Positions 1-64,000 of a stretch of 64,000 bases of DNA are shown here, one piece after another (position 1 is the first letter of the stretch; every line of letters begins with the position of its first letter). The stretch comes from Nitrosotalea sp. (lineage in GTDB: Archaea; Thermoproteota; Nitrososphaeria; Nitrososphaerales; Nitrosopumilaceae): NCBI GenBank assembly GCA_025451075.1, contig JANWLA010000022.1:1-64000 (forward strand), given 5' to 3'. The translations under genes and the position numbers were made by a program. A model generated the notes under the pieces. That model was not told the origin of the DNA. It saw only the letters and a list, made by a program, of their open reading frames with translations, and searched no databases.

Positions 1-165
1 CTGGAAACCTCAGGCTTTACCATCATAGTACGCCAGGTCGGATTTTTTTCTGTGCTGTTGCCAATCATCTCTGACTATCCGTCTCCGGATCACACTTGCT
101 GCATGGAGGGAGGAGTTTCCTCTGCCGTGGCAGTGATCGTTCACCGGCTCGCACTTGACACATAA
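1..165 (+). CDS. Possible C-terminal fragment of a CDS truncated by the window edge, unknown function
   Basis: Open frame from base 1 to TAA at 163-165 (LETSGFTIIVRQVGFFSVLLPIISDYPSPDHTCCMEGG...LALDT*). Confidence 0.3.
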   Translation: METSGFTIIVRQVGFFSVLLPIISDYPSPDHTCCMEGGVSSAVAVIVHRLALDT

Positions 166-271
166 CAACAAATTAGTTATTTTAGCATTGGGGAACAGGA
201 AAAAATCGTTCCTAAATGTCTAGTTCTACAAGTAGAGATTTATTCGACCAAACAGCCCTCACGATATACCA

Positions 272-2602
272 ATGGCACACGAATCAAACGCAGGACTTGT
301 TCGAAGCCTCTCGTTGCTTGACATAACAATGATCGGAATTGCAGCCATGATTGGAGGTGCGATCTTCAACCTCGTAGGCCCTGCAATGCACGAGGGAGGC
401 CCAGCGCTTTTAATAGTATTTCTTGCAAGCGGAATAATCAGTTTCTTTACAGCCCTGACATATGCAGAGTTAGGCTCTGCATTTCCAGAAGCTGGAGGAG
501 GTTATAGATGGGTAAAAGAAGGGCTTCCAAGGCCAAACGCGTTCATCAGTGGTTGGATAGCATGGTTTGCCCACATGATAGCTGGAAGCTTGTATGCAGT
601 ATCAATTGGAGACTTTTTTGGAAGCATTCTGACAAATGTTGGAGTTGCAGCCCAGTACGGCGGAATTCCACTAGAAAAAATTATCGCAATATTATCCATA
701 ATACTTTTCACATATGTTAACTATCGAGGTGTTTCACTTACTGGAAAAATTGGAAACGGGTTGACGTTTATGCAGCTTGTAATTATCATAGTTCTCATAG
801 CGTCTGGAATTTATGCAATGAGTTTTGTCAATCATGATTGGTCAGTAAACTTTCAGCATTTTGTTCCAAAGGGGATTACGGGATTTATCCTGGCAATGGG
901 AATTACATTTATCGCCTTTGAAGGCTATGAGATAATTGTCCAAGCTGGAGAAGAGGTAAAAAATCCAAAAAAGAACATACCAAGAGCAATTTTCATAACA
1001 CTTGGCGCAGTGACTGTACTCTACATAGTGTTCACTTTTGTTTTCCTTGGAGGAATTGATTCATCAAAGGTTGGAAAAGAGGTGTGGCAGTTCATCGGCG
1101 ACAACCAGGATGTTGGAATTGCAAAGGCTGCAGGATATCTCATCCCATATGGAACAACGCTTGTCTTTGTAGGCGGACTTGTCTCAAGTATTGCAGCTCT
1201 TAGCGCAACCACATTTTCGTCAAGTCGTGTATCTTTTGCAATGGGCAGACAGTACAACTTGCCATACATCTTTAGCTCCATTCATCCAAAATATCATACA
1301 CCGCACTTTGCAATAATTGCGTCCGGTTTTATCATGCTGATAATGGCATCATGGCTCCCACTGGAGCAGATTGCACTTGTTGCAGGTGTCATGTTCCTGT
1401 TCTTGTTTACACAGGTAAACTGGGCAGGAATCAACATCAGAAGATTGTATGGCCACAAACTTGATTATGGATTTAAAATTCCGCTATTTCCGCTCATGCC
1501 AATTATTGGAATAATCTGCAAGGCAGGTCTTGCAATCTTTTTGCTTGTGTACAACCCACTGAGCTGGGTAATTGCAATCATCTGGATACTGATTGGTTTT
1601 TCAGTTTACAAGTTGTACATATCCAAAAAAGAGATAGAGCACTATGCACCACTTGTTGCAAACATAGGTCCTGCAGAAAGAAAGAGTTACAGAATAATGG
1701 TCGTCTTTAACAAAAAGACAATTGAAAAACTAGTCAAGATTGCATCAGCCATTGCAAAGGACAAGGACGGCGAGATTTCACTTTTGAACGTGGCAACAAT
1801 TCCTCTACAGATACCGCTTTCAATGGGCCACAAGTTTGCAGAGCCAATCATGAAAACATTTGACGAGTTAAAAAACATGCCAGGCTTTTCAAACCACAGA
1901 TATCTAGTCAGGCTGTCACATGACAACACAGAGGCAATTCTTGCAACAACAGAGGAACAAGGGATAAACCTGCTCATCATGGATTTCTTTGATCTTAGAA
2001 ACAACAGGAAACTTCTTTCACTTGCAACATGTGACATACTTGGAGTAAGCATCAAAAAAGAATTTGAGCAGGAGCTTTCCCATGTGGTGGTCTCATATGA
2101 CAAGGGAAGACACTCTGATTTGGGAATCGAGGTAGCCCATGCATTTTCAAACGTATTGGGAAGCAAGATGCGAATCATACGCGGTGTGGTAGAATCCCCA
2201 GAAGAGGAAAGAGACATTCTGAGCAGAATTAATGAAAAAATGTTTGACCTTGATCTTCGAAAGGTGCCAGTTGAAAGAGTATACCCAACAAGCTCTGAGA
2301 TAACAAAAGACCTGCTTGAGAACCTAAACAAGAACCCAGAGATTGTAATTGTGGGGGCAGGAAACCAATCAGAGCAGGCATTTAGCCCAAGAACAATGGA
2401 GATTGTGGAAAAATCTCGCTACAGTGTCTTTGTAGTAAGGGATTCAAGATTTGCAAGCATCAAGGCAAGATACTTTTGGCAAATGATTGCACCACGATTA
2501 AAGGAAAACAGGATAATCTACAAGATTTATCGCAGCATGTACAGATTAAAACCCGTCAAAAAGATCCCTTCCGACGAGGAATACTTTTCATCAAGCATCT
2601 AG
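272..2602 (+). CDS. APC-family amino acid permease with C-terminal universal-stress-protein-like domains
   Basis: N-terminal 12-TM APC pattern (DITMIGIAAMIGGAIFNLVGPA); soluble USP-like C-terminus (IVGAGNQSEQAF). Confidence 0.85.
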   Translation: MAHESNAGLVRSLSLLDITMIGIAAMIGGAIFNLVGPAMHEGGPALLIVFLASGIISFFTALTYAELGSAFPEAGGGYRWVKEGLPRPNAFISGWIAWFAHMIAGSLYAVSIGDFFGSILTNVGVAAQYGGIPLEKIIAILSIILFTYVNYRGVSLTGKIGNGLTFMQLVIIIVLIASGIYAMSFVNHDWSVNFQHFVPKGITGFILAMGITFIAFEGYEIIVQAGEEVKNPKKNIPRAIFITLGAVTVLYIVFTFVFLGGIDSSKVGKEVWQFIGDNQDVGIAKAAGYLIPYGTTLVFVGGLVSSIAALSATTFSSSRVSFAMGRQYNLPYIFSSIHPKYHTPHFAIIASGFIMLIMASWLPLEQIALVAGVMFLFLFTQVNWAGINIRRLYGHKLDYGFKIPLFPLMPIIGIICKAGLAIFLLVYNPLSWVIAIIWILIGFSVYKLYISKKEIEHYAPLVANIGPAERKSYRIMVVFNKKTIEKLVKIASAIAKDKDGEISLLNVATIPLQIPLSMGHKFAEPIMKTFDELKNMPGFSNHRYLVRLSHDNTEAILATTEEQGINLLIMDFFDLRNNRKLLSLATCDILGVSIKKEFEQELSHVVVSYDKGRHSDLGIEVAHAFSNVLGSKMRIIRGVVESPEEERDILSRINEKMFDLDLRKVPVERVYPTSSEITKDLLENLNKNPEIVIVGAGNQSEQAFSPRTMEIVEKSRYSVFVVRDSRFASIKARYFWQMIAPRLKENRIIYKIYRSMYRLKPVKKIPSDEEYFSSSI

Positions 2603-2633
2603 GACATATTCTAGTGTATTACCAGTCTGCAGA

Positions 2634-3131
2634 TTATTGTACCAGACCATATTCTTGTGATATTACAACAACATCATCAGCTGTTTTTGCATTGAGATAA
2701 TCTTGCAGCAAGTACTGGTTTAGATCAAAAAATGTATGCCCCCACTTGAACTTGCCAAGTATAGAGTCTGCAAGTTCGGCATAGTCCATGATATACAGAG
2801 CACCTGCTATTGCCTCAGCAGTTGTGAGCTTGCCAACCTTGGAATAATTTACAGGATTTCCCGCAAGCAATGGTGGAAGTTTTCTGGATAAGCCTACAAA
2901 TCTTTTGAGAAACATACTTTGTGCAAGCTCCCAGGAGCAGTCAATTCCAGTAATAGTTGCGGTAAGATCCCTGTCAGTTTTTAAGACAAACTCTTTTGCA
3001 AATGGATTTAGGATCATGTCTTTTCCAGTTAGATGTTTTATGCGCTTTGCAATTCCAAACTTTACTAGCTTTGCAGCGGTGCATTTGGATGGATCGTCCT
3101 GCTCAAACATTAGCACCTGAATCTGCATCAT
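2634..3131 (-). CDS. Tsr3-like rRNA aminocarboxypropyltransferase (DUF367)
   Basis: Start DDPSKCTAAKLVKFG and internal ITGIDCSWE, KRFVGLSRKLPPLLAGNPVNYSKVGKLTTAEAIAGAL typical of Tsr3. Confidence 0.8.
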   Translation of the reverse strand: MMQIQVLMFEQDDPSKCTAAKLVKFGIAKRIKHLTGKDMILNPFAKEFVLKTDRDLTATITGIDCSWELAQSMFLKRFVGLSRKLPPLLAGNPVNYSKVGKLTTAEAIAGALYIMDYAELADSILGKFKWGHTFFDLNQYLLQDYLNAKTADDVVVISQEYGLVQ

Positions 3132-3176
3132 ATCAAGACAGGCATGTCAACAATAAATTGTTTGATATTTGAAAAA

Positions 3177-6100
3177 TTATTTGCTGGCAAAAGTGACTTG
3201 ATAGTAAAATCTGGTCACCTGGTCTTTTTTGATGACTTGAACTCCCCACTGTCCATCTGGTATTACATCACCAGAGTGTGCTGGAATTATACTAAACTGT
3301 TGCAGTCTTACCCCTGTTCCAGAATAGCCAACAAGATAGTCCATGCCACCAACCATGGCTGTTTGGTATAGTGAACCAGACTTGACTGTAGACTTGATTA
3401 CTTTGCATCCCAGGTCAGGCCCAATTATGCAAGTGCCATCCTGTGAGCTCACCTTGATGCTTACAGAGTTTTCATCACCAGGGTTTACTCGAAGAAGGCC
3501 ATCGAGTTCTTTTGGATAATAAGTTGTATTTGCAACTAACTTTGAGTCAAGATTTACAGCAACAACAGATTCCGAGAGTTGGTTAGTCTTTTCTATAAAC
3601 AGGTTAGCTGACTTTGACGGCTTTTGAGTTGGACCTATAGTCAACGGAGCAAGTACTGTAGGAGTGCTAGTAGAGTTTGTAGTCTGGTTCATGCCAGTTG
3701 AAGGTGTTGTGTTGGTTTGGTTTGCAATAGGAATTATTTGTGGAGGTAGTTTGTCTACCACGTTAAAGTATGCATTGAATGTCCCAAATGGCACCTGAGC
3801 TACAATTGTATAATTTCCAAGCTGAGCATTTGATGGAATTTTGTAATTATAACTAAAGGAGCCATACTGATCAAACGGTACAGTTGTTGTTGGTACTACG
3901 TTGCCTTTCATTGATACAACTTGTCCCTCACTAATTGTGGTATCGTTTGCCAAGCCAAATGCAAGATCTACATCATTGATAGAAATTATGTAACTTGTTC
4001 GCCCAGTTACAAGAACAGTTTGGCCAGGAAGATACTTGTCGGTATCAGTTGTCATGAAGAGCTGCAACTTGTCAGAGCTTGTTGTAAATGGATCAGATAC
4101 GTTAAATGATCCAATTATGCTATTTGCCATGTACTGGACATAAACCTTGTAGGTCCCAGTCTTCCAGATACCAGTGTGGAATGGTACAGTGACATAATAT
4201 TGCCCTCCTTGATTTACAGTGGCATCACCACGGTATATCTGCTGTCCATCATTTGAATAAATTAAAACTTGGACTGTGGATGAGGTATCTTGTGATGCAG
4301 CATTTTGTGTTGGAACAACTTCTCCCCATATTTTTGCTACATCTGTTGACAGATAATCCGTCTTGTCAGTCATCAAGACAATTGGAGCAATATCCTGACC
4401 TGGCTGTGGATTTTTGGATACTTGGAAGAATAGATCAGAGTTGGTATTTACCGAAGTTATCTTTATTCTGTAAATTCCATAAACATTGATAGTTGGATCA
4501 AATACGGGTGAAGACGACCTGTCAGTGAGTATTTGCGCACCTGTTTTTGCAGTACTCGGTATTGTCCAAGTCCATGAAAAAGCCCCGTTGACAATAGGTA
4601 GAGGAAATGATGCCTGTTCTCCATCAGGTTTTACCAAGCTTAATGTGAAGGATGATGTACTTGTAAGTGCTGAAATTTTTCCATTTAGTTGTACAGTATC
4701 ACCTACACCGTAAACTTTCTTATCAGTACTTGCTACTACCAAACCTTGTGAGCCAGTTGCAAGAGGACTATATACAGTAAAGGTGGCATATGTAACCATA
4801 CTATTGTAAGTAGCTTTCAGAGTATAATTTCCTGGCTGGTATACTCCCGATTGAAGTATTTGTTGAGTCTGGAAGTTACCATTAGCATCAGGGAATGCAA
4901 AGTAGGATAACGATGTTGATCCAGATGCAGTATAATTCCCTCCCATGATTTGAATATTAGCATGTGAATTACCACCAGAAGACAATGGTAACCCTGTTGA
5001 ATTTAGCACTAACATTGTCACACTAGCTGCTCCATTTTGAGTAGCCAGTTGAATAGGATTTAGGATTTTTCCAGATATAGTAATTGGATCACCTATCGCA
5101 TACAGACTTTTGTTTGTAACAATACTAAACGGAGATGATGGTGAGATGATAGCTTTGTAATCTGATGGATTTTGTACAACAACAAAATCAGCTTCGGCAG
5201 TACCTTGAGGTATTGAAACAATTGCACGGTAATTTCCGAGACCAGCAGATGTTCCAATAAGACCTAACTTGTATGTAAAAGTATTATCAGTCTGAAGATT
5301 CACTATAGTTTTTATGTTTACAGTATTAAGAGCTGCACCACCATTACTTGTTGTTTGTATTATTTGCAGACTTGGATTCAATCCAAGATTTTGTAATCCC
5401 TGAAGTAGTGTACTACCTTGTAGTGTGACAGTATCACCAGGAGCATATGCGACTTTGTCAGTAGACAATGTTATCACATGTGTTTGTGTTTGTGCTGATA
5501 GTAATACAAAAGTAGTAGAGGCAGATGCACCACCATATGTAGCAGTTACTTGATATATCCCATAGACAGGATTGACGCTGTTAATAGCCAGCCCTGAGCT
5601 GCCAGCACTGCTTTGATATGGGTTTACCGAAGTAATATGTCCTTGAGAGTCAGGAAACAAATTTCCTTGGTATACTAGGACATTAGTCGGATCATAGACC
5701 TTGTATTGTACAGGCGTAAGTGCAATCACATTTGAAACAGTGCCTAGCAATACGATAGGTTGCGAATTTGTATAGTTGGACTTGTCTGTTGATATCGTTA
5801 ATGTTGTTGGAGCAGCTTGTGTTGGAGGAACAAATGCGGTGGAACCAAGTGAAAATGTAGAAGATGTTTGTGTACCACCATAAGATGCAGAGATGGTGTA
5901 TGTCCCTTCAGCAAATCCAAGAACTTCATCAGTTTTTACAGATGTTGAGAACTTTAAATCATTTCCAGGATAAAGCGTAAATGTTTTTGTGAACCCTTGC
6001 GGTCCTGACAACATTATATTGACAGTTTGTGGAATTGAAGATACCGCAGAATCTTTGACAAGCTGTGAAACTTGGCCTGAAATATTTACAAAGTCTCCAA

Positions 6101-6668
6101 AGATGTAGCTCTTCTTGTCAGATGTTACCGAGATTGAAAGTTGGGTTGCCGTAGTAACTGTCGGTGGTTTTCCATTTGAAAAACCAGGAGTTCCGCTGGC
6201 GTATATCCAATCACTTTGTGAGCCAGTGCTTAATCCATCATAGAGTCTTTGCCAAGTGTTGCCATCTCCTTGGGTGTCAGTAAGCGGAGGTGTTTGATCT
6301 ATAATAGTACCATCAGAGCCTTTGAGCTGAATTACAGCACCTGCAGATGGAAGCCACAGTGATACATAATGATAAACAATAAACTGTTGACTTTGTATTG
6401 TAGTTCCGGCAGATATTGTAAATGCCTGTTTTAGTCCAGTGGTTGCACCAATTGTCCAGCCACCAATGTTTACAGGGGAGCTAGTAGGGTTGTACAATTC
6501 AACCCACTGCAAAGGAAGTTTTGTATAATCACCAACAGGATTCAGTTCTACTTCATTTACAACAACGTGGTTTGCTATTGAAACAGTCTGCCCACTTGCT
6601 GCATAGCTTTGCCCAACTACAAGCAAGATTAGAATTCCCGCAATAAGGTATGGGTTAGAGTATTTCAT
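3177..6668 (-). CDS. Large secreted protein: lamin-tail domain followed by about 8 Ig/MG2-like repeats
   Basis: Signal peptide; VVNEVELNPVGDYTKLPLQWVELYNPTSSPVNIGGWTI lamin-tail motif; recurrent 'STDKxxYxxGDxVxxxG' repeats. Confidence 0.8.
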   Translation of the reverse strand: MKYSNPYLIAGILILLVVGQSYAASGQTVSIANHVVVNEVELNPVGDYTKLPLQWVELYNPTSSPVNIGGWTIGATTGLKQAFTISAGTTIQSQQFIVYHYVSLWLPSAGAVIQLKGSDGTIIDQTPPLTDTQGDGNTWQRLYDGLSTGSQSDWIYASGTPGFSNGKPPTVTTATQLSISVTSDKKSYIFGDFVNISGQVSQLVKDSAVSSIPQTVNIMLSGPQGFTKTFTLYPGNDLKFSTSVKTDEVLGFAEGTYTISASYGGTQTSSTFSLGSTAFVPPTQAAPTTLTISTDKSNYTNSQPIVLLGTVSNVIALTPVQYKVYDPTNVLVYQGNLFPDSQGHITSVNPYQSSAGSSGLAINSVNPVYGIYQVTATYGGASASTTFVLLSAQTQTHVITLSTDKVAYAPGDTVTLQGSTLLQGLQNLGLNPSLQIIQTTSNGGAALNTVNIKTIVNLQTDNTFTYKLGLIGTSAGLGNYRAIVSIPQGTAEADFVVVQNPSDYKAIISPSSPFSIVTNKSLYAIGDPITISGKILNPIQLATQNGAASVTMLVLNSTGLPLSSGGNSHANIQIMGGNYTASGSTSLSYFAFPDANGNFQTQQILQSGVYQPGNYTLKATYNSMVTYATFTVYSPLATGSQGLVVASTDKKVYGVGDTVQLNGKISALTSTSSFTLSLVKPDGEQASFPLPIVNGAFSWTWTIPSTAKTGAQILTDRSSSPVFDPTINVYGIYRIKITSVNTNSDLFFQVSKNPQPGQDIAPIVLMTDKTDYLSTDVAKIWGEVVPTQNAASQDTSSTVQVLIYSNDGQQIYRGDATVNQGGQYYVTVPFHTGIWKTGTYKVYVQYMANSIIGSFNVSDPFTTSSDKLQLFMTTDTDKYLPGQTVLVTGRTSYIISINDVDLAFGLANDTTISEGQVVSMKGNVVPTTTVPFDQYGSFSYNYKIPSNAQLGNYTIVAQVPFGTFNAYFNVVDKLPPQIIPIANQTNTTPSTGMNQTTNSTSTPTVLAPLTIGPTQKPSKSANLFIEKTNQLSESVVAVNLDSKLVANTTYYPKELDGLLRVNPGDENSVSIKVSSQDGTCIIGPDLGCKVIKSTVKSGSLYQTAMVGGMDYLVGYSGTGVRLQQFSIIPAHSGDVIPDGQWGVQVIKKDQVTRFYYQVTFASK

Positions 6669-6831
6669 CGTAATACCATTTCAAGGCCAGATTTGTAATT
6701 TTAGGTGTTAATGGTGCAAAAGTTGAGCTTGTTGTTAATGCCAAATATGCCGCAATCTGCATAATCAAAATATCCCCTGCAAGTATTATAAGTAGTACGT
6801 AGAATTTGTACCAGATTAGATTAATTGTTTT

Positions 6832-7071
6832 CTAGGTAGTATCACATTTGGGGCACTTGCCTTCAACAACTTTTGCTCCACATACTGCGCAGATTCCCTG
6901 ACCAACTTCTTTTTGAATCTGCCTTTTTCTCCTTCCAACAAACACTCTAATTGCAAAATAAAACAAAACTGCAATCACCAAGGCAATGGCAGGCGGAAGA
7001 AACGCCATCATTCCTATCATAAGAAACAAAATTCCAACAATCAGCAGAATTTCACGTTTCTCAAATTTCAT
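6832..7071 (-). CDS. Small membrane protein with C-terminal zinc ribbon
   Basis: Two hydrophobic stretches then CAVCGAKVVEGKCPKCD. Confidence 0.65.
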   Translation of the reverse strand: MKFEKREILLIVGILFLMIGMMAFLPPAIALVIAVLFYFAIRVFVGRRKRQIQKEVGQGICAVCGAKVVEGKCPKCDTT

Positions 7072-7178
7072 TTTAATCTAGGGTCAGAATGTTTCAATAA
7101 ATAGATATTGTCAGAACTCAGAGTCACAGATGTAACTGAATTTGCAGGTTTTATACAATCTCTTCTGAAATTAGAGTT

Positions 7179-7568
7179 TCATCCTTGCAGTTTTGCTTTA
7201 ACTTTCTCAAAGACCCTTTCCGCCAATTTTATGGCAGATTCAGCTTCTTTTAGACTCATTAAATCAGGCTGATATTCAGATTCATTTTTCATTCCTAATA
7301 ACGTGTTGTACTGCTTTTGAGTTTCCTCGTATTCTCTTTGATCCAAGATTCCTTTGATAAGTGATAATACTTCGGTATGTGCCCCAGATGCACGCTTTCC
7401 TATAAAATATGTAGTTAATGCATCAAGCGAATTAATCGCACTGTGTACTGCATTCATCACTGCTGCATCATATGCAGACTCTTTTATTGCAATTTTTGAG
7501 ATATGTAATGAGTTTTCGGCTTTGGTGATATACCCAGTTGCCTTTTTTTGATCCACGGATCTTGCCAT
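7179..7568 (-). CDS. HEPN-domain protein (putative RNase toxin)
   Basis: HEPN-like helical protein with Rx4H (RASGAH) and KNESEYQ...EAESAIKLAERVFEKV; stop side adjoins the nucleotidyltransferase gene. Confidence 0.75.
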   Translation of the reverse strand: MARSVDQKKATGYITKAENSLHISKIAIKESAYDAAVMNAVHSAINSLDALTTYFIGKRASGAHTEVLSLIKGILDQREYEETQKQYNTLLGMKNESEYQPDLMSLKEAESAIKLAERVFEKVKAKLQG

Positions 7569-8168
7569 TTATGATATCACTATCTTTTTGCCGCATATTA
7601 GAATATGATTATCAATAATTGACTGTACTAGAGATCCTTTTCGTTTATCATTGAATTCCTTGTCAGAAAATATTATTGGTGATAAACCGCCGTGGAATAC
7701 AGAGAATACTTGTTCGCTTGCTTCAGATATCTGTGCAACAGCATGATCATGATCATTTGAGATTACTAGAAGATCAATGTCACTGTCCAATTTTTCTTGG
7801 CCCTTTACAACGCTACCAAAGATTACTGCAGAGGTAATCTTTTTTGTATCAAGATATTTCTTTAAAATAGCAAGCAATTTGCCAAGGGTATTTTTTTCTG
7901 CCTGCACCATTGGTTCTATTACTTTATTTAGAATGTAGCTGTTCTTGTTTAGTTCTAATTGGTAGGCTCTCCCTACTGGTTGAATTTTTACGATACCGAA
8001 ATTTTCAAGTTCATGAATTATAAGAGCAGTCTCATTTGGAGAGACCTTGGCTTCTTGTGCTAGCCCCCTAATGGTAAAGATCTTGCCTCTATAATTTATC
8101 ATGGTACGTAACAAGGTAATGGCTACCCTGTTTCCAAGTGTTTCCTCCAAGTATCTATGTAGTAACAT
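7569..8168 (-). CDS. MNT-type nucleotidyltransferase antitoxin with N-terminal winged helix
   Basis: GSVVKGQEKLDSDIDLLVI matches GSx10DxD; N-terminal HTH-like region; directly upstream of HEPN gene. Confidence 0.8.
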   Translation of the reverse strand: MLLHRYLEETLGNRVAITLLRTMINYRGKIFTIRGLAQEAKVSPNETALIIHELENFGIVKIQPVGRAYQLELNKNSYILNKVIEPMVQAEKNTLGKLLAILKKYLDTKKITSAVIFGSVVKGQEKLDSDIDLLVISNDHDHAVAQISEASEQVFSVFHGGLSPIIFSDKEFNDKRKGSLVQSIIDNHILICGKKIVIS

Positions 8169-8170
8169 AT

Positions 8171-8209
8171 GTCCTATTTATAGGACGTATGTCCTATATT
8201 TAAGACATA
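8171..8209. promoter_or_regulatory. Two tandem inverted repeats upstream of the HEPN/MNT operon, putative operator
   Basis: GTCCTAT-TT-ATAGGAC (8171-8186) and TATGTC-N10-GACATA (8188-8209), immediately upstream of ATG at 8168. Confidence 0.6.
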
Positions 8210-8267
8210 GTTATTTAAAACAATCATAATGCAATCGGTCCTTTAGGGAAATTTGTCAATTGGTTAG

Positions 8268-9494
8268 TTACCTCACTAAAACTTGATCACCTGAATCTTT
8301 GTTTATTTGTCGTATGATTTCCTCTAAATTAATTGGTTTATAGCCAATAACTTCACAACTTACATTGACCGTCTTCTTTTTTCTATTAATGAATGGATAA
8401 CTACTCAAGTTATTGTTGTGTTTATCTCCATGAATTATCCAATCATCCCATTTTATCGGAAGCTTATTTGGATCGTGTACCAGAAGAAATCTGTACATGT
8501 CGTGTTCTAAAATCTGATGATCCGATGTTTCCTCTAATCCTCTGTCATGATTTCCACGTATGAAAATAATTTTACCGTTCAGTTTTTTTAGCCAGAATGA
8601 GGAGCTGTGCGAGTCTCTACCATAAGACATGTCACCAAGAAAATATACCGTATCATTTGGGCTCACTATTCTGTTCCAATTATCTACTAGTATCCTATTC
8701 ATTTCATCTATGCCTGAAAAAGGTCTTGCACAATATCGAATTATATTCTCATGATCCAAATGAAGGTCGCTTATTAGATACGTTTGTAGTTTTAATGAAT
8801 GTCTATCATCATTTACCTCAAAATCATTTTTGTTCCTGTAAATTTCGAAGGTTTTTTTCCAGGTATTCTTGCTTAAAGATTCTCTCCTGAAAAGAATTTT
8901 CTTTTGCATCATATCGTATTCACAAATTATCCTGCTATCATTTCCAAGAAATGTTAATCTTGATGCATCAAATGGAAAATAAAACTGTCCCAATGGTCTG
9001 TATTCAGGATGGTCTTTTGGAGGTTCTGTAAGATAAGACATGACTCTTTCAGCCTCATCCTCTGACAGTTTGAAGCAGAGAGTAATATGAAATGTAAATT
9101 GTTTTTCATAATCAAAGGATTTTATCGAAGGGGCAAACTTACGAAGATTATTTGACAAGTCATGTCTGAATGTGGTTAAATCTTTTGATGGTACTATGTT
9201 GAAGTAGATTACTTTGCCTTTATCTCCATCCAATTGTTTGAATCCATCAATAACATAGGAAATTCCATCATAGTTCTTGCCCATATGCTCCAAAACTTGA
9301 ATAACTTTGTCTACATGATTGGTTTGGAAACTGCCATATAGTGTAAGATGAGGCACATTGTGCGCCTTTATTGTTGAGAAATGAAACTCATGTGCAACTT
9401 TACTTATTACTGATGAGATTTTGAACTGGCCTGGTCTTATTCTCAATTCAATTAGCATTGAATAAGTTTCAATACGATCTTTATAAGATCTCAT
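8268..9494 (-). CDS. Fusion of 2'-5' RNA ligase-like 2H phosphoesterase and calcineurin-like metallophosphoesterase
   Basis: Two HxT motifs (HLTLYGSF, FHITLCFK) in N-half; DLHLDHENI, FLGDMSYG, IRGNHD, HGDKH in C-half. Confidence 0.8.
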   Translation of the reverse strand: MRSYKDRIETYSMLIELRIRPGQFKISSVISKVAHEFHFSTIKAHNVPHLTLYGSFQTNHVDKVIQVLEHMGKNYDGISYVIDGFKQLDGDKGKVIYFNIVPSKDLTTFRHDLSNNLRKFAPSIKSFDYEKQFTFHITLCFKLSEDEAERVMSYLTEPPKDHPEYRPLGQFYFPFDASRLTFLGNDSRIICEYDMMQKKILFRRESLSKNTWKKTFEIYRNKNDFEVNDDRHSLKLQTYLISDLHLDHENIIRYCARPFSGIDEMNRILVDNWNRIVSPNDTVYFLGDMSYGRDSHSSSFWLKKLNGKIIFIRGNHDRGLEETSDHQILEHDMYRFLLVHDPNKLPIKWDDWIIHGDKHNNNLSSYPFINRKKKTVNVSCEVIGYKPINLEEIIRQINKDSGDQVLVR

Positions 9495-9762
9495 TCAATA
9501 TCGAGTTATCTTGAATGGATTCTTTTGCAGATGCGTCGAAGATCATATCTAAAGTGAGTTTTAAAAATAAGATAAACAAATTACATTTATCATGAATTAT
9601 GAGCTCACATTAAGGTCAGGCTCAGAGTCACTGAATTAACAATCATTTTGTGTCATGTCTCTAACTCTTCTTCATCGCCTGGCTATCATAATCAGTCAAA
9701 GTCAGATAATAACTAATTGCATTGTGTTCAAATAATAATACGCTTGAATCAGAGGTCAAACA

Positions 9763-10662
9763 ATGAACAAGTCTGCAATCATAGGATACATGTCTGCATT
9801 ACTTGCATCGGCACTATTTGGAGCAGTACCTACAATTGCAAAACCAGTGATATCAAACATCAATGTTTTGCTCCTCTCGTCTATAGCATATCTTATTGCG
9901 GCACTTGTGTTCACACCAATATCAAAAAAAGCCAAGACGTTACTTTCAAAAAAAGATTACATCATACTTGTTGCAATATCAATTTGTGGTGCAGCGGCTG
10001 CGCCTTATTTGTATTTTTTAGGCTTGCACCAGTCAAGTGCGACGGATACATCATTGTTATCAAATGTTGAGATAATGTTCACAGTACTGTTTGGATTATT
10101 ATTTTTCAAAGAAAGGCTCAAACCAATCGGTTTTCTTTCTATCGCACTAGTCCTGTTAGGCGTTATCATCATAACAACAAACCTCAAATTTTCAGGATCC
10201 ATATTGCAGCTAAACGCAGGACATTTTCTCATTCTTGGCTCCATGGCACTGTGGGCTTTAGACAACAACCTCAGCAGAATAATATCTACAAAAATGGACA
10301 CTGCAAGACTTGTCCAGTTAAAATCAGCCATTGGTGGTACAATTTTACTGGGAGCAGTATTTTTGCTTCAAGTGCCACTAGTTATCAGCACATCGCAGAT
10401 ACCATACGTAATACTTCTTAGTGCAATAGGATTTGGTGGATCGCTTTACTTTTTCTTGCAGAGCCTAAAGAGGATTGGAACAATTAGGACAATAATGATA
10501 TTTTCAATGTCATCAGTTTTCGGTCTTGTGTTTGCATCAGTGTTTTTGCACGAACAGGTAAGCTTGTATCAGATAAGTGCCATTGCAATAATGCTGACTG
10601 GGATTTATACAATAAACAGAAAAGAGAGCCTAAAAGAAAACCCAGAATCCCCCTTACATTAA
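9763..10662 (+). CDS. EamA/DMT-family transporter
   Basis: Ten hydrophobic segments, duplicated EamA pattern. Confidence 0.8.
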   Translation: MNKSAIIGYMSALLASALFGAVPTIAKPVISNINVLLLSSIAYLIAALVFTPISKKAKTLLSKKDYIILVAISICGAAAAPYLYFLGLHQSSATDTSLLSNVEIMFTVLFGLLFFKERLKPIGFLSIALVLLGVIIITTNLKFSGSILQLNAGHFLILGSMALWALDNNLSRIISTKMDTARLVQLKSAIGGTILLGAVFLLQVPLVISTSQIPYVILLSAIGFGGSLYFFLQSLKRIGTIRTIMIFSMSSVFGLVFASVFLHEQVSLYQISAIAIMLTGIYTINRKESLKENPESPLH

Positions 10663-10676
10663 ATCCTAAGAGATTT

Positions 10677-12077
10677 TCAAACTCCAAGCAATGCAACAAA
10701 CAAGTAATAGACCAAGATGTTTACCAGTGTCACTAGAGCGCCAATTTTAAAAAATTCAAAAAAAGTAAAGGCCTTGATACCTTTTGACTCACTCGCTTGA
10801 ATTATTATAATACTGCTTGCAGCGCCAAGTATTGTAAGATTTCCTGCAATGGTTGACGAAGCAGCAAGCATCATCCACTGAATAACATATGTGCCTGTAA
10901 AACCATTCGCAATCATGACATGGTTATACAAGGCTACAAAAGGAACGTTGCTTAGAATTTGCCCAAGCGTTATGCTGTAGGCAGAGATTACAGCACTGCT
11001 CTGTAGTATATCATTTGGATTTGGAATTGGAAGGTACTTCATAAACAATGAAATTGCACCAGAGGACCACAGAGCGCCAGTGACAACAAACATGGCTACA
11101 AAAAAGATTAACACAGCATAATTTACACTTTTTAGAATCTCATATCTCTGGCCACTTGAAGCATATAGTGCTGCAGCACCAATCAATGCAACAACACTGA
11201 TACTAATATCAAACACATGCAAAAAGTGCAAGATTTCAGATACAAAAAAACCTGCAATTGTTGCCAACAATACCACAAGAGATATCTTTGCAAGACGTGG
11301 ATTCTCAATTTTCACGTTTTGTAGTATAGTGTTATCCTGATAGTTGTGAGATATTAGCATTAGATCCTTTTTGAAATAAATTTTAAGAATATACCACGTA
11401 AGAAACAGGTTTACCACAGTTGGAATTGCAAGAAACTTTAAAAAATTTGTAAACGGTAACGGAATTCCGCTTTGGACTGCTACCAAAAGGTTTTGAGGAT
11501 TACCAATAGGCGTCATGGCACTTCCTACCGTAATTCCAAAGGCAAGCGCTATGAGAAAAATAACAGGCCTTGCACCGACATGTTTTGAAATATAAATTAT
11601 GAGTGGGATTCCCATCAATGCAATTGTGTCATTTACCAAAAATGCCGAAAGCAGGCCCATGCCAACAACAATGACCATCAATAACAAGTCAGGAGTTTTG
11701 GCTTTTGACATCATTTTTGTTGCAACAAGTTTGAGCAGGCCTGATCTGTCCACTGCCGAGACAATGCTAAACATAGAAAACAAAAATATCAAGACATCAA
11801 GTTGAATAGATTTTGCGGCAGACTCGATATTGACAATTTGAAACACGATCATCAATACTGCTCCAACTGACATTGCAATCCAGATTGGAATCTTGAATCT
11901 TATTCTGCCAATAATTAGAACATATACAATTGCAAAAATCACTAGTGCAATGTATTCCTTCAATGGTAAATCCAGGATATCATCAAGTTTATCTCTTGCC
12001 AATTGGGAAAAAATTCTACTCTTGGTGGGTATACAGAAATACAAGTCAAGAACACACAACACATGGTAGGACCACAA
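10677..12077 (-). CDS. ArsB/NhaD/SLC13-type anion or Na+ permease (true start probably downstream of the ORF start)
   Basis: Multi-TM with NDTIALMGIPLIIYISKHVGARP and GSAMTPIGNPQN motifs. Confidence 0.75.
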   Translation of the reverse strand: MWSYHVLCVLDLYFCIPTKSRIFSQLARDKLDDILDLPLKEYIALVIFAIVYVLIIGRIRFKIPIWIAMSVGAVLMIVFQIVNIESAAKSIQLDVLIFLFSMFSIVSAVDRSGLLKLVATKMMSKAKTPDLLLMVIVVGMGLLSAFLVNDTIALMGIPLIIYISKHVGARPVIFLIALAFGITVGSAMTPIGNPQNLLVAVQSGIPLPFTNFLKFLAIPTVVNLFLTWYILKIYFKKDLMLISHNYQDNTILQNVKIENPRLAKISLVVLLATIAGFFVSEILHFLHVFDISISVVALIGAAALYASSGQRYEILKSVNYAVLIFFVAMFVVTGALWSSGAISLFMKYLPIPNPNDILQSSAVISAYSITLGQILSNVPFVALYNHVMIANGFTGTYVIQWMMLAASSTIAGNLTILGAASSIIIIQASESKGIKAFTFFEFFKIGALVTLVNILVYYLFVALLGV

Positions 12078-12233
12078 GACGGCGGATTTGGTTTTGACGG
12101 AGCACCAAAATATTCCAAGCTAGAAGACAAAAATGCGATATGTGTCCAGTGCCAAGCAGGTCAACACAGTAAATGTCTTGCCAAAAACAATCAAGACATA
12201 ATTTGTGATTGTGAATTGTGTATGATTTCCTAG
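12063..12233 (+). CDS. Small Cys/His-rich putative metal-binding protein
   Basis: MVGPQDGGFGFDGAPKYSKLEDKNAICVQCQAGQHSKCLAKNNQDIICDCELCMIS*. Confidence 0.6.
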   Translation: MVGPQDGGFGFDGAPKYSKLEDKNAICVQCQAGQHSKCLAKNNQDIICDCELCMIS

Positions 12234-12271
12234 TTAGATGAGCTAGCGCTATCTTGATTTTGATGTGAAAA

Positions 12272-12345
12272 TGGGATCGGCCGGATTTGAACCGACGACC
12301 TCAGGTACCCAAAACCCGAATCATACCAAGCTAGACCACGATCCC
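12272..12345 (-). tRNA. tRNA-Pro(TGG)
   Basis: Reverse complement GGGATCG...CGATCCC acceptor stem, T arm GTCGG-TTCAAAT-CCGGC, anticodon stem-loop CGGGT-TTTGGGT-ACCTG. Confidence 0.9.
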
Positions 12346-12430
12346 GATGTGATTGCACAAAAATGTCCCCAATTTAATCTTCTCATGCATGTGATGATTT
12401 TAAATAATAAACCAAATTAAGGCAAGATCG

Positions 12431-13321
12431 TTGCAATTACAAGATTACATCAATGCAGGAAAAATAGCGTCAGAGGTACGGGAAAATGCCAGAAGAAAAA
12501 ACCATGTAGGCTCGACCCTTGAGGAGATATGTAATTCCATTGAAAAAGAAATCACCACCAAGGGAGGCAAGTGCGCATTTCCAGTAAATGTCAGTCTAAA
12601 TGAAATTGCAGCACACTATACCGCAGAACCAAATGACAAGATAATAGTCAAGGATACTGATCTTTTAAAAATTGATTTGGGGGTTCAGATAAATGGCCAC
12701 ATTGCAGACACTGCTGTAACCGTATGCTATGAACCAAAGTACGATTTTCTGGTACAAGCAGCAGAATCTGCACTCAAAGAAGCCATGTCAATAATACGAG
12801 TGGGTGCAAAATCAAGCGATATAGGAAAAACAATAGAAAATACTACAAAGCAAATGGGCGGTATACCCATTGCAAACCTCAGCGGTCATTCGCTAGAGCA
12901 GTATACAATTCACGCAGGCAAGTCAGTTCCAAACATATGGTCCATTGGTTCTTTTTCATTCCAGTCCACAGAGGCATATGCATGTGAGCCATTTGTGACC
13001 ACCCCTGATGGATCAGGCTTTGTGCGAGAGGGAAAAATAAGAAACATCTTTTCGCTTGTCACAAGAAAAAGAACAAAGGACGAAGATGCAAACAAGATGA
13101 TCGATTTCATATGGCAAAAATTCAACATGTTACCATTTGCATTACGGTGGTTCATTCCAGAATATGATGAAAAGACTGCAAGAGATTTGCTTGAGAGATT
13201 GATCAAAAACAAAATCGTCAGGTCATATCCAATATTAGTAGAGGCAAACGAAGAGAGGGTCGCACAGGCAGAGCACACGTTTATCCCCCAAGAAAATAGC
13301 GCCCTTGTAACTACGATTTAA
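12431..13321 (+). CDS. map: Methionine aminopeptidase type II
   Basis: KIDLGVQINGHIADTAVTV, NLSGHSLEQYTIHAGKSVPN, HTFIPQENSALVTT; MAP-2 layout. Confidence 0.85.
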   Translation: MQLQDYINAGKIASEVRENARRKNHVGSTLEEICNSIEKEITTKGGKCAFPVNVSLNEIAAHYTAEPNDKIIVKDTDLLKIDLGVQINGHIADTAVTVCYEPKYDFLVQAAESALKEAMSIIRVGAKSSDIGKTIENTTKQMGGIPIANLSGHSLEQYTIHAGKSVPNIWSIGSFSFQSTEAYACEPFVTTPDGSGFVREGKIRNIFSLVTRKRTKDEDANKMIDFIWQKFNMLPFALRWFIPEYDEKTARDLLERLIKNKIVRSYPILVEANEERVAQAEHTFIPQENSALVTTI

Positions 13322-13332
13322 CTCAAAATATC

Positions 13333-13599
13333 TTAGCTAAAGATAATCTTCTTTCTCCACCATTTGGTAAATACTATCATCCCACTTCCTGCAATCATGA
13401 GTCCTGAATAGACCATTATGTGACCCATGATTTGCTGCAAAGCATTCCCACAATGACATCCAATAGGATTTGCTGCTGTTTGAGCACCGCAATAGCACAT
13501 GACATTTTCATATGAACCATATCCGATGATTGACACAAGCAAACCCAGCACAATGAGTATGGCACCCAGAGTCTTCATGTTTGGCATGTACGGTACCAC
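13333..13599 (-). CDS. Small two-TM protein with Cys-rich extracytoplasmic loop
   Basis: CYCGAQTAANPIGCHCG between TM segments; likely start MKTLGAIL. Confidence 0.5.
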   Translation of the reverse strand: MVPYMPNMKTLGAILIVLGLLVSIIGYGSYENVMCYCGAQTAANPIGCHCGNALQQIMGHIMVYSGLMIAGSGMIVFTKWWRKKIIFS

Positions 13600-13638
13600 A
13601 CCATTGCTTAAAAGACTACCGGATGAATTATCCTAGAT

Positions 13639-14136
13639 TCAATATCTAATTCGGCTCTTTTCCAGATTTCTTTTGGTTATGAGAACGTATGAACATCCTG
13701 TAACTAATACACTCTGCAGAGTTTTTGTTATCACATCGATTGTACCAACATCATTTTGCATTCCCACAATTGGCAGATCAATGGTTCTTGATACAACATA
13801 AAAGGCAATTAGAGACATGGAACCTACAAGCACTATTACATATGGCATTTCATTCTGGACACTTTTTAGCATCCAGATACCAACTGGAATGTATACTAGA
13901 GCAACAATCAAGAAAAATATAGTTTGTATCTTTCCGCCTAGATCAAGTTCAGACCATTGGGATGTATCAAGATCGTTAGTTTCTTGGCCTGTTTCCTTGT
14001 CACTCGCCATCTCATGAAAGCCATCACCGCTTTCATCTGTGAATTGTTCGTATGTAACCACAAAGTAAATTGCGCTAGTTTCTAGCATCGTCACTATTAC
14101 AGCATATGAAATCAGTTGAGACAAGTTTACATTCAC
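13639..14136 (-). CDS. Four-TM membrane protein, paralog of 56325..56735
   Basis: Shares the IDLPIVGMQNDVGTIDVITK / VSLPLVGIQEDVGIVDILAK motif and topology. Confidence 0.65.
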   Translation of the reverse strand: MNVNLSQLISYAVIVTMLETSAIYFVVTYEQFTDESGDGFHEMASDKETGQETNDLDTSQWSELDLGGKIQTIFFLIVALVYIPVGIWMLKSVQNEMPYVIVLVGSMSLIAFYVVSRTIDLPIVGMQNDVGTIDVITKTLQSVLVTGCSYVLITKRNLEKSRIRY

Positions 14137-14147
14137 ATTATATCATC

Positions 14148-14477
14148 TCAATATCGTATTTTTACTGCCTGGGCAATTTCTATAAATTTCTGCATTTCAT
14201 TGAAAAAACATATTCCTTTTTCAGTAATGGTAAAAATGCGACTCCCCTTGTCACATGTAGAATTTATCAGTCCAAAATCTGACAACTTTTGACATTTTTC
14301 AATCGCAGTATAATGTGATAGATTGGCACTTCTAGTTATAGCAGATATTATTGTACCATTTCTTCCATAGTCCACAATGACACGTAAAATGTCAAATACA
14401 ACACCCAACTCTGATCTATATTGTTGTTTTAACATATCATTCAATTCTAAAATTGGTATATTATATTTCAGGGACAC
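14148..14477 (-). CDS. Winged-helix transcriptional regulator, paralog of 25872..26159
   Basis: YRSELGVVFDILRVIVDYGRNGTIISAITRSANLSHYTAIEKCQKLSDFGLI. Confidence 0.8.
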   Translation of the reverse strand: MSLKYNIPILELNDMLKQQYRSELGVVFDILRVIVDYGRNGTIISAITRSANLSHYTAIEKCQKLSDFGLINSTCDKGSRIFTITEKGICFFNEMQKFIEIAQAVKIRY

Positions 14478-14508
14478 TTGACTAAGTATTGTTTTTCTTG
14501 TATGCCAG

Positions 14509-14832
14509 TTATTTCTTTTTCACTATTGCCACAAAAAATAGTGCAAGAATGACAAATCCAGTAGATGACAATATCACGTCAATAGTTGTTGCCTCTACAG
14601 ATGGTAGAAATATTTCCATTCTGGGTAGTATGGCTCGGAATGCATAGATCCCAAAGGCAGCACTAACAAAAAGAAGTCTTGTCAATTTGGTGCGCCTGTA
14701 TGCAAATAGTGATACTACAAGCAAAAAGGCGGCAAATATGCCAGTTGCAAAATCAAGAGACTCTTGAAAATCAGGGGACTCGCCACCAACTTCTGTCAGA
14801 CCATTTACTGCAAACAAAATTTGTTCTAACAA
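14509..14832 (-). CDS. Three-TM small membrane protein
   Basis: Three hydrophobic segments with basic cytoplasmic linker; start adjoins HTH stop. Confidence 0.55.
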   Translation of the reverse strand: MLEQILFAVNGLTEVGGESPDFQESLDFATGIFAAFLLVVSLFAYRRTKLTRLLFVSAAFGIYAFRAILPRMEIFLPSVEATTIDVILSSTGFVILALFFVAIVKKK

Positions 14833-15384
14833 CTATGCGTCAGTCTCCTCTGTTTTGGAAGATATCTGCAAGAAAAGATCTGCAAACCTGCTCAGCATCT
14901 TATCCCAGACACTTGGATGATAAGTCTTGAGTGCAGCCGCTATGCTTTGCATGTCAGTTATTGTATACCGTATTGTTCTTCCCTCTTTTATAGAACTGAC
15001 CAAACCAGATTCTTCAAGTCTATGCATATGCCAGCTTATAGTGGGTGCAGAGAATCCCTTGAAATTTATGATTTCACTTTGCGTTGATTTTGGATGCTCC
15101 ATAAGATATGTGAGTATGTCCATGGCAGTTTCTTGTCTTAAAAAGGCAAGTATGTTATGTTCTGCATCCAACACTTCAACTGCATAATAATGTCTATAGA
15201 CGTTAATTCGTCTAGATTTTACCTTTCCAGATCTTTCCAGAATATCCAGATGGTGCTGAGTTGCACCCATGCCTACTTCTAATTCTCTTGTAATCATTCT
15301 AAGATGCGCACCTGGATTTTTTTTAATGTAATCGTATATGCGTTTTCTGTTTTCAGAATCATCTTCATCTTTTTCATCTCGCAA
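14833..15384 (-). CDS. Tandem winged-helix ArsR-like regulator
   Basis: Two wHTH units (RKRIYDYIKKNPGAHLRMITRELEVGMGATQHHLDILER; TQSEIINFKGFSAPTISWHMHRLEESGLV). Confidence 0.8.
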   Translation of the reverse strand: MRDEKDEDDSENRKRIYDYIKKNPGAHLRMITRELEVGMGATQHHLDILERSGKVKSRRINVYRHYYAVEVLDAEHNILAFLRQETAMDILTYLMEHPKSTQSEIINFKGFSAPTISWHMHRLEESGLVSSIKEGRTIRYTITDMQSIAAALKTYHPSVWDKMLSRFADLFLQISSKTEETDA

Positions 15385-15558
15385 CAGTCTTCTCCTTCTA
15401 CCACTAGAGACTTGCTATAATAAAGAGTAATGACACTATAGGTACAACAAGCTAAGTATCGATGTAATAATATTTAATTTTGCCATACCAAACTTGACAA
15501 AACTTAGTCAGATGTTCCTCAATTATAATATACAAAATTTGCCATCTACATTTTTGAG

Positions 15559-15849
15559 GTGAAATTAGACAACGTGAAAAACACAAGAATGCTCTTGGCA
15601 ATTCCGCTAGTAGTAATAGCAATAATAGCTATTGGAGTAGGAATGTCAAGCAACGTATCGGCCCAACCAACTGCATCAACCACACCAATTATTGATCCAC
15701 AAGATGGCCCAAATGAGATACAGACTGCTGATAACAGTACAGACAACCAAAAAGACGGTGAGACAAACGATGATCACAGTAATGCAAAGATAGGACAAAT
15801 CGGTGATGGTGACGGAGAGCAAAAAGACCAGACTGAATTGAAAAAGTAG
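15559..15849 (+). CDS. Small secreted acidic protein
   Basis: Signal peptide (LLAIPLVVIAIIAIGVGMSSNVSAQ) then Asp/Asn/Gln-rich tail. Confidence 0.55.
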   Translation: MKLDNVKNTRMLLAIPLVVIAIIAIGVGMSSNVSAQPTASTTPIIDPQDGPNEIQTADNSTDNQKDGETNDDHSNAKIGQIGDGDGEQKDQTELKK

Positions 15850-16061
15850 AGAAAATTCTCTCTTCCACTATTTTTCTAATTTAATCCCCCTTTTTACTCA
15901 GATTTCAAATTATTTATAGATCTTATGTAAGTCTAATCGGATTTTTTTATTTAGTCAAGTGTACCTGTAGCGTAATATACAAAGATATTAGAAAAACCTC
16001 AAATTGGAAAGAAAATCGCTTGTACTGTTTATTATTATAATTAACATCAACTACATACATA

Positions 16062-16850
16062 GTGAAAAAAATGAAAGATAAAGATCATAAATCAAGTACT
16101 CAAATAATGCTAAACAAGGTGCCCGAAATCACGTTATTCTTTTGGGTCATCAAGATCCTATGCACCACCGTTGGTGAGACAGGTGCAGATTTTTTGAATA
16201 CTAATTTGAATCTTGGACTGGACGGAGTAACGCTAATCATTGGAACAATGCTTGTTGCAGCGCTAATCTTTCAGTTCAAATTCAAAAAATATGTGCCTGG
16301 AATCTACTGGCTTGCAGTTGTCCTAATAAGCATAGTAGGAACTCTCATCACAGACAATTTGACGGATAACCTTGGTATACCTTTGATGATCACTACCATA
16401 GTCTTCACCATCTCGCTTTCAATAGTCTTTTCTGTTTGGTATAAGAAAGAAAAAACATTGTCAATACATACAATCATCACTACCAGAAGAGAGGCGTTTT
16501 ATTGGCTAGCCATTCTGTTTACATTTGCACTTGGAACCGCTGCAGGTGACCTATTAGCTGAGACCATAAACCTTGGCTATCTGCTCTCCGCAATCATTTT
16601 TGGTGTTCTAATTGCATCTGTTGCGATAAGTCATTTCGTTTTCAAGGTAAATGCTATTTTGGCATTCTGGATAGCATATATTCTAACTCGTCCTCTGGGG
16701 GCTTCGATAGGTGACTATCTCTCGCAAGATTTGAACAACGGTGGTTTGGGATTGGGAACTGTAATAACAAGTATGATTTTCCTTGCTACGATTTTAGCTA
16801 CAGTCATTTATCTGACAATGACAAAAAAAGACGTCATTAAAAAAAAGTAA
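16062..16850 (+). CDS. COG4705/DUF347-like repeat membrane protein
   Basis: Repeated FWVIKILCTTVGETGADFL / FYWLAILFTFALGTAAGDLL / FWIAYILTRPLGASIGDYL units. Confidence 0.8.
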   Translation: MKKMKDKDHKSSTQIMLNKVPEITLFFWVIKILCTTVGETGADFLNTNLNLGLDGVTLIIGTMLVAALIFQFKFKKYVPGIYWLAVVLISIVGTLITDNLTDNLGIPLMITTIVFTISLSIVFSVWYKKEKTLSIHTIITTRREAFYWLAILFTFALGTAAGDLLAETINLGYLLSAIIFGVLIASVAISHFVFKVNAILAFWIAYILTRPLGASIGDYLSQDLNNGGLGLGTVITSMIFLATILATVIYLTMTKKDVIKKK

Positions 16851-16983
16851 TTTTGGAGAACAAGTGTGATGATAGAAAATATTTCAATACCTGTTCACAT
16901 ATTCATCAATTAGCATTTGGTGCGCCAATTTACTCTATGCTAAAGAAAAGATCCTAAGAGTCACTGCATAGCAACAAAGACTG

Positions 16984-17172
16984 TCACTTGGAAACTTCGC
17001 CAAAAATTTTGGTCACCATCATCTGCCCGTTTCCACATGAGGTACATTTTTCAATCATTTTAAAGACATGATCTCCTTCCCTGAATTTGCGCTTGGATAT
17101 TGCGTGACAGCTGTTACACTGCTCAACGGTATACGGGTCAAGTACCTCGTCTTTTTTCTTGAAAAGTCTCAT
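16984..17172 (-). CDS. Small zinc-ribbon-like protein
   Basis: CNSCHAISKRKF...CTSCGNG; start overlaps stop of upstream DUF1512-like gene. Confidence 0.6.
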   Translation of the reverse strand: MRLFKKKDEVLDPYTVEQCNSCHAISKRKFREGDHVFKMIEKCTSCGNGQMMVTKIFGEVSK

Positions 17173-18290
17173 TGTGATACTCCCAATGTGTTTCCAACTC
17201 CAATTATCAGAGCACTCTGACCTGCCTTTGTGCTGTTTTTTATGACATCATAGACTTGCAAGGACACCTTGTCTGAAGCATCAGCAATTTCTTTTTTCAT
17301 AAGGGTGATTGCTTCTTTGATCGATTGTTTTACTACAATTGCATATATTGGAATGCCGTATCTTGTTGCCACTTCCTCTATCTGGAACCTTTCAGTTCCT
17401 ACGCCTCCAATTGCAGCTCCAAATCCTTGGGCAATAGAACCTGTTTCTTCGCCTTCAAGTTTGAGGGCAGCGTCAACCATCACTATTATGTCAGGCTTGT
17501 TTTCTGAAATCATTTTTTCAAGTGCATCTGCAGGCCTTCCAACTGTTGCGGCAGGACCTTCAGCTTTTAGAAGGTACAATTTTCTTCCCTCAAAGTCTTT
17601 TTCACTCAAGACAGTTTCAAGTGCTACAGTCTTTTTTTCTGTACCAAGCATCATTTGTCCAACAATCATAGGACCAATTCCATCACCTATCGGTTGCCCC
17701 TGCTTGAATGCAGAAACTGCAACCCTGAGTGCTTCTGCTTCTTCCAGGATAAACGGCATCATCATTTGCAATGGCAATATTAATGGAAAGTTGTTTTGTT
17801 TTTTTGCAGTAAGGAAAAAGTGCCTTACCATCTTGTACATCATGTGCAGAGCGGTTACTGCTTCAAGAATGTTGATTATCTGACTTGTCTGGACATGTGA
17901 TATATTGGGAGACAAACTTTTTACTTGTTCACGGGTAGAATCCTCCCTTGTTCTCATGATATGTTTTATCTTTGGCACTATGCCGTTAGGGTCCATGTCA
18001 ACTGGCATTATTGTAAAATATTCAAAATATCTATCAAGCATACCAGTAGGATCTGCTGATGGGTTTACAGTATTTTTCACATAAGCGATTAGTTCTCTTC
18101 TTGTATCATCACGATATGACTTGAGTTTCTCAAGCCCCTTGTTGATTTCAGACGAAGTGACCTGAAGCTGAATTCTTTGTCCATATAGCATAAAGACAAA
18201 GATTGGGAGAATCCAGACCAACCACATTAATGGATTTGAATTATCAGTGGAACTGAAAAGCTTGTCCAGATTTGTACCCAAAAAATCCAA
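17169..18290 (-). CDS. DUF1512-like membrane-anchored protein
   Basis: N-terminal TM (LMWLVWILPIFVFMLYGQRIQ), conserved GPMIVGQMMLG and GIGVESQ-like end; family assigned from memory. Confidence 0.6.
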   Translation of the reverse strand: MDFLGTNLDKLFSSTDNSNPLMWLVWILPIFVFMLYGQRIQLQVTSSEINKGLEKLKSYRDDTRRELIAYVKNTVNPSADPTGMLDRYFEYFTIMPVDMDPNGIVPKIKHIMRTREDSTREQVKSLSPNISHVQTSQIINILEAVTALHMMYKMVRHFFLTAKKQNNFPLILPLQMMMPFILEEAEALRVAVSAFKQGQPIGDGIGPMIVGQMMLGTEKKTVALETVLSEKDFEGRKLYLLKAEGPAATVGRPADALEKMISENKPDIIVMVDAALKLEGEETGSIAQGFGAAIGGVGTERFQIEEVATRYGIPIYAIVVKQSIKEAITLMKKEIADASDKVSLQVYDVIKNSTKAGQSALIIGVGNTLGVSQ

Positions 18291-18757
18291 TAGTAAAAAG
18301 GCCCTGTTTTACTAAATTAAATCTTTCAGAGTTTACACATGGTAATTCCAATTCATCACATTTGATAAATCAAAGAATCAAAAGATGTCATCCGGCCTTG
18401 GGTGGACATGGCATTTTTCCCTAGTAATAACATGCCAACGCATCTACTACTTTTCCCTCTTTGCCATTGTTTCTCCATTTCTGAAGATTCCCATGTGTTG
18501 CCACATGTGCTTCCGAGCAGAAATATGAAACACCGCTCGGGTCAGAAAACCAAGTCCTTACCTGGTGACCTGATTCAAGTGTGTCTTCACTTTTGTCAGT
18601 CGGATGACTGTCCATTAATACGGCACCGTGGAATAAAAGACCGATCAATATAGATCCGGTATATCCAAGTGAAAAATAGACCTAGGCATCATACAAGATA
18701 AGAATAGGCAATTTCCAGAAAATCATTTTTTAAGCATTTGGGACACATGTAACATCA

Positions 18758-20206
18758 ATGAAGCCAAGCGAGATTGGACCCTGCTTGTCTAGAATGGTAA
18801 AATGCACAGTCACATGGGATAAACATGTACGAGATTTTTATTCAGTTGATGCAAGCTCCTACATCCTAAGGCCTCAAGTTGTTGCATTTCCCCGCAAGGA
18901 GTCAGATGTTGTAAAGATTATAAAATTTGCAAAAAAACATTGCATCCAAGTGACACCCCGTGGAGCTGGCACAGGTCTTGTTGGCAGTGCACTGGGAAGA
19001 GGAATTATTTTGGACATGAAACATTTTGATGAAATAAAACTTGGAGAGAATTACGTAAAAGTTGGAAGTGGTGTCTTCAAGGGTCATCTTGACAAGATGC
19101 TTCAAAAACAAGGCAGGTTCATAGGGCCAGACCCATCAATCGGGCCACATTGCACCATTGGTGGCATGATTGGAACCAATGCAAGCGGCATCCACTCTTT
19201 AAAGTATGGTGGTATGATAGACAATTTGATTCAGGTCAAGATGATAAGCTCATCAGGCATTGTTACAAATTTTCCAGGCAATCACAATTTCAAGGGCATG
19301 ATCAACAAGATCCACCATAATGGAGACATGTCATTTCCAAAAGTATCCAAGAATTCTTGCGGTTATAGAATTGACACAATCTCCTCAGAAAAAGATTTAC
19401 ACAAATTAATTGCAGGCTCGGAAGGTACGCTTGGCATAATAGTTTCTGCAAAACTTAGGACGTACACATCTCCAAAAAATACATTACTTTGCATAATACA
19501 CTACAAGACACTGATAGATGCAGCAAGAGATGTTTCAAAGATAATCGAATTAAAGCCATCTGCAGTAGAGATTATCGACAGCAACATAACAAAACATGTC
19601 AAGATGAAGGTACCATCACATACAGGCTGCCTTCTTTTTGTAGAGTTTGATAACATGATACAATCAAACAGAAAAAAGATTTACAAAATTACGTCAGGTA
19701 GAATAATCAAGGCAGAATCCAGCAGCGATAGAATCAAAAAATTATGGAGTTTTAGAAACTCTGCCCTAACATACAGCCTACAAAGTATAACAAAAAATGA
19801 GACAATGCCCACACTCATAGAGGATGCAGTTGTTCCAGTAAAAAGACTGCCTCTGCTATTGAGGATGCTTGGTATGGTCTCAAAAAAATATGGCCTCAGG
19901 GTTATCATATATGGGCACGCAGGAAACGGCAACCTGCACATCAGACCAATTCTCAGACAAAAGGATGCATATCTTATCAAAAAGATTGCATCAGAGTTCT
20001 TCGCTGGTGTAATAGAACTTGGAGGAAGTATAACAGGCGAGCACGGAGATGGTCTTGCAAGATCAGAGTTTGTAAAAATGCAATACGGTAAAAAAACTCA
20101 TTCTGTTTTTATGCAAATAAAAAAACAATTTGATCCCAAAAACATTCTAAATCCAGGCAAGATAATATCAACACATAGCACAGTGACAAGAAACTTGAAG
20201 ATTTGA
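18758..20206 (+). CDS. FAD-binding oxidoreductase, GlcD/D-lactate dehydrogenase-like
   Basis: RGAGTGLVGSALGRGIILDM, GGMIGTNASGIHSLKYGGM, YGHAGNGNLHIRP, TGEHGDGLARS. Confidence 0.9.
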   Translation: MKPSEIGPCLSRMVKCTVTWDKHVRDFYSVDASSYILRPQVVAFPRKESDVVKIIKFAKKHCIQVTPRGAGTGLVGSALGRGIILDMKHFDEIKLGENYVKVGSGVFKGHLDKMLQKQGRFIGPDPSIGPHCTIGGMIGTNASGIHSLKYGGMIDNLIQVKMISSSGIVTNFPGNHNFKGMINKIHHNGDMSFPKVSKNSCGYRIDTISSEKDLHKLIAGSEGTLGIIVSAKLRTYTSPKNTLLCIIHYKTLIDAARDVSKIIELKPSAVEIIDSNITKHVKMKVPSHTGCLLFVEFDNMIQSNRKKIYKITSGRIIKAESSSDRIKKLWSFRNSALTYSLQSITKNETMPTLIEDAVVPVKRLPLLLRMLGMVSKKYGLRVIIYGHAGNGNLHIRPILRQKDAYLIKKIASEFFAGVIELGGSITGEHGDGLARSEFVKMQYGKKTHSVFMQIKKQFDPKNILNPGKIISTHSTVTRNLKI

Positions 20207-20207
20207 C

Positions 20208-20534
20208 CTACTTTATCCCAGTGCCAAGTGGAACATCTTCAGTTACTGTCAGCCAAAAGGGCTTGTCATCAGAATCAGCTGCCAGAAGCATCGCGCCAGA
20301 TTCAATTCCCGCAATTTTTCTTGGCTCTAGATTTACAAGTGCAATTACAGTTCTTCCCACCAGTTCTTCGGGTTTGTAATATTGTGCTCCACCAATGATA
20401 ACATCACGCTTTTCATCCCCAAGATCAATTGTACCTTTTATGATTTTGGACTTGCCAGGAATTTCCTCAACTGAGACTATTTTTGCCACACGCATATCCA
20501 GTTTAGCAAAATCATCATATGTTATCAAAGCCAC
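20208..20534 (-). CDS. tRNA-binding (EMAP/MetG C-terminal-like) OB-fold protein
   Basis: DFAKLDMRVAKIVSVEEIPGKSKIIKGTIDLGDEKRDVIIGGAQYY. Confidence 0.85.
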   Translation of the reverse strand: MALITYDDFAKLDMRVAKIVSVEEIPGKSKIIKGTIDLGDEKRDVIIGGAQYYKPEELVGRTVIALVNLEPRKIAGIESGAMLLAADSDDKPFWLTVTEDVPLGTGIK

Positions 20535-20645
20535 TATAACGGTAACATTTATGAGATTAAAATTGATTTCGAAATTATACCGATTGTTTTGAAAATCTGT
20601 GCTTTTGCATTACAACATAAATATGAACAGTTAAAGATCTGTTAC

Positions 20646-21062
20646 ATGGTACAGATTCAAGCCTCTGTTGAAATTGATGCCTCTATCGATAAGGTGTGGA
20701 GCATAATCTCTGACCTTGATTCAGAACCAAAGTTCTGGAAGGGAACAAAAGAGGTAAGAAACATCTCAAAGGATGGAAATACCATAACACGTGAAGTCAC
20801 AATAGCTTTCAAGGATTCAAAATGCATGCAGACAGTAATCCTATATCCAAAAGAAAAGATTCAGATCCAATTCACAAAGGGGGTAATCGAGGGAACAAAG
20901 ACACTCACACTTTCCCAATCAGGCAACAAAACAAGACTTGACACCCTATGGGAAATGAAACTAACAGGCATGATGGGAATGTTTACGGGCATGATAAAAA
21001 AGCACATCCAGAGCGGCTCAGAGCAGGCCCTAGAGGGCATCAAACAAGAAGCCCAGAGATAA
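20646..21062 (+). CDS. SRPBCC (START-like) family protein, paralog 1
   Basis: VQIQASVEIDASIDKVWSIISDLDSEPKFWKGTKEVRN; related to 53232 and 62949 ORFs. Confidence 0.75.
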   Translation: MVQIQASVEIDASIDKVWSIISDLDSEPKFWKGTKEVRNISKDGNTITREVTIAFKDSKCMQTVILYPKEKIQIQFTKGVIEGTKTLTLSQSGNKTRLDTLWEMKLTGMMGMFTGMIKKHIQSGSEQALEGIKQEAQR

Positions 21063-21067
21063 CCAAG

Positions 21068-22276
21068 ATGCATCCATTATTAGATTTAGTAAATTATGTT
21101 CTTGCAGCTATCATGCTAAGTGTTTCTGTTGCATGGATATTTTTGATAAAGTCGATGTGGATTACGTTTCGAGACTCGCCATTTCTTGACAGGTATAATT
21201 CCAAACCACACCATATACCAAAAGTATCTGTCATCCTGCCTGCAAGAAATGAAGAATTATTTATTGAAAAATGCATCAACTCACTTTTAGATCAAGACTA
21301 TGAAAATTATGAGATAATAGCCATTGATGACATGTCAGACGACAGTACTGGAGAGTTGATAAAAAAGATTGCCAAAAAAAATCCCAAGGTTATACATGTA
21401 CAAGCAGACCCCAAGCCAGAAAAATGGATTGGAAAGAACTGGGCATGCATCGAGGGATTCAAAAGATCATCCGGAGAGTTGCTGCTATTTACTGATGCAG
21501 ATACGACTCACACACAAAAAACAATCTCCCTGTCAGTAGACCACCTCCTAAGCGAAGGGCTTGATTCTCTTACAGTCATTCCAAAAATGCTCTGTCTTGA
21601 CTGGTGGACAAAGATCACATTGCCTGTCTTGTCGACATTTTTGCACACAAGATTTTCAGCGCTTCGAGTAAACGATCCCTCCAAAAAGACAGGATACTTT
21701 TTTGGAAGTTTTTTCATCATAAAAAGAAAAACATACGAGACAGTTGGAACACATGAAAGCGTCAAAAGCGAAATTGTCGAAGATGGAGCACTTGGCAGAA
21801 AAGTAAAGGAGCAAGGATTCAAGCTAAAAATGGTGCGCGGTGAACACCTAGTTGAGGCAGTCTGGGCAAGAGACTTGACTACATTGTGGCACGCCCTCAA
21901 GAGACTCATGATTCCATTATACATCCAGTCAAGCAAGATGGCAGTTGGAATATTTTTTGCAGTGCTGTTCTTGCTGTTCATGCCGTTTCCACTTCTTGCC
22001 TATTCGATATATTTTGCAAGTCTTTCCATATCCTTTGAGGTACTACTGGGAGCATCACTATTTGCATCAGGATTATTTTATCTTGGTAGCACAATGGATG
22101 CAAAGAAAGGACTTGGTCTTGGATTGCGTCATGCATTGTTTGCCCCACTTGGCAGTACAATAATAGTATCAGGATTTGCAAGTGGAATTTTGCATGCAAA
22201 AAAAAGTAATGCAATAACCTGGAGAGGAAGAACATACTCCATATCAGAGACTAGACAAAATCCCATCAGCCTGTGA
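21068..22276 (+). CDS. GT2 family glycosyltransferase, membrane-associated
   Basis: VSVILPARNEELFIEKCINSLLDQDYENYEIIAIDDMSDD; C-terminal TM segments. Confidence 0.85.
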   Translation: MHPLLDLVNYVLAAIMLSVSVAWIFLIKSMWITFRDSPFLDRYNSKPHHIPKVSVILPARNEELFIEKCINSLLDQDYENYEIIAIDDMSDDSTGELIKKIAKKNPKVIHVQADPKPEKWIGKNWACIEGFKRSSGELLLFTDADTTHTQKTISLSVDHLLSEGLDSLTVIPKMLCLDWWTKITLPVLSTFLHTRFSALRVNDPSKKTGYFFGSFFIIKRKTYETVGTHESVKSEIVEDGALGRKVKEQGFKLKMVRGEHLVEAVWARDLTTLWHALKRLMIPLYIQSSKMAVGIFFAVLFLLFMPFPLLAYSIYFASLSISFEVLLGASLFASGLFYLGSTMDAKKGLGLGLRHALFAPLGSTIIVSGFASGILHAKKSNAITWRGRTYSISETRQNPISL

Positions 22277-22313
22277 GTAAGGATTATACACCAACTGCTG
22301 ACATTTCAGATTC

Positions 22314-23441
22314 TTGGACAAGACTACGGCAGTTTTAGGTGGAGTGTATGGAATCGTTGTACTGGTTTTAGTATTTGCATTTGTATTTGAACAACAAAAA
22401 ACAGATGCAACACACCAAACTTCTGCTCTAGGAAATCTTGTCCAGTCAGGCCCGGGATCGCAGTTGAGCTTGGCAGATCTTTTTTCAAAATCCCAAGATG
22501 GTGTTGTTCAGATCATAGTCCGTAAAACAGGTGACAACTCTTCAGACAGATCAATAGGTTCAGGTATTGTATATGATCTTAGTGGGCATATTATTACAAG
22601 CAATCATGTTGTAGAAGATTATCAAAAAATCAGAGTTGTATTTCATGATGGTGAATCATATCCAGCCAAAGTCAGTGGTACTGACTTGTTTGCAGATTTG
22701 GCAGTAATCAAAGTAGATGCAGATCCGCAGACACTACACCCATTGCCATTAGGGGATTCGTCAAAGCTTCGCATAGGCGATGGGGTAATAGCAATTGGCA
22801 GCCCATTTGGACTGAGTGGATCATTGACATCAGGCATAGTTAGCCAGCTAGGCAGAATCCTCAATCCTCCAAACATAGAATCATTTTCAATTCCCAATGT
22901 AATCCAGACAGATGCTGCAATAAATCCAGGAAATTCAGGTGGTCCACTTTTGAATACCCAAGGCGAGGTAATTGGAATCAATACTGCAATTCAAACCCAG
23001 ACAGGAGAATTCTCCGGAGTGGGTTTTGCAATCCCATCAAATACAATGAAGCGAATAGTACCTGACTTGATTCAGACAGGTCACTACAAGCATCCATGGC
23101 TTGGAGTATCAGGAATATCAGTTGATCCTGACCTATCAGACAGTCTGGGTTTACCCACACATTCAGGTTTTCTTATTGAGAATATAGTCGCAGACAGCCC
23201 AGCCTCCAAGGCAGGCCTACACGCATCAAACAAGACAAAGACGATAGACGGTGTCAAGTACAAATTTGGTGGAGACATCATAACAGGAGTTGACAAAAAT
23301 CCAGTTACAAAACTAGAGGATCTTTTGAATTATCTACAGGACTATAAATCAGTAGGAGATAAAATGGTCATGCATATAGTTCGAGACAATAAGACCATGG
23401 ATGTAACCCTGACATTGCAAGAAAGACCATACAGTCAATAA
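22314..23441 (+). CDS. HtrA/DegP-like S1C serine protease with PDZ domain
   Basis: TSNHVV, DLAVIKV, INPGNSGGPLLN catalytic motifs; PDZ at C-terminus. Confidence 0.9.
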   Translation: MDKTTAVLGGVYGIVVLVLVFAFVFEQQKTDATHQTSALGNLVQSGPGSQLSLADLFSKSQDGVVQIIVRKTGDNSSDRSIGSGIVYDLSGHIITSNHVVEDYQKIRVVFHDGESYPAKVSGTDLFADLAVIKVDADPQTLHPLPLGDSSKLRIGDGVIAIGSPFGLSGSLTSGIVSQLGRILNPPNIESFSIPNVIQTDAAINPGNSGGPLLNTQGEVIGINTAIQTQTGEFSGVGFAIPSNTMKRIVPDLIQTGHYKHPWLGVSGISVDPDLSDSLGLPTHSGFLIENIVADSPASKAGLHASNKTKTIDGVKYKFGGDIITGVDKNPVTKLEDLLNYLQDYKSVGDKMVMHIVRDNKTMDVTLTLQERPYSQ

Positions 23442-23540
23442 AGAGCTTATTCACTGAAATAAAATTTCAGATACATAATTTTGATAACAGCGTGATCATT
23501 TCGTTGATGTGCATTTATTAAATAGTATTTTTAGTAAAAA

Positions 23541-24788
23541 ATGTTGAAGTACTGGCTGATTTTTGTTTTAATACTATCCGGAGTTGTCATGTTACCATCA
23601 TATGCAGATCCAGTCATGAACGATACAGGTTATGTAATTCAAAAGTATGTCACAGGGATTTGTTGTAGTCCAACCACCATGGCCTTTGAGGGAAATGACA
23701 TACTTGTGTTATCAAAAGTTTCCGGTCAGGTCCACTTGTTCAGAAACGGAGTTTTGCAAGACAAGCCAGTATTACAGGAAAATGTAACAAGTGTTGGAGA
23801 GCAAGGAATGCTTGGAATTACAACAGTTGGTACCAAGGTCTACCTCTATTTTACAGAATCAGCAAAGATGGGAGGGCATGCACTTGGAAAACGTGTGTAC
23901 AGCTATGACTGGAATGGTCAGCAGCTAGTCAACAGAACCCTAGTAAAAGACCTACCACAGACCCAGACATACCACAACGGTGGAGCCATGGTCACAGACA
24001 AGAACGGTTCAGTCTATCTAGCAGTGGGAGATGCAGGCAGATTTGGAAAATTGCAGAACCACCCAACTGGAGAGCCAGACGACACTTCAGTCATTTTTAG
24101 GCTTGTCCCTCCTGGTCCATACTATGCAATTGGGATACGAAACAGTTTTGGGCTTGCAATTGATCCTGTCACAGGAAAACTTTGGGATACAGAAAACGGG
24201 CCAGATTTTGGAGATGAAGTCAACATTGTTCCCCCAGGCTTTAACAGTGGATGGGATGTGATAATGGGGCCTGCAAACAAGACCCTGCTTGCAAAGATTC
24301 CCGTATATCCAGGGTATACGTATCATGATCCCCAGTTTACTTGGTATAGGACTGTTGCACCAACTGGAATTGCATTTACGCCACAACAAGGGTTTGGAAA
24401 GTATCAGAATAGTGTATTTGTAGGAGATTGTAACAATGGAAATGTGTACAGGTTTCAGCTAAACCAAAACAGGGACGGTTTTGTCTTTAACAGCCCACAA
24501 CTTGCAGACAAAGAAGTGGACATAGGGGATTCTATGAAAGAGATAGTATTTGCAACAGGATTTGGCTGTATCAGTGATGTAATGACAGGACCAGATGGAC
24601 TTTTGTATATAGTATCCCTTACAGACGGTACAATTTACAGAATCATTCCACAGTATGGAATAGCACATATCGAGAGCATCATTATAGAGCCACCCATATC
24701 ATACATGATATTGGTAGCAATTTCTTTAGTTATCATAGCAATATATGCAACATATAGAATAAAATCTCGTAGAAAAATAAATGCTTGA
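23541..24788 (+). CDS. PQQ-dependent sugar dehydrogenase (GSDH) family protein, secreted or anchored
   Basis: NHPTGEPDDTSVIFRL, YAIGIRNSFGLAIDPVTGKLWDTENGPDFGDEVNIV. Confidence 0.85.
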   Translation: MLKYWLIFVLILSGVVMLPSYADPVMNDTGYVIQKYVTGICCSPTTMAFEGNDILVLSKVSGQVHLFRNGVLQDKPVLQENVTSVGEQGMLGITTVGTKVYLYFTESAKMGGHALGKRVYSYDWNGQQLVNRTLVKDLPQTQTYHNGGAMVTDKNGSVYLAVGDAGRFGKLQNHPTGEPDDTSVIFRLVPPGPYYAIGIRNSFGLAIDPVTGKLWDTENGPDFGDEVNIVPPGFNSGWDVIMGPANKTLLAKIPVYPGYTYHDPQFTWYRTVAPTGIAFTPQQGFGKYQNSVFVGDCNNGNVYRFQLNQNRDGFVFNSPQLADKEVDIGDSMKEIVFATGFGCISDVMTGPDGLLYIVSLTDGTIYRIIPQYGIAHIESIIIEPPISYMILVAISLVIIAIYATYRIKSRRKINA

Positions 24789-24895
24789 ATAATTCATCAC
24801 ATATTTGAAAGAAAGTCTAGTTGACAATTACTTGAGCTTTTGGAGAAAAAAATTAGGTTTTATCAGATAACAATTAAAAAATAAAGCACCAAGAG

Positions 24896-25618
24896 TTGAA
24901 CAACCACTTCATCTTCACAATTTGTGCTTTTCTCATAGGCTTTACAATTATTCTATCAAGCATCCAGGTTTCAGAGTCCACATTGACAAGCAAGATGCTA
25001 GTATCAGTCAAGGCAGAAAAGGATCCAATAACAGAGGGAGACTTTCCAGTCATAGTAGGAACAGTATCAGATCAAGCCTACAAGCCAATTGCAAATGCAA
25101 ATGTGCTCATAATGTTTGGAACCGTCATAGTCACCACAACTACAGATGACAAGGGAAATTTTAGGTATGAATCTGCCATGCCTTCAACCCATGGAATCTA
25201 TGAGGTAGATGTAACTGCAACAATGGACGGATATACAAAAGGACTTGCAAATTCCACATTTACAGTAACCCCAAGGCAGACTGCTCCCATAGTAACAAAG
25301 ACAATAACTGGCCTGCCCATTGAGGCTGGAAATTATACTGTATTTCTTGGAAAAGTTGCACAATGGAACTTGGAAACAACTTGTTTTGTAGACTTTGGTG
25401 ACAAGTATATGAGATTTTTAAAGACATGTGACTTGTACGGTATGGCACCAGAGGATTTCCAAAGTGACCAGACAATAATACCAATGGTCTCAGTAATACA
25501 AAACAATGACACATACAGACTCTTCCCAGAAAGTGTCTACATTAACGCATCAGACATGGAAAATAAAACATTGAATACATTTGTAGCAAGCACATTTGCT
25601 AATTACACTGCCCCATAA
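24896..25618 (+). CDS. Secreted carboxypeptidase-regulatory-like domain protein
   Basis: Signal peptide; VGTVSDQAYKPIANANVLIMFGTVIVTTTTDDKGNFRYE. Confidence 0.65.
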   Translation: MNNHFIFTICAFLIGFTIILSSIQVSESTLTSKMLVSVKAEKDPITEGDFPVIVGTVSDQAYKPIANANVLIMFGTVIVTTTTDDKGNFRYESAMPSTHGIYEVDVTATMDGYTKGLANSTFTVTPRQTAPIVTKTITGLPIEAGNYTVFLGKVAQWNLETTCFVDFGDKYMRFLKTCDLYGMAPEDFQSDQTIIPMVSVIQNNDTYRLFPESVYINASDMENKTLNTFVASTFANYTAP

Positions 25619-25871
25619 AGATAGTCAAAAAGTCGCAGAAATAAATCTAGTAAAATAGAGATATGATCAAGAAGCTAAGGATGTATAGTTCCGGTACAAA
25701 ATGCAATAACATGATTCAGTATGGATATGATATCAATCATCACATATTACAAATGCAAACTAGTATTTTAAATTTGGTGCAAATCATGTGCAATTCGTGC
25801 CATTTCTGAGTTAACATTGTTAAGGAACAAAGTGTCGCAATTTTTTATTAACTAGACATGCACTTGAGAGT

Positions 25872-26159
25872 ATGTCAAAACAGCCATACCGCTCAGAGCT
25901 TGGAATGATTTCAGACATATTACAAGTTGCGATGGATTATGGCAGGCAAGGAACAATAATTACAACCATTGCAAGAAGGGCAAATCTATCGCATTATACC
26001 GCAACAGACAAGTGTCAAAAATTGATAGATTTTGGGCTGATGGAATTAAAAACTGACAAGCGAAGTAATTTTTTCATCATTACTGAAAAGGGAATGCAGT
26101 TTTACGTAGAGTTGCAACGATTTACAGAAACTGTACAGGCGATCAAAGTCAGATATTAA
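25872..26159 (+). CDS. Winged-helix regulator, paralog of 14148..14477
   Basis: PYRSELGMISDILQVAMDYGRQGTIITTIARRANLSHYTATDKCQKLIDFGLM. Confidence 0.8.
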   Translation: MSKQPYRSELGMISDILQVAMDYGRQGTIITTIARRANLSHYTATDKCQKLIDFGLMELKTDKRSNFFIITEKGMQFYVELQRFTETVQAIKVRY

Positions 26160-26171
26160 AATAAGATTTGG

Positions 26172-26897
26172 TTATTTTCCATGACACGATGAGTTTCCAG
26201 AACAGGACATGTCTGTTCCAGAATAGTCAAGGCCACCCATGTTTGTATCATCAAGGTCAGCATCTGCAAAACTTCCTCCAGTTATGTCAGAATTTATCAA
26301 GGTGGCATTACCTAGATTCGCGTTAGTAAAATTAGCATTCCTCATATCGACATTTACTAGTATAGCATTTTGCAAATCTGCCTTGTACATATTTGCACCA
26401 ATCATGTTTGTGTGCGAAAAGTCAAGACCGGCTAGTTTGGAATTACTAAAATCCACACCTGGAAACCTAGCACCAGCGATGTTTGCACCATTCAAGTTTG
26501 CCCCAGCGAGATTTGTATGATAAAAGTCAACATATCTCAAATCAGCACCCCTAAGGTCTACACCTGAAAGATTAGCATATGCAAAATCACCACCGATAAG
26601 AACCACATTTTGCAGATTAGCACCTGATAGATTTACAGCATAAAATTCGCTATTCTTGGCAACCATTTTTGAGAGATTTGCCCCAGACATATCCTTAAAA
26701 TGCAATTCGAGTGGGATTAATGCACTACAGCCACTCCAGTCCACACTAGGAGATGGATTCACAAAACATTTTTTTGAATTTACAAATGTGCTCTGTGTTT
26801 GAACACTTTCATATCCTTGTGCAAAGATCTGCGTAGTTGGAACCACTGATATCAAAATTATTCCAAGTATCATCAGCAATTTTATTTTTGGTTTCAT
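26172..26897 (-). CDS. Secreted pentapeptide-repeat protein
   Basis: Signal peptide; tandem A(D/N)LxxA units (DLRGADLRYVDFYHTNLAGANLNGANIAGA). Confidence 0.85.
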   Translation of the reverse strand: MKPKIKLLMILGIILISVVPTTQIFAQGYESVQTQSTFVNSKKCFVNPSPSVDWSGCSALIPLELHFKDMSGANLSKMVAKNSEFYAVNLSGANLQNVVLIGGDFAYANLSGVDLRGADLRYVDFYHTNLAGANLNGANIAGARFPGVDFSNSKLAGLDFSHTNMIGANMYKADLQNAILVNVDMRNANFTNANLGNATLINSDITGGSFADADLDDTNMGGLDYSGTDMSCSGNSSCHGK

Positions 26898-27204
26898 TAG
26901 GCTTGCCTAATTAGGACATGTATTTAATTTGCCCAATTGACACAATTGTTGAAAACATATTTTGATTCCAACAATGTGGAATGCCATTTCAAAATAAAAT
27001 TAATGTAAGTTGTGTTTTACATTACAGAAATGTGATTGATAGAATTAGTTGTAATATGAACACATAGATTTTGCAATTCAAGCAATTCAACAAAATAATT
27101 TTATTCATAGCAAAAATAATTTGTCAAAGCAAAAAATAATTTTGATTGGATAAACCCTCCAACGATTTAAATACAAACCATTCAGACATGGTCTTAAGAA
27201 AAAC

Positions 27205-27924
27205 ATGAAGACATTTTCTTTTCTTGTTATTGTGATATCAGCAGGTATTCTAGCAGGACTTGTTCACGGCATGCTCAACATTGTACTGGTAGAACCATAT
27301 CTTGACAATGCAATAGGAATTGAAAACCAACGCTTGTTTGCAGCGGGACAGGCAAAAGACACACCGCAGTTTTGGCAACAGTTCACAGATTACAGAATAT
27401 GGCAAAAGCAAGGCTCCATAGTTGCAGGTGCAATGCTAGGTGCATCCACAGGTGCGCTGTTTGGACTGGTATTTGCATATTCAAGAAAATCGCTTCCAAG
27501 TGACAGTGATATTAAAAAAGCGCTCATACTTGCCGGAATAATGTGGGCAGTATTGTATTTCATACCGTTTTTGAAATATCCCGCAAACCCACCAACTGTG
27601 GGAGAGTCAAATACCATAGCTTTTCGTGCTTCAGCATATGCATTGTTTGTTGCATTGTCAGGGTTTGGCGCAATTGGTTTTTCATTATTTTATAAAAAAC
27701 TAAAAAACAAAAAATTTCTTGCTTTTGTAGGATATGCGGGATTCATGGGAATTGTATTTCTAGTAATGCCGCCAAATCCAGATCCCATAAAAACTTCAAT
27801 GGATCTTGTAAATGGATTTCGAACAATATCTGCTGCAACCATGACAGTATACTGGATTGCAAACGGAGCTATACTTGGATGGATGTGGAAAAAACTCAAG
27901 CCAGATGCAATTTCAACAACCTGA
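27205..27924 (+). CDS. CbtA-like cobalt transporter subunit
   Basis: AGILAGLVHGMLNIVLVEPYLDNAI; multi-TM CbtA pattern. Confidence 0.75.
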   Translation: MKTFSFLVIVISAGILAGLVHGMLNIVLVEPYLDNAIGIENQRLFAAGQAKDTPQFWQQFTDYRIWQKQGSIVAGAMLGASTGALFGLVFAYSRKSLPSDSDIKKALILAGIMWAVLYFIPFLKYPANPPTVGESNTIAFRASAYALFVALSGFGAIGFSLFYKKLKNKKFLAFVGYAGFMGIVFLVMPPNPDPIKTSMDLVNGFRTISAATMTVYWIANGAILGWMWKKLKPDAISTT

Positions 27925-28034
27925 CAGAAAATAATACCAACTTTTGGCAGTATTTGCCCGATCTGGCATTTTTTGGCACATTAAATGTCACACTATCTAA
28001 GGATAAATACAACTGCCAAAGCTATCATGACTAG

Positions 28035-29204
28035 TTGAGCAAGCTAATCCTCAGTTCTGAGTTGCTAAATAGACTAGTCGATGGCAGGACACCATCAAAA
28101 GATGAAGCATATCACATCTACCAAGATGCTGAAAGAAACCCCATAGAACTTTACAAGGTATCCCAGTTTTTGAGAACCAAGAGCAAGGGAACAACTGTAA
28201 CATATTCAAGAAAAGTATTTTTCAACTTGATCAATCTCTGCAGGGATACATGCTCTTATTGTACCTACAAATCAGAACCAGGGCAGTCCAAAGTTTCAAT
28301 GCTGTCAAAAAATGATATCATAACTCTTGCAGGCATTGCAAAAAAACACAACTGCACGGAGGCACTGTTTGTCACAGGTGAGAGGCCAGAACAAAAGTAC
28401 CAAGAGGCAAGATCATGGCTCAAAGAGAATGGGTTTTCAAGTACTGTAGAATATCTAGTCGAGGCATCAGAGATTGCACTCAGGGCAGGATTATTTCCAC
28501 ACACCAATGCTGGAAATCTCACAAAAGATGAGATGCGCCAACTAAAAGATACAAATGTCAGCCTAGGATTGATGCTAGAAAATTCAAGTGAGAGATTAAC
28601 AGATGGAGGCATGCCACACCAGTTTGCCCCAAGCAAGAATCCAAAGGCAAGAATCAAGGTTCTACAAAACGCAGGAGAGCTAAAAATTCCAATGACCACT
28701 GGACTGCTAGTAGGTATTGGTGAGACATCACAAGAATTGATTGATTCGCTTTATGCAATAAAAGAAATTCATGATAAATATGGAAACATTCAAGAAATAA
28801 TTTTGCAAAACTTTCAGCCAAAAGTCGACACGCCAATGAAGTCAAGTCCCTCCCCACAAGAAAGATATTTCAAAACACTTGTTGCATTGGCAAGAATAAT
28901 TTTGCCAGACATGAACATCCAGATACCTCCAAATCTTTCCCCCGGATCGTACTCGTCATTTTTGTCAGCAGGAATAAACGATTGGGGCGGCATCTCCCCT
29001 ATAACTCAGGATTATGTAAACCCCGAATTTCCATGGCCACGCATCAATGACATAGATTCAAACTGCACAGAGGCAGGATTTCACTTGCGGGCAAGATTCC
29101 CGGTATACCCAGAATTTTTCCACATGGTAAACCCCCACCTGGTAGAAAAAATGTTAGAGATTGCAGATTCAGAGAATCTAGTAAGCACGGAGTATGCCAG
29201 ATGA
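28035..29204 (+). CDS. cofG: 7,8-didemethyl-8-hydroxy-5-deazariboflavin synthase subunit CofG
   Basis: Radical SAM CRDTCSYCTYK; PNLSPGSYSSFLSAGINDWGGISPITQDYVNPEFPWP. Confidence 0.9.
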   Translation: MSKLILSSELLNRLVDGRTPSKDEAYHIYQDAERNPIELYKVSQFLRTKSKGTTVTYSRKVFFNLINLCRDTCSYCTYKSEPGQSKVSMLSKNDIITLAGIAKKHNCTEALFVTGERPEQKYQEARSWLKENGFSSTVEYLVEASEIALRAGLFPHTNAGNLTKDEMRQLKDTNVSLGLMLENSSERLTDGGMPHQFAPSKNPKARIKVLQNAGELKIPMTTGLLVGIGETSQELIDSLYAIKEIHDKYGNIQEIILQNFQPKVDTPMKSSPSPQERYFKTLVALARIILPDMNIQIPPNLSPGSYSSFLSAGINDWGGISPITQDYVNPEFPWPRINDIDSNCTEAGFHLRARFPVYPEFFHMVNPHLVEKMLEIADSENLVSTEYAR

Positions 29205-30460
29205 ATGCATCTGCAATAGAGTCACTTTTGAGAAATGCCGACCCTCTGATATCAGATGCACTAAATCGTGCACTGGATGAAAAAGAGATTTCAGTAAGCG
29301 AGGCAACCAGACTATTTTATGCAAAGGGGCTTGACTTTCACCTTGTCGGCATGGTTGCAGATGAGCTCAGAAAGAGAAGGGTCGGAGACATTGTAACATA
29401 TGTAATAAATCGAAACATCAACTTTACCAATGTGTGCATAAAGCAATGCGGTTTTTGCGCATTTAGCAGGGACTTTCGTGAAGAGGAGGGATATTTTTTG
29501 CCAACAGATGAGATAGTAAGACGTGCAAAAGAGGCAAGAACACTTGGTGCAACAGAGGTCTGTGTCCAGGCAGGACTTCCCCCAGATATGGATGCAAACA
29601 CATACGAGAATATTTGCAGGGCAATCAAGGGACAGGTAGGAGATATACACATCCACGGATTTTCACCAGAAGAGGTGCTTTACGGCGCCACAAGATCTAG
29701 TGTATCAATAAAAGAATATTTGCTCAGACTAAAGGATGCAGGTGTTAACTCTCTTCCAGGGACTGCGGCAGAAATTTTAGATCAAACAATGCGTGATAAA
29801 ATTTCCCCAGGAAGAATAAGTGTAAACAAGTGGATTGAAGTTATCAAGACTGCACACAAGATAGGAATACCATCAACTTCAACGATAATGTTTGGACACC
29901 TTGAATCACCAGAAGACAGGGCAAAGCACATGGCACTGATTCGAGACATACAAAAAGAGACAGGTGGATTTACAGAATTCGTCCCTCTAAATTTCATCCA
30001 CACCGAAGCTCCAATGTATAAAGAGAATCTGCACCACAATATCAAAAATGGTGCAGATGGTCCAGATGTCTTGCTCATGCATGCAGTATCAAGAATCATG
30101 TTCAACAATTACATCAATAACATCCAGACATCATGGGTAAAGGAGGGAGCAGGGATGGCCCAGTTGGTATTATCATGGGGTGCAAATGATTTTGGTGGTA
30201 CGCTGATCAACGAAAGCATATCAACTGCAGCAGGTGCAGAGCATGGTCAGTTGCTCAAGCCAAAGGACATTAGACAACTCATAAGGCAGACAGGAAGGAT
30301 TCCGGCACAACGGACAACATCTTACAAAATAATCAAGACTTTTGCTTCAGATGAGGGCACAGACCCATTGGATGAGGTTCAAAATATATCCCAGTTTGGC
30401 TCTTATCATGAATTGATAAAGCTTGACGGATACAGATACAAACGCAATAGGCGAAGCTAG
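29201..30460 (+). CDS. cofH: 5-amino-6-(D-ribitylamino)uracil-L-tyrosine transferase subunit CofH
   Basis: NRNINFTNVCIKQCGFCAFSR; HIHGFSPEEV; overlaps cofG by 4 nt. Confidence 0.9.
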   Translation: MNASAIESLLRNADPLISDALNRALDEKEISVSEATRLFYAKGLDFHLVGMVADELRKRRVGDIVTYVINRNINFTNVCIKQCGFCAFSRDFREEEGYFLPTDEIVRRAKEARTLGATEVCVQAGLPPDMDANTYENICRAIKGQVGDIHIHGFSPEEVLYGATRSSVSIKEYLLRLKDAGVNSLPGTAAEILDQTMRDKISPGRISVNKWIEVIKTAHKIGIPSTSTIMFGHLESPEDRAKHMALIRDIQKETGGFTEFVPLNFIHTEAPMYKENLHHNIKNGADGPDVLLMHAVSRIMFNNYINNIQTSWVKEGAGMAQLVLSWGANDFGGTLINESISTAAGAEHGQLLKPKDIRQLIRQTGRIPAQRTTSYKIIKTFASDEGTDPLDEVQNISQFGSYHELIKLDGYRYKRNRRS

Positions 30461-31810
30461 TTGTCACATTGTGATGACATACTGAAAAGATCCAAGTCAC
30501 TGCACTTGGATGAATGTGAAGTAGTATCCATACAAAAAAAGATAATCACGGTAAGAATAACAGATTCAGAGATTGCAGAAATAAAACAAAATCAGGAAGA
30601 CTCTATTGCAGTACGTGTAATCAACCAAAAAAAGATACTTTCAGGTAGTGCATCAAGCAGCGAACAAAATCTCTTGGAAAAAGTTTTAGAGACTACACCT
30701 TATGCAGCGCCAAAGAGTTTTTGGAAAACCCTTCCCTTCCCATCAAGGTATGCAACAGTAAACAAGACATTTGATTCACGGCTTGAAAACATGTCAGGAT
30801 CTTCTGCAGTGGATATTGCAAATGAAATGATAAACTCTGCACTACACAAGGATATAATCCGCATATCAGGCTCGCTAAATATTGTCTCAGAGAAATTTCA
30901 GGTAATGAACACAAATGGAGTTAATTGTTCTGATAGTTCGACATTCATTTCTGGAACCATCAATACAGACTCTCAAACCGGAGATACACCTATCAGCGGA
31001 ATAGGTGCAATCTGTGCAAGAACACTTGACGGTTTTTCTGCACAAAAAGTTGGCACAGACTCCCAAGAAATGTGTGTAAGTTCAATTGGCCCAAAAAAAA
31101 TTGAGTCTGACTCGTATGAAATAATTTTTGAGCCATATGCATTTGGAGAATTACTGGCGTTTGTCTTTTCTTCAAACTTTAACCTAAAAACATATACTGA
31201 AAAACGAAGTTGTTTCTCAGACAAACTGGGAGATAAAATTTCAAGTGAGAGTTTTACCCTTACAGATGATCCCCACAGCCCAGAGGGCATAGGAAGCAAG
31301 CCATTTGATGACGAAGGTAGTCAGACACTTCCACAATCTCTCATAAAATCAGGAGTGCTTGCAGGCTTGTTCTCAGATTCTTTTGAGGCATTCAAGAATG
31401 GAACAAGTTCTAGTGCAAATGCTGCAAGACCTGGTTCTCCAATGGGAAGACAAGCCCAATCAATTCCAATCACTTTGCCCCACAACCTCAAAGTTGCAGA
31501 TGGAGATATTACAAAAGACGAGATCATAAAGAATACAAAAAAAGGCCTGCTAATTGGTAGACTATGGTATACATATCCAGTAAACCCAGAACGCGGCGAT
31601 TTTTCATGCACCGCACGAAGCGGAATAAAAATAATTGAAAACGGTAAGACAGGCCCCGGAAAGTCTGTTCGAATAGTTCACAACCTAAAGGCATTGCTGA
31701 AAAACATATCAGCAATAGGAAATGATTCAAAAAACATTCTACAGTGGAGTTCATTACCATCCATAACACCAACTGTTAAAGTGGATAACATCAATGTGAG
31801 CCCGCTCTAG
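30461..31810 (+). CDS. TldD/PmbA-like protein
   Basis: PmbA-like layout (KSGVLAGLFSDSFEAFKNGTSSSANAAR, FSCTARSGIKIIENG); starts on TTG abutting cofH stop. Confidence 0.75.
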   Translation: MSHCDDILKRSKSLHLDECEVVSIQKKIITVRITDSEIAEIKQNQEDSIAVRVINQKKILSGSASSSEQNLLEKVLETTPYAAPKSFWKTLPFPSRYATVNKTFDSRLENMSGSSAVDIANEMINSALHKDIIRISGSLNIVSEKFQVMNTNGVNCSDSSTFISGTINTDSQTGDTPISGIGAICARTLDGFSAQKVGTDSQEMCVSSIGPKKIESDSYEIIFEPYAFGELLAFVFSSNFNLKTYTEKRSCFSDKLGDKISSESFTLTDDPHSPEGIGSKPFDDEGSQTLPQSLIKSGVLAGLFSDSFEAFKNGTSSSANAARPGSPMGRQAQSIPITLPHNLKVADGDITKDEIIKNTKKGLLIGRLWYTYPVNPERGDFSCTARSGIKIIENGKTGPGKSVRIVHNLKALLKNISAIGNDSKNILQWSSLPSITPTVKVDNINVSPL

Positions 31811-32811
31811 AGAGCAGGCAAGACAAACTGCATTCCAATTCCTACAACATACAATACAAGCAACATTATTCCAGATTTTAGTCCCAGTTTATTTTTGAAC
31901 ATTGGGATCAGTGCAACAATTGTAATTACAGTAACAAGTATCATCTGGTTTTCTAGCAATGGTGTGTTTGGTATCCTTGTGCCAAGACCTCGGTAGCTCA
32001 TTGCTGCAAAGATTGCAACAGAGAGAAGCAGTGTATTGTTTAGTATCTTTGAGCCAAGTACATTTGCAACTGCAATTGATGCCCCGTTTGCACCCTTTCG
32101 CGCAAGAAAAATCATGGATATTTTTTCAGGCATTTCACCTGCTATCGGGCTGACTATGACTGCAAGTATAACAACTGAGACACCAAGATCAGTTGATACC
32201 CCCTCAAGAGAATGCACAAATGGCGCTGCTCCTACAAATATGCCAATAGTGCCTGCAATAAAAAGAACCATCGACCTTGCAAAGTGCTTTTTTGGCTTGG
32301 TTTGTGCCTCATCATGTAGGTCTTTTTCAAGTGGTGCCAACTTTTTTTCTTTTTTCATCTCCCTGAAAGCAAATGCGAGATATACTGTAAACAGTCCTGT
32401 GAATATTATCCCATCAGTGATGTCATAGCCATCAATGAACAGCACTGCTCCAACAACTGCAGTTATTACAAGAAATATTTTATCCAGTCCAAATTCTTTT
32501 ACATCAATAAATTTTTGTGGGGCCTTTGAAAGTCGAGTGGTTGCAATTATCAACATTATTGCAAGCCCAAAAGTCATCATGAATAAATTGCTTCCAAGTG
32601 CAGAGCCAATTGCAGTACCATACGAACCATCCTTTGCGGCAGCGACAACAATTCCTATTTCAGGCAATGTGGTTGCAATGCTAAGCAATGTTCTTCCCAC
32701 AAACCTTCCACCCCACCGTTCTGCAAGATGTTCTGCTCCATCAGACAATAACCAACTTGCAAAGATGAGCTCCCCTAGCCATCCAAGCAGAAATAGTATA
32801 TTGTCTGCCAA
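31807..32811 (-). CDS. CaCA-family Na+/Ca2+ exchanger-like protein
   Basis: SIATTLPEIGIVVAAAKDGSYGTAIGSALGSNLFMM and SPIAGEMPEKISM repeats. Confidence 0.8.
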   Translation of the reverse strand: MADNILFLLGWLGELIFASWLLSDGAEHLAERWGGRFVGRTLLSIATTLPEIGIVVAAAKDGSYGTAIGSALGSNLFMMTFGLAIMLIIATTRLSKAPQKFIDVKEFGLDKIFLVITAVVGAVLFIDGYDITDGIIFTGLFTVYLAFAFREMKKEKKLAPLEKDLHDEAQTKPKKHFARSMVLFIAGTIGIFVGAAPFVHSLEGVSTDLGVSVVILAVIVSPIAGEMPEKISMIFLARKGANGASIAVANVLGSKILNNTLLLSVAIFAAMSYRGLGTRIPNTPLLENQMILVTVITIVALIPMFKNKLGLKSGIMLLVLYVVGIGMQFVLPAL

Positions 32812-32885
32812 TTCATTATTTCTGCCAATCTTGTGCTATTATTTGTGGCGATGAAATAATTTTCAGGTGACGTGCATATTGCAGA

Positions 32886-33119
32886 CTAGTCTTTGACTAT
32901 AATCATGGTAAGAGTTGATTTTATTCCATCCAGTTTTCTTACCTGCGTTGTTATTGCTTCTCTTAATGATTCCATGGAATCAGACTCTAGAACCATCAGT
33001 ACATCATATACGCCATATACTGGATACACTTCTTTTACATGTGGAATTTTTTTTATCTCATTTACAATGTGAAGTTCCTTTCCAAGTTCTGCATTCATTA
33101 AAACAAATGCACTATGCAT
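32886..33119 (-). CDS. Stand-alone Lrp/AsnC ligand-binding (RAM) domain protein
   Basis: AFVLMNAELGKELHIVNEIKKIPHVKEVYPVYGVYDVLMVLES. Confidence 0.85.
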   Translation of the reverse strand: MHSAFVLMNAELGKELHIVNEIKKIPHVKEVYPVYGVYDVLMVLESDSMESLREAITTQVRKLDGIKSTLTMIIVKD

Positions 33120-33219
33120 GCAGAAACTGTATGTGTCTAGAATAAAAACAAATTGGATTTGTCCAAAAAAGCTAGTGCCAAGCTCAAAAAATTCACCCAG
33201 CTAGAATTAATAAGGTATC

Positions 33220-33239
33220 TTACGGTACCAATACCGTAA
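33220..33239. promoter_or_regulatory. Inverted repeat abutting the wHTH start codon
   Basis: TTACGGTA-CCAA-TACCGTAA, one base before ATG at 33241. Confidence 0.55.
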
Positions 33240-33240
33240 C

Positions 33241-33585
33241 ATGAAGACAAGAATGACCTACATATCAGTTGAAGTGGCAGATCATTTTGCAGATTTTATC
33301 ATAAAGCGAGACGAGCAGGTCCTGGATGCAGTCAAGACGCGGGCAAGGGATTTTAGCACAATATCCATCCTAAAGTTGCTATACCAACTCAAGTGTAACC
33401 CCATGACATTCTCAGACCTGTATGTAAAATCAAACATACGAATGAAGAGATCTTTTCTAAACTACCTCCACCTATGTGTATCATACAACTTTGTACAAAA
33501 AGAGCCAAGGGGTGCAAACATGGTATATTCTATAACAGACAAGGGAAGAACTATGCTTGATCTGTTCATGCAAAAGAACAATTGA
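33241..33585 (+). CDS. Winged-helix regulator
   Basis: FSTISILKLLYQLKCNPMTFSDLYVKSNIRMKRSFLNYLHLCVSYNFV...YSITDKGR. Confidence 0.7.
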   Translation: MKTRMTYISVEVADHFADFIIKRDEQVLDAVKTRARDFSTISILKLLYQLKCNPMTFSDLYVKSNIRMKRSFLNYLHLCVSYNFVQKEPRGANMVYSITDKGRTMLDLFMQKNN

Positions 33586-33625
33586 TTACATAATTCTTTT
33601 ATTCCAATCAAATAGAGCAGATCCA

Positions 33626-34648
33626 TTGGCAATCACATACAAGGACGCTGGCATTGACATCAAAAAAATAAAGCAGAGTCAGCAAAGCATTGGAAATCTT
33701 ATTGCCTCAACTCACAGACTGCAAAAAAAAGCAAAGACAATGTCAGGATTTGGCCACTATGCAGGAATTGTAGAAATACCAGGAGGTACACTACTTGCAA
33801 CCCATACAGATGGTGTCGGAACCAAAGTCATGATTGCACAGATGATGAAAAAATATGACACCGTGGGAATAGACTGTGTTGCAATGAATGTAAATGACAT
33901 CATATGCACCGGTGCAGTTCCCATATCTTTTGTGGATTACATAGCAGCAAATAGAAATGACCAAAAAATATTCAACCAAATAGTTCGTGGACTTGTAAGA
34001 GGAGCAACAGTGGCACAGGTCCCAATAGTAGGTGGAGAGACTGCGATACTTCCAGATTTAATATCAGGAAAAAATTTTTCTTTTGATCTGGCAGGAATGG
34101 TTGTTGGAATTCTCAACAAAAAAGAGATGATTCTGGGAGACAAGATAAGAACAGGCGATATTATCATTGGAATAAACAGTAACGGGTTACACTCTAATGG
34201 ATATTCACTTGCACGCAAGGTCCTTCTTTCAAAATATTCCATACAAGAAAAAATTAAAGGCATTGGAGTTTTGGGAGATGCTCTACTTGCACCAACTGAG
34301 ATTTATGTAAAGCCAGTACTGCAGGCAATAAAGGAGTGCAACATACATGGTCTTGCACACATAACAGGCGGTGCATTTACCAAACTTTTGAGGTTAAAAA
34401 AGACAGGATTTGTTTTAGATGAGCTGCCCAGTACACCTCCAATATTTCAGGCAATAGAGGACTGCGGAGTAGAAAAGGATGAGATGTACAAGACATTTAA
34501 CATGGGAATAGGATTTTGCGTGATTGCACCAAAAGATGAGGCTCAAAAAATAGGTCAAATCTTCAAGAAATACAGATTTTCAAGCAGTCAGATTGGTAAA
34601 ATTACAGAGAAAAAAGGCGTCTACATCAACAAGTACAAAATAGCATAA
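33626..34648 (+). CDS. purM: Phosphoribosylformylglycinamidine cyclo-ligase
   Basis: LAITYKDAGIDI, ATHTDGVGTKVMIA, VGGETAILPD, HITGGAF; TTG start. Confidence 0.9.
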   Translation: MAITYKDAGIDIKKIKQSQQSIGNLIASTHRLQKKAKTMSGFGHYAGIVEIPGGTLLATHTDGVGTKVMIAQMMKKYDTVGIDCVAMNVNDIICTGAVPISFVDYIAANRNDQKIFNQIVRGLVRGATVAQVPIVGGETAILPDLISGKNFSFDLAGMVVGILNKKEMILGDKIRTGDIIIGINSNGLHSNGYSLARKVLLSKYSIQEKIKGIGVLGDALLAPTEIYVKPVLQAIKECNIHGLAHITGGAFTKLLRLKKTGFVLDELPSTPPIFQAIEDCGVEKDEMYKTFNMGIGFCVIAPKDEAQKIGQIFKKYRFSSSQIGKITEKKGVYINKYKIA

Positions 34649-34706
34649 ACCAAACTGCAAATTACACCAGATTAGGATTTAATACCCAAATTAGTGCAGA
34701 CAAGGC

Positions 34707-36293
34707 GTGCAAAGAGCCCAGGTTACATTTGAGGATGCATGCAAAGAGATTTGCACCAACCTCCTTGCAATTTCAAGTCCTACTGATAAAGATGTAAAAA
34801 AAGAAGTCAAGCGAATTTGCACAAAATATTCCCTAGAAAGAATTCCAAGAAATTATGAGATACTTGCATCAGTTGTAGGTCAAGATTACATCAAACTACA
34901 AAGGGCATTGGTAAGAAAGCCTGTCAAGACAGCATCAGGTGTTGCAGTAATTGCACTAATGCCAAAACCTTACGCTTGCCCTCACGGAAGGTGCAGTTAT
35001 TGCCCAGGTGGAATTGAATACAACTCTCCTAACAGCTATACAGGAAGAGAGCCTTCCACACAAAATGCAATTGCAAACAGCTATGACCCAAAAAAACAGA
35101 TTTTGGATAAACTTGAACATCTGATTGCATACGGTCATGACAGTACAAAACTTGAGCTAGTAATAGTTGGCGGAACATTTCTTTTCATGCCGCGCACCTA
35201 CCAGATTGATTTCATAAAATCATGTTATGATGCACTAAATGGGTTTGATTCACAAGACTTGGAATCGGCCAAGAAAAATAATGAAAAGACAAATTTCAGA
35301 AACGTCGGTTTTACCATAGAGACAAAACCAGACTATTGCAAAAAAGAGCACGTGGACTGGATGCTAGAATACGGAGTGACACGAGTTGAGATCGGCGTAC
35401 AAAGTCTTCATGAAAAGGTATACAAGATTGTAAATCGCGGGCACACATACCAAGATGTTATAGAATCATTTGAGATATCAAAGGATGCAGGATACAAAAT
35501 CGTGGCGCATATGATGCCAGGTCTTCCATCAATGACCCCAGAAGAAGACATTTCAGATTTTAAGAAATTATTTTCTGATCCCCAACTAAGACCAGATATG
35601 CTAAAGATTTATCCAACACTTGTGCTAGAAGACACTCCACTTTATACAATGTACAAGGACGGAAACTTTGTACCATACTCAGATGACGAGATGATCCGAG
35701 TCCTCACAGAGATTAAAAAGATAATTCCAAGGTGGGCAAGAATAATGAGAGTCCAAAGAGAGATATCATCAGACCAGATTATTGCAGGACCAAAACTTGG
35801 AAACCTACGCCAAATAGTTCAGCAGAACCTGAAAAAACAAAACATCTCATGTAGATGCATCAGGTGCAGAGAGGCAGGACTGTCAGAGAACACAATAAAC
35901 ATTGACGACATCAAGATGCACCGAGAAAATTATGATTCATCAGGGGGAAATGAAGTCTTCTTGTCATATGATGACTCGTACGATAAAATATTTGGATTTT
36001 TAAGATTAAGAAAACCAAGCAGTGCGGCACATAGAAGTGAAGTTACTTCAAACACATGCATAGTAAGAGAACTCCACGTTTATGGCAAGTCATTAAAGTT
36101 AGGAGAAAGAGAACACGACAGCATACAACATCTTGGACTGGGAAAGAACTTGATGAGCGAGGCAGAAAAAATTTCAACAGAAGAGTTTGATTCAAAGAGG
36201 TTGCTTGTGATAAGCGCAGTAGGTACAAGGGAGTATTATAGAAAACTTGGTTACACCCCGCTTGGCCCATACATGTCAAAGGATTTGAAATAA
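34707..36293 (+). CDS. Archaeal Elp3 tRNA uridine(34) acetyltransferase (radical SAM + GNAT)
   Basis: CPHGRCSYCPGG; RVEIGVQSLHEKVYKIVNRGH; C-terminal GNAT region HLGLGKNLM. Confidence 0.92.
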   Translation: MQRAQVTFEDACKEICTNLLAISSPTDKDVKKEVKRICTKYSLERIPRNYEILASVVGQDYIKLQRALVRKPVKTASGVAVIALMPKPYACPHGRCSYCPGGIEYNSPNSYTGREPSTQNAIANSYDPKKQILDKLEHLIAYGHDSTKLELVIVGGTFLFMPRTYQIDFIKSCYDALNGFDSQDLESAKKNNEKTNFRNVGFTIETKPDYCKKEHVDWMLEYGVTRVEIGVQSLHEKVYKIVNRGHTYQDVIESFEISKDAGYKIVAHMMPGLPSMTPEEDISDFKKLFSDPQLRPDMLKIYPTLVLEDTPLYTMYKDGNFVPYSDDEMIRVLTEIKKIIPRWARIMRVQREISSDQIIAGPKLGNLRQIVQQNLKKQNISCRCIRCREAGLSENTINIDDIKMHRENYDSSGGNEVFLSYDDSYDKIFGFLRLRKPSSAAHRSEVTSNTCIVRELHVYGKSLKLGEREHDSIQHLGLGKNLMSEAEKISTEEFDSKRLLVISAVGTREYYRKLGYTPLGPYMSKDLK

Positions 36294-37882
36294 TGGAAGA
36301 AGAACAGCAGATAATTGGCAGGGGCACATGGATTGACAAGCTTGCAGATGAGTTACTCCAAAGAGAAAAGTCGCTTGGAAGAAAGACAGATCTAATCAGG
36401 GTTGAGAGCGGCCTTGGTGCATCTGGAATACCCCACATTGGAAGTTTAGGTGATGCAGTAAGAGCATACGGAGTAAAACTCGCCCTTGAGAATTTTGGAT
36501 ACAAATCAGAACTTATTGCATACTCTGATGACCTTGATGGTCTTCGCAAGATTCCAGAAGGTCTGCCAGATACACTAAAGGAGCATATTGGAAAACCAGT
36601 CTCATTTATTCCAGACCCATTTGGGTGCCATGACTCATATGGACTTCACATGAGTAGCATACTTTTAGATGGTCTTGACAAGCTTGGAATAAAGTACAAG
36701 TTTCAGCGCGGAGTGGATACTTATCGAAATGGGCTGCTCAAGGATCAAATTCACACAATTTTAACAAACAGCCAAAAGATTGGAGAAAAAATTGCAGAAA
36801 TGGTAGGCCAGGAAAAATACCAAGAGGCACTGCCATATTTTCCAGTTTGTGCAAACTGTGGAAGGTTGTATACTGCAATATCATACGAATATTTGGCTGA
36901 TGAAAAGAAGATCAAGTACAGGTGTGCCGATACAACAATTGGCTCAAAGCCACTGAAGGGTTGCGGACATGACGGAATAGCAGACATAACAAAAGATTTG
37001 GGCAAACTCCCATGGAAGGTAGAATTTGCAGCAAGGTGGAGCGCCTTTGACATCAGGTTTGAGGCATATGGCAAAGACATCATGGATTCAGTAAAGGTAA
37101 ATGACTGGGTGGCAGAAGAGATTCTAAATTTCCCAGCACCAACGCATGTAAAATATGAAATGTTTCTTGACAAAGGCGGAAAAAAGATTTCAAAATCACT
37201 TGGAAATGTTTTGACATCGCAGGCCTGGCTCAGATATGGCACACCAAAAACAATTCTTCTTTTGTTGTACAAGAGAATTACAGGTGCGCGTGAAGTCGGT
37301 ATTGACGACATACCAGCACTCATGGATGAATACAATGAGCTTGAGGGCATTTATTTTGGAAAGATAAAACTTGACAATGAGACTAAGGCAATAAGATCAA
37401 AGGGATTGTACGAGTATGTCAACCTGCTAAATCCCCCAAAGACCCAGAAACCCTATGTCAACTATAGATTGTTAATTCAGCTCTGCAGAATATTCAGAGA
37501 AAACAGAATTCATCTTGTTACAAAAAAACTATTAGAATATGGAACAATAAAAGAATCAAGCCCAGAGATTGAGGATCTCATAACCCTTGCAGGAAATTAT
37601 GCAGACGATTATGATAACCCAACAAAAGTTGAGATCAATCTAGATGAAATTTCAAAACAAGTGCTCAGTGATCTGACAAACATTTTGTCATCAGAGACAG
37701 AACCTGCAGACCTACAAAATACCATATACCAGATTGCAAAAGACAAGGGAATGCAGCCAAAAGATCTATTCAAGTTGTTATATCAAATTATACTTGCATC
37801 AGATAGGGGTCCAAAGATTGGGCCGTTGATAATTGACATTGGACGAAAGAAGGTATCATCCTCAATTTCAGAGTACCTGTAG
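36293..37882 (+). CDS. lysS: Class I lysyl-tRNA synthetase
   Basis: ASGIPHIGSLGD and KKISKSLGNVLT class I signatures. Confidence 0.92.
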   Translation: MEEEQQIIGRGTWIDKLADELLQREKSLGRKTDLIRVESGLGASGIPHIGSLGDAVRAYGVKLALENFGYKSELIAYSDDLDGLRKIPEGLPDTLKEHIGKPVSFIPDPFGCHDSYGLHMSSILLDGLDKLGIKYKFQRGVDTYRNGLLKDQIHTILTNSQKIGEKIAEMVGQEKYQEALPYFPVCANCGRLYTAISYEYLADEKKIKYRCADTTIGSKPLKGCGHDGIADITKDLGKLPWKVEFAARWSAFDIRFEAYGKDIMDSVKVNDWVAEEILNFPAPTHVKYEMFLDKGGKKISKSLGNVLTSQAWLRYGTPKTILLLLYKRITGAREVGIDDIPALMDEYNELEGIYFGKIKLDNETKAIRSKGLYEYVNLLNPPKTQKPYVNYRLLIQLCRIFRENRIHLVTKKLLEYGTIKESSPEIEDLITLAGNYADDYDNPTKVEINLDEISKQVLSDLTNILSSETEPADLQNTIYQIAKDKGMQPKDLFKLLYQIILASDRGPKIGPLIIDIGRKKVSSSISEYL

Positions 37883-37884
37883 AA

Positions 37885-38073
37885 ATGGCACACAGCGAAC
37901 ACAACAGACCAAAGGGCAGCGGAGTGGTACTGATTGCAATTGGAATACTCATCTTCTTTTTTGCTCCAAGATATTATACAAAAGACCTAATCGGAGGCCT
38001 TGTACTTATCATACTTGGTTTTGTCTTGGGCGGAGTAGGATTCTATCTTGCATTTTTCAAGAAGCGAACATAG
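37885..38073 (+). CDS. Small two-TM protein
   Basis: Two TM segments, 2 nt after lysS stop. Confidence 0.6.
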   Translation: MAHSEHNRPKGSGVVLIAIGILIFFFAPRYYTKDLIGGLVLIILGFVLGGVGFYLAFFKKRT

Positions 38074-38121
38074 CACACACCAAAAGGAATACTTTTCTTA
38101 CCTTGCACCAAAGTTATTTTC

Positions 38122-38937
38122 ATGGGGCTTTTTGGGCGTGCAAAAAAAGAACTGCATGAAGAGGAAAAACATGAGGAAGAGGCCTCACCGTCAATAGAGG
38201 ACCAGACATCGCATGAGGAAATCATAGATCTAAAAAAAGAGATTCAGGATACTGCAATGATGTTAGGATCATACTCTCATGAGATAGAGAAGGCAAAGAC
38301 AGAGCTTGATGCGTTAACCTTGGAAGCAAAGACAATCCATCAGGAGGTAGAATCCGAAAGAGAGGACATCCAAGTAATAAGAGCAGAGCGAGACTTGATC
38401 CAAGCCCAGATAAAATCTACAAAAGAGGAACTTGAACTTGTCAAGTCGCAATACTCCAAGTCAGAAGTAGATCAGATTAGGCGACAGGTAAATGATGTAA
38501 AAGAGGAACTAACAAGGATAACCTATGAAAAAGAGTCTGCAATAACAGAGCTAGAATCCATAAGGTCTAGCACAAATACAGCAAGAGAAGATCTAGAAAA
38601 GATAACATCTTCAAGAGAAAATGAAGAAAGAGAGATTGAATCCTTAAAGGCCCAGCATGAAATAAAGAAAAAAGAAATAATGCTGTCAAAAAAAGAACTA
38701 GAGTTCATCGAAACAGAGCTTGCAACAGTTGGAAGAAGCAGCGATGTCAAGAAAATAGTCGAGGCCGCAGGAGCAGTTGCAGCAGCGATAAATGCCAAGT
38801 ATGAAGCTGCCAAAAAAGAACTAGAAATAATCAAAATTGCACTTGCAAGGACAAAAGAAGATTATGAAAATACAAAAAAAGAACTCGAGTCTTTAAAATA
38901 CAAAACCAGTACAAAAAATATCACAAATGAAACGTAA
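38122..38937 (+). CDS. Long coiled-coil protein
   Basis: Heptad Glu/Lys-rich translation over most of its length. Confidence 0.7.
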   Translation: MGLFGRAKKELHEEEKHEEEASPSIEDQTSHEEIIDLKKEIQDTAMMLGSYSHEIEKAKTELDALTLEAKTIHQEVESEREDIQVIRAERDLIQAQIKSTKEELELVKSQYSKSEVDQIRRQVNDVKEELTRITYEKESAITELESIRSSTNTAREDLEKITSSRENEEREIESLKAQHEIKKKEIMLSKKELEFIETELATVGRSSDVKKIVEAAGAVAAAINAKYEAAKKELEIIKIALARTKEDYENTKKELESLKYKTSTKNITNET

Positions 38938-38994
38938 CAATATCAAATCACCAAATTTGACAATCCTTTTAAGATATGACAGTTATACAAGCCT

Positions 38995-39225
38995 GTGAAT
39001 GAGGCATTTGTCTTACTAAATGTCGATTATAAACAACAACAAAACATAATCGAGACAGCAAAAAAAATTCCAATAGCAAAAGAAGTAAAAACGATTTATG
39101 GAATCTATGATGTTTTGGTAATTCTAGAGTCAAACAACATGCAAGATATCAAAACAGCAATTGATGTAGATTTACACAAAATTGACGGAATAAACAACAT
39201 CACATCACTTATTGCCGTAAACTAG
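38995..39225 (+). CDS. Stand-alone Lrp/AsnC ligand-binding (RAM) domain protein
   Basis: AFVLLNVDYKQQQNIIETAKKIPIAKEVKTIYGIYDVLVILES; paralog of 32886 ORF. Confidence 0.85.
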   Translation: MNEAFVLLNVDYKQQQNIIETAKKIPIAKEVKTIYGIYDVLVILESNNMQDIKTAIDVDLHKIDGINNITSLIAVN

Positions 39226-39230
39226 TCTAG

Positions 39231-40205
39231 ATGGCCCAAGAACACGAAGTAATCATAATCGGAGGAGGACCTGCCGGCCTTTCTGCGGGAATATTTGTAG
39301 CAAGACAAAAGGTTTCCTGTTTATTGATTTCAAAAGATCTTGGTGGGCAGCTGAACCTAATTCCAAAACTTGAGAATTATCCAGGTACCATAATGTCAAG
39401 CGGACCATTGCTTGCAAAAACACTTGAAAACCAATTTCTGACGTTTGGCGGAGAGATGTACTATGATACTGTAGAAAGAGTGGAAGAGACAGAAACAGGA
39501 TTTACTGTCAAGACATTGCGTTCAGAATACAAGGCAAAAGCATTAGTTGTTGCACCAGGAAAAGTGCCAAACAATTTAGGAGTAGAAAATGAATCCAACT
39601 TTGTAAACAAGGGAGTCCACTATTGTACCAAGTGTGATGCGCCATTTTACCAAGGCAGAACAACTGCAGTCATAGGTGTAGGAGCGTATCTTTTAGAGTC
39701 TGGCATATTGCTTTCAAGGATGGCATCAAAAATTTATCTGATTTACAAGGGCGGTGCATTGGGCGGCGACAAGGAGATGATCTCTGCAATTGAAAAAAAA
39801 GAAAACATTGAGCTTGTTCCCCAGTCTTCAGTCAAGGCACTCACTGGTGCAAACAATCTACAATCAATTACCATTGTAGACAATTCCGGACAAGAAAAAG
39901 TTGTAAACGTTGATGGGCTTTTCATAGAGATGGGCTCCAAGATTAATCTTGATTTCATAAAACACTTGGTAAAAATAAACAGCAAAAATGAAATTGAGAC
40001 GACTATAGACGGTAAGACATCCCATCCAGCAATATTTGCTGCAGGCGATGCATCAAGTATACCATACAAGCAAATTGTGGCAGCATGTTCTGGAGGTGCA
40101 ACTGCAGGGCTGTCAGCCTTTAACTATGTGGAAAAACTCAAGGGCAAGCCAGGAATACGCGCAGACTGGAAAAAGACTATTGGAGATACTGTATTTCATT
40201 ACTAG
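39231..40205 (+). CDS. Thioredoxin reductase
   Basis: IIGGGPAGLSAGIFVARQK, YCTKCDAPF CxxC, GDASSIPYKQIVAACSGGATAG. Confidence 0.88.
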   Translation: MAQEHEVIIIGGGPAGLSAGIFVARQKVSCLLISKDLGGQLNLIPKLENYPGTIMSSGPLLAKTLENQFLTFGGEMYYDTVERVEETETGFTVKTLRSEYKAKALVVAPGKVPNNLGVENESNFVNKGVHYCTKCDAPFYQGRTTAVIGVGAYLLESGILLSRMASKIYLIYKGGALGGDKEMISAIEKKENIELVPQSSVKALTGANNLQSITIVDNSGQEKVVNVDGLFIEMGSKINLDFIKHLVKINSKNEIETTIDGKTSHPAIFAAGDASSIPYKQIVAACSGGATAGLSAFNYVEKLKGKPGIRADWKKTIGDTVFHY

Positions 40206-40213
40206 CATTACTG

Positions 40214-41686
40214 TTAGTTTGTAATTGGAGATTTTCCAAGTTGCCGTCTTAAGACAAGTGAGAGGCCTACTGATACACAGGATATCAGAGTGGCAGTAAG
40301 AAATATCAGATTGTACGAGTCTGCAGTAGGAAATGCCCCTACAACGCCAGGAAGAGATGCCTTGTGAGTCTGCATGTACATTGCAGCCATTGCAGGGCCA
40401 ATAGAGGCGCCCACTATTCTTATCAGGGTGCTCATTCCAAGTGATACCCCAATGTCTTGTTTTGGCGTAGACAGCATGATTACATTCATTGCGCCCACAT
40501 TTGTAAGTGACAGACCGGTGGATAAAATAGCCAGGTTGACAGACACCAGAAGCTCTGTAGAGTGGTTGAAATAAAGATCTGCAAATCCAATCGTACTGAT
40601 TATGCTTCCAACAATTATTGGTTTTATTGAACCAAGTTTTGATATGATAAAACCTGATGTAGGCCCAAATATCAGCAAGACCAGAGCAAATGGAAGCTGT
40701 ACATTACTAGTCATCAATGGGTCTTCTCCAAATCCCAGCGGTGAGGGACTACGAACAAGTACTGGAATTGTCTGGAACACCATAAACATAGACATGCCAA
40801 CAATCATTATCATGATATTAGAAGGCAGAATTATTTTATTTGTAAGAATCTTCATACTTACAAGCGGCGAGCTTGACCGTTTCTCTATAACTGCAAACAA
40901 TACCATGTAGACAATACCAATTACTGCAAGACCTAAGACAGAAAAAGAATTAGATCCATCACCATTTTCCACCATTGTAAGTGCCATCAAAAATGCGCTA
41001 ATAGAGACTGTCAACGTGATTGCACCTTGCACATCTATCTTGTTTTTTGGATTGTCTTTTCCAGATGTACCATTTTGGAACAAGTGTGACTCATCCACGT
41101 GTATAAAGCGTGCAATTATCACAAGTAATCCAATTGCAACAGGTATTATTGAAAAAAATGTTGCATTCCAGCCAAAATTTTGTATCAGATGGCCTCCAGC
41201 TACAAGGCCAATCACAGCACCTGCCGCAAACATCGAAGTTATCACTCCCTGTCCGATTGCAAGTTTGCTGCGAGGAAACGATTCACGAATTATACCAAAA
41301 GCAATTGGAAACATGGACATACCAATTCCCTGGATTATACGAATTGCAAGCATTTGGTAAATATCCGTGGCAAACCCTCCAAGGGACACACCTACTGCAT
41401 AAATTCCCATAATTATGAGAAGCATCTTTTTGCGTCCATAGATATCCGAGAGTTTTCCTGAAATAGGAGTCATGATTGCACCAGCAATCAGATATGCAGT
41501 AAGAATCCACGATGACATGCCATATGAAATATGGAAGTCTTTTATCAGGTCAGGAATTGCTGGAACCAGCATTGTTTCAGCATACATTACCATTGTAGCA
41601 ATCAAGCTAAGAATTGCAAGTGTTTTCCATGCAGATGGAGAAATCTTTTCTTGTAGTCCTTTGTCAGCAGGATTTGAAACTTTCAT
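40214..41686 (-). CDS. MFS drug-efflux-like transporter
   Basis: GKLSDIYGRKKMLL motif A, ~14 TM. Confidence 0.85.
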   Translation of the reverse strand: MKVSNPADKGLQEKISPSAWKTLAILSLIATMVMYAETMLVPAIPDLIKDFHISYGMSSWILTAYLIAGAIMTPISGKLSDIYGRKKMLLIIMGIYAVGVSLGGFATDIYQMLAIRIIQGIGMSMFPIAFGIIRESFPRSKLAIGQGVITSMFAAGAVIGLVAGGHLIQNFGWNATFFSIIPVAIGLLVIIARFIHVDESHLFQNGTSGKDNPKNKIDVQGAITLTVSISAFLMALTMVENGDGSNSFSVLGLAVIGIVYMVLFAVIEKRSSSPLVSMKILTNKIILPSNIMIMIVGMSMFMVFQTIPVLVRSPSPLGFGEDPLMTSNVQLPFALVLLIFGPTSGFIISKLGSIKPIIVGSIISTIGFADLYFNHSTELLVSVNLAILSTGLSLTNVGAMNVIMLSTPKQDIGVSLGMSTLIRIVGASIGPAMAAMYMQTHKASLPGVVGAFPTADSYNLIFLTATLISCVSVGLSLVLRRQLGKSPITN

Positions 41687-41687
41687 C

Positions 41688-42176
41688 TTATGTTATCCTA
41701 TGCGTTTTTTTTACTGGAATCACTGTCTTGTCAAGCTCAGAAAATGTCATCAAGTTTTTTGATATCTTACGAAGTGTTTCAAGTGTTGTCTGGATGTCAC
41801 TTTCTGGAATATTTTTAGTAGAAGACTTTCGTATTCGAAGTGCACACTCTATCATGGATTCCCACAAAGAGTCAGCTTTTGGTGTCAGATAAATTCTGTT
41901 TATTCGCCTATCACGCAAATCAAGTTTTCTTTTTAGCAATCCTTCTTTTTCCATCTTGTCAATTACTGGAACTAGTGTAGCCCCTTCAACTCCCACCTTG
42001 TCTGCAATCTCCTTTTGGGTCAGACCCGGCTGGAGCACAAGCGCTCCAACTACACGCCATTGGCTAAGTGAAACACCTGCATTTTTTCGAAGCTCAATGT
42101 CAAAGGACTTTTGAAATGCCTTTGCGGTCGTATTTACAACAAACCCCATGCTGTTCTCAAAATCATATCGAATCAT
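41688..42176 (-). CDS. MarR-family regulator
   Basis: LSQWRVVGALVLQPGLTQKEIADKVGVEGATLVPVIDKMEKEGLLKRK.DRRINRIYLT. Confidence 0.85.
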   Translation of the reverse strand: MIRYDFENSMGFVVNTTAKAFQKSFDIELRKNAGVSLSQWRVVGALVLQPGLTQKEIADKVGVEGATLVPVIDKMEKEGLLKRKLDLRDRRINRIYLTPKADSLWESMIECALRIRKSSTKNIPESDIQTTLETLRKISKNLMTFSELDKTVIPVKKTHRIT

Positions 42177-42189
42177 GCTTAGAGTACTA

Positions 42190-42209
42190 ATCATTAGTAT
42201 ACTAATGAT
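42190..42209. promoter_or_regulatory. Perfect 20-bp palindrome upstream of marR-like gene
   Basis: ATCATTAGTATACTAATGAT, 13 nt before the MarR start codon. Confidence 0.65.
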
Positions 42210-42270
42210 ATAAATCTTGATTATCCAATCCATCGATTTGCTTATATTTCAAACAAACTTGTACGCAATC

Positions 42271-42846
42271 ATGGGTAAAGAACCGAATGTAGTAGGAATA
42301 AAAGTCCTAGAACAAAATGGTGTAAATGTAAAGGAGCTGATAAAGGCCCTAGTTTACAATGCATCAGTAGAGTTTACGGCATACTATTACTTTACAAACC
42401 TAAGAGCACACTGCGTTGGAATGGAAGGAGAATCATTAAAGGGAATAATCGAGGATGCAAGGTTAGAGGACCTTAGTCACTTTGAATCTTGCCTGTCTAG
42501 AATCTATGAGCTCGGAGGAAAACTTCCACTTGAAGCACAAGATTTTATCAAGATGTCAGGATGTGAATTTTTGCAACTTCCAACAAATCCAATAGACACC
42601 AAAGCAATTTTGGAAAAATGCCTAAAGGCAGAGCAGGGAGCCATTGTAAACTGGAATAAGGTATGCATGATGACACATGGAAAGGATCCTGCAACATACG
42701 ATGTTGCAAAAGATATCCTAAGAGAGGAGATAGAACACGAGGCTTGGTTTTTGGAGTTGCTATATTCAAGACCATCAGGTCACATGAGAAGAAAATTTCC
42801 AGGAGAACGACCTCACACCCAGAAACATTCAAGGGCTTTGGGTTAA
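42271..42846 (+). CDS. Ferritin-like DPS-like (DPSL) protein
   Basis: Ferritin-like ligands (SVEFTAYYYF, EDLSHFESC, REEIEHEAWFLELL) plus Cys at SGCEF / EKCLKAEQ / NKVCMM. Confidence 0.75.
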   Translation: MGKEPNVVGIKVLEQNGVNVKELIKALVYNASVEFTAYYYFTNLRAHCVGMEGESLKGIIEDARLEDLSHFESCLSRIYELGGKLPLEAQDFIKMSGCEFLQLPTNPIDTKAILEKCLKAEQGAIVNWNKVCMMTHGKDPATYDVAKDILREEIEHEAWFLELLYSRPSGHMRRKFPGERPHTQKHSRALG

Positions 42847-42924
42847 CCATTTTCTTTTTTAGTTTTTTATATTTTTTCAAGACACTAGATAAATATCTAC
42901 AAACAAATCAAAGACAGGATACAA

Positions 42925-43431
42925 TTGATAATCATAATATGCGGTCTGCCAGGAGTTGGAAAAAGCACACTTGCAAAACAACTTGCACCAGTTTTTGATG
43001 CCACCTTATTATCTTCGGATAAGATTAGAAAGGAGTTATTTTCCAGCCCAACTTATTTTCCATCTGAACTAAAGATGGTGTACGATGTTATGATGGTTAT
43101 CGCAAAGTATCTCAATGATTCCGGGATTAACTGCATACTTGATGCTACATTTAACAGAGAAGATTCCAGGATGGAAGTAAGGGACAAGTTAAAACTTGAT
43201 GATTTTAATTTCCACATAATAGAATGTTCGTGTTCAGAAGAGATTGCTATTTCAAGACTTGAATCTCGCAAATATGACTACTCTGATGCTACCATATCAG
43301 CATACCAAAAGATGAAAAAGATTCACGAGCCTGTAAAGGCAGATCACATCACTGTGGATACAACACTTTCTCCAGAAGAAAACGTCAGAAAGATTGCAGA
43401 TTACATTTCAAAAAGATCAGATCATACGTGA
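42925..43431 (+). CDS. P-loop kinase-like AAA protein
   Basis: IIICGLPGVGKSTLAKQLAP Walker A; ILDATFNREDSR. Confidence 0.85.
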   Translation: MIIIICGLPGVGKSTLAKQLAPVFDATLLSSDKIRKELFSSPTYFPSELKMVYDVMMVIAKYLNDSGINCILDATFNREDSRMEVRDKLKLDDFNFHIIECSCSEEIAISRLESRKYDYSDATISAYQKMKKIHEPVKADHITVDTTLSPEENVRKIADYISKRSDHT

Positions 43432-43436
43432 TTTTC

Positions 43437-43568
43437 CTACGGTAGTTCTTCAGAACTTGGTGCACAGTACTTGTGAACCCATTTTCCTGCAGGGTTTTTT
43501 GCAATTTCCTCACCGGACTTGATTGGGGCGTTACACTCTGAGCACGTGGTCTTGAATTTTGCTTTCAT
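43437..43568 (-). CDS. 43-aa zinc-finger-like protein (absent from ORF track)
   Basis: MKAKFKTTCSECNAPIKSGEEIAKNPAGKWVHKYCAPSSEELP*. Confidence 0.6.
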   Translation of the reverse strand: MKAKFKTTCSECNAPIKSGEEIAKNPAGKWVHKYCAPSSEELP

Positions 43569-43963
43569 GATATCACCTTGCAAAGAGTGAATAGATAAAC
43601 CATCAAAAATGCAAATAGATGATAAACTAGGTCAAATCACTAGAGCGTCTTCTTTTTATCAGACTAGTCTTTTCCAAGATTTTCAAGATCTATTCGAAAA
43701 ACTAGTTACAAGACACGTGACATTTTAAAAATAGGAAAAAACAGAAAAGGTATAAAATTATAGCATCGCCCTTAAATTACCTCAAAATTGTAGGCTCAAA
43801 GATAGTAGCAGTGACATACGACCAAGGCATCACCGTAATGAAACCAATTACAGATTAAACGTGACAAGAATCTAAAAATCATCAATTTGTTTTATTATTT
43901 AAAAATTTGAATCCCCAGCGTACATGAATATTCAAAAATATATCAAACAGGTTGGTTGCACAA

Positions 43964-44056
43964 TTACATTGATTTGACTTTTTGTACAGTAACCTTTTGG
44001 TATTCTTCAGGGTTTTCTTCTTTTAGTCTTTGAAAATAGACTTCTTCGTATGGCAT
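43964..44056 (-). CDS. Possible 30-aa microprotein
   Basis: MPYEEVYFQRLKEENPEEYQKVTVQKVKSM*. Confidence 0.3.
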   Translation of the reverse strand: MPYEEVYFQRLKEENPEEYQKVTVQKVKSM

Positions 44057-44211
44057 TTCAATAATTTGCCAAATTTCTATTTAAAGAAAAGATTCACTAA
44101 TTTTACTAGGTTGGGTCAAATATTTCACAATTTAGCAAAATCAAAAGGTGTTGATTTATCAAAAATAATGAATTTTAACTAAGAGGCAGGTATCTATTCC
44201 GTGGAAGACAA

Positions 44212-44472
44212 ATGACAGATGATGTGCTAGTCAAGAAAATCAAGGAAAAAATAGGCAAAAATGAAGGTAAACTGCAAAAACAGATGGACGAAATAGGAAA
44301 AATCTGGGAAGATACCGGTCTTGACCCAAAAGATCCCTCATACCTTGTTGAAAAGACCATGAGGTTTGAAATGGCACAGACAGCCATCAATAGCGCTTTT
44401 GTACTATTTAGTGAAACCATTGCAGAGTACAAGAAACTCTGTACAGAGTTGGAAAAACCAGATGATTCCTAG
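44212..44472 (+). CDS. Small hypothetical helical protein
   Basis: Compact charged helical translation, isolated ORF. Confidence 0.5.
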   Translation: MTDDVLVKKIKEKIGKNEGKLQKQMDEIGKIWEDTGLDPKDPSYLVEKTMRFEMAQTAINSAFVLFSETIAEYKKLCTELEKPDDS

Positions 44473-44648
44473 TTCACAAGATAGAAGGTAGATTCAAGTC
44501 AGATTTTATTGAGAAATTATCCCTCAAAGTTCATCCGCTGTTATTTCTAGATATATTTTACATACATACAATAAAATTTGCAAGTATCAAAAATGATTTC
44601 ACATATCACATAAGATCAAAAATGTATTTTCAGGACTTGGACAAAAAT

Positions 44649-44909
44649 TTATGATGTTTGAACATCGTTGCTGTTTAGGGCACGCATTTCTTCATTGACT
44701 CTAGTTATTGCAGTATATAGTTGAAACAGCAATTCATTGCTAGGATGTGTTGCCTCCAGCAATTTACGGTCTATACCATATTCCTCGATTTTTTCCCATA
44801 TTTCATCAAGTGATAATTCTGAACTCAAATACTCCCCTTTTGATATAACAATCAAACATTTTTTAAAACTTTCTACTGATAAAACCAAAAACGGATCTAT
44901 TAGATCCAA
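44649..44909 (-). CDS. Small hypothetical protein
   Basis: Isolated ORF with plausible composition. Confidence 0.4.
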   Translation of the reverse strand: MDLIDPFLVLSVESFKKCLIVISKGEYLSSELSLDEIWEKIEEYGIDRKLLEATHPSNELLFQLYTAITRVNEEMRALNSNDVQTS

Positions 44910-45048
44910 CTAGAGATAGTTTACCAAATTTTGGGAATATATTATTTAAAAAAATTGGACGGGAGATGATAAATTTTTGATCCATGTTTTTATTGAAAAT
45001 TAATTGAATCCTGACCAAAACTTGTCGGTTTTCAAGCAAAACAGAGAA

Positions 45049-45462
45049 TCAGTTGAAAAATCTAATCTTTCCAGTATTTGTACTTGATTCAAGATCCTGT
45101 ACAATTTTTACCAAGTCATTGATATCAAATGGTTTGTAAACTACGGCAGTAGCCTTGAGATCTTCTAGTCGTTTTGCTGTTTCCTGGGAAAGATCTGTGG
45201 TAATCATTATTACAATAGCAGCAGGGTTTATTTCTCGAATAAGGTCCAGTGCATACAATCCATCAGTGTTAGGCATGACAACGTCAAGAAATGTGATGTC
45301 TGGTTTTAGTTTTTCATATTGTGTAACTGCATCTTTGCCATTACGCCCAGTTCCAACCACCTTGAAGTTTTTTAGCTCCAGAAGTTCTACAAAAAGAGAC
45401 AATACGTCAGGATTATCATCTACTACAACAGCTGTTTTTAATTGTCTGTGTTCCAACTGCAT
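45049..45462 (-). CDS. CheY-like response regulator receiver (ORF start trimmed to MQLEHRQ)
   Basis: TAVVVDDNPDVLSLFVELLELKNF, DITFLDVVMPNTDGL, VVYKPFDINDL. Confidence 0.88.
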   Translation of the reverse strand: MQLEHRQLKTAVVVDDNPDVLSLFVELLELKNFKVVGTGRNGKDAVTQYEKLKPDITFLDVVMPNTDGLYALDLIREINPAAIVIMITTDLSQETAKRLEDLKATAVVYKPFDINDLVKIVQDLESSTNTGKIRFFN

Positions 45463-45643
45463 AATTGTATTATATTCCCTATTTAAGGTATTTTTATGAG
45501 TATATTCACTTTTTATAGACAATGAAATAGAAAGCACTCGAAAGTTCCGATTCAGTAGTATTTTACGCACACTTTTGGGAAAAAAGGTATGAAATTCACC
45601 AAAATTGATATAAAGCCCATTTGCGTGTAACAGGTAGAAATTC

Positions 45644-46600
45644 ATGAAAACAGTTACCGAAAAACAGACAGAACAAAAGAATTGGAATTCAGATATGGAA
45701 TCCAAGGATAGTTCTAAACTTTTAGCACAGCTAACCGAAGTATTATCAGTATTATCAAAAAATGATGCTTTAACAATTTTCCTCATGGCAAACGAAGGAA
45801 TCAAGTCTGAACTTGACACACCAACAAAGATAGGACTAACAAAAAAACAATACTATACCAGACTAAAACAATTGGTTGACTTGGGACTAGTTATCAAACA
45901 TAATGAATCATACACACAAACAGCATTTGGTAAAATTGTTTACCAAAAACACATCATAGGACTTACAAACCAAATCAAGAATTCAAAATACCTACAAATG
46001 GTGGATGTATTAAAAGCAGACTCAAAATTCAATGATAGTGATATCATGGAATTCATTGCAAAAGTAGAACCACAAGTTAGTTCAGATTTGGAGCCTTCCA
46101 GAAAAACTTCCACGGTGATATCATCATATGAAGATATGGTCAGAAAAATTTTAGAGATGACAGAATTTGCGCAAAACGAAATACTTCTTGTCACCAGATT
46201 CCAAAATGAACTTATCATCAATTCTATTTTGAAGAAAGCTAGTTCTGGAGTAAATGTAAAAATTCTTGCAGATACAAACCTTGTAGAAAATTATTTTGAA
46301 AAAGAAATATCTGTAAAATCAGATAAAAACAAAAAGGAACGTGAAGACGTAATTTCCAATCCATATTATCCTTCGAGAATAGACAGAAGGTATGTACAAG
46401 TTCCTTTTTGCATCATGATTGTAGATAACAAACATGTGGGATTAGAAATGGTAGATCTAAACGAATCAAGAAAATTCAAAATGGCCATTTTTGAGGAAGA
46501 TGTTAATCTGTCATCATCTATGACACGTCTCTTCAATGATTTGTGGGAAAAATCAAATGTCAATCCTCCAAAAGTAATCACAAAGTCAATTAAAAACTAG
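45644..46600 (+). CDS. HTH regulator with C-terminal PLD-like domain
   Basis: N-terminal HTH (LTKKQYYTRLKQLVDLGLV); C-half EILLVTRFQNELIINSILKKASSGVNVKILAD. Confidence 0.65.
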   Translation: MKTVTEKQTEQKNWNSDMESKDSSKLLAQLTEVLSVLSKNDALTIFLMANEGIKSELDTPTKIGLTKKQYYTRLKQLVDLGLVIKHNESYTQTAFGKIVYQKHIIGLTNQIKNSKYLQMVDVLKADSKFNDSDIMEFIAKVEPQVSSDLEPSRKTSTVISSYEDMVRKILEMTEFAQNEILLVTRFQNELIINSILKKASSGVNVKILADTNLVENYFEKEISVKSDKNKKEREDVISNPYYPSRIDRRYVQVPFCIMIVDNKHVGLEMVDLNESRKFKMAIFEEDVNLSSSMTRLFNDLWEKSNVNPPKVITKSIKN

Positions 46601-46605
46601 ATTCA

Positions 46606-47538
46606 CTAATGCAGGAATTGATTCAAAGCAAGACCTAACAATATAGAGAGTTGAATAGTGAATATACTATTTCTCACGATAGTCCTTGTTTTATTCATTT
46701 TCTCCTTATTATCATGATCCTTTGATAACTTCATAATTTTCAATACAAGGTAACCACATACAGCTAATCCCAAAAATACCCCTGCCACATTCAATCCAAG
46801 AAAATAATAACTTGCTATAATCATAGCAGCAATTGAAGATACAGAACCAAGTATTATTACAAAACTTTTTTGTATCCCTATAACAATTGGAATAGTTCTC
46901 CTACCACCCTTCCTATCGCCTTCAAGATCACGTATATCATTTAGAGGTCCATTGATAAAATAAATTAAAAATACTATTGTGGACGATACAATTGCCAAAT
47001 AAGATACATTCTGAACTGCAAGAGAACCCATAATTGATGCAATAAATCCACCTAGGGCAGTGATGATTGTTTTTACTACAAACATATTCTTTAATTGTAC
47101 TTTAGGATGAGAATATGCAATAGCGAGCCCCAAGAAAACAAGTGCGCCCACTCCTGTTTGTACATTAATCGAAAATGCAAGTAGAACAGAAACGACAAAA
47201 AAACCAATTGTATGATACAATATTTGTAGATAATGTTTTCTTTGTGAGCTTATGACATTACGATTATTTACTTTATCAACATCATAATCAGTCAGATCGT
47301 TGTAGAGGTAAGTAGCAAGAGCCAGAAAGTATACCGATGCGGTAAGCCTAGCAAGAACTAGAAAATCTGGAACTTTCATACCAGACGCAATAAAAAATGT
47401 GCCCATAGCAGCTAGAGCAAAACCATAGACTATGGTCCTTGATCTTATTACAGAATATAGAATACTACACTGCATGCGTACTTTTGTTATCAGATCAGAT
47501 GGATGAGATTCTTCCACTAGAGCCATTTCATCCATCAT
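46606..47538 (-). CDS. UbiA-family prenyltransferase
   Basis: YLYNDLTDYDVDKVN and DIRDLEGDRKGGRRTIPI Asp-rich motifs; multi-TM. Confidence 0.85.
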   Translation of the reverse strand: MMDEMALVEESHPSDLITKVRMQCSILYSVIRSRTIVYGFALAAMGTFFIASGMKVPDFLVLARLTASVYFLALATYLYNDLTDYDVDKVNNRNVISSQRKHYLQILYHTIGFFVVSVLLAFSINVQTGVGALVFLGLAIAYSHPKVQLKNMFVVKTIITALGGFIASIMGSLAVQNVSYLAIVSSTIVFLIYFINGPLNDIRDLEGDRKGGRRTIPIVIGIQKSFVIILGSVSSIAAMIIASYYFLGLNVAGVFLGLAVCGYLVLKIMKLSKDHDNKEKMNKTRTIVRNSIFTIQLSILLGLALNQFLH

Positions 47539-47927
47539 TGTGTTTACTTTTTAGAGTAAAATATTGACACATATTCTCCATAATTGGATAAATATATAGT
47601 GGATTATAACTTTTTGGATATTTATTAATAAAATATGAAAAATATATCATTATTATCATATTTTATGTAAATTTTCACAGATTCAAATTTTACATCACAC
47701 AAAAATCCACATGATGATGGATACAGTGGCTGAAACATAATAACAAAAATATCACGAATAATAAAATAAAACAAATTCTTACATGATGAGTTGTTGTTCA
47801 TTTTTAGATCTTGATCAAATGTTAAACACATAACACATAACATTTGAAAATTTGCATCAAATGTAATTTTTAGAATTATCACAAGATATGTATTTTTCAA
47901 GCATCATCCCATTACAGATTGTTTGAA

Positions 47928-48788
47928 TCAATGTAATGACAACCAATTTTTTACTAAATCTAATATTTTCGCCCGGGACTCTTCTGAATATCTATCATCA
48001 TCTTGGCTATAAAATATAGAATGGTCAAACCAATGATCACAATCCAAAATGTTAATTTTTTTATCAATACTTTTTGCCAAGTTACAGAATTGTACACCTA
48101 CTTCAGAAAAAACATTTTTGTCTTTTTTTCCATGTAAAATCAATAATGGTACCACAGTATCAGATAACGCAGAGATGTTAGTATTTCTTAGCGCTAAAAC
48201 ATTTACAATATACCTATACGAATAATAAAAATTAAGAGATTTGTCATTTAGCATCTGTTCAATCTCGTGACCACCGACTGTTAAAAAGTTGGGTAATTCT
48301 TGTGTTGCAAGTATTCTAGTTTTTGGCGTCAACATTTTACGCAACAAGAAATATAAAAAACGGAGATTGCTTGGTTCAATCTCGCTTCGTTTCGATATAC
48401 TAGGTATCCTCACATATGGTGCAAACAAAATTAATCCATCAATTGATTTTTTAAAAGTGTGAGCATACCATAGCGCATAGGTACAACCCATACTATGAGC
48501 TAGAATGAATAGTTTAGAGGTACTTTTTAGTTTTTCAACAATATCATGTATTGACTCTAGACAGTCATCAAAATCCGGATCTCCTTTTTCTCCATATGAT
48601 TTTCCATGGCCTGGCAAATCAATACTGTATACATCGTATCCACTATTTACTAGAGAATTTCCTAGGTAATCAAATATTCTTGCATCACAGCAAAATCCAT
48701 GGATACATAGTATAATCTTATCAGAAGGCATTTGCGAGGAGTATTTTATTACGTTAATCTTACCTTTTGATGTTTCCTGCAAAGTCAT
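47928..48788 (-). CDS. Alpha/beta hydrolase
   Basis: CIHGFCCDARIFDYLG, LAHSMGCTYALWY nucleophile elbow. Confidence 0.88.
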   Translation of the reverse strand: MTLQETSKGKINVIKYSSQMPSDKIILCIHGFCCDARIFDYLGNSLVNSGYDVYSIDLPGHGKSYGEKGDPDFDDCLESIHDIVEKLKSTSKLFILAHSMGCTYALWYAHTFKKSIDGLILFAPYVRIPSISKRSEIEPSNLRFLYFLLRKMLTPKTRILATQELPNFLTVGGHEIEQMLNDKSLNFYYSYRYIVNVLALRNTNISALSDTVVPLLILHGKKDKNVFSEVGVQFCNLAKSIDKKINILDCDHWFDHSIFYSQDDDRYSEESRAKILDLVKNWLSLH

Positions 48789-48796
48789 TACTGGAA

Positions 48797-49612
48797 TTAT
48801 TTTCTCCCAATTACACTAAAGAGCCGTGCATAAAGTACGAAACTATGAGGATCTGTTGACATTTCTTTTAGATCATTTGACATGTCATCAAATTCTTTTT
48901 TATCCATTAGATCAAGTGAAAGAATTTGCGGCTTCAAGCTCTGAGCAATTTTCCATCCAAGAGAGTTGTAAGGCTCATGACCCATCACAAGACAAGGGGA
49001 ATAAGATTCAATTTTACTATCAAGACCTTGATCAACAAACAGTTTGTACAGTTTTCTACCTGAATATGGATCTCCACCAGCGTTTTTTACAAGTTTTACA
49101 TAGATCTTTCTTAGAGTGTCAACACTTTTTCGTTTTGGATATGATAGCCACGAGTCAGGTGCATGATCAAGTTCTTGAACTATTATTGTACCACCTTTTT
49201 TTGTAAGCCTAACCATGTGCTGTAATGCATTTGCTTTGTTGCTCAGATGTACAAACATAAATCTAGAATATACAACATCAAAAGTCTCAGCTGGTAGATT
49301 TTTAGAAGTCATTATGTTGTCACATACATATGAAACATTTTTTTGCTTTGTTGATATTTGACAGTACTTGATGTAATTTTCATTGATGTCAAATCCAATC
49401 ACTTTACCACTTGTTCCAACCATATCACCCATCATTTTTGTTACTTCTCCAGGACCACACCCAATATCACAGCATCGCATACCTTTTTGAATTCCCCCTT
49501 TTAGCAAAGAATCTCTAGTTAACGGTTCAAACAAAGCGGACTGGATCTTTAACCTGTCAATTTCATCAGAGGTATTACCTAAAACATAATTATTGTTCAA
49601 GCCACTCCCCAT
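48797..49612 (-). CDS. Class I SAM-dependent methyltransferase
   Basis: CCDIGCGPGEVTKMMGDMVGTSGKVIGFDIN. Confidence 0.88.
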   Translation of the reverse strand: MGSGLNNNYVLGNTSDEIDRLKIQSALFEPLTRDSLLKGGIQKGMRCCDIGCGPGEVTKMMGDMVGTSGKVIGFDINENYIKYCQISTKQKNVSYVCDNIMTSKNLPAETFDVVYSRFMFVHLSNKANALQHMVRLTKKGGTIIVQELDHAPDSWLSYPKRKSVDTLRKIYVKLVKNAGGDPYSGRKLYKLFVDQGLDSKIESYSPCLVMGHEPYNSLGWKIAQSLKPQILSLDLMDKKEFDDMSNDLKEMSTDPHSFVLYARLFSVIGRK

Positions 49613-49757
49613 TTTTTACATTCCTACCTTCATTTTGCATAAACTTGATGATTATTATCAATTATGGTGGTACTACGATAATTCAGTATTATTGACAATA
49701 TATCACTCAAGTAATACCATCCCGGACATTTGTATATATGGAAATGGTTAAAACTAA

Positions 49758-51323
49758 ATGAATTTGAGTAATTCATCATACTATACAAGATTTGATGAAA
49801 TGACAAGAAAAGAGAAACTTTGCAATAACATAGTACAAGGATATAAGACGTCAATTTCGCTACTTGTATTATCAATACTTTGTTTTGGAATTTTTTCAAC
49901 ACCTGTGAGTGCAATGGAGCCATTGCTTCCACAGTATGAGCCCACACAGCATATTTCATCCAATCCAGATCTATTTGTTTCTGCAGAAAATTCATTTTTT
50001 CAAAACTATTTTGCAGGTCCACAAGTAATTCAAGTAATCATAAGCGATCCCAACATAAACAGACTTGATGAGTCATACGGTGAGCCCGACGTTACAGTCA
50101 ATGGCAAAAAACTACGAATGGCTCAGGCAACAGATGGAAATTGGTATGCATATTTTGCTGACAGCAAGCAAGCCCAGATTGCAGACTCTACACAGACAAG
50201 TACATCTGGCAAAGGCCTTGATTTTGGCAAATTCTGTTCGTCTGCAAGTGCATCCACTGCAACAGGTGTTGATTTTTCACAAACAAATGGAATTGCAATA
50301 GCAAGAAGTGCACCAGGATCATCAGATGGAAGTCAAAACCCCACATCGTCAATATCTGCGACATGTACCGGATCAGTAGACCACACAATACCTAGCATTA
50401 CAGGCGCACAATCTAATTTACTGGACCATGTCGTAAGAGAGAATAAAACGCTGAATTTGAATTTACCAAAGGCAGGTCAGATAGCTACGCAATCAAACAA
50501 TCAAGCATTCATTGATGCATGGCCAATAATTCAGCTATACGATTTCGGATCTACCAGTACAAAAGTAACAATTCAGTACAACAAAGGTGGCTCTGGAGTG
50601 CAGACTGTAGAACTAAATTTTGACAGAATACCTTCTAATTTTATCGGAATTGTTAGTAACCGAGGATATTGGCCAAGAGGTGGACATGTTCAAGGAGATG
50701 TGATTGATCCTCAACTTAACATTGATCCCACCGATGATGATTCGTGGACATGGGGAACAGCCATCTCAAACAATACAGTGTATTACCAGGCATTTGACAG
50801 GAATGGGAATCCTGATGCAGACGGGACTGTTGCAATGCAAAATCTAAGTGGCAATTTAACTTCGATGATGTTTAATCACAATGGCAGGTTAACAGAAGAT
50901 CCAGCACCCCAAGGAGTCATAGTTGCTACATTACATCCAAATGGAATACAAAAGATTGTGAAAGCTAGTAGTGGGTTTTATAGGACTTCCTCAATCAATG
51001 AGTTTTCCATACCACTCACATTATTGGAGCTTCAATCAAATGTAGGAATATTTGGAGATTATGATGCAGGAGGTATTGCCGAGATCCTAATTTTGGATAA
51101 TGCACAAAGAGACAAGTCATTTACAGTAAACTATAATGACAAGTCATATACCGTCATGGTGAAATTTTCAACTGCCACATTGACAATGGGAATACCTGAG
51201 GGAAACACCGTTACCAATCCAGATCTAGAAATAAAACAAACAGTGGCAACCCAGTCTACAACGTATCCTATTTTTGCTGCATTCCTCAAGTTAATTATTA
51301 TGCAAAATCTATTTTTGTACTAG
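49758..51323 (+). CDS. Short secreted paralog of thaumarchaeal S-layer protein (N-terminal-like region)
   Basis: Signal peptide; FAGPQVIQVIISDPNINRLDESYGEPDVTVNGKKLRMAQATDGNWYAYFADSKQAQIADST and QLNIDPTDDDSWTWGT resemble S-layer sequence. Confidence 0.7.
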   Translation: MNLSNSSYYTRFDEMTRKEKLCNNIVQGYKTSISLLVLSILCFGIFSTPVSAMEPLLPQYEPTQHISSNPDLFVSAENSFFQNYFAGPQVIQVIISDPNINRLDESYGEPDVTVNGKKLRMAQATDGNWYAYFADSKQAQIADSTQTSTSGKGLDFGKFCSSASASTATGVDFSQTNGIAIARSAPGSSDGSQNPTSSISATCTGSVDHTIPSITGAQSNLLDHVVRENKTLNLNLPKAGQIATQSNNQAFIDAWPIIQLYDFGSTSTKVTIQYNKGGSGVQTVELNFDRIPSNFIGIVSNRGYWPRGGHVQGDVIDPQLNIDPTDDDSWTWGTAISNNTVYYQAFDRNGNPDADGTVAMQNLSGNLTSMMFNHNGRLTEDPAPQGVIVATLHPNGIQKIVKASSGFYRTSSINEFSIPLTLLELQSNVGIFGDYDAGGIAEILILDNAQRDKSFTVNYNDKSYTVMVKFSTATLTMGIPEGNTVTNPDLEIKQTVATQSTTYPIFAAFLKLIIMQNLFLY

Positions 51324-51365
51324 TTGTTTGTCAAAAATAATTTCATTTACACTAAAACTGGATCT

Positions 51366-51992
51366 CTATTTTTTTCTAGCATTCTCTCTTGTGATGACAT
51401 GAAATATTGATTCGGTCAGCCCTGGCCTTCTGGTAGGCGAGAGAAATAATGCAAGATCTGTGACTGTTACAATTCCAACTATTTTTCCCTGCTGTATTAC
51501 AGGAAGTTTTCTAATATTGTTTTTTATCATGAGATCTGCGACTTCTTCGATTGTCTGACTGGATGATGCATAAATCAATGGTCGTGATGCAAACTCTTCA
51601 AGTATTGTGCTCTTGAATGAAATACCGTTGCTTACTGCCTTGACAACATCACCTTTTGTAACTATTCCAAGCGGCTTGCCTTTAGCGGTAACAACAAGGC
51701 ATCCCACCTTCTTTTTTGCCATCAGTACAGATGCGTCATAAAGCGTCTTGCCAGATTCCAGGCTGACAACTATTTTTGCCATGATCTTCTCTACAGGGGT
51801 TTTGCTGTGCTCCACTAGCACTTCAAGGGCTTCTTTTTTTCTTATTTTGTCTATCATGCCCTGTACTTGCTTTATACTCATATCTGCTTGGTACGAGATA
51901 GATTCCACTGACAAGTCAGAATGATGGTATAATGTATCTATGAGATTTTTTTTTCTCCCCAGTTCTGATTGGTTGTCCTTTGTTACCATCAT
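51366..51992 (-). CDS. HTH + tandem CBS-domain regulator
   Basis: N-terminal HTH-like; VGCLVVTAKGKPLGIVTKGDVVKAV and IRKLPVIQQGKIVGIVTVTDLA. Confidence 0.85.
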   Translation of the reverse strand: MMVTKDNQSELGRKKNLIDTLYHHSDLSVESISYQADMSIKQVQGMIDKIRKKEALEVLVEHSKTPVEKIMAKIVVSLESGKTLYDASVLMAKKKVGCLVVTAKGKPLGIVTKGDVVKAVSNGISFKSTILEEFASRPLIYASSSQTIEEVADLMIKNNIRKLPVIQQGKIVGIVTVTDLALFLSPTRRPGLTESIFHVITRENARKK

Positions 51993-52108
51993 ATGTGTAA
52001 ACTAGTTTCTCTTCAGATTATTAAAGAACTAGCTACGTTAATTCGAAAAAATACAAGTGTATTTGCCAAGTAATTTGATGCATACCACACATACAACAAA
52101 ACAAGATT

Positions 52109-52480
52109 TCAGACTATTATTCCAATTACAACAGGCGTGCCTTTTCGGTACACAGTAATGCTCACCAGTTTTGCCATTAGGCCATATTTTTTCTTGCGAA
52201 GTTTTATGGCCTGCTCAGATTCAGATTTGTCTGCAAAATATGCAGTCGCATCAATCCAGTCTCCCTTTGGTTTACCTTTTAGATCAGAAGGCATAATACG
52301 AACATTCTTGTTTTTATTCAAACGCCTGACTTTGCCAGTAGTGGAAGACGTTGTTACATATATTATATCGTTATCAACAACAAACCAGACAGGCGTTTTT
52401 ACTGCCTTACCATCATTTCTATATGTTTCAAGATTTAGATACTTTTCATCTAAAAACGCATCTAGTCGGTCAGAAGACAT
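52109..52480 (-). CDS. PPOX-class (F420/FMN split-barrel) protein
   Basis: LETYRNDGKAVKTPVWFVVDNDIIYVTTSSTTGKVRRLNKNKNVRI. Confidence 0.85.
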   Translation of the reverse strand: MSSDRLDAFLDEKYLNLETYRNDGKAVKTPVWFVVDNDIIYVTTSSTTGKVRRLNKNKNVRIMPSDLKGKPKGDWIDATAYFADKSESEQAIKLRKKKYGLMAKLVSITVYRKGTPVVIGIIV

Positions 52481-52567
52481 GCTTCAAAATATTTATCATG
52501 AAATCAGATTAAAAGATGGCGGTTGTCTTGAAAAACATTTCATATCATGATAAGACATGGTTTTTTA

Positions 52568-53173
52568 TCATTCAGAAAACCTTAGAGCAAACATATTCTT
52601 GTCATATTTGACATCTACTTTCTTCTGGAATAGTTCTTCAAAAATGAGCTCCAAGATTATTTTATTGTACAGTGACCAATTTTTGCCAAGATCATGCTTC
52701 ATGACAAAAGTATGTGTACCATCATCAATCATGTGGCTTACTTGAACTGAGGAGTTTAGCATTTGCATTTCAAACCAGGCCATAAATGACTTGACATCAG
52801 TTTCACCTTTCATGAACAGTGCAACATCACGCATCTCATCTTTTCCCATAGTACTTGCAATTTCGATTATCTCTTTTTCCTTTAGATTTTGAAAAATCTT
52901 GACAAATACTGGTTTGTTAAGACTGACCAGCCCAACCCTTGGCTGATATATATCCCACTCTAGAAATCTCTTCAAGGCCTGAGTGGCAAGGGTATTGGTA
53001 GTTACTTGGTGATTCTTTGCTTCATTCTGTAGCTTGTCAATAAGATCAGTATCAAATCTAAATGTGATAGTGGATGTTTTTTTCTTACCATTTGATGTTT
53101 CTTTCATGGCATATCCAGTCTTTTGTCCATTTGAAAAATGATAAACCTGTCGTATCATACACAGCTCCACCAT
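52568..53173 (-). CDS. Putative ribbon-helix-helix DNA-binding protein
   Basis: TSTITFRFDTDLIDKLQNEAKNHQVTTNTLATQALKRFLEW; start may be MKETSNGKKK. Confidence 0.6.
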   Translation of the reverse strand: MVELCMIRQVYHFSNGQKTGYAMKETSNGKKKTSTITFRFDTDLIDKLQNEAKNHQVTTNTLATQALKRFLEWDIYQPRVGLVSLNKPVFVKIFQNLKEKEIIEIASTMGKDEMRDVALFMKGETDVKSFMAWFEMQMLNSSVQVSHMIDDGTHTFVMKHDLGKNWSLYNKIILELIFEELFQKKVDVKYDKNMFALRFSE

Positions 53174-53231
53174 ACACCTTGTCTTACAATGTATACGGCC
53201 ATGATTTATTCTAGTTTTACCAATATACTAC

Positions 53232-53717
53232 ATGGTAGAAATAAAAGTCAAGATACAGATTGACGCACCAATAGAAAAAGTCTGGAATATCATCTCGCAA
53301 GTTGACAATGATTCCGAGTTTTGGAATATTACCAAACTGCTAAAAAATATCTCAAAGAAAGAAAATGAGATAGTGCGAGAGATAATGCTGGACAAAATTG
53401 ACAAATGCAGTCAAACAGTAACTTTCCTGCCAAAAGAAGCAATACACGTGCAATGGACAAAAGGAGCGATAACTGGCACAAAGGACATGTCTTTGACCAT
53501 ACTTGGAAGCTCAACACTTCTAGAAGTCAAGATGAACTATGCCATTTCGGGTCCATCTCGATTCTTCCCTGGAAAGATAACAGAAAAACTGCAGATTGAG
53601 GCAGAGTATGCGTTAGATCTTATCAAGGAAAAAGCAGAGGGCAAGATGCATGTCATACCAATGGAGCCTAGAAAATTCTGGGCGGAAATGATAGAGCATG
53701 GTAACAAAAACCCATAA
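53232..53717 (+). CDS. SRPBCC family protein, paralog 2
   Basis: VEIKVKIQIDAPIEKVWNIISQVDNDSEFWNITKLLKN. Confidence 0.75.
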   Translation: MVEIKVKIQIDAPIEKVWNIISQVDNDSEFWNITKLLKNISKKENEIVREIMLDKIDKCSQTVTFLPKEAIHVQWTKGAITGTKDMSLTILGSSTLLEVKMNYAISGPSRFFPGKITEKLQIEAEYALDLIKEKAEGKMHVIPMEPRKFWAEMIEHGNKNP

Positions 53718-53790
53718 AGGAGCAATTTATGCACTACACACCCGCACAAATAAAACGCTCCCAATTTTTATTTTGAGTGTTGAAGATATG

Positions 53791-53991
53791 TTAACCGGTT
53801 TCTAATTTCAGTAGTTCTTCCGTGGCAATCCTTTTTTCAGACTCCAAAGTTCCTTTTTGTTCATTGCTAAGATTTTGTCCGCTGAGCTTCTCATTTAGTT
53901 GAATGATTCGCATTTGGTAGATTTTAATTGATTCAGCTATAGCTTTTTTCTTGTTCATAGCATACATCCAATTAAGCTTCAGATTTAACAA
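53791..53991 (-). CDS. Small coiled-coil-like protein
   Basis: KKKAIAESIKIYQMRIIQLNEKLSGQNLSNEQKGTLESEKRIATEELLKLETG. Confidence 0.45.
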   Translation of the reverse strand: MLNLKLNWMYAMNKKKAIAESIKIYQMRIIQLNEKLSGQNLSNEQKGTLESEKRIATEELLKLETG

Positions 53992-54060
53992 TACCTATCA
54001 GGAGTAAGATTACAAAAATTACTCAATGACCCCATACGTATGAATCCAAGAATGAAATTT

Positions 54061-54177
54061 TTATGTCAATTCATTGTGACATTTTGGACAAGCATTAACA
54101 TCATCAGCAGAATGATGTTTACTTGGTTTTGCCTGATATCCGCACTTCATGCACGATCCAGTTGTAAAAATAGGCAT
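54061..54177 (-). CDS. 38-aa zinc-ribbon protein (absent from ORF track)
   Basis: MPIFTTGSCMKCGYQAKPSKHHSADDVNACPKCHNELT*. Confidence 0.6.
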   Translation of the reverse strand: MPIFTTGSCMKCGYQAKPSKHHSADDVNACPKCHNELT

Positions 54178-54275
54178 GAGTATTAGTCGGTGACATCGCA
54201 TTTAGGTAGTTATACGATCAACTAAATCATTGATTCAAGTTCTGTAAGACTCATTTTATCATCATTTGTCGTGAA

Positions 54276-54899
54276 CTAGCTGAACATCGTGAATGGTTTT
54301 GATCTTGCTGAAATCAATATTATTGACATTATGGAAATAACTAGTATCAACACACTAACCTGTCCAAACTCTGGAACTACATTTGGACCAACAACAACAT
54401 CAGTAGAATATTGGAATGAAGTTCCTACAAAGTTATTATTTGCATCATAAAATGGCAAACTTTTCCCATTGTTTACTGCCAAATCTATTTCCAGTGTTCC
54501 AATTCCTACGTCTTGATCTGCTTTGATTGTACATTCGTATTGTCCTGTAACCTGTGTTCCGTTAAACGCCTTGATTGGAAATGACTGACAGTTTTCAATC
54601 ATACCAGGAGTTCCCCTTGATACATGCGTTATTGTCTTGAATTGAAATGTTCCATTGCCTGTTTCACCTGTAACATACCACTTGATTGTTGTTTCATGAG
54701 TGTGTGTGGTATCAATTATGACTGGAGAAGGCTCATTTGTTTGTGCACCGTTTTGATCGATGAAATACCACTGGACACATGCTCCACTATTATCGGACGA
54801 ACAGGATTCTAACGATGCATATGCAGGTAAGAGAGCAGGTGCCACTAGAATACCAATCGTCATAATAACAAGTAATGCAAAAATTGGTCTTGTTTTCAA
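54276..54899 (-). CDS. Secreted protein with PEFG-CTERM-like sorting signal
   Basis: Signal peptide; C-terminal VVPEFGQVSVLILVISIMSIILISARSK. Confidence 0.7.
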   Translation of the reverse strand: MKTRPIFALLVIMTIGILVAPALLPAYASLESCSSDNSGACVQWYFIDQNGAQTNEPSPVIIDTTHTHETTIKWYVTGETGNGTFQFKTITHVSRGTPGMIENCQSFPIKAFNGTQVTGQYECTIKADQDVGIGTLEIDLAVNNGKSLPFYDANNNFVGTSFQYSTDVVVGPNVVPEFGQVSVLILVISIMSIILISARSKPFTMFS

Positions 54900-55064
54900 T
54901 CCATCAATTTATCGTGTTATATAATATTAAAGCAATTCTGTTTTAGCGAATAACGGGATAAGAAAAATCGTAAGTGTGAGAATTTGAAAAATTTGTGCCA
55001 ATTTGATTTTAAATTCTATCATGAAAGTGACTAGTTTCCAATCCTGGCAATTATTGAAAATTAT

Positions 55065-55559
55065 TCAATATGGCGGAGGCTGTACTATGAGTTGACCTCT
55101 CATTGTGGGTTGGTGAAATGTACACAAGTAAGTAAATGTTCCAGTGGTGTTTGCAACAAATGTTATAGTTTTATTCTCACGGGGATGTACAACAACATCG
55201 ATGTTATTGTACGGTTTGTCATAGATAGTAAATGAATGATTATCTCCACCAGGTTCTTCGATGTTAAAGAAATGAATTGTCACTTCATCACCTTTGAAGA
55301 CAGCTATGACGGGCATACTGTAAATATCACGCGGCATACCCATTTCGGTCTCATTAAAACCAGGTATGTCACTATCAAATAGGTAAAATTCCTTATGTTT
55401 GCCAACATATTGTTGTTGAGTGTTATTTTGTTGAATATTCAGATTATTGACATGTTGTGTAGTCAAGAGGGGTGCTGTTATGATAAATAATGCAATAGCA
55501 ATAGCAATTGCGGCAACAGATATTCCTAATATTATTACAGTAGTATTTGCGGCCAACAT
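55065..55559 (-). CDS. Membrane-anchored cupredoxin
   Basis: N-terminal TM; GDNHSFTIYD and GTFTYLCTFHQPTMRGQLIV (H...C-x2-H-x4-M copper site). Confidence 0.85.
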   Translation of the reverse strand: MLAANTTVIILGISVAAIAIAIALFIITAPLLTTQHVNNLNIQQNNTQQQYVGKHKEFYLFDSDIPGFNETEMGMPRDIYSMPVIAVFKGDEVTIHFFNIEEPGGDNHSFTIYDKPYNNIDVVVHPRENKTITFVANTTGTFTYLCTFHQPTMRGQLIVQPPPY

Positions 55560-55594
55560 GAATTTTCATTACTCGTAGATTTTAATGGTGCCTA

Positions 55595-55616
55595 CCATTC
55601 TCATAGATGAGAATGG
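55595..55616. promoter_or_regulatory. Operator-like inverted repeat A
   Basis: CCATTCTCAT-AG-ATGAGAATGG, 10-bp perfect arms. Confidence 0.65.
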
Positions 55617-55702
55617 AAGGTAGCATATTATGCATTATAAAAAAAATTTATTGTCGTGAATAAAAATATCTATTAGCACCATGCGACGAGATTATATAGA
55701 CA

Positions 55703-55972
55703 ATGGTTGAATTATCGATTACCAACTATGTACTTCTTGCTGCACATATCATAGTTGGATCTATTCTAGTTTTCTTTGCCACAAGAGCGTTCAAGAGAAC
55801 GAAATATTTTCCAATGGCCCTTCTGGTAATAGGGTTTACACTGCTAGTCCTCGGAGAAACTGTCATTGAATACATATTTGCATTTACAGGCGAGAGTTTT
55901 GGAAAAATAATTGAAGAAGGGTTTGAGATAGCAGGATTCATTGTACTAATCATAGCAGTCAAGAAAAGCTAG
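55703..55972 (+). CDS. Three-TM small membrane protein
   Basis: Three hydrophobic segments; 3 nt from downstream HTH gene. Confidence 0.6.
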   Translation: MVELSITNYVLLAAHIIVGSILVFFATRAFKRTKYFPMALLVIGFTLLVLGETVIEYIFAFTGESFGKIIEEGFEIAGFIVLIIAVKKS

Positions 55973-55975
55973 AAA

Positions 55976-56317
55976 ATGACAAATGATGATGAGATCCTAA
56001 CAATACTGGGAGATGAATATAGCAGAAAAATTCTCTCAATACTTGCAAAAAATGAAATGAATGCTCTTGAAATATCTACAAAACTTGACATTCCAGCTTC
56101 GACAACTTATAGGAAGATCAAGAATCTGGAAAGTCTTGCCCTCATAAAGAAGACCAAGGTCATTCGTACACTTGAGGGCCTTGATGAAAGTTACTACAAG
56201 AGCCTAGTCTCAGGAATAGAGGTAAAGTTTCGAAATGGTGAAATGTCATGTAAAATCGAAAAATTTACCATGGATGAAAAGATACAAAGACTTTGGGAAA
56301 AATTCTCAGAAAAATAA
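55976..56317 (+). CDS. ArsR-like winged-helix regulator
   Basis: DEYSRKILSILAKNEMNALEISTKLDIPASTTYRKIKNLESLALI. Confidence 0.82.
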   Translation: MTNDDEILTILGDEYSRKILSILAKNEMNALEISTKLDIPASTTYRKIKNLESLALIKKTKVIRTLEGLDESYYKSLVSGIEVKFRNGEMSCKIEKFTMDEKIQRLWEKFSEK

Positions 56318-56324
56318 GTCGGGT

Positions 56325-56735
56325 TTATTGTGAAATGGCTATCTTTGCATTCTTCCAGTTTCGTAGCAGTAGTAAAGATATTACTATTATAGAGCCCTGA
56401 GTAATCTTGGCAAGTATATCTACTATGCCTACATCTTCTTGTATGCCTACTAGTGGCAAGCTAACAGTTCTTGATACAGCATATAGTCCAATCAAGGCCA
56501 GTGAGACAAGACTTGCTATTACATATGGAGCTCTGCTGTGGAGATTGTTCTTTATCATCCATATTCCAAGCGGAAGATATACAATTGCCGCAGTTGCAAA
56601 AAGCATTGTCTGAATCTGGCTAGGAACATCACTTGATTCTTGCATTTGAGAGTATGCTGTAACAAAATAGATTCCGCTGTTTCCAAGCACTAGAATTACT
56701 ATAATCATAATGAACTGTTGTGTTGATTTTTTCAT
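56325..56735 (-). CDS. Four-TM membrane protein, paralog of 13639..14136
   Basis: VSRTVSLPLVGIQEDVGIVDILAKITQ. Confidence 0.65.
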   Translation of the reverse strand: MKKSTQQFIMIIVILVLGNSGIYFVTAYSQMQESSDVPSQIQTMLFATAAIVYLPLGIWMIKNNLHSRAPYVIASLVSLALIGLYAVSRTVSLPLVGIQEDVGIVDILAKITQGSIIVISLLLLRNWKNAKIAISQ

Positions 56736-56770
56736 TATTTGTAATTTGTATTACATATTTAATTGTCTAA

Positions 56771-56797
56771 CTACCATTTTCATCAACGAGAATGCTA
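56771..56797. promoter_or_regulatory. Operator-like inverted repeat B
   Basis: CTACCATTTTCATCAACGAGAATGCTA, aligned with site A at same spacing. Confidence 0.55.
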
Positions 56798-56901
56798 AAA
56801 ATAAAAAAGAAGACATTTGTCAGAAAAAGAAAATGATGTGTCAAAAGAAGTTTTTCTCATATTGTGGATTTTAGAAAAAAATAGAATGTAGTTTAGCTAA
56901 A

Positions 56902-57120
56902 CTACGGTCCAGATTCCCCTGATTCAGTAGAGCCTGATTTGGCTGGTTCTGTTGAATTAGATGTAGATTTGTTAGTCTCTTGAAGATTCAGAGCATTCTC
57001 CGTATGTTCCTCTCCAGGTAATACCAGTGCCTTATCTCCCGTGATAGTTTTAAGACCTATCACTACAACTGCAATTGCAATCATGGTAATTGCAATGCCA
57101 ACTAGAATTTTTTTATTCAT
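56902..57120 (-). CDS. Small single-TM protein with Ser/Glu-rich tail
   Basis: N-terminal TM then SGSTESGESGP tail; operator C upstream. Confidence 0.5.
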   Translation of the reverse strand: MNKKILVGIAITMIAIAVVVIGLKTITGDKALVLPGEEHTENALNLQETNKSTSNSTEPAKSGSTESGESGP

Positions 57121-57158
57121 AACATCGTTTTCTTGTATAGACTATAATGTCTAGTTGT

Positions 57159-57180
57159 CATTCCTATGGATGAAAATGGT
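57159..57180. promoter_or_regulatory. Operator-like inverted repeat C
   Basis: TCATTCCTATGGATGAAAATGG, 17/22 identical to site A by eye. Confidence 0.5.
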
Positions 57181-57217
57181 AGCATCCGTTTTATTCTGAC
57201 TGGCATATTAGTGATTC

Positions 57218-57451
57218 ATGAAAATATATTCATATGTACTAATGACACTTGTCATACTTGCCACAAGTGCACCAACACTAGCAATTGCACAATATGAAAA
57301 CGATGGTGGTAGTCAACCAGACACGATGATCCTAACTATCTTCAGTTTAACATTATACATTACCATATTTGCAATACTTGGCATAGTCGGATATTCAGTT
57401 TGGAAAGTATTCAAGATAAGACAAAAGGCTGCTAAAATGAAATTGGCGTAA
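57218..57451 (+). CDS. Small secreted/membrane protein
   Basis: Signal peptide plus one TM; operonic with next gene. Confidence 0.55.
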   Translation: MKIYSYVLMTLVILATSAPTLAIAQYENDGGSQPDTMILTIFSLTLYITIFAILGIVGYSVWKVFKIRQKAAKMKLA

Positions 57452-57456
57452 TCTTT

Positions 57457-57993
57457 ATGCGAATTTTTTCCATCCAACCATACTTGAAAATATCCATGTT
57501 ACTAGCACTTGTACTTGTTCCAGCAGTGGCTTATGCAGATGATGGGGGAAGATTTAGCGTACCTGATACGCTGGGTTGGTTAGCCATTGGATGCGGCATG
57601 GCAGCAAATATCTCGCTTGTCACATTCAAAATGATAAAGAAGATGCGCGTCATGAAATTAGTTGGGGGTTCTGGCACCTCACAAAGTTTGACATCCATGT
57701 ACCAACCAGTATTGAATTTTCACATCATGTTAAATTCAGTAGGATTCTTTGCAGGTTTGTCGCACGGATTTATACTCATTCGAGGCCTCGATTACATCTC
57801 ACTTTCATTGGCCATAGTCATGACGGTGTCAATGATTAGTGGCATAATACTTCGATTCACATCTGGTAAAAATTTAAAATTCTTCAGCAGACTAGTTCAT
57901 GGACAAGCCGTTCTTGCGGCAATGCTTGTAACACTTGTTGTTTTACATGTGATTACAAGATGGCATCATGGAATTATCATGAATTTCATATGA
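57457..57993 (+). CDS. Multi-TM His-rich membrane protein, possible b-type heme protein
   Basis: FHIMLNSVGFFAGLSHGF and LVHGQAVLAAMLVTLVVLHVITRWHHG place His in or near TM segments. Confidence 0.55.
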   Translation: MRIFSIQPYLKISMLLALVLVPAVAYADDGGRFSVPDTLGWLAIGCGMAANISLVTFKMIKKMRVMKLVGGSGTSQSLTSMYQPVLNFHIMLNSVGFFAGLSHGFILIRGLDYISLSLAIVMTVSMISGIILRFTSGKNLKFFSRLVHGQAVLAAMLVTLVVLHVITRWHHGIIMNFI

Positions 57994-58231
57994 GGTAATT
58001 TTCGTCCATGCAACACCATGTAGAAAAAATACTTCAAAAGATAAACTTCACAGATTTGAATCCAAGGATGTCATAATTTTTGGAAGAATTATTCTAAATC
58101 TTGTAGGGTTATTCTTTACATCTATTGTACCGTGGTGAGCTTTGACTATGTTGTTATTATCAAAATCAATAGTTATTTTAATTTGCAGAGATGAGTAATA
58201 TGTTTTTTACAAAATTGGATTTATTGCATTT

Positions 58232-58400
58232 TTAATTATAGATACCATTGCTTGAGCACAATAGATGACATTTTTCTCCCAAATACTGGACAAACTTGAT
58301 GCTATACCTTCCTGCACCACATCCAATGTCTGCGGCATGTATGCTCGAAAGGTCTCGGAGCTTGTTTGTAATAAATAATATTGGACCAATCTCAACCATA
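58232..58400 (-). pseudogene. Truncated methyltransferase fragment, paralogous to 61693..62496
   Basis: VEIGPILFITNKLRDLSSIHAADIGCGAGRYSIKFVQYLGEKCHLLC matches the intact gene; no C-terminal domain. Confidence 0.65.
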
Positions 58401-58933
58401 AGATTATGATACTGAATACAAAAAAATTGAATGAAAAGAAATGATTGAACTGATACATCGATAAAAAATATCTTAATATTTTTATTTTGAGCCAATTTGG
58501 GTAAAGAAGATAAGTCTTCTGTAACATGGTAACTTAACAAGGTTCATCAGTCTCTAAATAGTGAAATATTGAAAAATAACTATGGAAAAAATTAACAATA
58601 CGATGAGAACAAGACGCATAGACGAAAATCTATACTGGATGGAACAAAAAACAGGTATGATATGTGTAAAGTTCCACCATCAATAGAGCAAGTATCTGAT
58701 GAACTTAAACGTCCAGTGTATGCAAACCTGTAAGAGTTACCTGTATTTCATGCCTGAAATTTTAGAATTGACTTATACCAAAAATATTGAATGCGAGGTG
58801 TCCGGCCCGATCCATCCTTTTTTAAACTAGAAGAATTCTACCATAATTTTTTAAATCATACATGCCCAATACGTCTAGAAAATTAAAATTCTATACTTTA
58901 GATGGTACTCATGTACAAATGAATTCTGTGAGA

Positions 58934-60160
58934 TTAAACCAACTCACTTGGGTGTTTACTACGTGATCTCTTGGTCATCCAAAGTGTGCCAATGGTAGTT
59001 ACTACGTTTGTCAATATAATGACGTAAACTGTAAGATTCAAGAAAGTGTTTGCCAGAGGAATACCTTCATTTAATGCAACAATTGAAAGTGTTGCCGGAA
59101 CAATACCTTGAGCACATATGAGGAAAATGATTTTTTTATCTTTATCTAGTTCTGAATTACGCGTAGATATCTTTGTTGCAATGTATCTGAAGAGTAATAA
59201 TATTCCAAGAAAAGATAATGATAGTATTATGTTGGAAATTATTTCTTCGGGATTTATCAAAAAAGTCAAACCCAGAAATACAAAGAAAAATGTCTCCATC
59301 AAAAAAGACATCTCGCTTTGAAACTTGTTAAAATGTTCACCCATTTCGCCAATTGTAAGTTTTTGATGTAAAAATGAGAAAACAGATTTTTCATTTCCAA
59401 TCAATAATCCAAATATGAGAACTGCTATCAGACCGCTTCCACCTAAGATCTGTGTAACCGAATATGTGGCAAAGAGTAATCCCAATGTGAATACGTACAT
59501 GTATTTGAAATTTTGAAGGAATTTGAGAACAAATAACCACAGTATTGAAAGTACTATACCTAATACGATGCCAACAAAAAAATTCAATCCTATTGTTTCA
59601 AGTGGAATTATCCAACTGGTGGTTCCAGTCTTGTACAGGTTTAAAAATGCGGCAAACATGACGATTGATAAAATTGAATTTATTAAAGACTCTAGTGTAA
59701 GAAATGTTATGGTTTTTTCTCTAAGTTTCAGATTGCGTGCCAATGGGATCACCACAGCAGCTGTAGTTTCACCTCCTATCATGGAACCAAAAATTAATGA
59801 TTGGACAAGATCCCACTTAAAAATAAGATGGCCAAAAATTCCTATTACGAAGATGCTCGATATGACATAGATTACAACTTGGATTAGTGTTCTACTACTT
59901 TCTTTTATAACCGCGCGTATCTTCATATCCATTCCACTGTAAAATAATATCATGATCAAAGTAAATGAAGAAAATATACCAAGTACTGGAATCATAGAAT
60001 CTCTTGGAAATACGTGAAAGATTGGTCCAAGCATTATTCCCACAAAAATCAAAAAAAGGTAATATGAAATGCCTGTTTTTTTAAAGAAGATCTCGCCACC
60101 AAATCCAAGAACTATGATGACTGCAATGGCCACAAATACTGTTATTTCATTAATCATCAC
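58934..60160 (-). CDS. Cation:proton antiporter (CPA-type)
   Basis: ~12 TM; SLIFGSMIGGETTAAVVIPLARNLKL and GGSGLIAVLIFGLLIGN motifs. Confidence 0.85.
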   Translation of the reverse strand: MMINEITVFVAIAVIIVLGFGGEIFFKKTGISYYLFLIFVGIMLGPIFHVFPRDSMIPVLGIFSSFTLIMILFYSGMDMKIRAVIKESSRTLIQVVIYVISSIFVIGIFGHLIFKWDLVQSLIFGSMIGGETTAAVVIPLARNLKLREKTITFLTLESLINSILSIVMFAAFLNLYKTGTTSWIIPLETIGLNFFVGIVLGIVLSILWLFVLKFLQNFKYMYVFTLGLLFATYSVTQILGGSGLIAVLIFGLLIGNEKSVFSFLHQKLTIGEMGEHFNKFQSEMSFLMETFFFVFLGLTFLINPEEIISNIILSLSFLGILLLFRYIATKISTRNSELDKDKKIIFLICAQGIVPATLSIVALNEGIPLANTFLNLTVYVIILTNVVTTIGTLWMTKRSRSKHPSELV

Positions 60161-60285
60161 ATGTTGTTCTTGCTATTCGGTGTTAAGTTTTATTCCCTCT
60201 TTCACAGAAAAGGAAATTTTACTTATCAGTAAAACTGACACATATGTACGCACCACTTAACTCAAATGAATGTATATTAAATTCA

Positions 60286-60717
60286 ATGTTGCAAAACAGA
60301 TTCAAAAAGATTCTTGTACCACTAGACGGTTCACTAAATTCCATTCGAGGACTCAATGAGGCGATCTCGCTGGCAAGACAGAGTGACGCGGTAATAACTG
60401 GTATCCATGTAATGCCAAACTATTCTCCAAAAGTATCAAGGATATTAAAGTCATACAAATCTGAATTGATAAAGAATGCAAAAAAGATAATGTCTCAAGC
60501 AAAAACAAGTGCTGCAAGGCATGGCATTACATTCTATGAAAAAAACACAACGTCAAGAGATGTAGTGAGTACAATAATCGGTTATGCGAAATCAAATAGG
60601 TCTGATATCATAATAATGGGTTCACAAGGAGATGGCAATAGACGTAAAGAATATCTTGGTAGTGTTGCAAATGGCATACTTCATGACTCCAAGACACCTG
60701 TACTCATAGTAAAGTAA
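60286..60717 (+). CDS. Universal stress protein
   Basis: KKILVPLDGSLNSIRGLNEAI; DIIIMGSQGDGNRRKEYLGSVANGILHDSKTPVLIVK. Confidence 0.9.
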   Translation: MLQNRFKKILVPLDGSLNSIRGLNEAISLARQSDAVITGIHVMPNYSPKVSRILKSYKSELIKNAKKIMSQAKTSAARHGITFYEKNTTSRDVVSTIIGYAKSNRSDIIIMGSQGDGNRRKEYLGSVANGILHDSKTPVLIVK

Positions 60718-60976
60718 AAGGACAATGGTTTGACAAACAAACACGAATTCATGAACGCGGCGCAAAAAAATACATGAGAGTGAAACAGCTCCAATTAGAA
60801 AACCAATGGATGAAGGAGTTCCTACAATTCGCGAAGTAATTAGCAATCAAAAAAGACTTGCAACCATGATAGAATACATAGTTCAGATCATAGAAGAATC
60901 AAATAAAAAAATAAAATAAGAATAACAATTGAAAAGCATTCTGATGAGAATATAAAATGAGACAAGCGATTAGACT

Positions 60977-61102
60977 ATGGCAGAAAAAATCGTAACTGTC
61001 CAAGAGTTTGAAAAACTAATCTCGGAAGGCTGGCAGTATATCGCAACCCTACCAAATGACAAAATTTTGGTCAAAAATAGCCGGGCTCGTAGTTACATGT
61101 AA
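60977..61102 (+). CDS. 41-aa ORF, possibly related to integrase C-terminal 'GW-Y-ATLPN-K' segment
   Basis: MAEKIVTVQEFEKLISEGWQYIATLPNDKILVKNSRARSYM*. Confidence 0.4.
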   Translation: MAEKIVTVQEFEKLISEGWQYIATLPNDKILVKNSRARSYM

Positions 61103-61692
61103 TACGGGTCCGGGGGATTCAGCTACTAACATGGACACATTTTGGGCCCAGTTTGTGCGCAAAATCATCAAAATGATTTGTCTAGGCATTGAACTAAAAC
61201 TGTAATACTCATCAAAGGTATCAATACGAAGAATTCAAACTTTCAAAATATCTACAGGCTTTACAGAATCGAACCAAAAAACACTTAAATTTTATACAAA
61301 AACTAGATCAGACAGTGTATACATCAAGTTATTTGCCATAAAGCAAATTTTCTGTAGTTAATGTATCTTGACACTAGTTTTGATTGTGATTTTAACAGAT
61401 TGTCGGCTTACCAATTAACTTGATGTGATATTCAGATAAAAATGAAAACAAAAAAGAAAAACAAAGTAAGGATAGTAAAGTCAGATAGTATCAACTATAC
61501 CTTCATTGGGGACATTATTCATCAAACAAATGATAAGCAAAAAGAAAATAACACAAAGAAGAAAATAAAGTTTGTTAGAAATACACTGAAAGATGCCAAG
61601 ACTTCAAAAATTCATTACAAATCAAACAGCAGAAGTCCCAAGTCACAGCAGAACCATTCTCCAGTTTATGAGTAGTATAGAAAATTACTAAC

Positions 61693-62496
61693 TCATTGGT
61701 TATTTTCAATCACAAGTAACGTATTCTGATCTTTCCACGATATTTTATCCAGATCATCATAATGATTCAATAGGTTTTGTACAAACCTGTGTAATGCTTC
61801 TCTAAATTCGTGTTTTTTATAAAATTTGAAAGTTGAATAATGATGATTTTTTGCTTGCTCTACAAGTTTTTCTAGCGGATAGACTCTATGATGTTCAAAA
61901 AACTGTACTGAATTGATGTTTAGATTTGGATCCTTTTCGAAGGCTGACTTTAACTCATCTAGCTCATAAAGACGTGTTTCCTTTTTGTTAAATGAAGGAA
62001 AATGAGTTCCCCAGATAGTTTTTGCATTTTGGTCCCGCAATCTTGTATATATGAATAATTTTCCATTATTTTTGAGCACTCTTGAAGACTCTTTTAGAAA
62101 ATTTTGTAGTGAAAAATGATGAACTGCGTTAAATGACATTACGCAATCAAGTGAATCCGTCTGTAATGGTATTTTGTGCGAATCACTCCGTATTGGAGTG
62201 AAATTTACAATGTTGTTTTTTACAAAGTGTTGATTTAGGTGGCGTAGCATTTCCCCATTATTATCCAAACAAAATAGATGACATTTTTCTCCTAAATGTT
62301 GAACCAGTTTAAGGCTATATCTTCCCGCACCACATCCAATATCAGCAGCATGTATGTTTGAGAGGCTTTGTAGCTTGTTAGCTATAAACAGTATGGGTCC
62401 AAGATCTGTAGTTCTTAATTCACGATAGCGTGGAGCAATATGCAAAAAATGATTATACATTTCACCTAGCGTAGATTTTTTTCCAACTATTTTCAA
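61693..62496 (-). CDS. Class I SAM-dependent methyltransferase
   Basis: IHAADIGCGAGRYSLKLVQHLGEKCHLFCLDNNGEM; LDCVMSFNAVHHF. Confidence 0.88.
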   Translation of the reverse strand: MKIVGKKSTLGEMYNHFLHIAPRYRELRTTDLGPILFIANKLQSLSNIHAADIGCGAGRYSLKLVQHLGEKCHLFCLDNNGEMLRHLNQHFVKNNIVNFTPIRSDSHKIPLQTDSLDCVMSFNAVHHFSLQNFLKESSRVLKNNGKLFIYTRLRDQNAKTIWGTHFPSFNKKETRLYELDELKSAFEKDPNLNINSVQFFEHHRVYPLEKLVEQAKNHHYSTFKFYKKHEFREALHRFVQNLLNHYDDLDKISWKDQNTLLVIENNQ

Positions 62497-62628
62497 TTTT
62501 TATAAATCTAACATTTCATAATTTTAATATCTTGCCCAAAAGACATAAAAACAATGAACAATTTTTCGAATATTGAATTTTGTCCATATAATAAAATAAT
62601 TTTTATAAATTAAAAAGAGGGGAATAAA

Positions 62629-62856
62629 TTATTTTTGGTGTAGTTTGCCTAGTTTAACTGTTGTCACAAACCCAACGCCACTCATCACAGCAATTACGGC
62701 AATTGCTGCCATCCATGCAATCGATTCCAGCGGTCCATGAGGATCATCTGCAGCTGTTAGTGCAAATGCGTGTGGGATGATGGTAACGACAACAATTAGA
62801 GACAAAACACCAAACAACGCATTCATGTGTTTGATTTTTTCTGTCAAGGTTTTCAT
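62629..62856 (-). CDS. Small membrane protein
   Basis: Signal/TM plus second TM (LESIAWMAAIAVIAVMSGVGFVTTVKL). Confidence 0.55.
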   Translation of the reverse strand: MKTLTEKIKHMNALFGVLSLIVVVTIIPHAFALTAADDPHGPLESIAWMAAIAVIAVMSGVGFVTTVKLGKLHQK

Positions 62857-62914
62857 TACAATTCAGAATGTGTTACCAATGTATTTCAATGCCATAGATT
62901 GCAGTGTGTACTAT

Positions 62915-62930
62915 CTAGCATTTATGCTAG
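62915..62930. promoter_or_regulatory. Palindrome upstream of SRPBCC/TFB genes
   Basis: CTAGCAT-TT-ATGCTAG, 18 nt before ATG at 62949. Confidence 0.45.
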
Positions 62931-62948
62931 GTTTTAGAAAATAACAGC

Positions 62949-63416
62949 ATGATTGAAATCACCGCAAAAATAATGATAAACTCTACTGCTAAAAAAGTCT
63001 GGAGTGTCATATCCGCAATTGAGAGAGATCCTTATTTTTGGAAAGGAATGACCAGAGTACGAAATAAATCACGAGACGGCAACGTGTTTACTCGAGAGGT
63101 AACATTGAGTAACTCTGACAAATGCTACCAAAAAATTATTCTTTTTCCAATGGAAGGCATCCACATAAAGTGGACTAGAGGTTCTTTAACAGGTATAAAA
63201 GACATTTTACTAACACAGGTTGGAAACCAAACTCTTTTGGAAGTGGAAATGAACTACGCCATAAGAGGGATTGCACAGCTTCGATCCAGACATATTTCAG
63301 AAGAGTTGAGAAATGAAGCTGAATTGGCGTTACAGTTGATAAAAGAAGACATTGAAAAAATATCGCCTTTTCAAATCAATGAAAGAAAACAATGGGCTGA
63401 CTTGATTCATGAATAA
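62949..63416 (+). CDS. SRPBCC family protein, paralog 3
   Basis: EITAKIMINSTAKKVWSVISAIERDPYFWKGMTRVRNKSRDGNVFTREVTL. Confidence 0.75.
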   Translation: MIEITAKIMINSTAKKVWSVISAIERDPYFWKGMTRVRNKSRDGNVFTREVTLSNSDKCYQKIILFPMEGIHIKWTRGSLTGIKDILLTQVGNQTLLEVEMNYAIRGIAQLRSRHISEELRNEAELALQLIKEDIEKISPFQINERKQWADLIHE

Positions 63417-64000
63417 ACGCAAGCAAGTTCTTGCCAAACCGGAACTAGATGTGGTTACAACCAATCCTCTCAAAACTAATGAAGTTTTTCTAAAATGCAT
63501 TACTCATGATTGTAAAGGGTGGCCGATAATAACCGATAATGTATCAGGCGAGATCTTTTGTGGTTCATGTGGTCGAGTTTTAGAAGAAAAGTCTTTTGAA
63601 ACCATTTCGTCATACCTGTCTGACCCAGTAGATTATTTGGCAAAAAAAAGTTCTGGATCAGCCAACTCTTTAACAATGTTTGACATGAATATGACAACTG
63701 TCATGTCAGACAGAGATGGCATGGGAAATTCTCTTTCTAGAATCACCAGAAATGAATTTTATCGACTCAAGATGTTGAATACTAGAAGCACGATTACTTC
63801 TAAAAACAAGTCGTTACGATCTGCTCTTGTATTTCTTAACATGTTACAAATGAAACTCGGAATGCCAGATTCCATAGCTGAAAATTCTGCACGCATGTAC
63901 CGAAAGGCTATGCGAACAAAAATTACTATTGGACGAAAATCAAAAAATATAATGTGTGCTTGTATCTATGCATCCTGCAAGCAATGCGGCATACCTAGAT
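63409..64000 (+). CDS. Transcription initiation factor IIB (TFB), truncated by window end
   Basis: Zn-ribbon CITHDCKGWPIITDNVSGEIFCGSCGRVLEE; cyclin-fold MCACIYASCKQCGIPR; ATG overlaps SRPBCC stop. Absent from ORF track because open at the edge. Confidence 0.88.
   Translation, partial: MNKRKQVLAKPELDVVTTNPLKTNEVFLKCITHDCKGWPIITDNVSGEIFCGSCGRVLEEKSFETISSYLSDPVDYLAKKSSGSANSLTMFDMNMTTVMSDRDGMGNSLSRITRNEFYRLKMLNTRSTITSKNKSLRSALVFLNMLQMKLGMPDSIAENSARMYRKAMRTKITIGRKSKNIMCACIYASCKQCGIPR

Follow-up and report, generated by a model that had tools for sequence, protein, structure and literature searches.

Three conserved palindromes as operators of one small Nitrosotalea regulon, with a winged-helix candidate for their regulator

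The gene cluster and its three palindromes

The window (the whole stretch of 64,000 nucleotides that was analysed) comes from a Nitrosotalea genome of 1.66 Mb that is 85% complete. Near its end lies a cluster of genes arranged around three inverted repeats (Table 1), for which the gene starts and strands given in the initial annotation agree with the list of open reading frames. The cupredoxin at 55065 matches PF13473 with 33.8 bits against a cut-off of 27, and its His-Cys-His-Met ligands are conserved in orthologs. Gene 55703 encodes a DUF7521 protein (PF24365, 32.8 bits against a cut-off of 27), and gene 55976 a winged-helix (wHTH) protein of 113 amino acids. The four invariant histidines of the 57457 protein lie in helices, and its sequence suggests a possible di-haem membrane cytochrome b; similarity to DUF4405 is weak in 8 of 11 orthologs (17 bits for the window protein, against a cut-off of 26.7), the AF2 model is too poor for a fold search, and no PDB relative was found. 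The remaining targets, membrane or secreted proteins, are assigned to no family. The earlier description of a redox cluster has its basis in one intact type-1 copper protein and one putative four-His membrane protein; that the regulon serves copper/redox physiology of the envelope is the most parsimonious reading, made with moderate confidence. Two side observations concern other genes of the window: the frame at 58232-58540 resembles a truncated copy of the 5' part of the methyltransferase-like gene 61693-62496, and three similar small proteins (20589-21062, 53232-53717 and 62949-63416), one of which matches Polyketide_cyc2 just below cut-off, suggest local gene duplication.

Table 1. Genes, operators and promoter elements of the cluster (window coordinates; strand "." for palindromes)
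Feature	Position	Strand	Basis or remark
Membrane-anchored type-1 cupredoxin	55065..55559	-	PF13473; ligands H, C, H, M intact
TATA-like TTAAAA, cupredoxin promoter	55580..55585	-	sequence
Operator A, 28-bp palindrome	55592..55619	.	between cupredoxin and DUF7521-wHTH; matrix score 40.5
Small-TM gene start remnant GTGAATAAAAATATCTATTAG	55656..55676	+	alignment with L066-L069 and L114
DUF7521 small membrane protein, directly upstream of wHTH	55703..55972	+	PF24365 above cut-off
Winged-helix protein, proposed operator binder	55976..56317	+	PF12840 and PF01022 above cut-off; model; orthologs
4-TM protein; target, near-constant wHTH neighbour	56325..56735	-	locus comparison
TATA-like TTAAAT, 4-TM gene promoter	56757..56762	-	conserved in relatives
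Operator B	56771..56798	.	35 nt before 4-TM gene 56325-56735; matrix score 32.3
Small protein, N-terminal TM and acidic tail; target	56902..57120	-	locus comparison
TATA-like TTATAG, 57120 promoter	57142..57147	-	sequence
Operator C	57155..57182	.	common to divergent 57120 (34 nt) and 57218 (35 nt); matrix score 29.0
TATA-like TTTTATT region, 57218 promoter	57188..57194	+	sequence
Signal-peptide/TM protein; first gene of target operon	57218..57451	+	locus comparison
Membrane protein, four invariant His (H89, H103, H148, H164); DUF4405-like	57457..57993	+	ortholog alignment

Three copies of the repeat had been reported ahead of the minus-strand start codons at 55559, 56735 and 57120, and both their letters and their positions proved correct on the sequence (A, 55595-55616; B, from 56771; C, 57159-57180). 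Aligned in one register with their conserved flanks included, the three are near-palindromes of 28 bp, and in this register the gap from operator to start codon is 32 nt for the cupredoxin, 35 nt for 56735 and 34 nt for 57120. Site C occupies a divergent intergenic region, as had also been claimed, with 35 nt to the start of 57218 on its other side. The operator consensus, taken from 40 sites, is YTACCATTYTCATNNATGARAATGGTAR.

A pattern search with CTACCATTYTCATNNAYRRGAATG, allowing up to three mismatches, matched only A, B and C across the 1.66-Mb own genome—the missing 15% of which could hide more sites—and the reversed pattern, run as a control, gave no matches. A position matrix made without the window's own sites and without the site of locus L114 gives A, B and C the scores listed in Table 1, against 8.2 for the next-best place in the window; the top score in 100 Markov-shuffled 64-kb sequences was 20.6. 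The matrix and genome scan that the initial annotation had proposed as a check yielded no competing genomic match at up to three mismatches, and window sites above the best of the shuffles.

Promoter position and conservation in the Nitrosopumilaceae

A TATA-like box lies about 27 nt before the start codon, between operator and start; on the minus-strand side, where such stretches had been noted before, they are seen at all three genes (55580, 56757 and 57142). In the 4-TM gene promoters the TATA region carries the conserved string AATTAAAT. Across the window, TATA-like hexamers are in general over-represented at 26-35 nt ahead of starts, which, as far as sequence can tell, is the picture of leaderless promoters. 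Given this picture and the distance of the box from the start, the operator sits just upstream of BRE/TATA. Each operator would thereby abut BRE/TATA in a promoter that is leaderless or has a short leader; between divergent genes a single operator would serve both promoters symmetrically.

Site A lies farther from its plus-strand gene, 83 nt from DUF7521, because the start of a small-TM gene between them has decayed: the remnant GTGAATAAAAATATCTATTAG stands at the standard distance from operator A (55656), and the small-TM gene is intact at the corresponding place in another genome (G079, locus L069). The promoter of the decayed gene probably survives and now drives DUF7521-wHTH with a short leader. 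Of the earlier claim that site A serves 55703, the divergent placement holds; the service itself would run through this surviving promoter.

Of 250 Nitrosopumilaceae genomes, 43 have an ortholog of wHTH 55976. At most of these loci the start codons of the same genes are preceded at 32-37 nt by the palindrome, which stands immediately upstream of a TATA box. Among the fetched loci, the operator stands 34-36 nt before the 4-TM gene in 21 of the 23 promoters with a strong site, at 34-36 nt before the small TM gene in 11 of 11, at 32-36 nt before the cupredoxin in 6 of 6, and at 35-37 nt before 57218 orthologs in 8 of 9. The ninth 57218 ortholog, in N. bavarica, is preceded by a tandem array of three 28-bp operator copies (L068, 8739-8821), the nearest of them at 35 nt. 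Across 19 4-TM promoters, pairwise identity averages 0.68 within the operator, 0.47 over the following 34 nt (TATA region included) and 0.30 over the preceding 50 nt. The motif is kept in orthologous intergenic regions across several genera, the conservation that the initial annotation had asked to see.

Linkage alone does not explain this conservation, since the operator is also kept at unlinked targets. In N. devanaterra the operon of 57218 and 57457 orthologs keeps its operator at 341637, with the wHTH gene about 0.9 Mb away at 1240917, and in several genomes (G118, G058, G028, G128 and G108) a lone target keeps its operator on another contig or at a distant place on the chromosome. In a pattern search of 151 genomes of the family, sites with up to two mismatches were found in 15 of 33 genomes with the wHTH gene against 2 of 118 without it; leaving aside three genomes whose match is off the regulon genes, the counts are 12 of 33 against 2 of 118 (p ~1e-7, uncorrected for shared ancestry). 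Matches of the CTACCTTTATCATTGACAAGAATG type were set aside, since they are part of the coding region of a peroxiredoxin-like gene. Some wHTH-bearing lineages have weak sites only, or none at the DUF7521 promoter, and in family f8, which has the DUF7521-wHTH pair, an operator was looked for and none was recognised. From the sequences, it appears practically certain that the three inverted repeats serve one small Nitrosotalea regulon as operators.

The candidate regulator and its proposed action

The initial annotation had named 55976 as the obvious candidate for the protein that binds these sites, and the comparisons uphold the candidacy: it draws on linkage, co-occurrence, operators at the gene's own promoter and a uniform, largely tree-following spacing of half-sites, which support it well. 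We regard 55976 as the likely regulator that would bind the operators. Wherever a contig end does not cut the locus, DUF7521 is encoded directly upstream of the wHTH gene, family f8 included. Nitrosarchaeum and N. devanaterra-like genomes have just one operator at this place, between the 4-TM gene and DUF7521-wHTH, so that the operon of the candidate regulator carries an operator of its own. The protein matches PF01022 (HTH_5) with 24 bits over a cut-off of 22, which places it with the ArsR-type winged-helix fold, and the Pfam TrmB family with 24.8 bits, below the cut-off of 25.6, which leaves it outside that family. Its predicted fold (pLDDT 77) adds a hairpin and a helix to the winged helix; the nearest fold neighbour is Phr (2p4w), followed by ArsR-type proteins, with CzrA and SmtB among the matches. 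The recognition helix and wing are nearly invariant among orthologs. In an alignment of 23 orthologs no invariant or nearly invariant column is Cys or His, and metal sensing by the wHTH protein itself was rejected on this ground.

The two half-sites are separated by 4 nt in 32 loci and by 5 nt in 12, never mixed within a locus, and the spacing is uniform even in loci with two to five distinct sites. Placed on the wHTH tree, the 5-nt label requires 3 changes, against a mean of 11.6 in shuffles. One isolated switch of spacing occurs, in G005, where both distinct sites changed together. Half-site spacing thus appears largely to follow the wHTH tree, as expected if one regulator binds all sites, and a one-base change that is uniform per locus offers a natural experiment in regulator-operator co-evolution. 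In G093 the wHTH ortholog, matched over part of its length, is broken by an in-frame TGA (C1, 479708-479905), and the 5-nt-spacer operator at 480349 is still perfect.

DUF7521 may act as a membrane-side sensor or anchor; tentative as this is, the protein is the best sensor candidate, being ever-present. A literature search found no paper on DUF7521, and a DUF7521-HTH fusion, looked for in distant relatives, was not found. The window holds a second similar module at 13639-15849, with a paralog of the 4-TM protein (34% identity), a two-HTH regulator with an HVO_0163 N-terminal domain and, directly after it, a small DUF7471-like membrane protein; the own-genome pattern search (up to three mismatches) found no operator there. 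In another genus of the family (G046, locus L222) a DUF7521-like membrane protein comes after a two-HTH protein, and from this arrangement it follows that pairs of an HTH protein and a small membrane protein recur.

The reading that we favour, and consider likely, is that of one small regulon in which a dimer of 55976 would bind the operators, one winged-helix unit per CATTYTCA half-site, and activate the promoters, with DUF7521 as its possible sensor or anchor. From its upstream position the bound protein would activate by helping TBP/TFB to bind. The regulon would comprise the type-1 copper protein, the 4-TM protein, the small TM protein, the operon of the four-His membrane protein and the regulator's own DUF7521-wHTH operon. 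Activation, which we deduce from the position of the operator just upstream of BRE/TATA, is on balance the more probable mode of action. The same operators and the same protein could also be read as a repressor system, in which 55976 bound beside BRE hinders TFB/TBP until a signal releases it. The near end of the operator is some 35 nt from the start codon, where the BRE would be expected to begin, the nearest solved folds (Phr and ArsR-type proteins) are repressors, and autoregulation is common among repressors; yet neither the TATA box nor the start, the places bound by TrmB-type repressors, is ever covered by the site, upstream sites of TrmBL1 activate (PMC4706686), and the fixed TATA spacing on both sides of a common operator suits contact with TBP/TFB. 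We consider repression possible, with the odds against it.

It is less likely still that the operators, though real, are bound by another transcription factor, with 55976 a mere neighbour or target. Two genomes, G085 (97% complete) and G148 (84%), carry operators at target genes and no detectable wHTH ortholog, which means either that the gene is missing from the assemblies or that another protein can use the sites; several paralogous wHTH genes are indeed present in these genomes. Both exceptions are, however, incomplete assemblies, and co-occurrence, constant linkage, operators at the promoter of the wHTH operon and the clustering of spacing on the wHTH tree all speak for 55976. In G085 (L179), two operators lie 630 nt apart, at 4001 and 4630, one of them before a small-TM ortholog. 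That the palindromes are RNA structures, terminators, chance or copies of a repeat element is most improbable: they are inverted repeats, and N. bavarica has its tandem copies, but they lie upstream of TATA boxes and between divergent promoters, keep a constant distance to the starts, are found nowhere but at these promoters in the own genome, and have no match in Rfam when tested as RNA elements.

Beyond the regulon as favoured here, a wider reading can be offered as speculation, and would more probably prove wrong than right: DUF7521-wHTH may be a two-gene transmembrane signalling unit of Nitrososphaerota, in which a tiny membrane sensor holds or releases a winged-helix activator and thereby controls envelope copper/haem redox proteins, with related pairs of HTH and small membrane proteins, such as the second one in the window, running separate regulons.

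Significance and relation to known systems

Literature searches found no description of a regulator together with its operator in ammonia-oxidising archaea; as far as these searches reach, circuits of this kind seem to be undescribed there. For the ammonia-oxidising archaea of acid soils, the regulon offers a concrete, testable gene-control circuit where regulation is almost uncharacterised. According to a 2016 paper on N. devanaterra, mutagenesis was still to be developed for these organisms (PMC4836417). Defining the regulon from sequence supplies what in vitro tests require, with no need for genetics: a short target list, a candidate regulator and the exact sites.

Parallels with characterised regulators exist at the level of fold and of promoter architecture. 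Like the ArsR/SmtB metal sensors (CzrA, SmtB), 55976 has the winged-helix fold and scores above the HTH_5 cut-off; unlike them, its orthologs are without conserved Cys/His and hence without a metal site of the usual kind. The closest solved fold to its model is that of the heat-shock regulator Phr, with a TM-score of 0.70 normalised to the query; the Phr chain, however, has about 198 residues, nearly twice the 113 of 55976, and Phr is named for heat shock; the likeness is one of fold.

At several promoters a palindromic operator stands directly upstream of BRE/TATA, the architecture of TrmBL1 and TFB-RF1; an activator has been deduced from position in the same way for CsmR (PMC13286277). The TrmBL1/Thermococcales glycolytic motif regulon likewise rests on a short palindrome read by an archaeal winged-helix protein, as is predicted for 55976 (PMC4706686). 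TrmBL1, however, is a global regulator for sugars whose sites lie to either side of the promoter, whereas every well-placed site here is upstream, and 55976 is small, with a TrmB score under the cut-off. TFB-RF1 (PF1088) of Pyrococcus furiosus, whose footprint extends from -47 to -70 from the start codon, is a local regulator beside its target, as 55976 would be, and like the present system has a palindrome just upstream of BRE/TATA (PMC5937170). Its operator (TCTG-N5-CAGA), its targets and its lineage are different, and the likeness is one of architecture.
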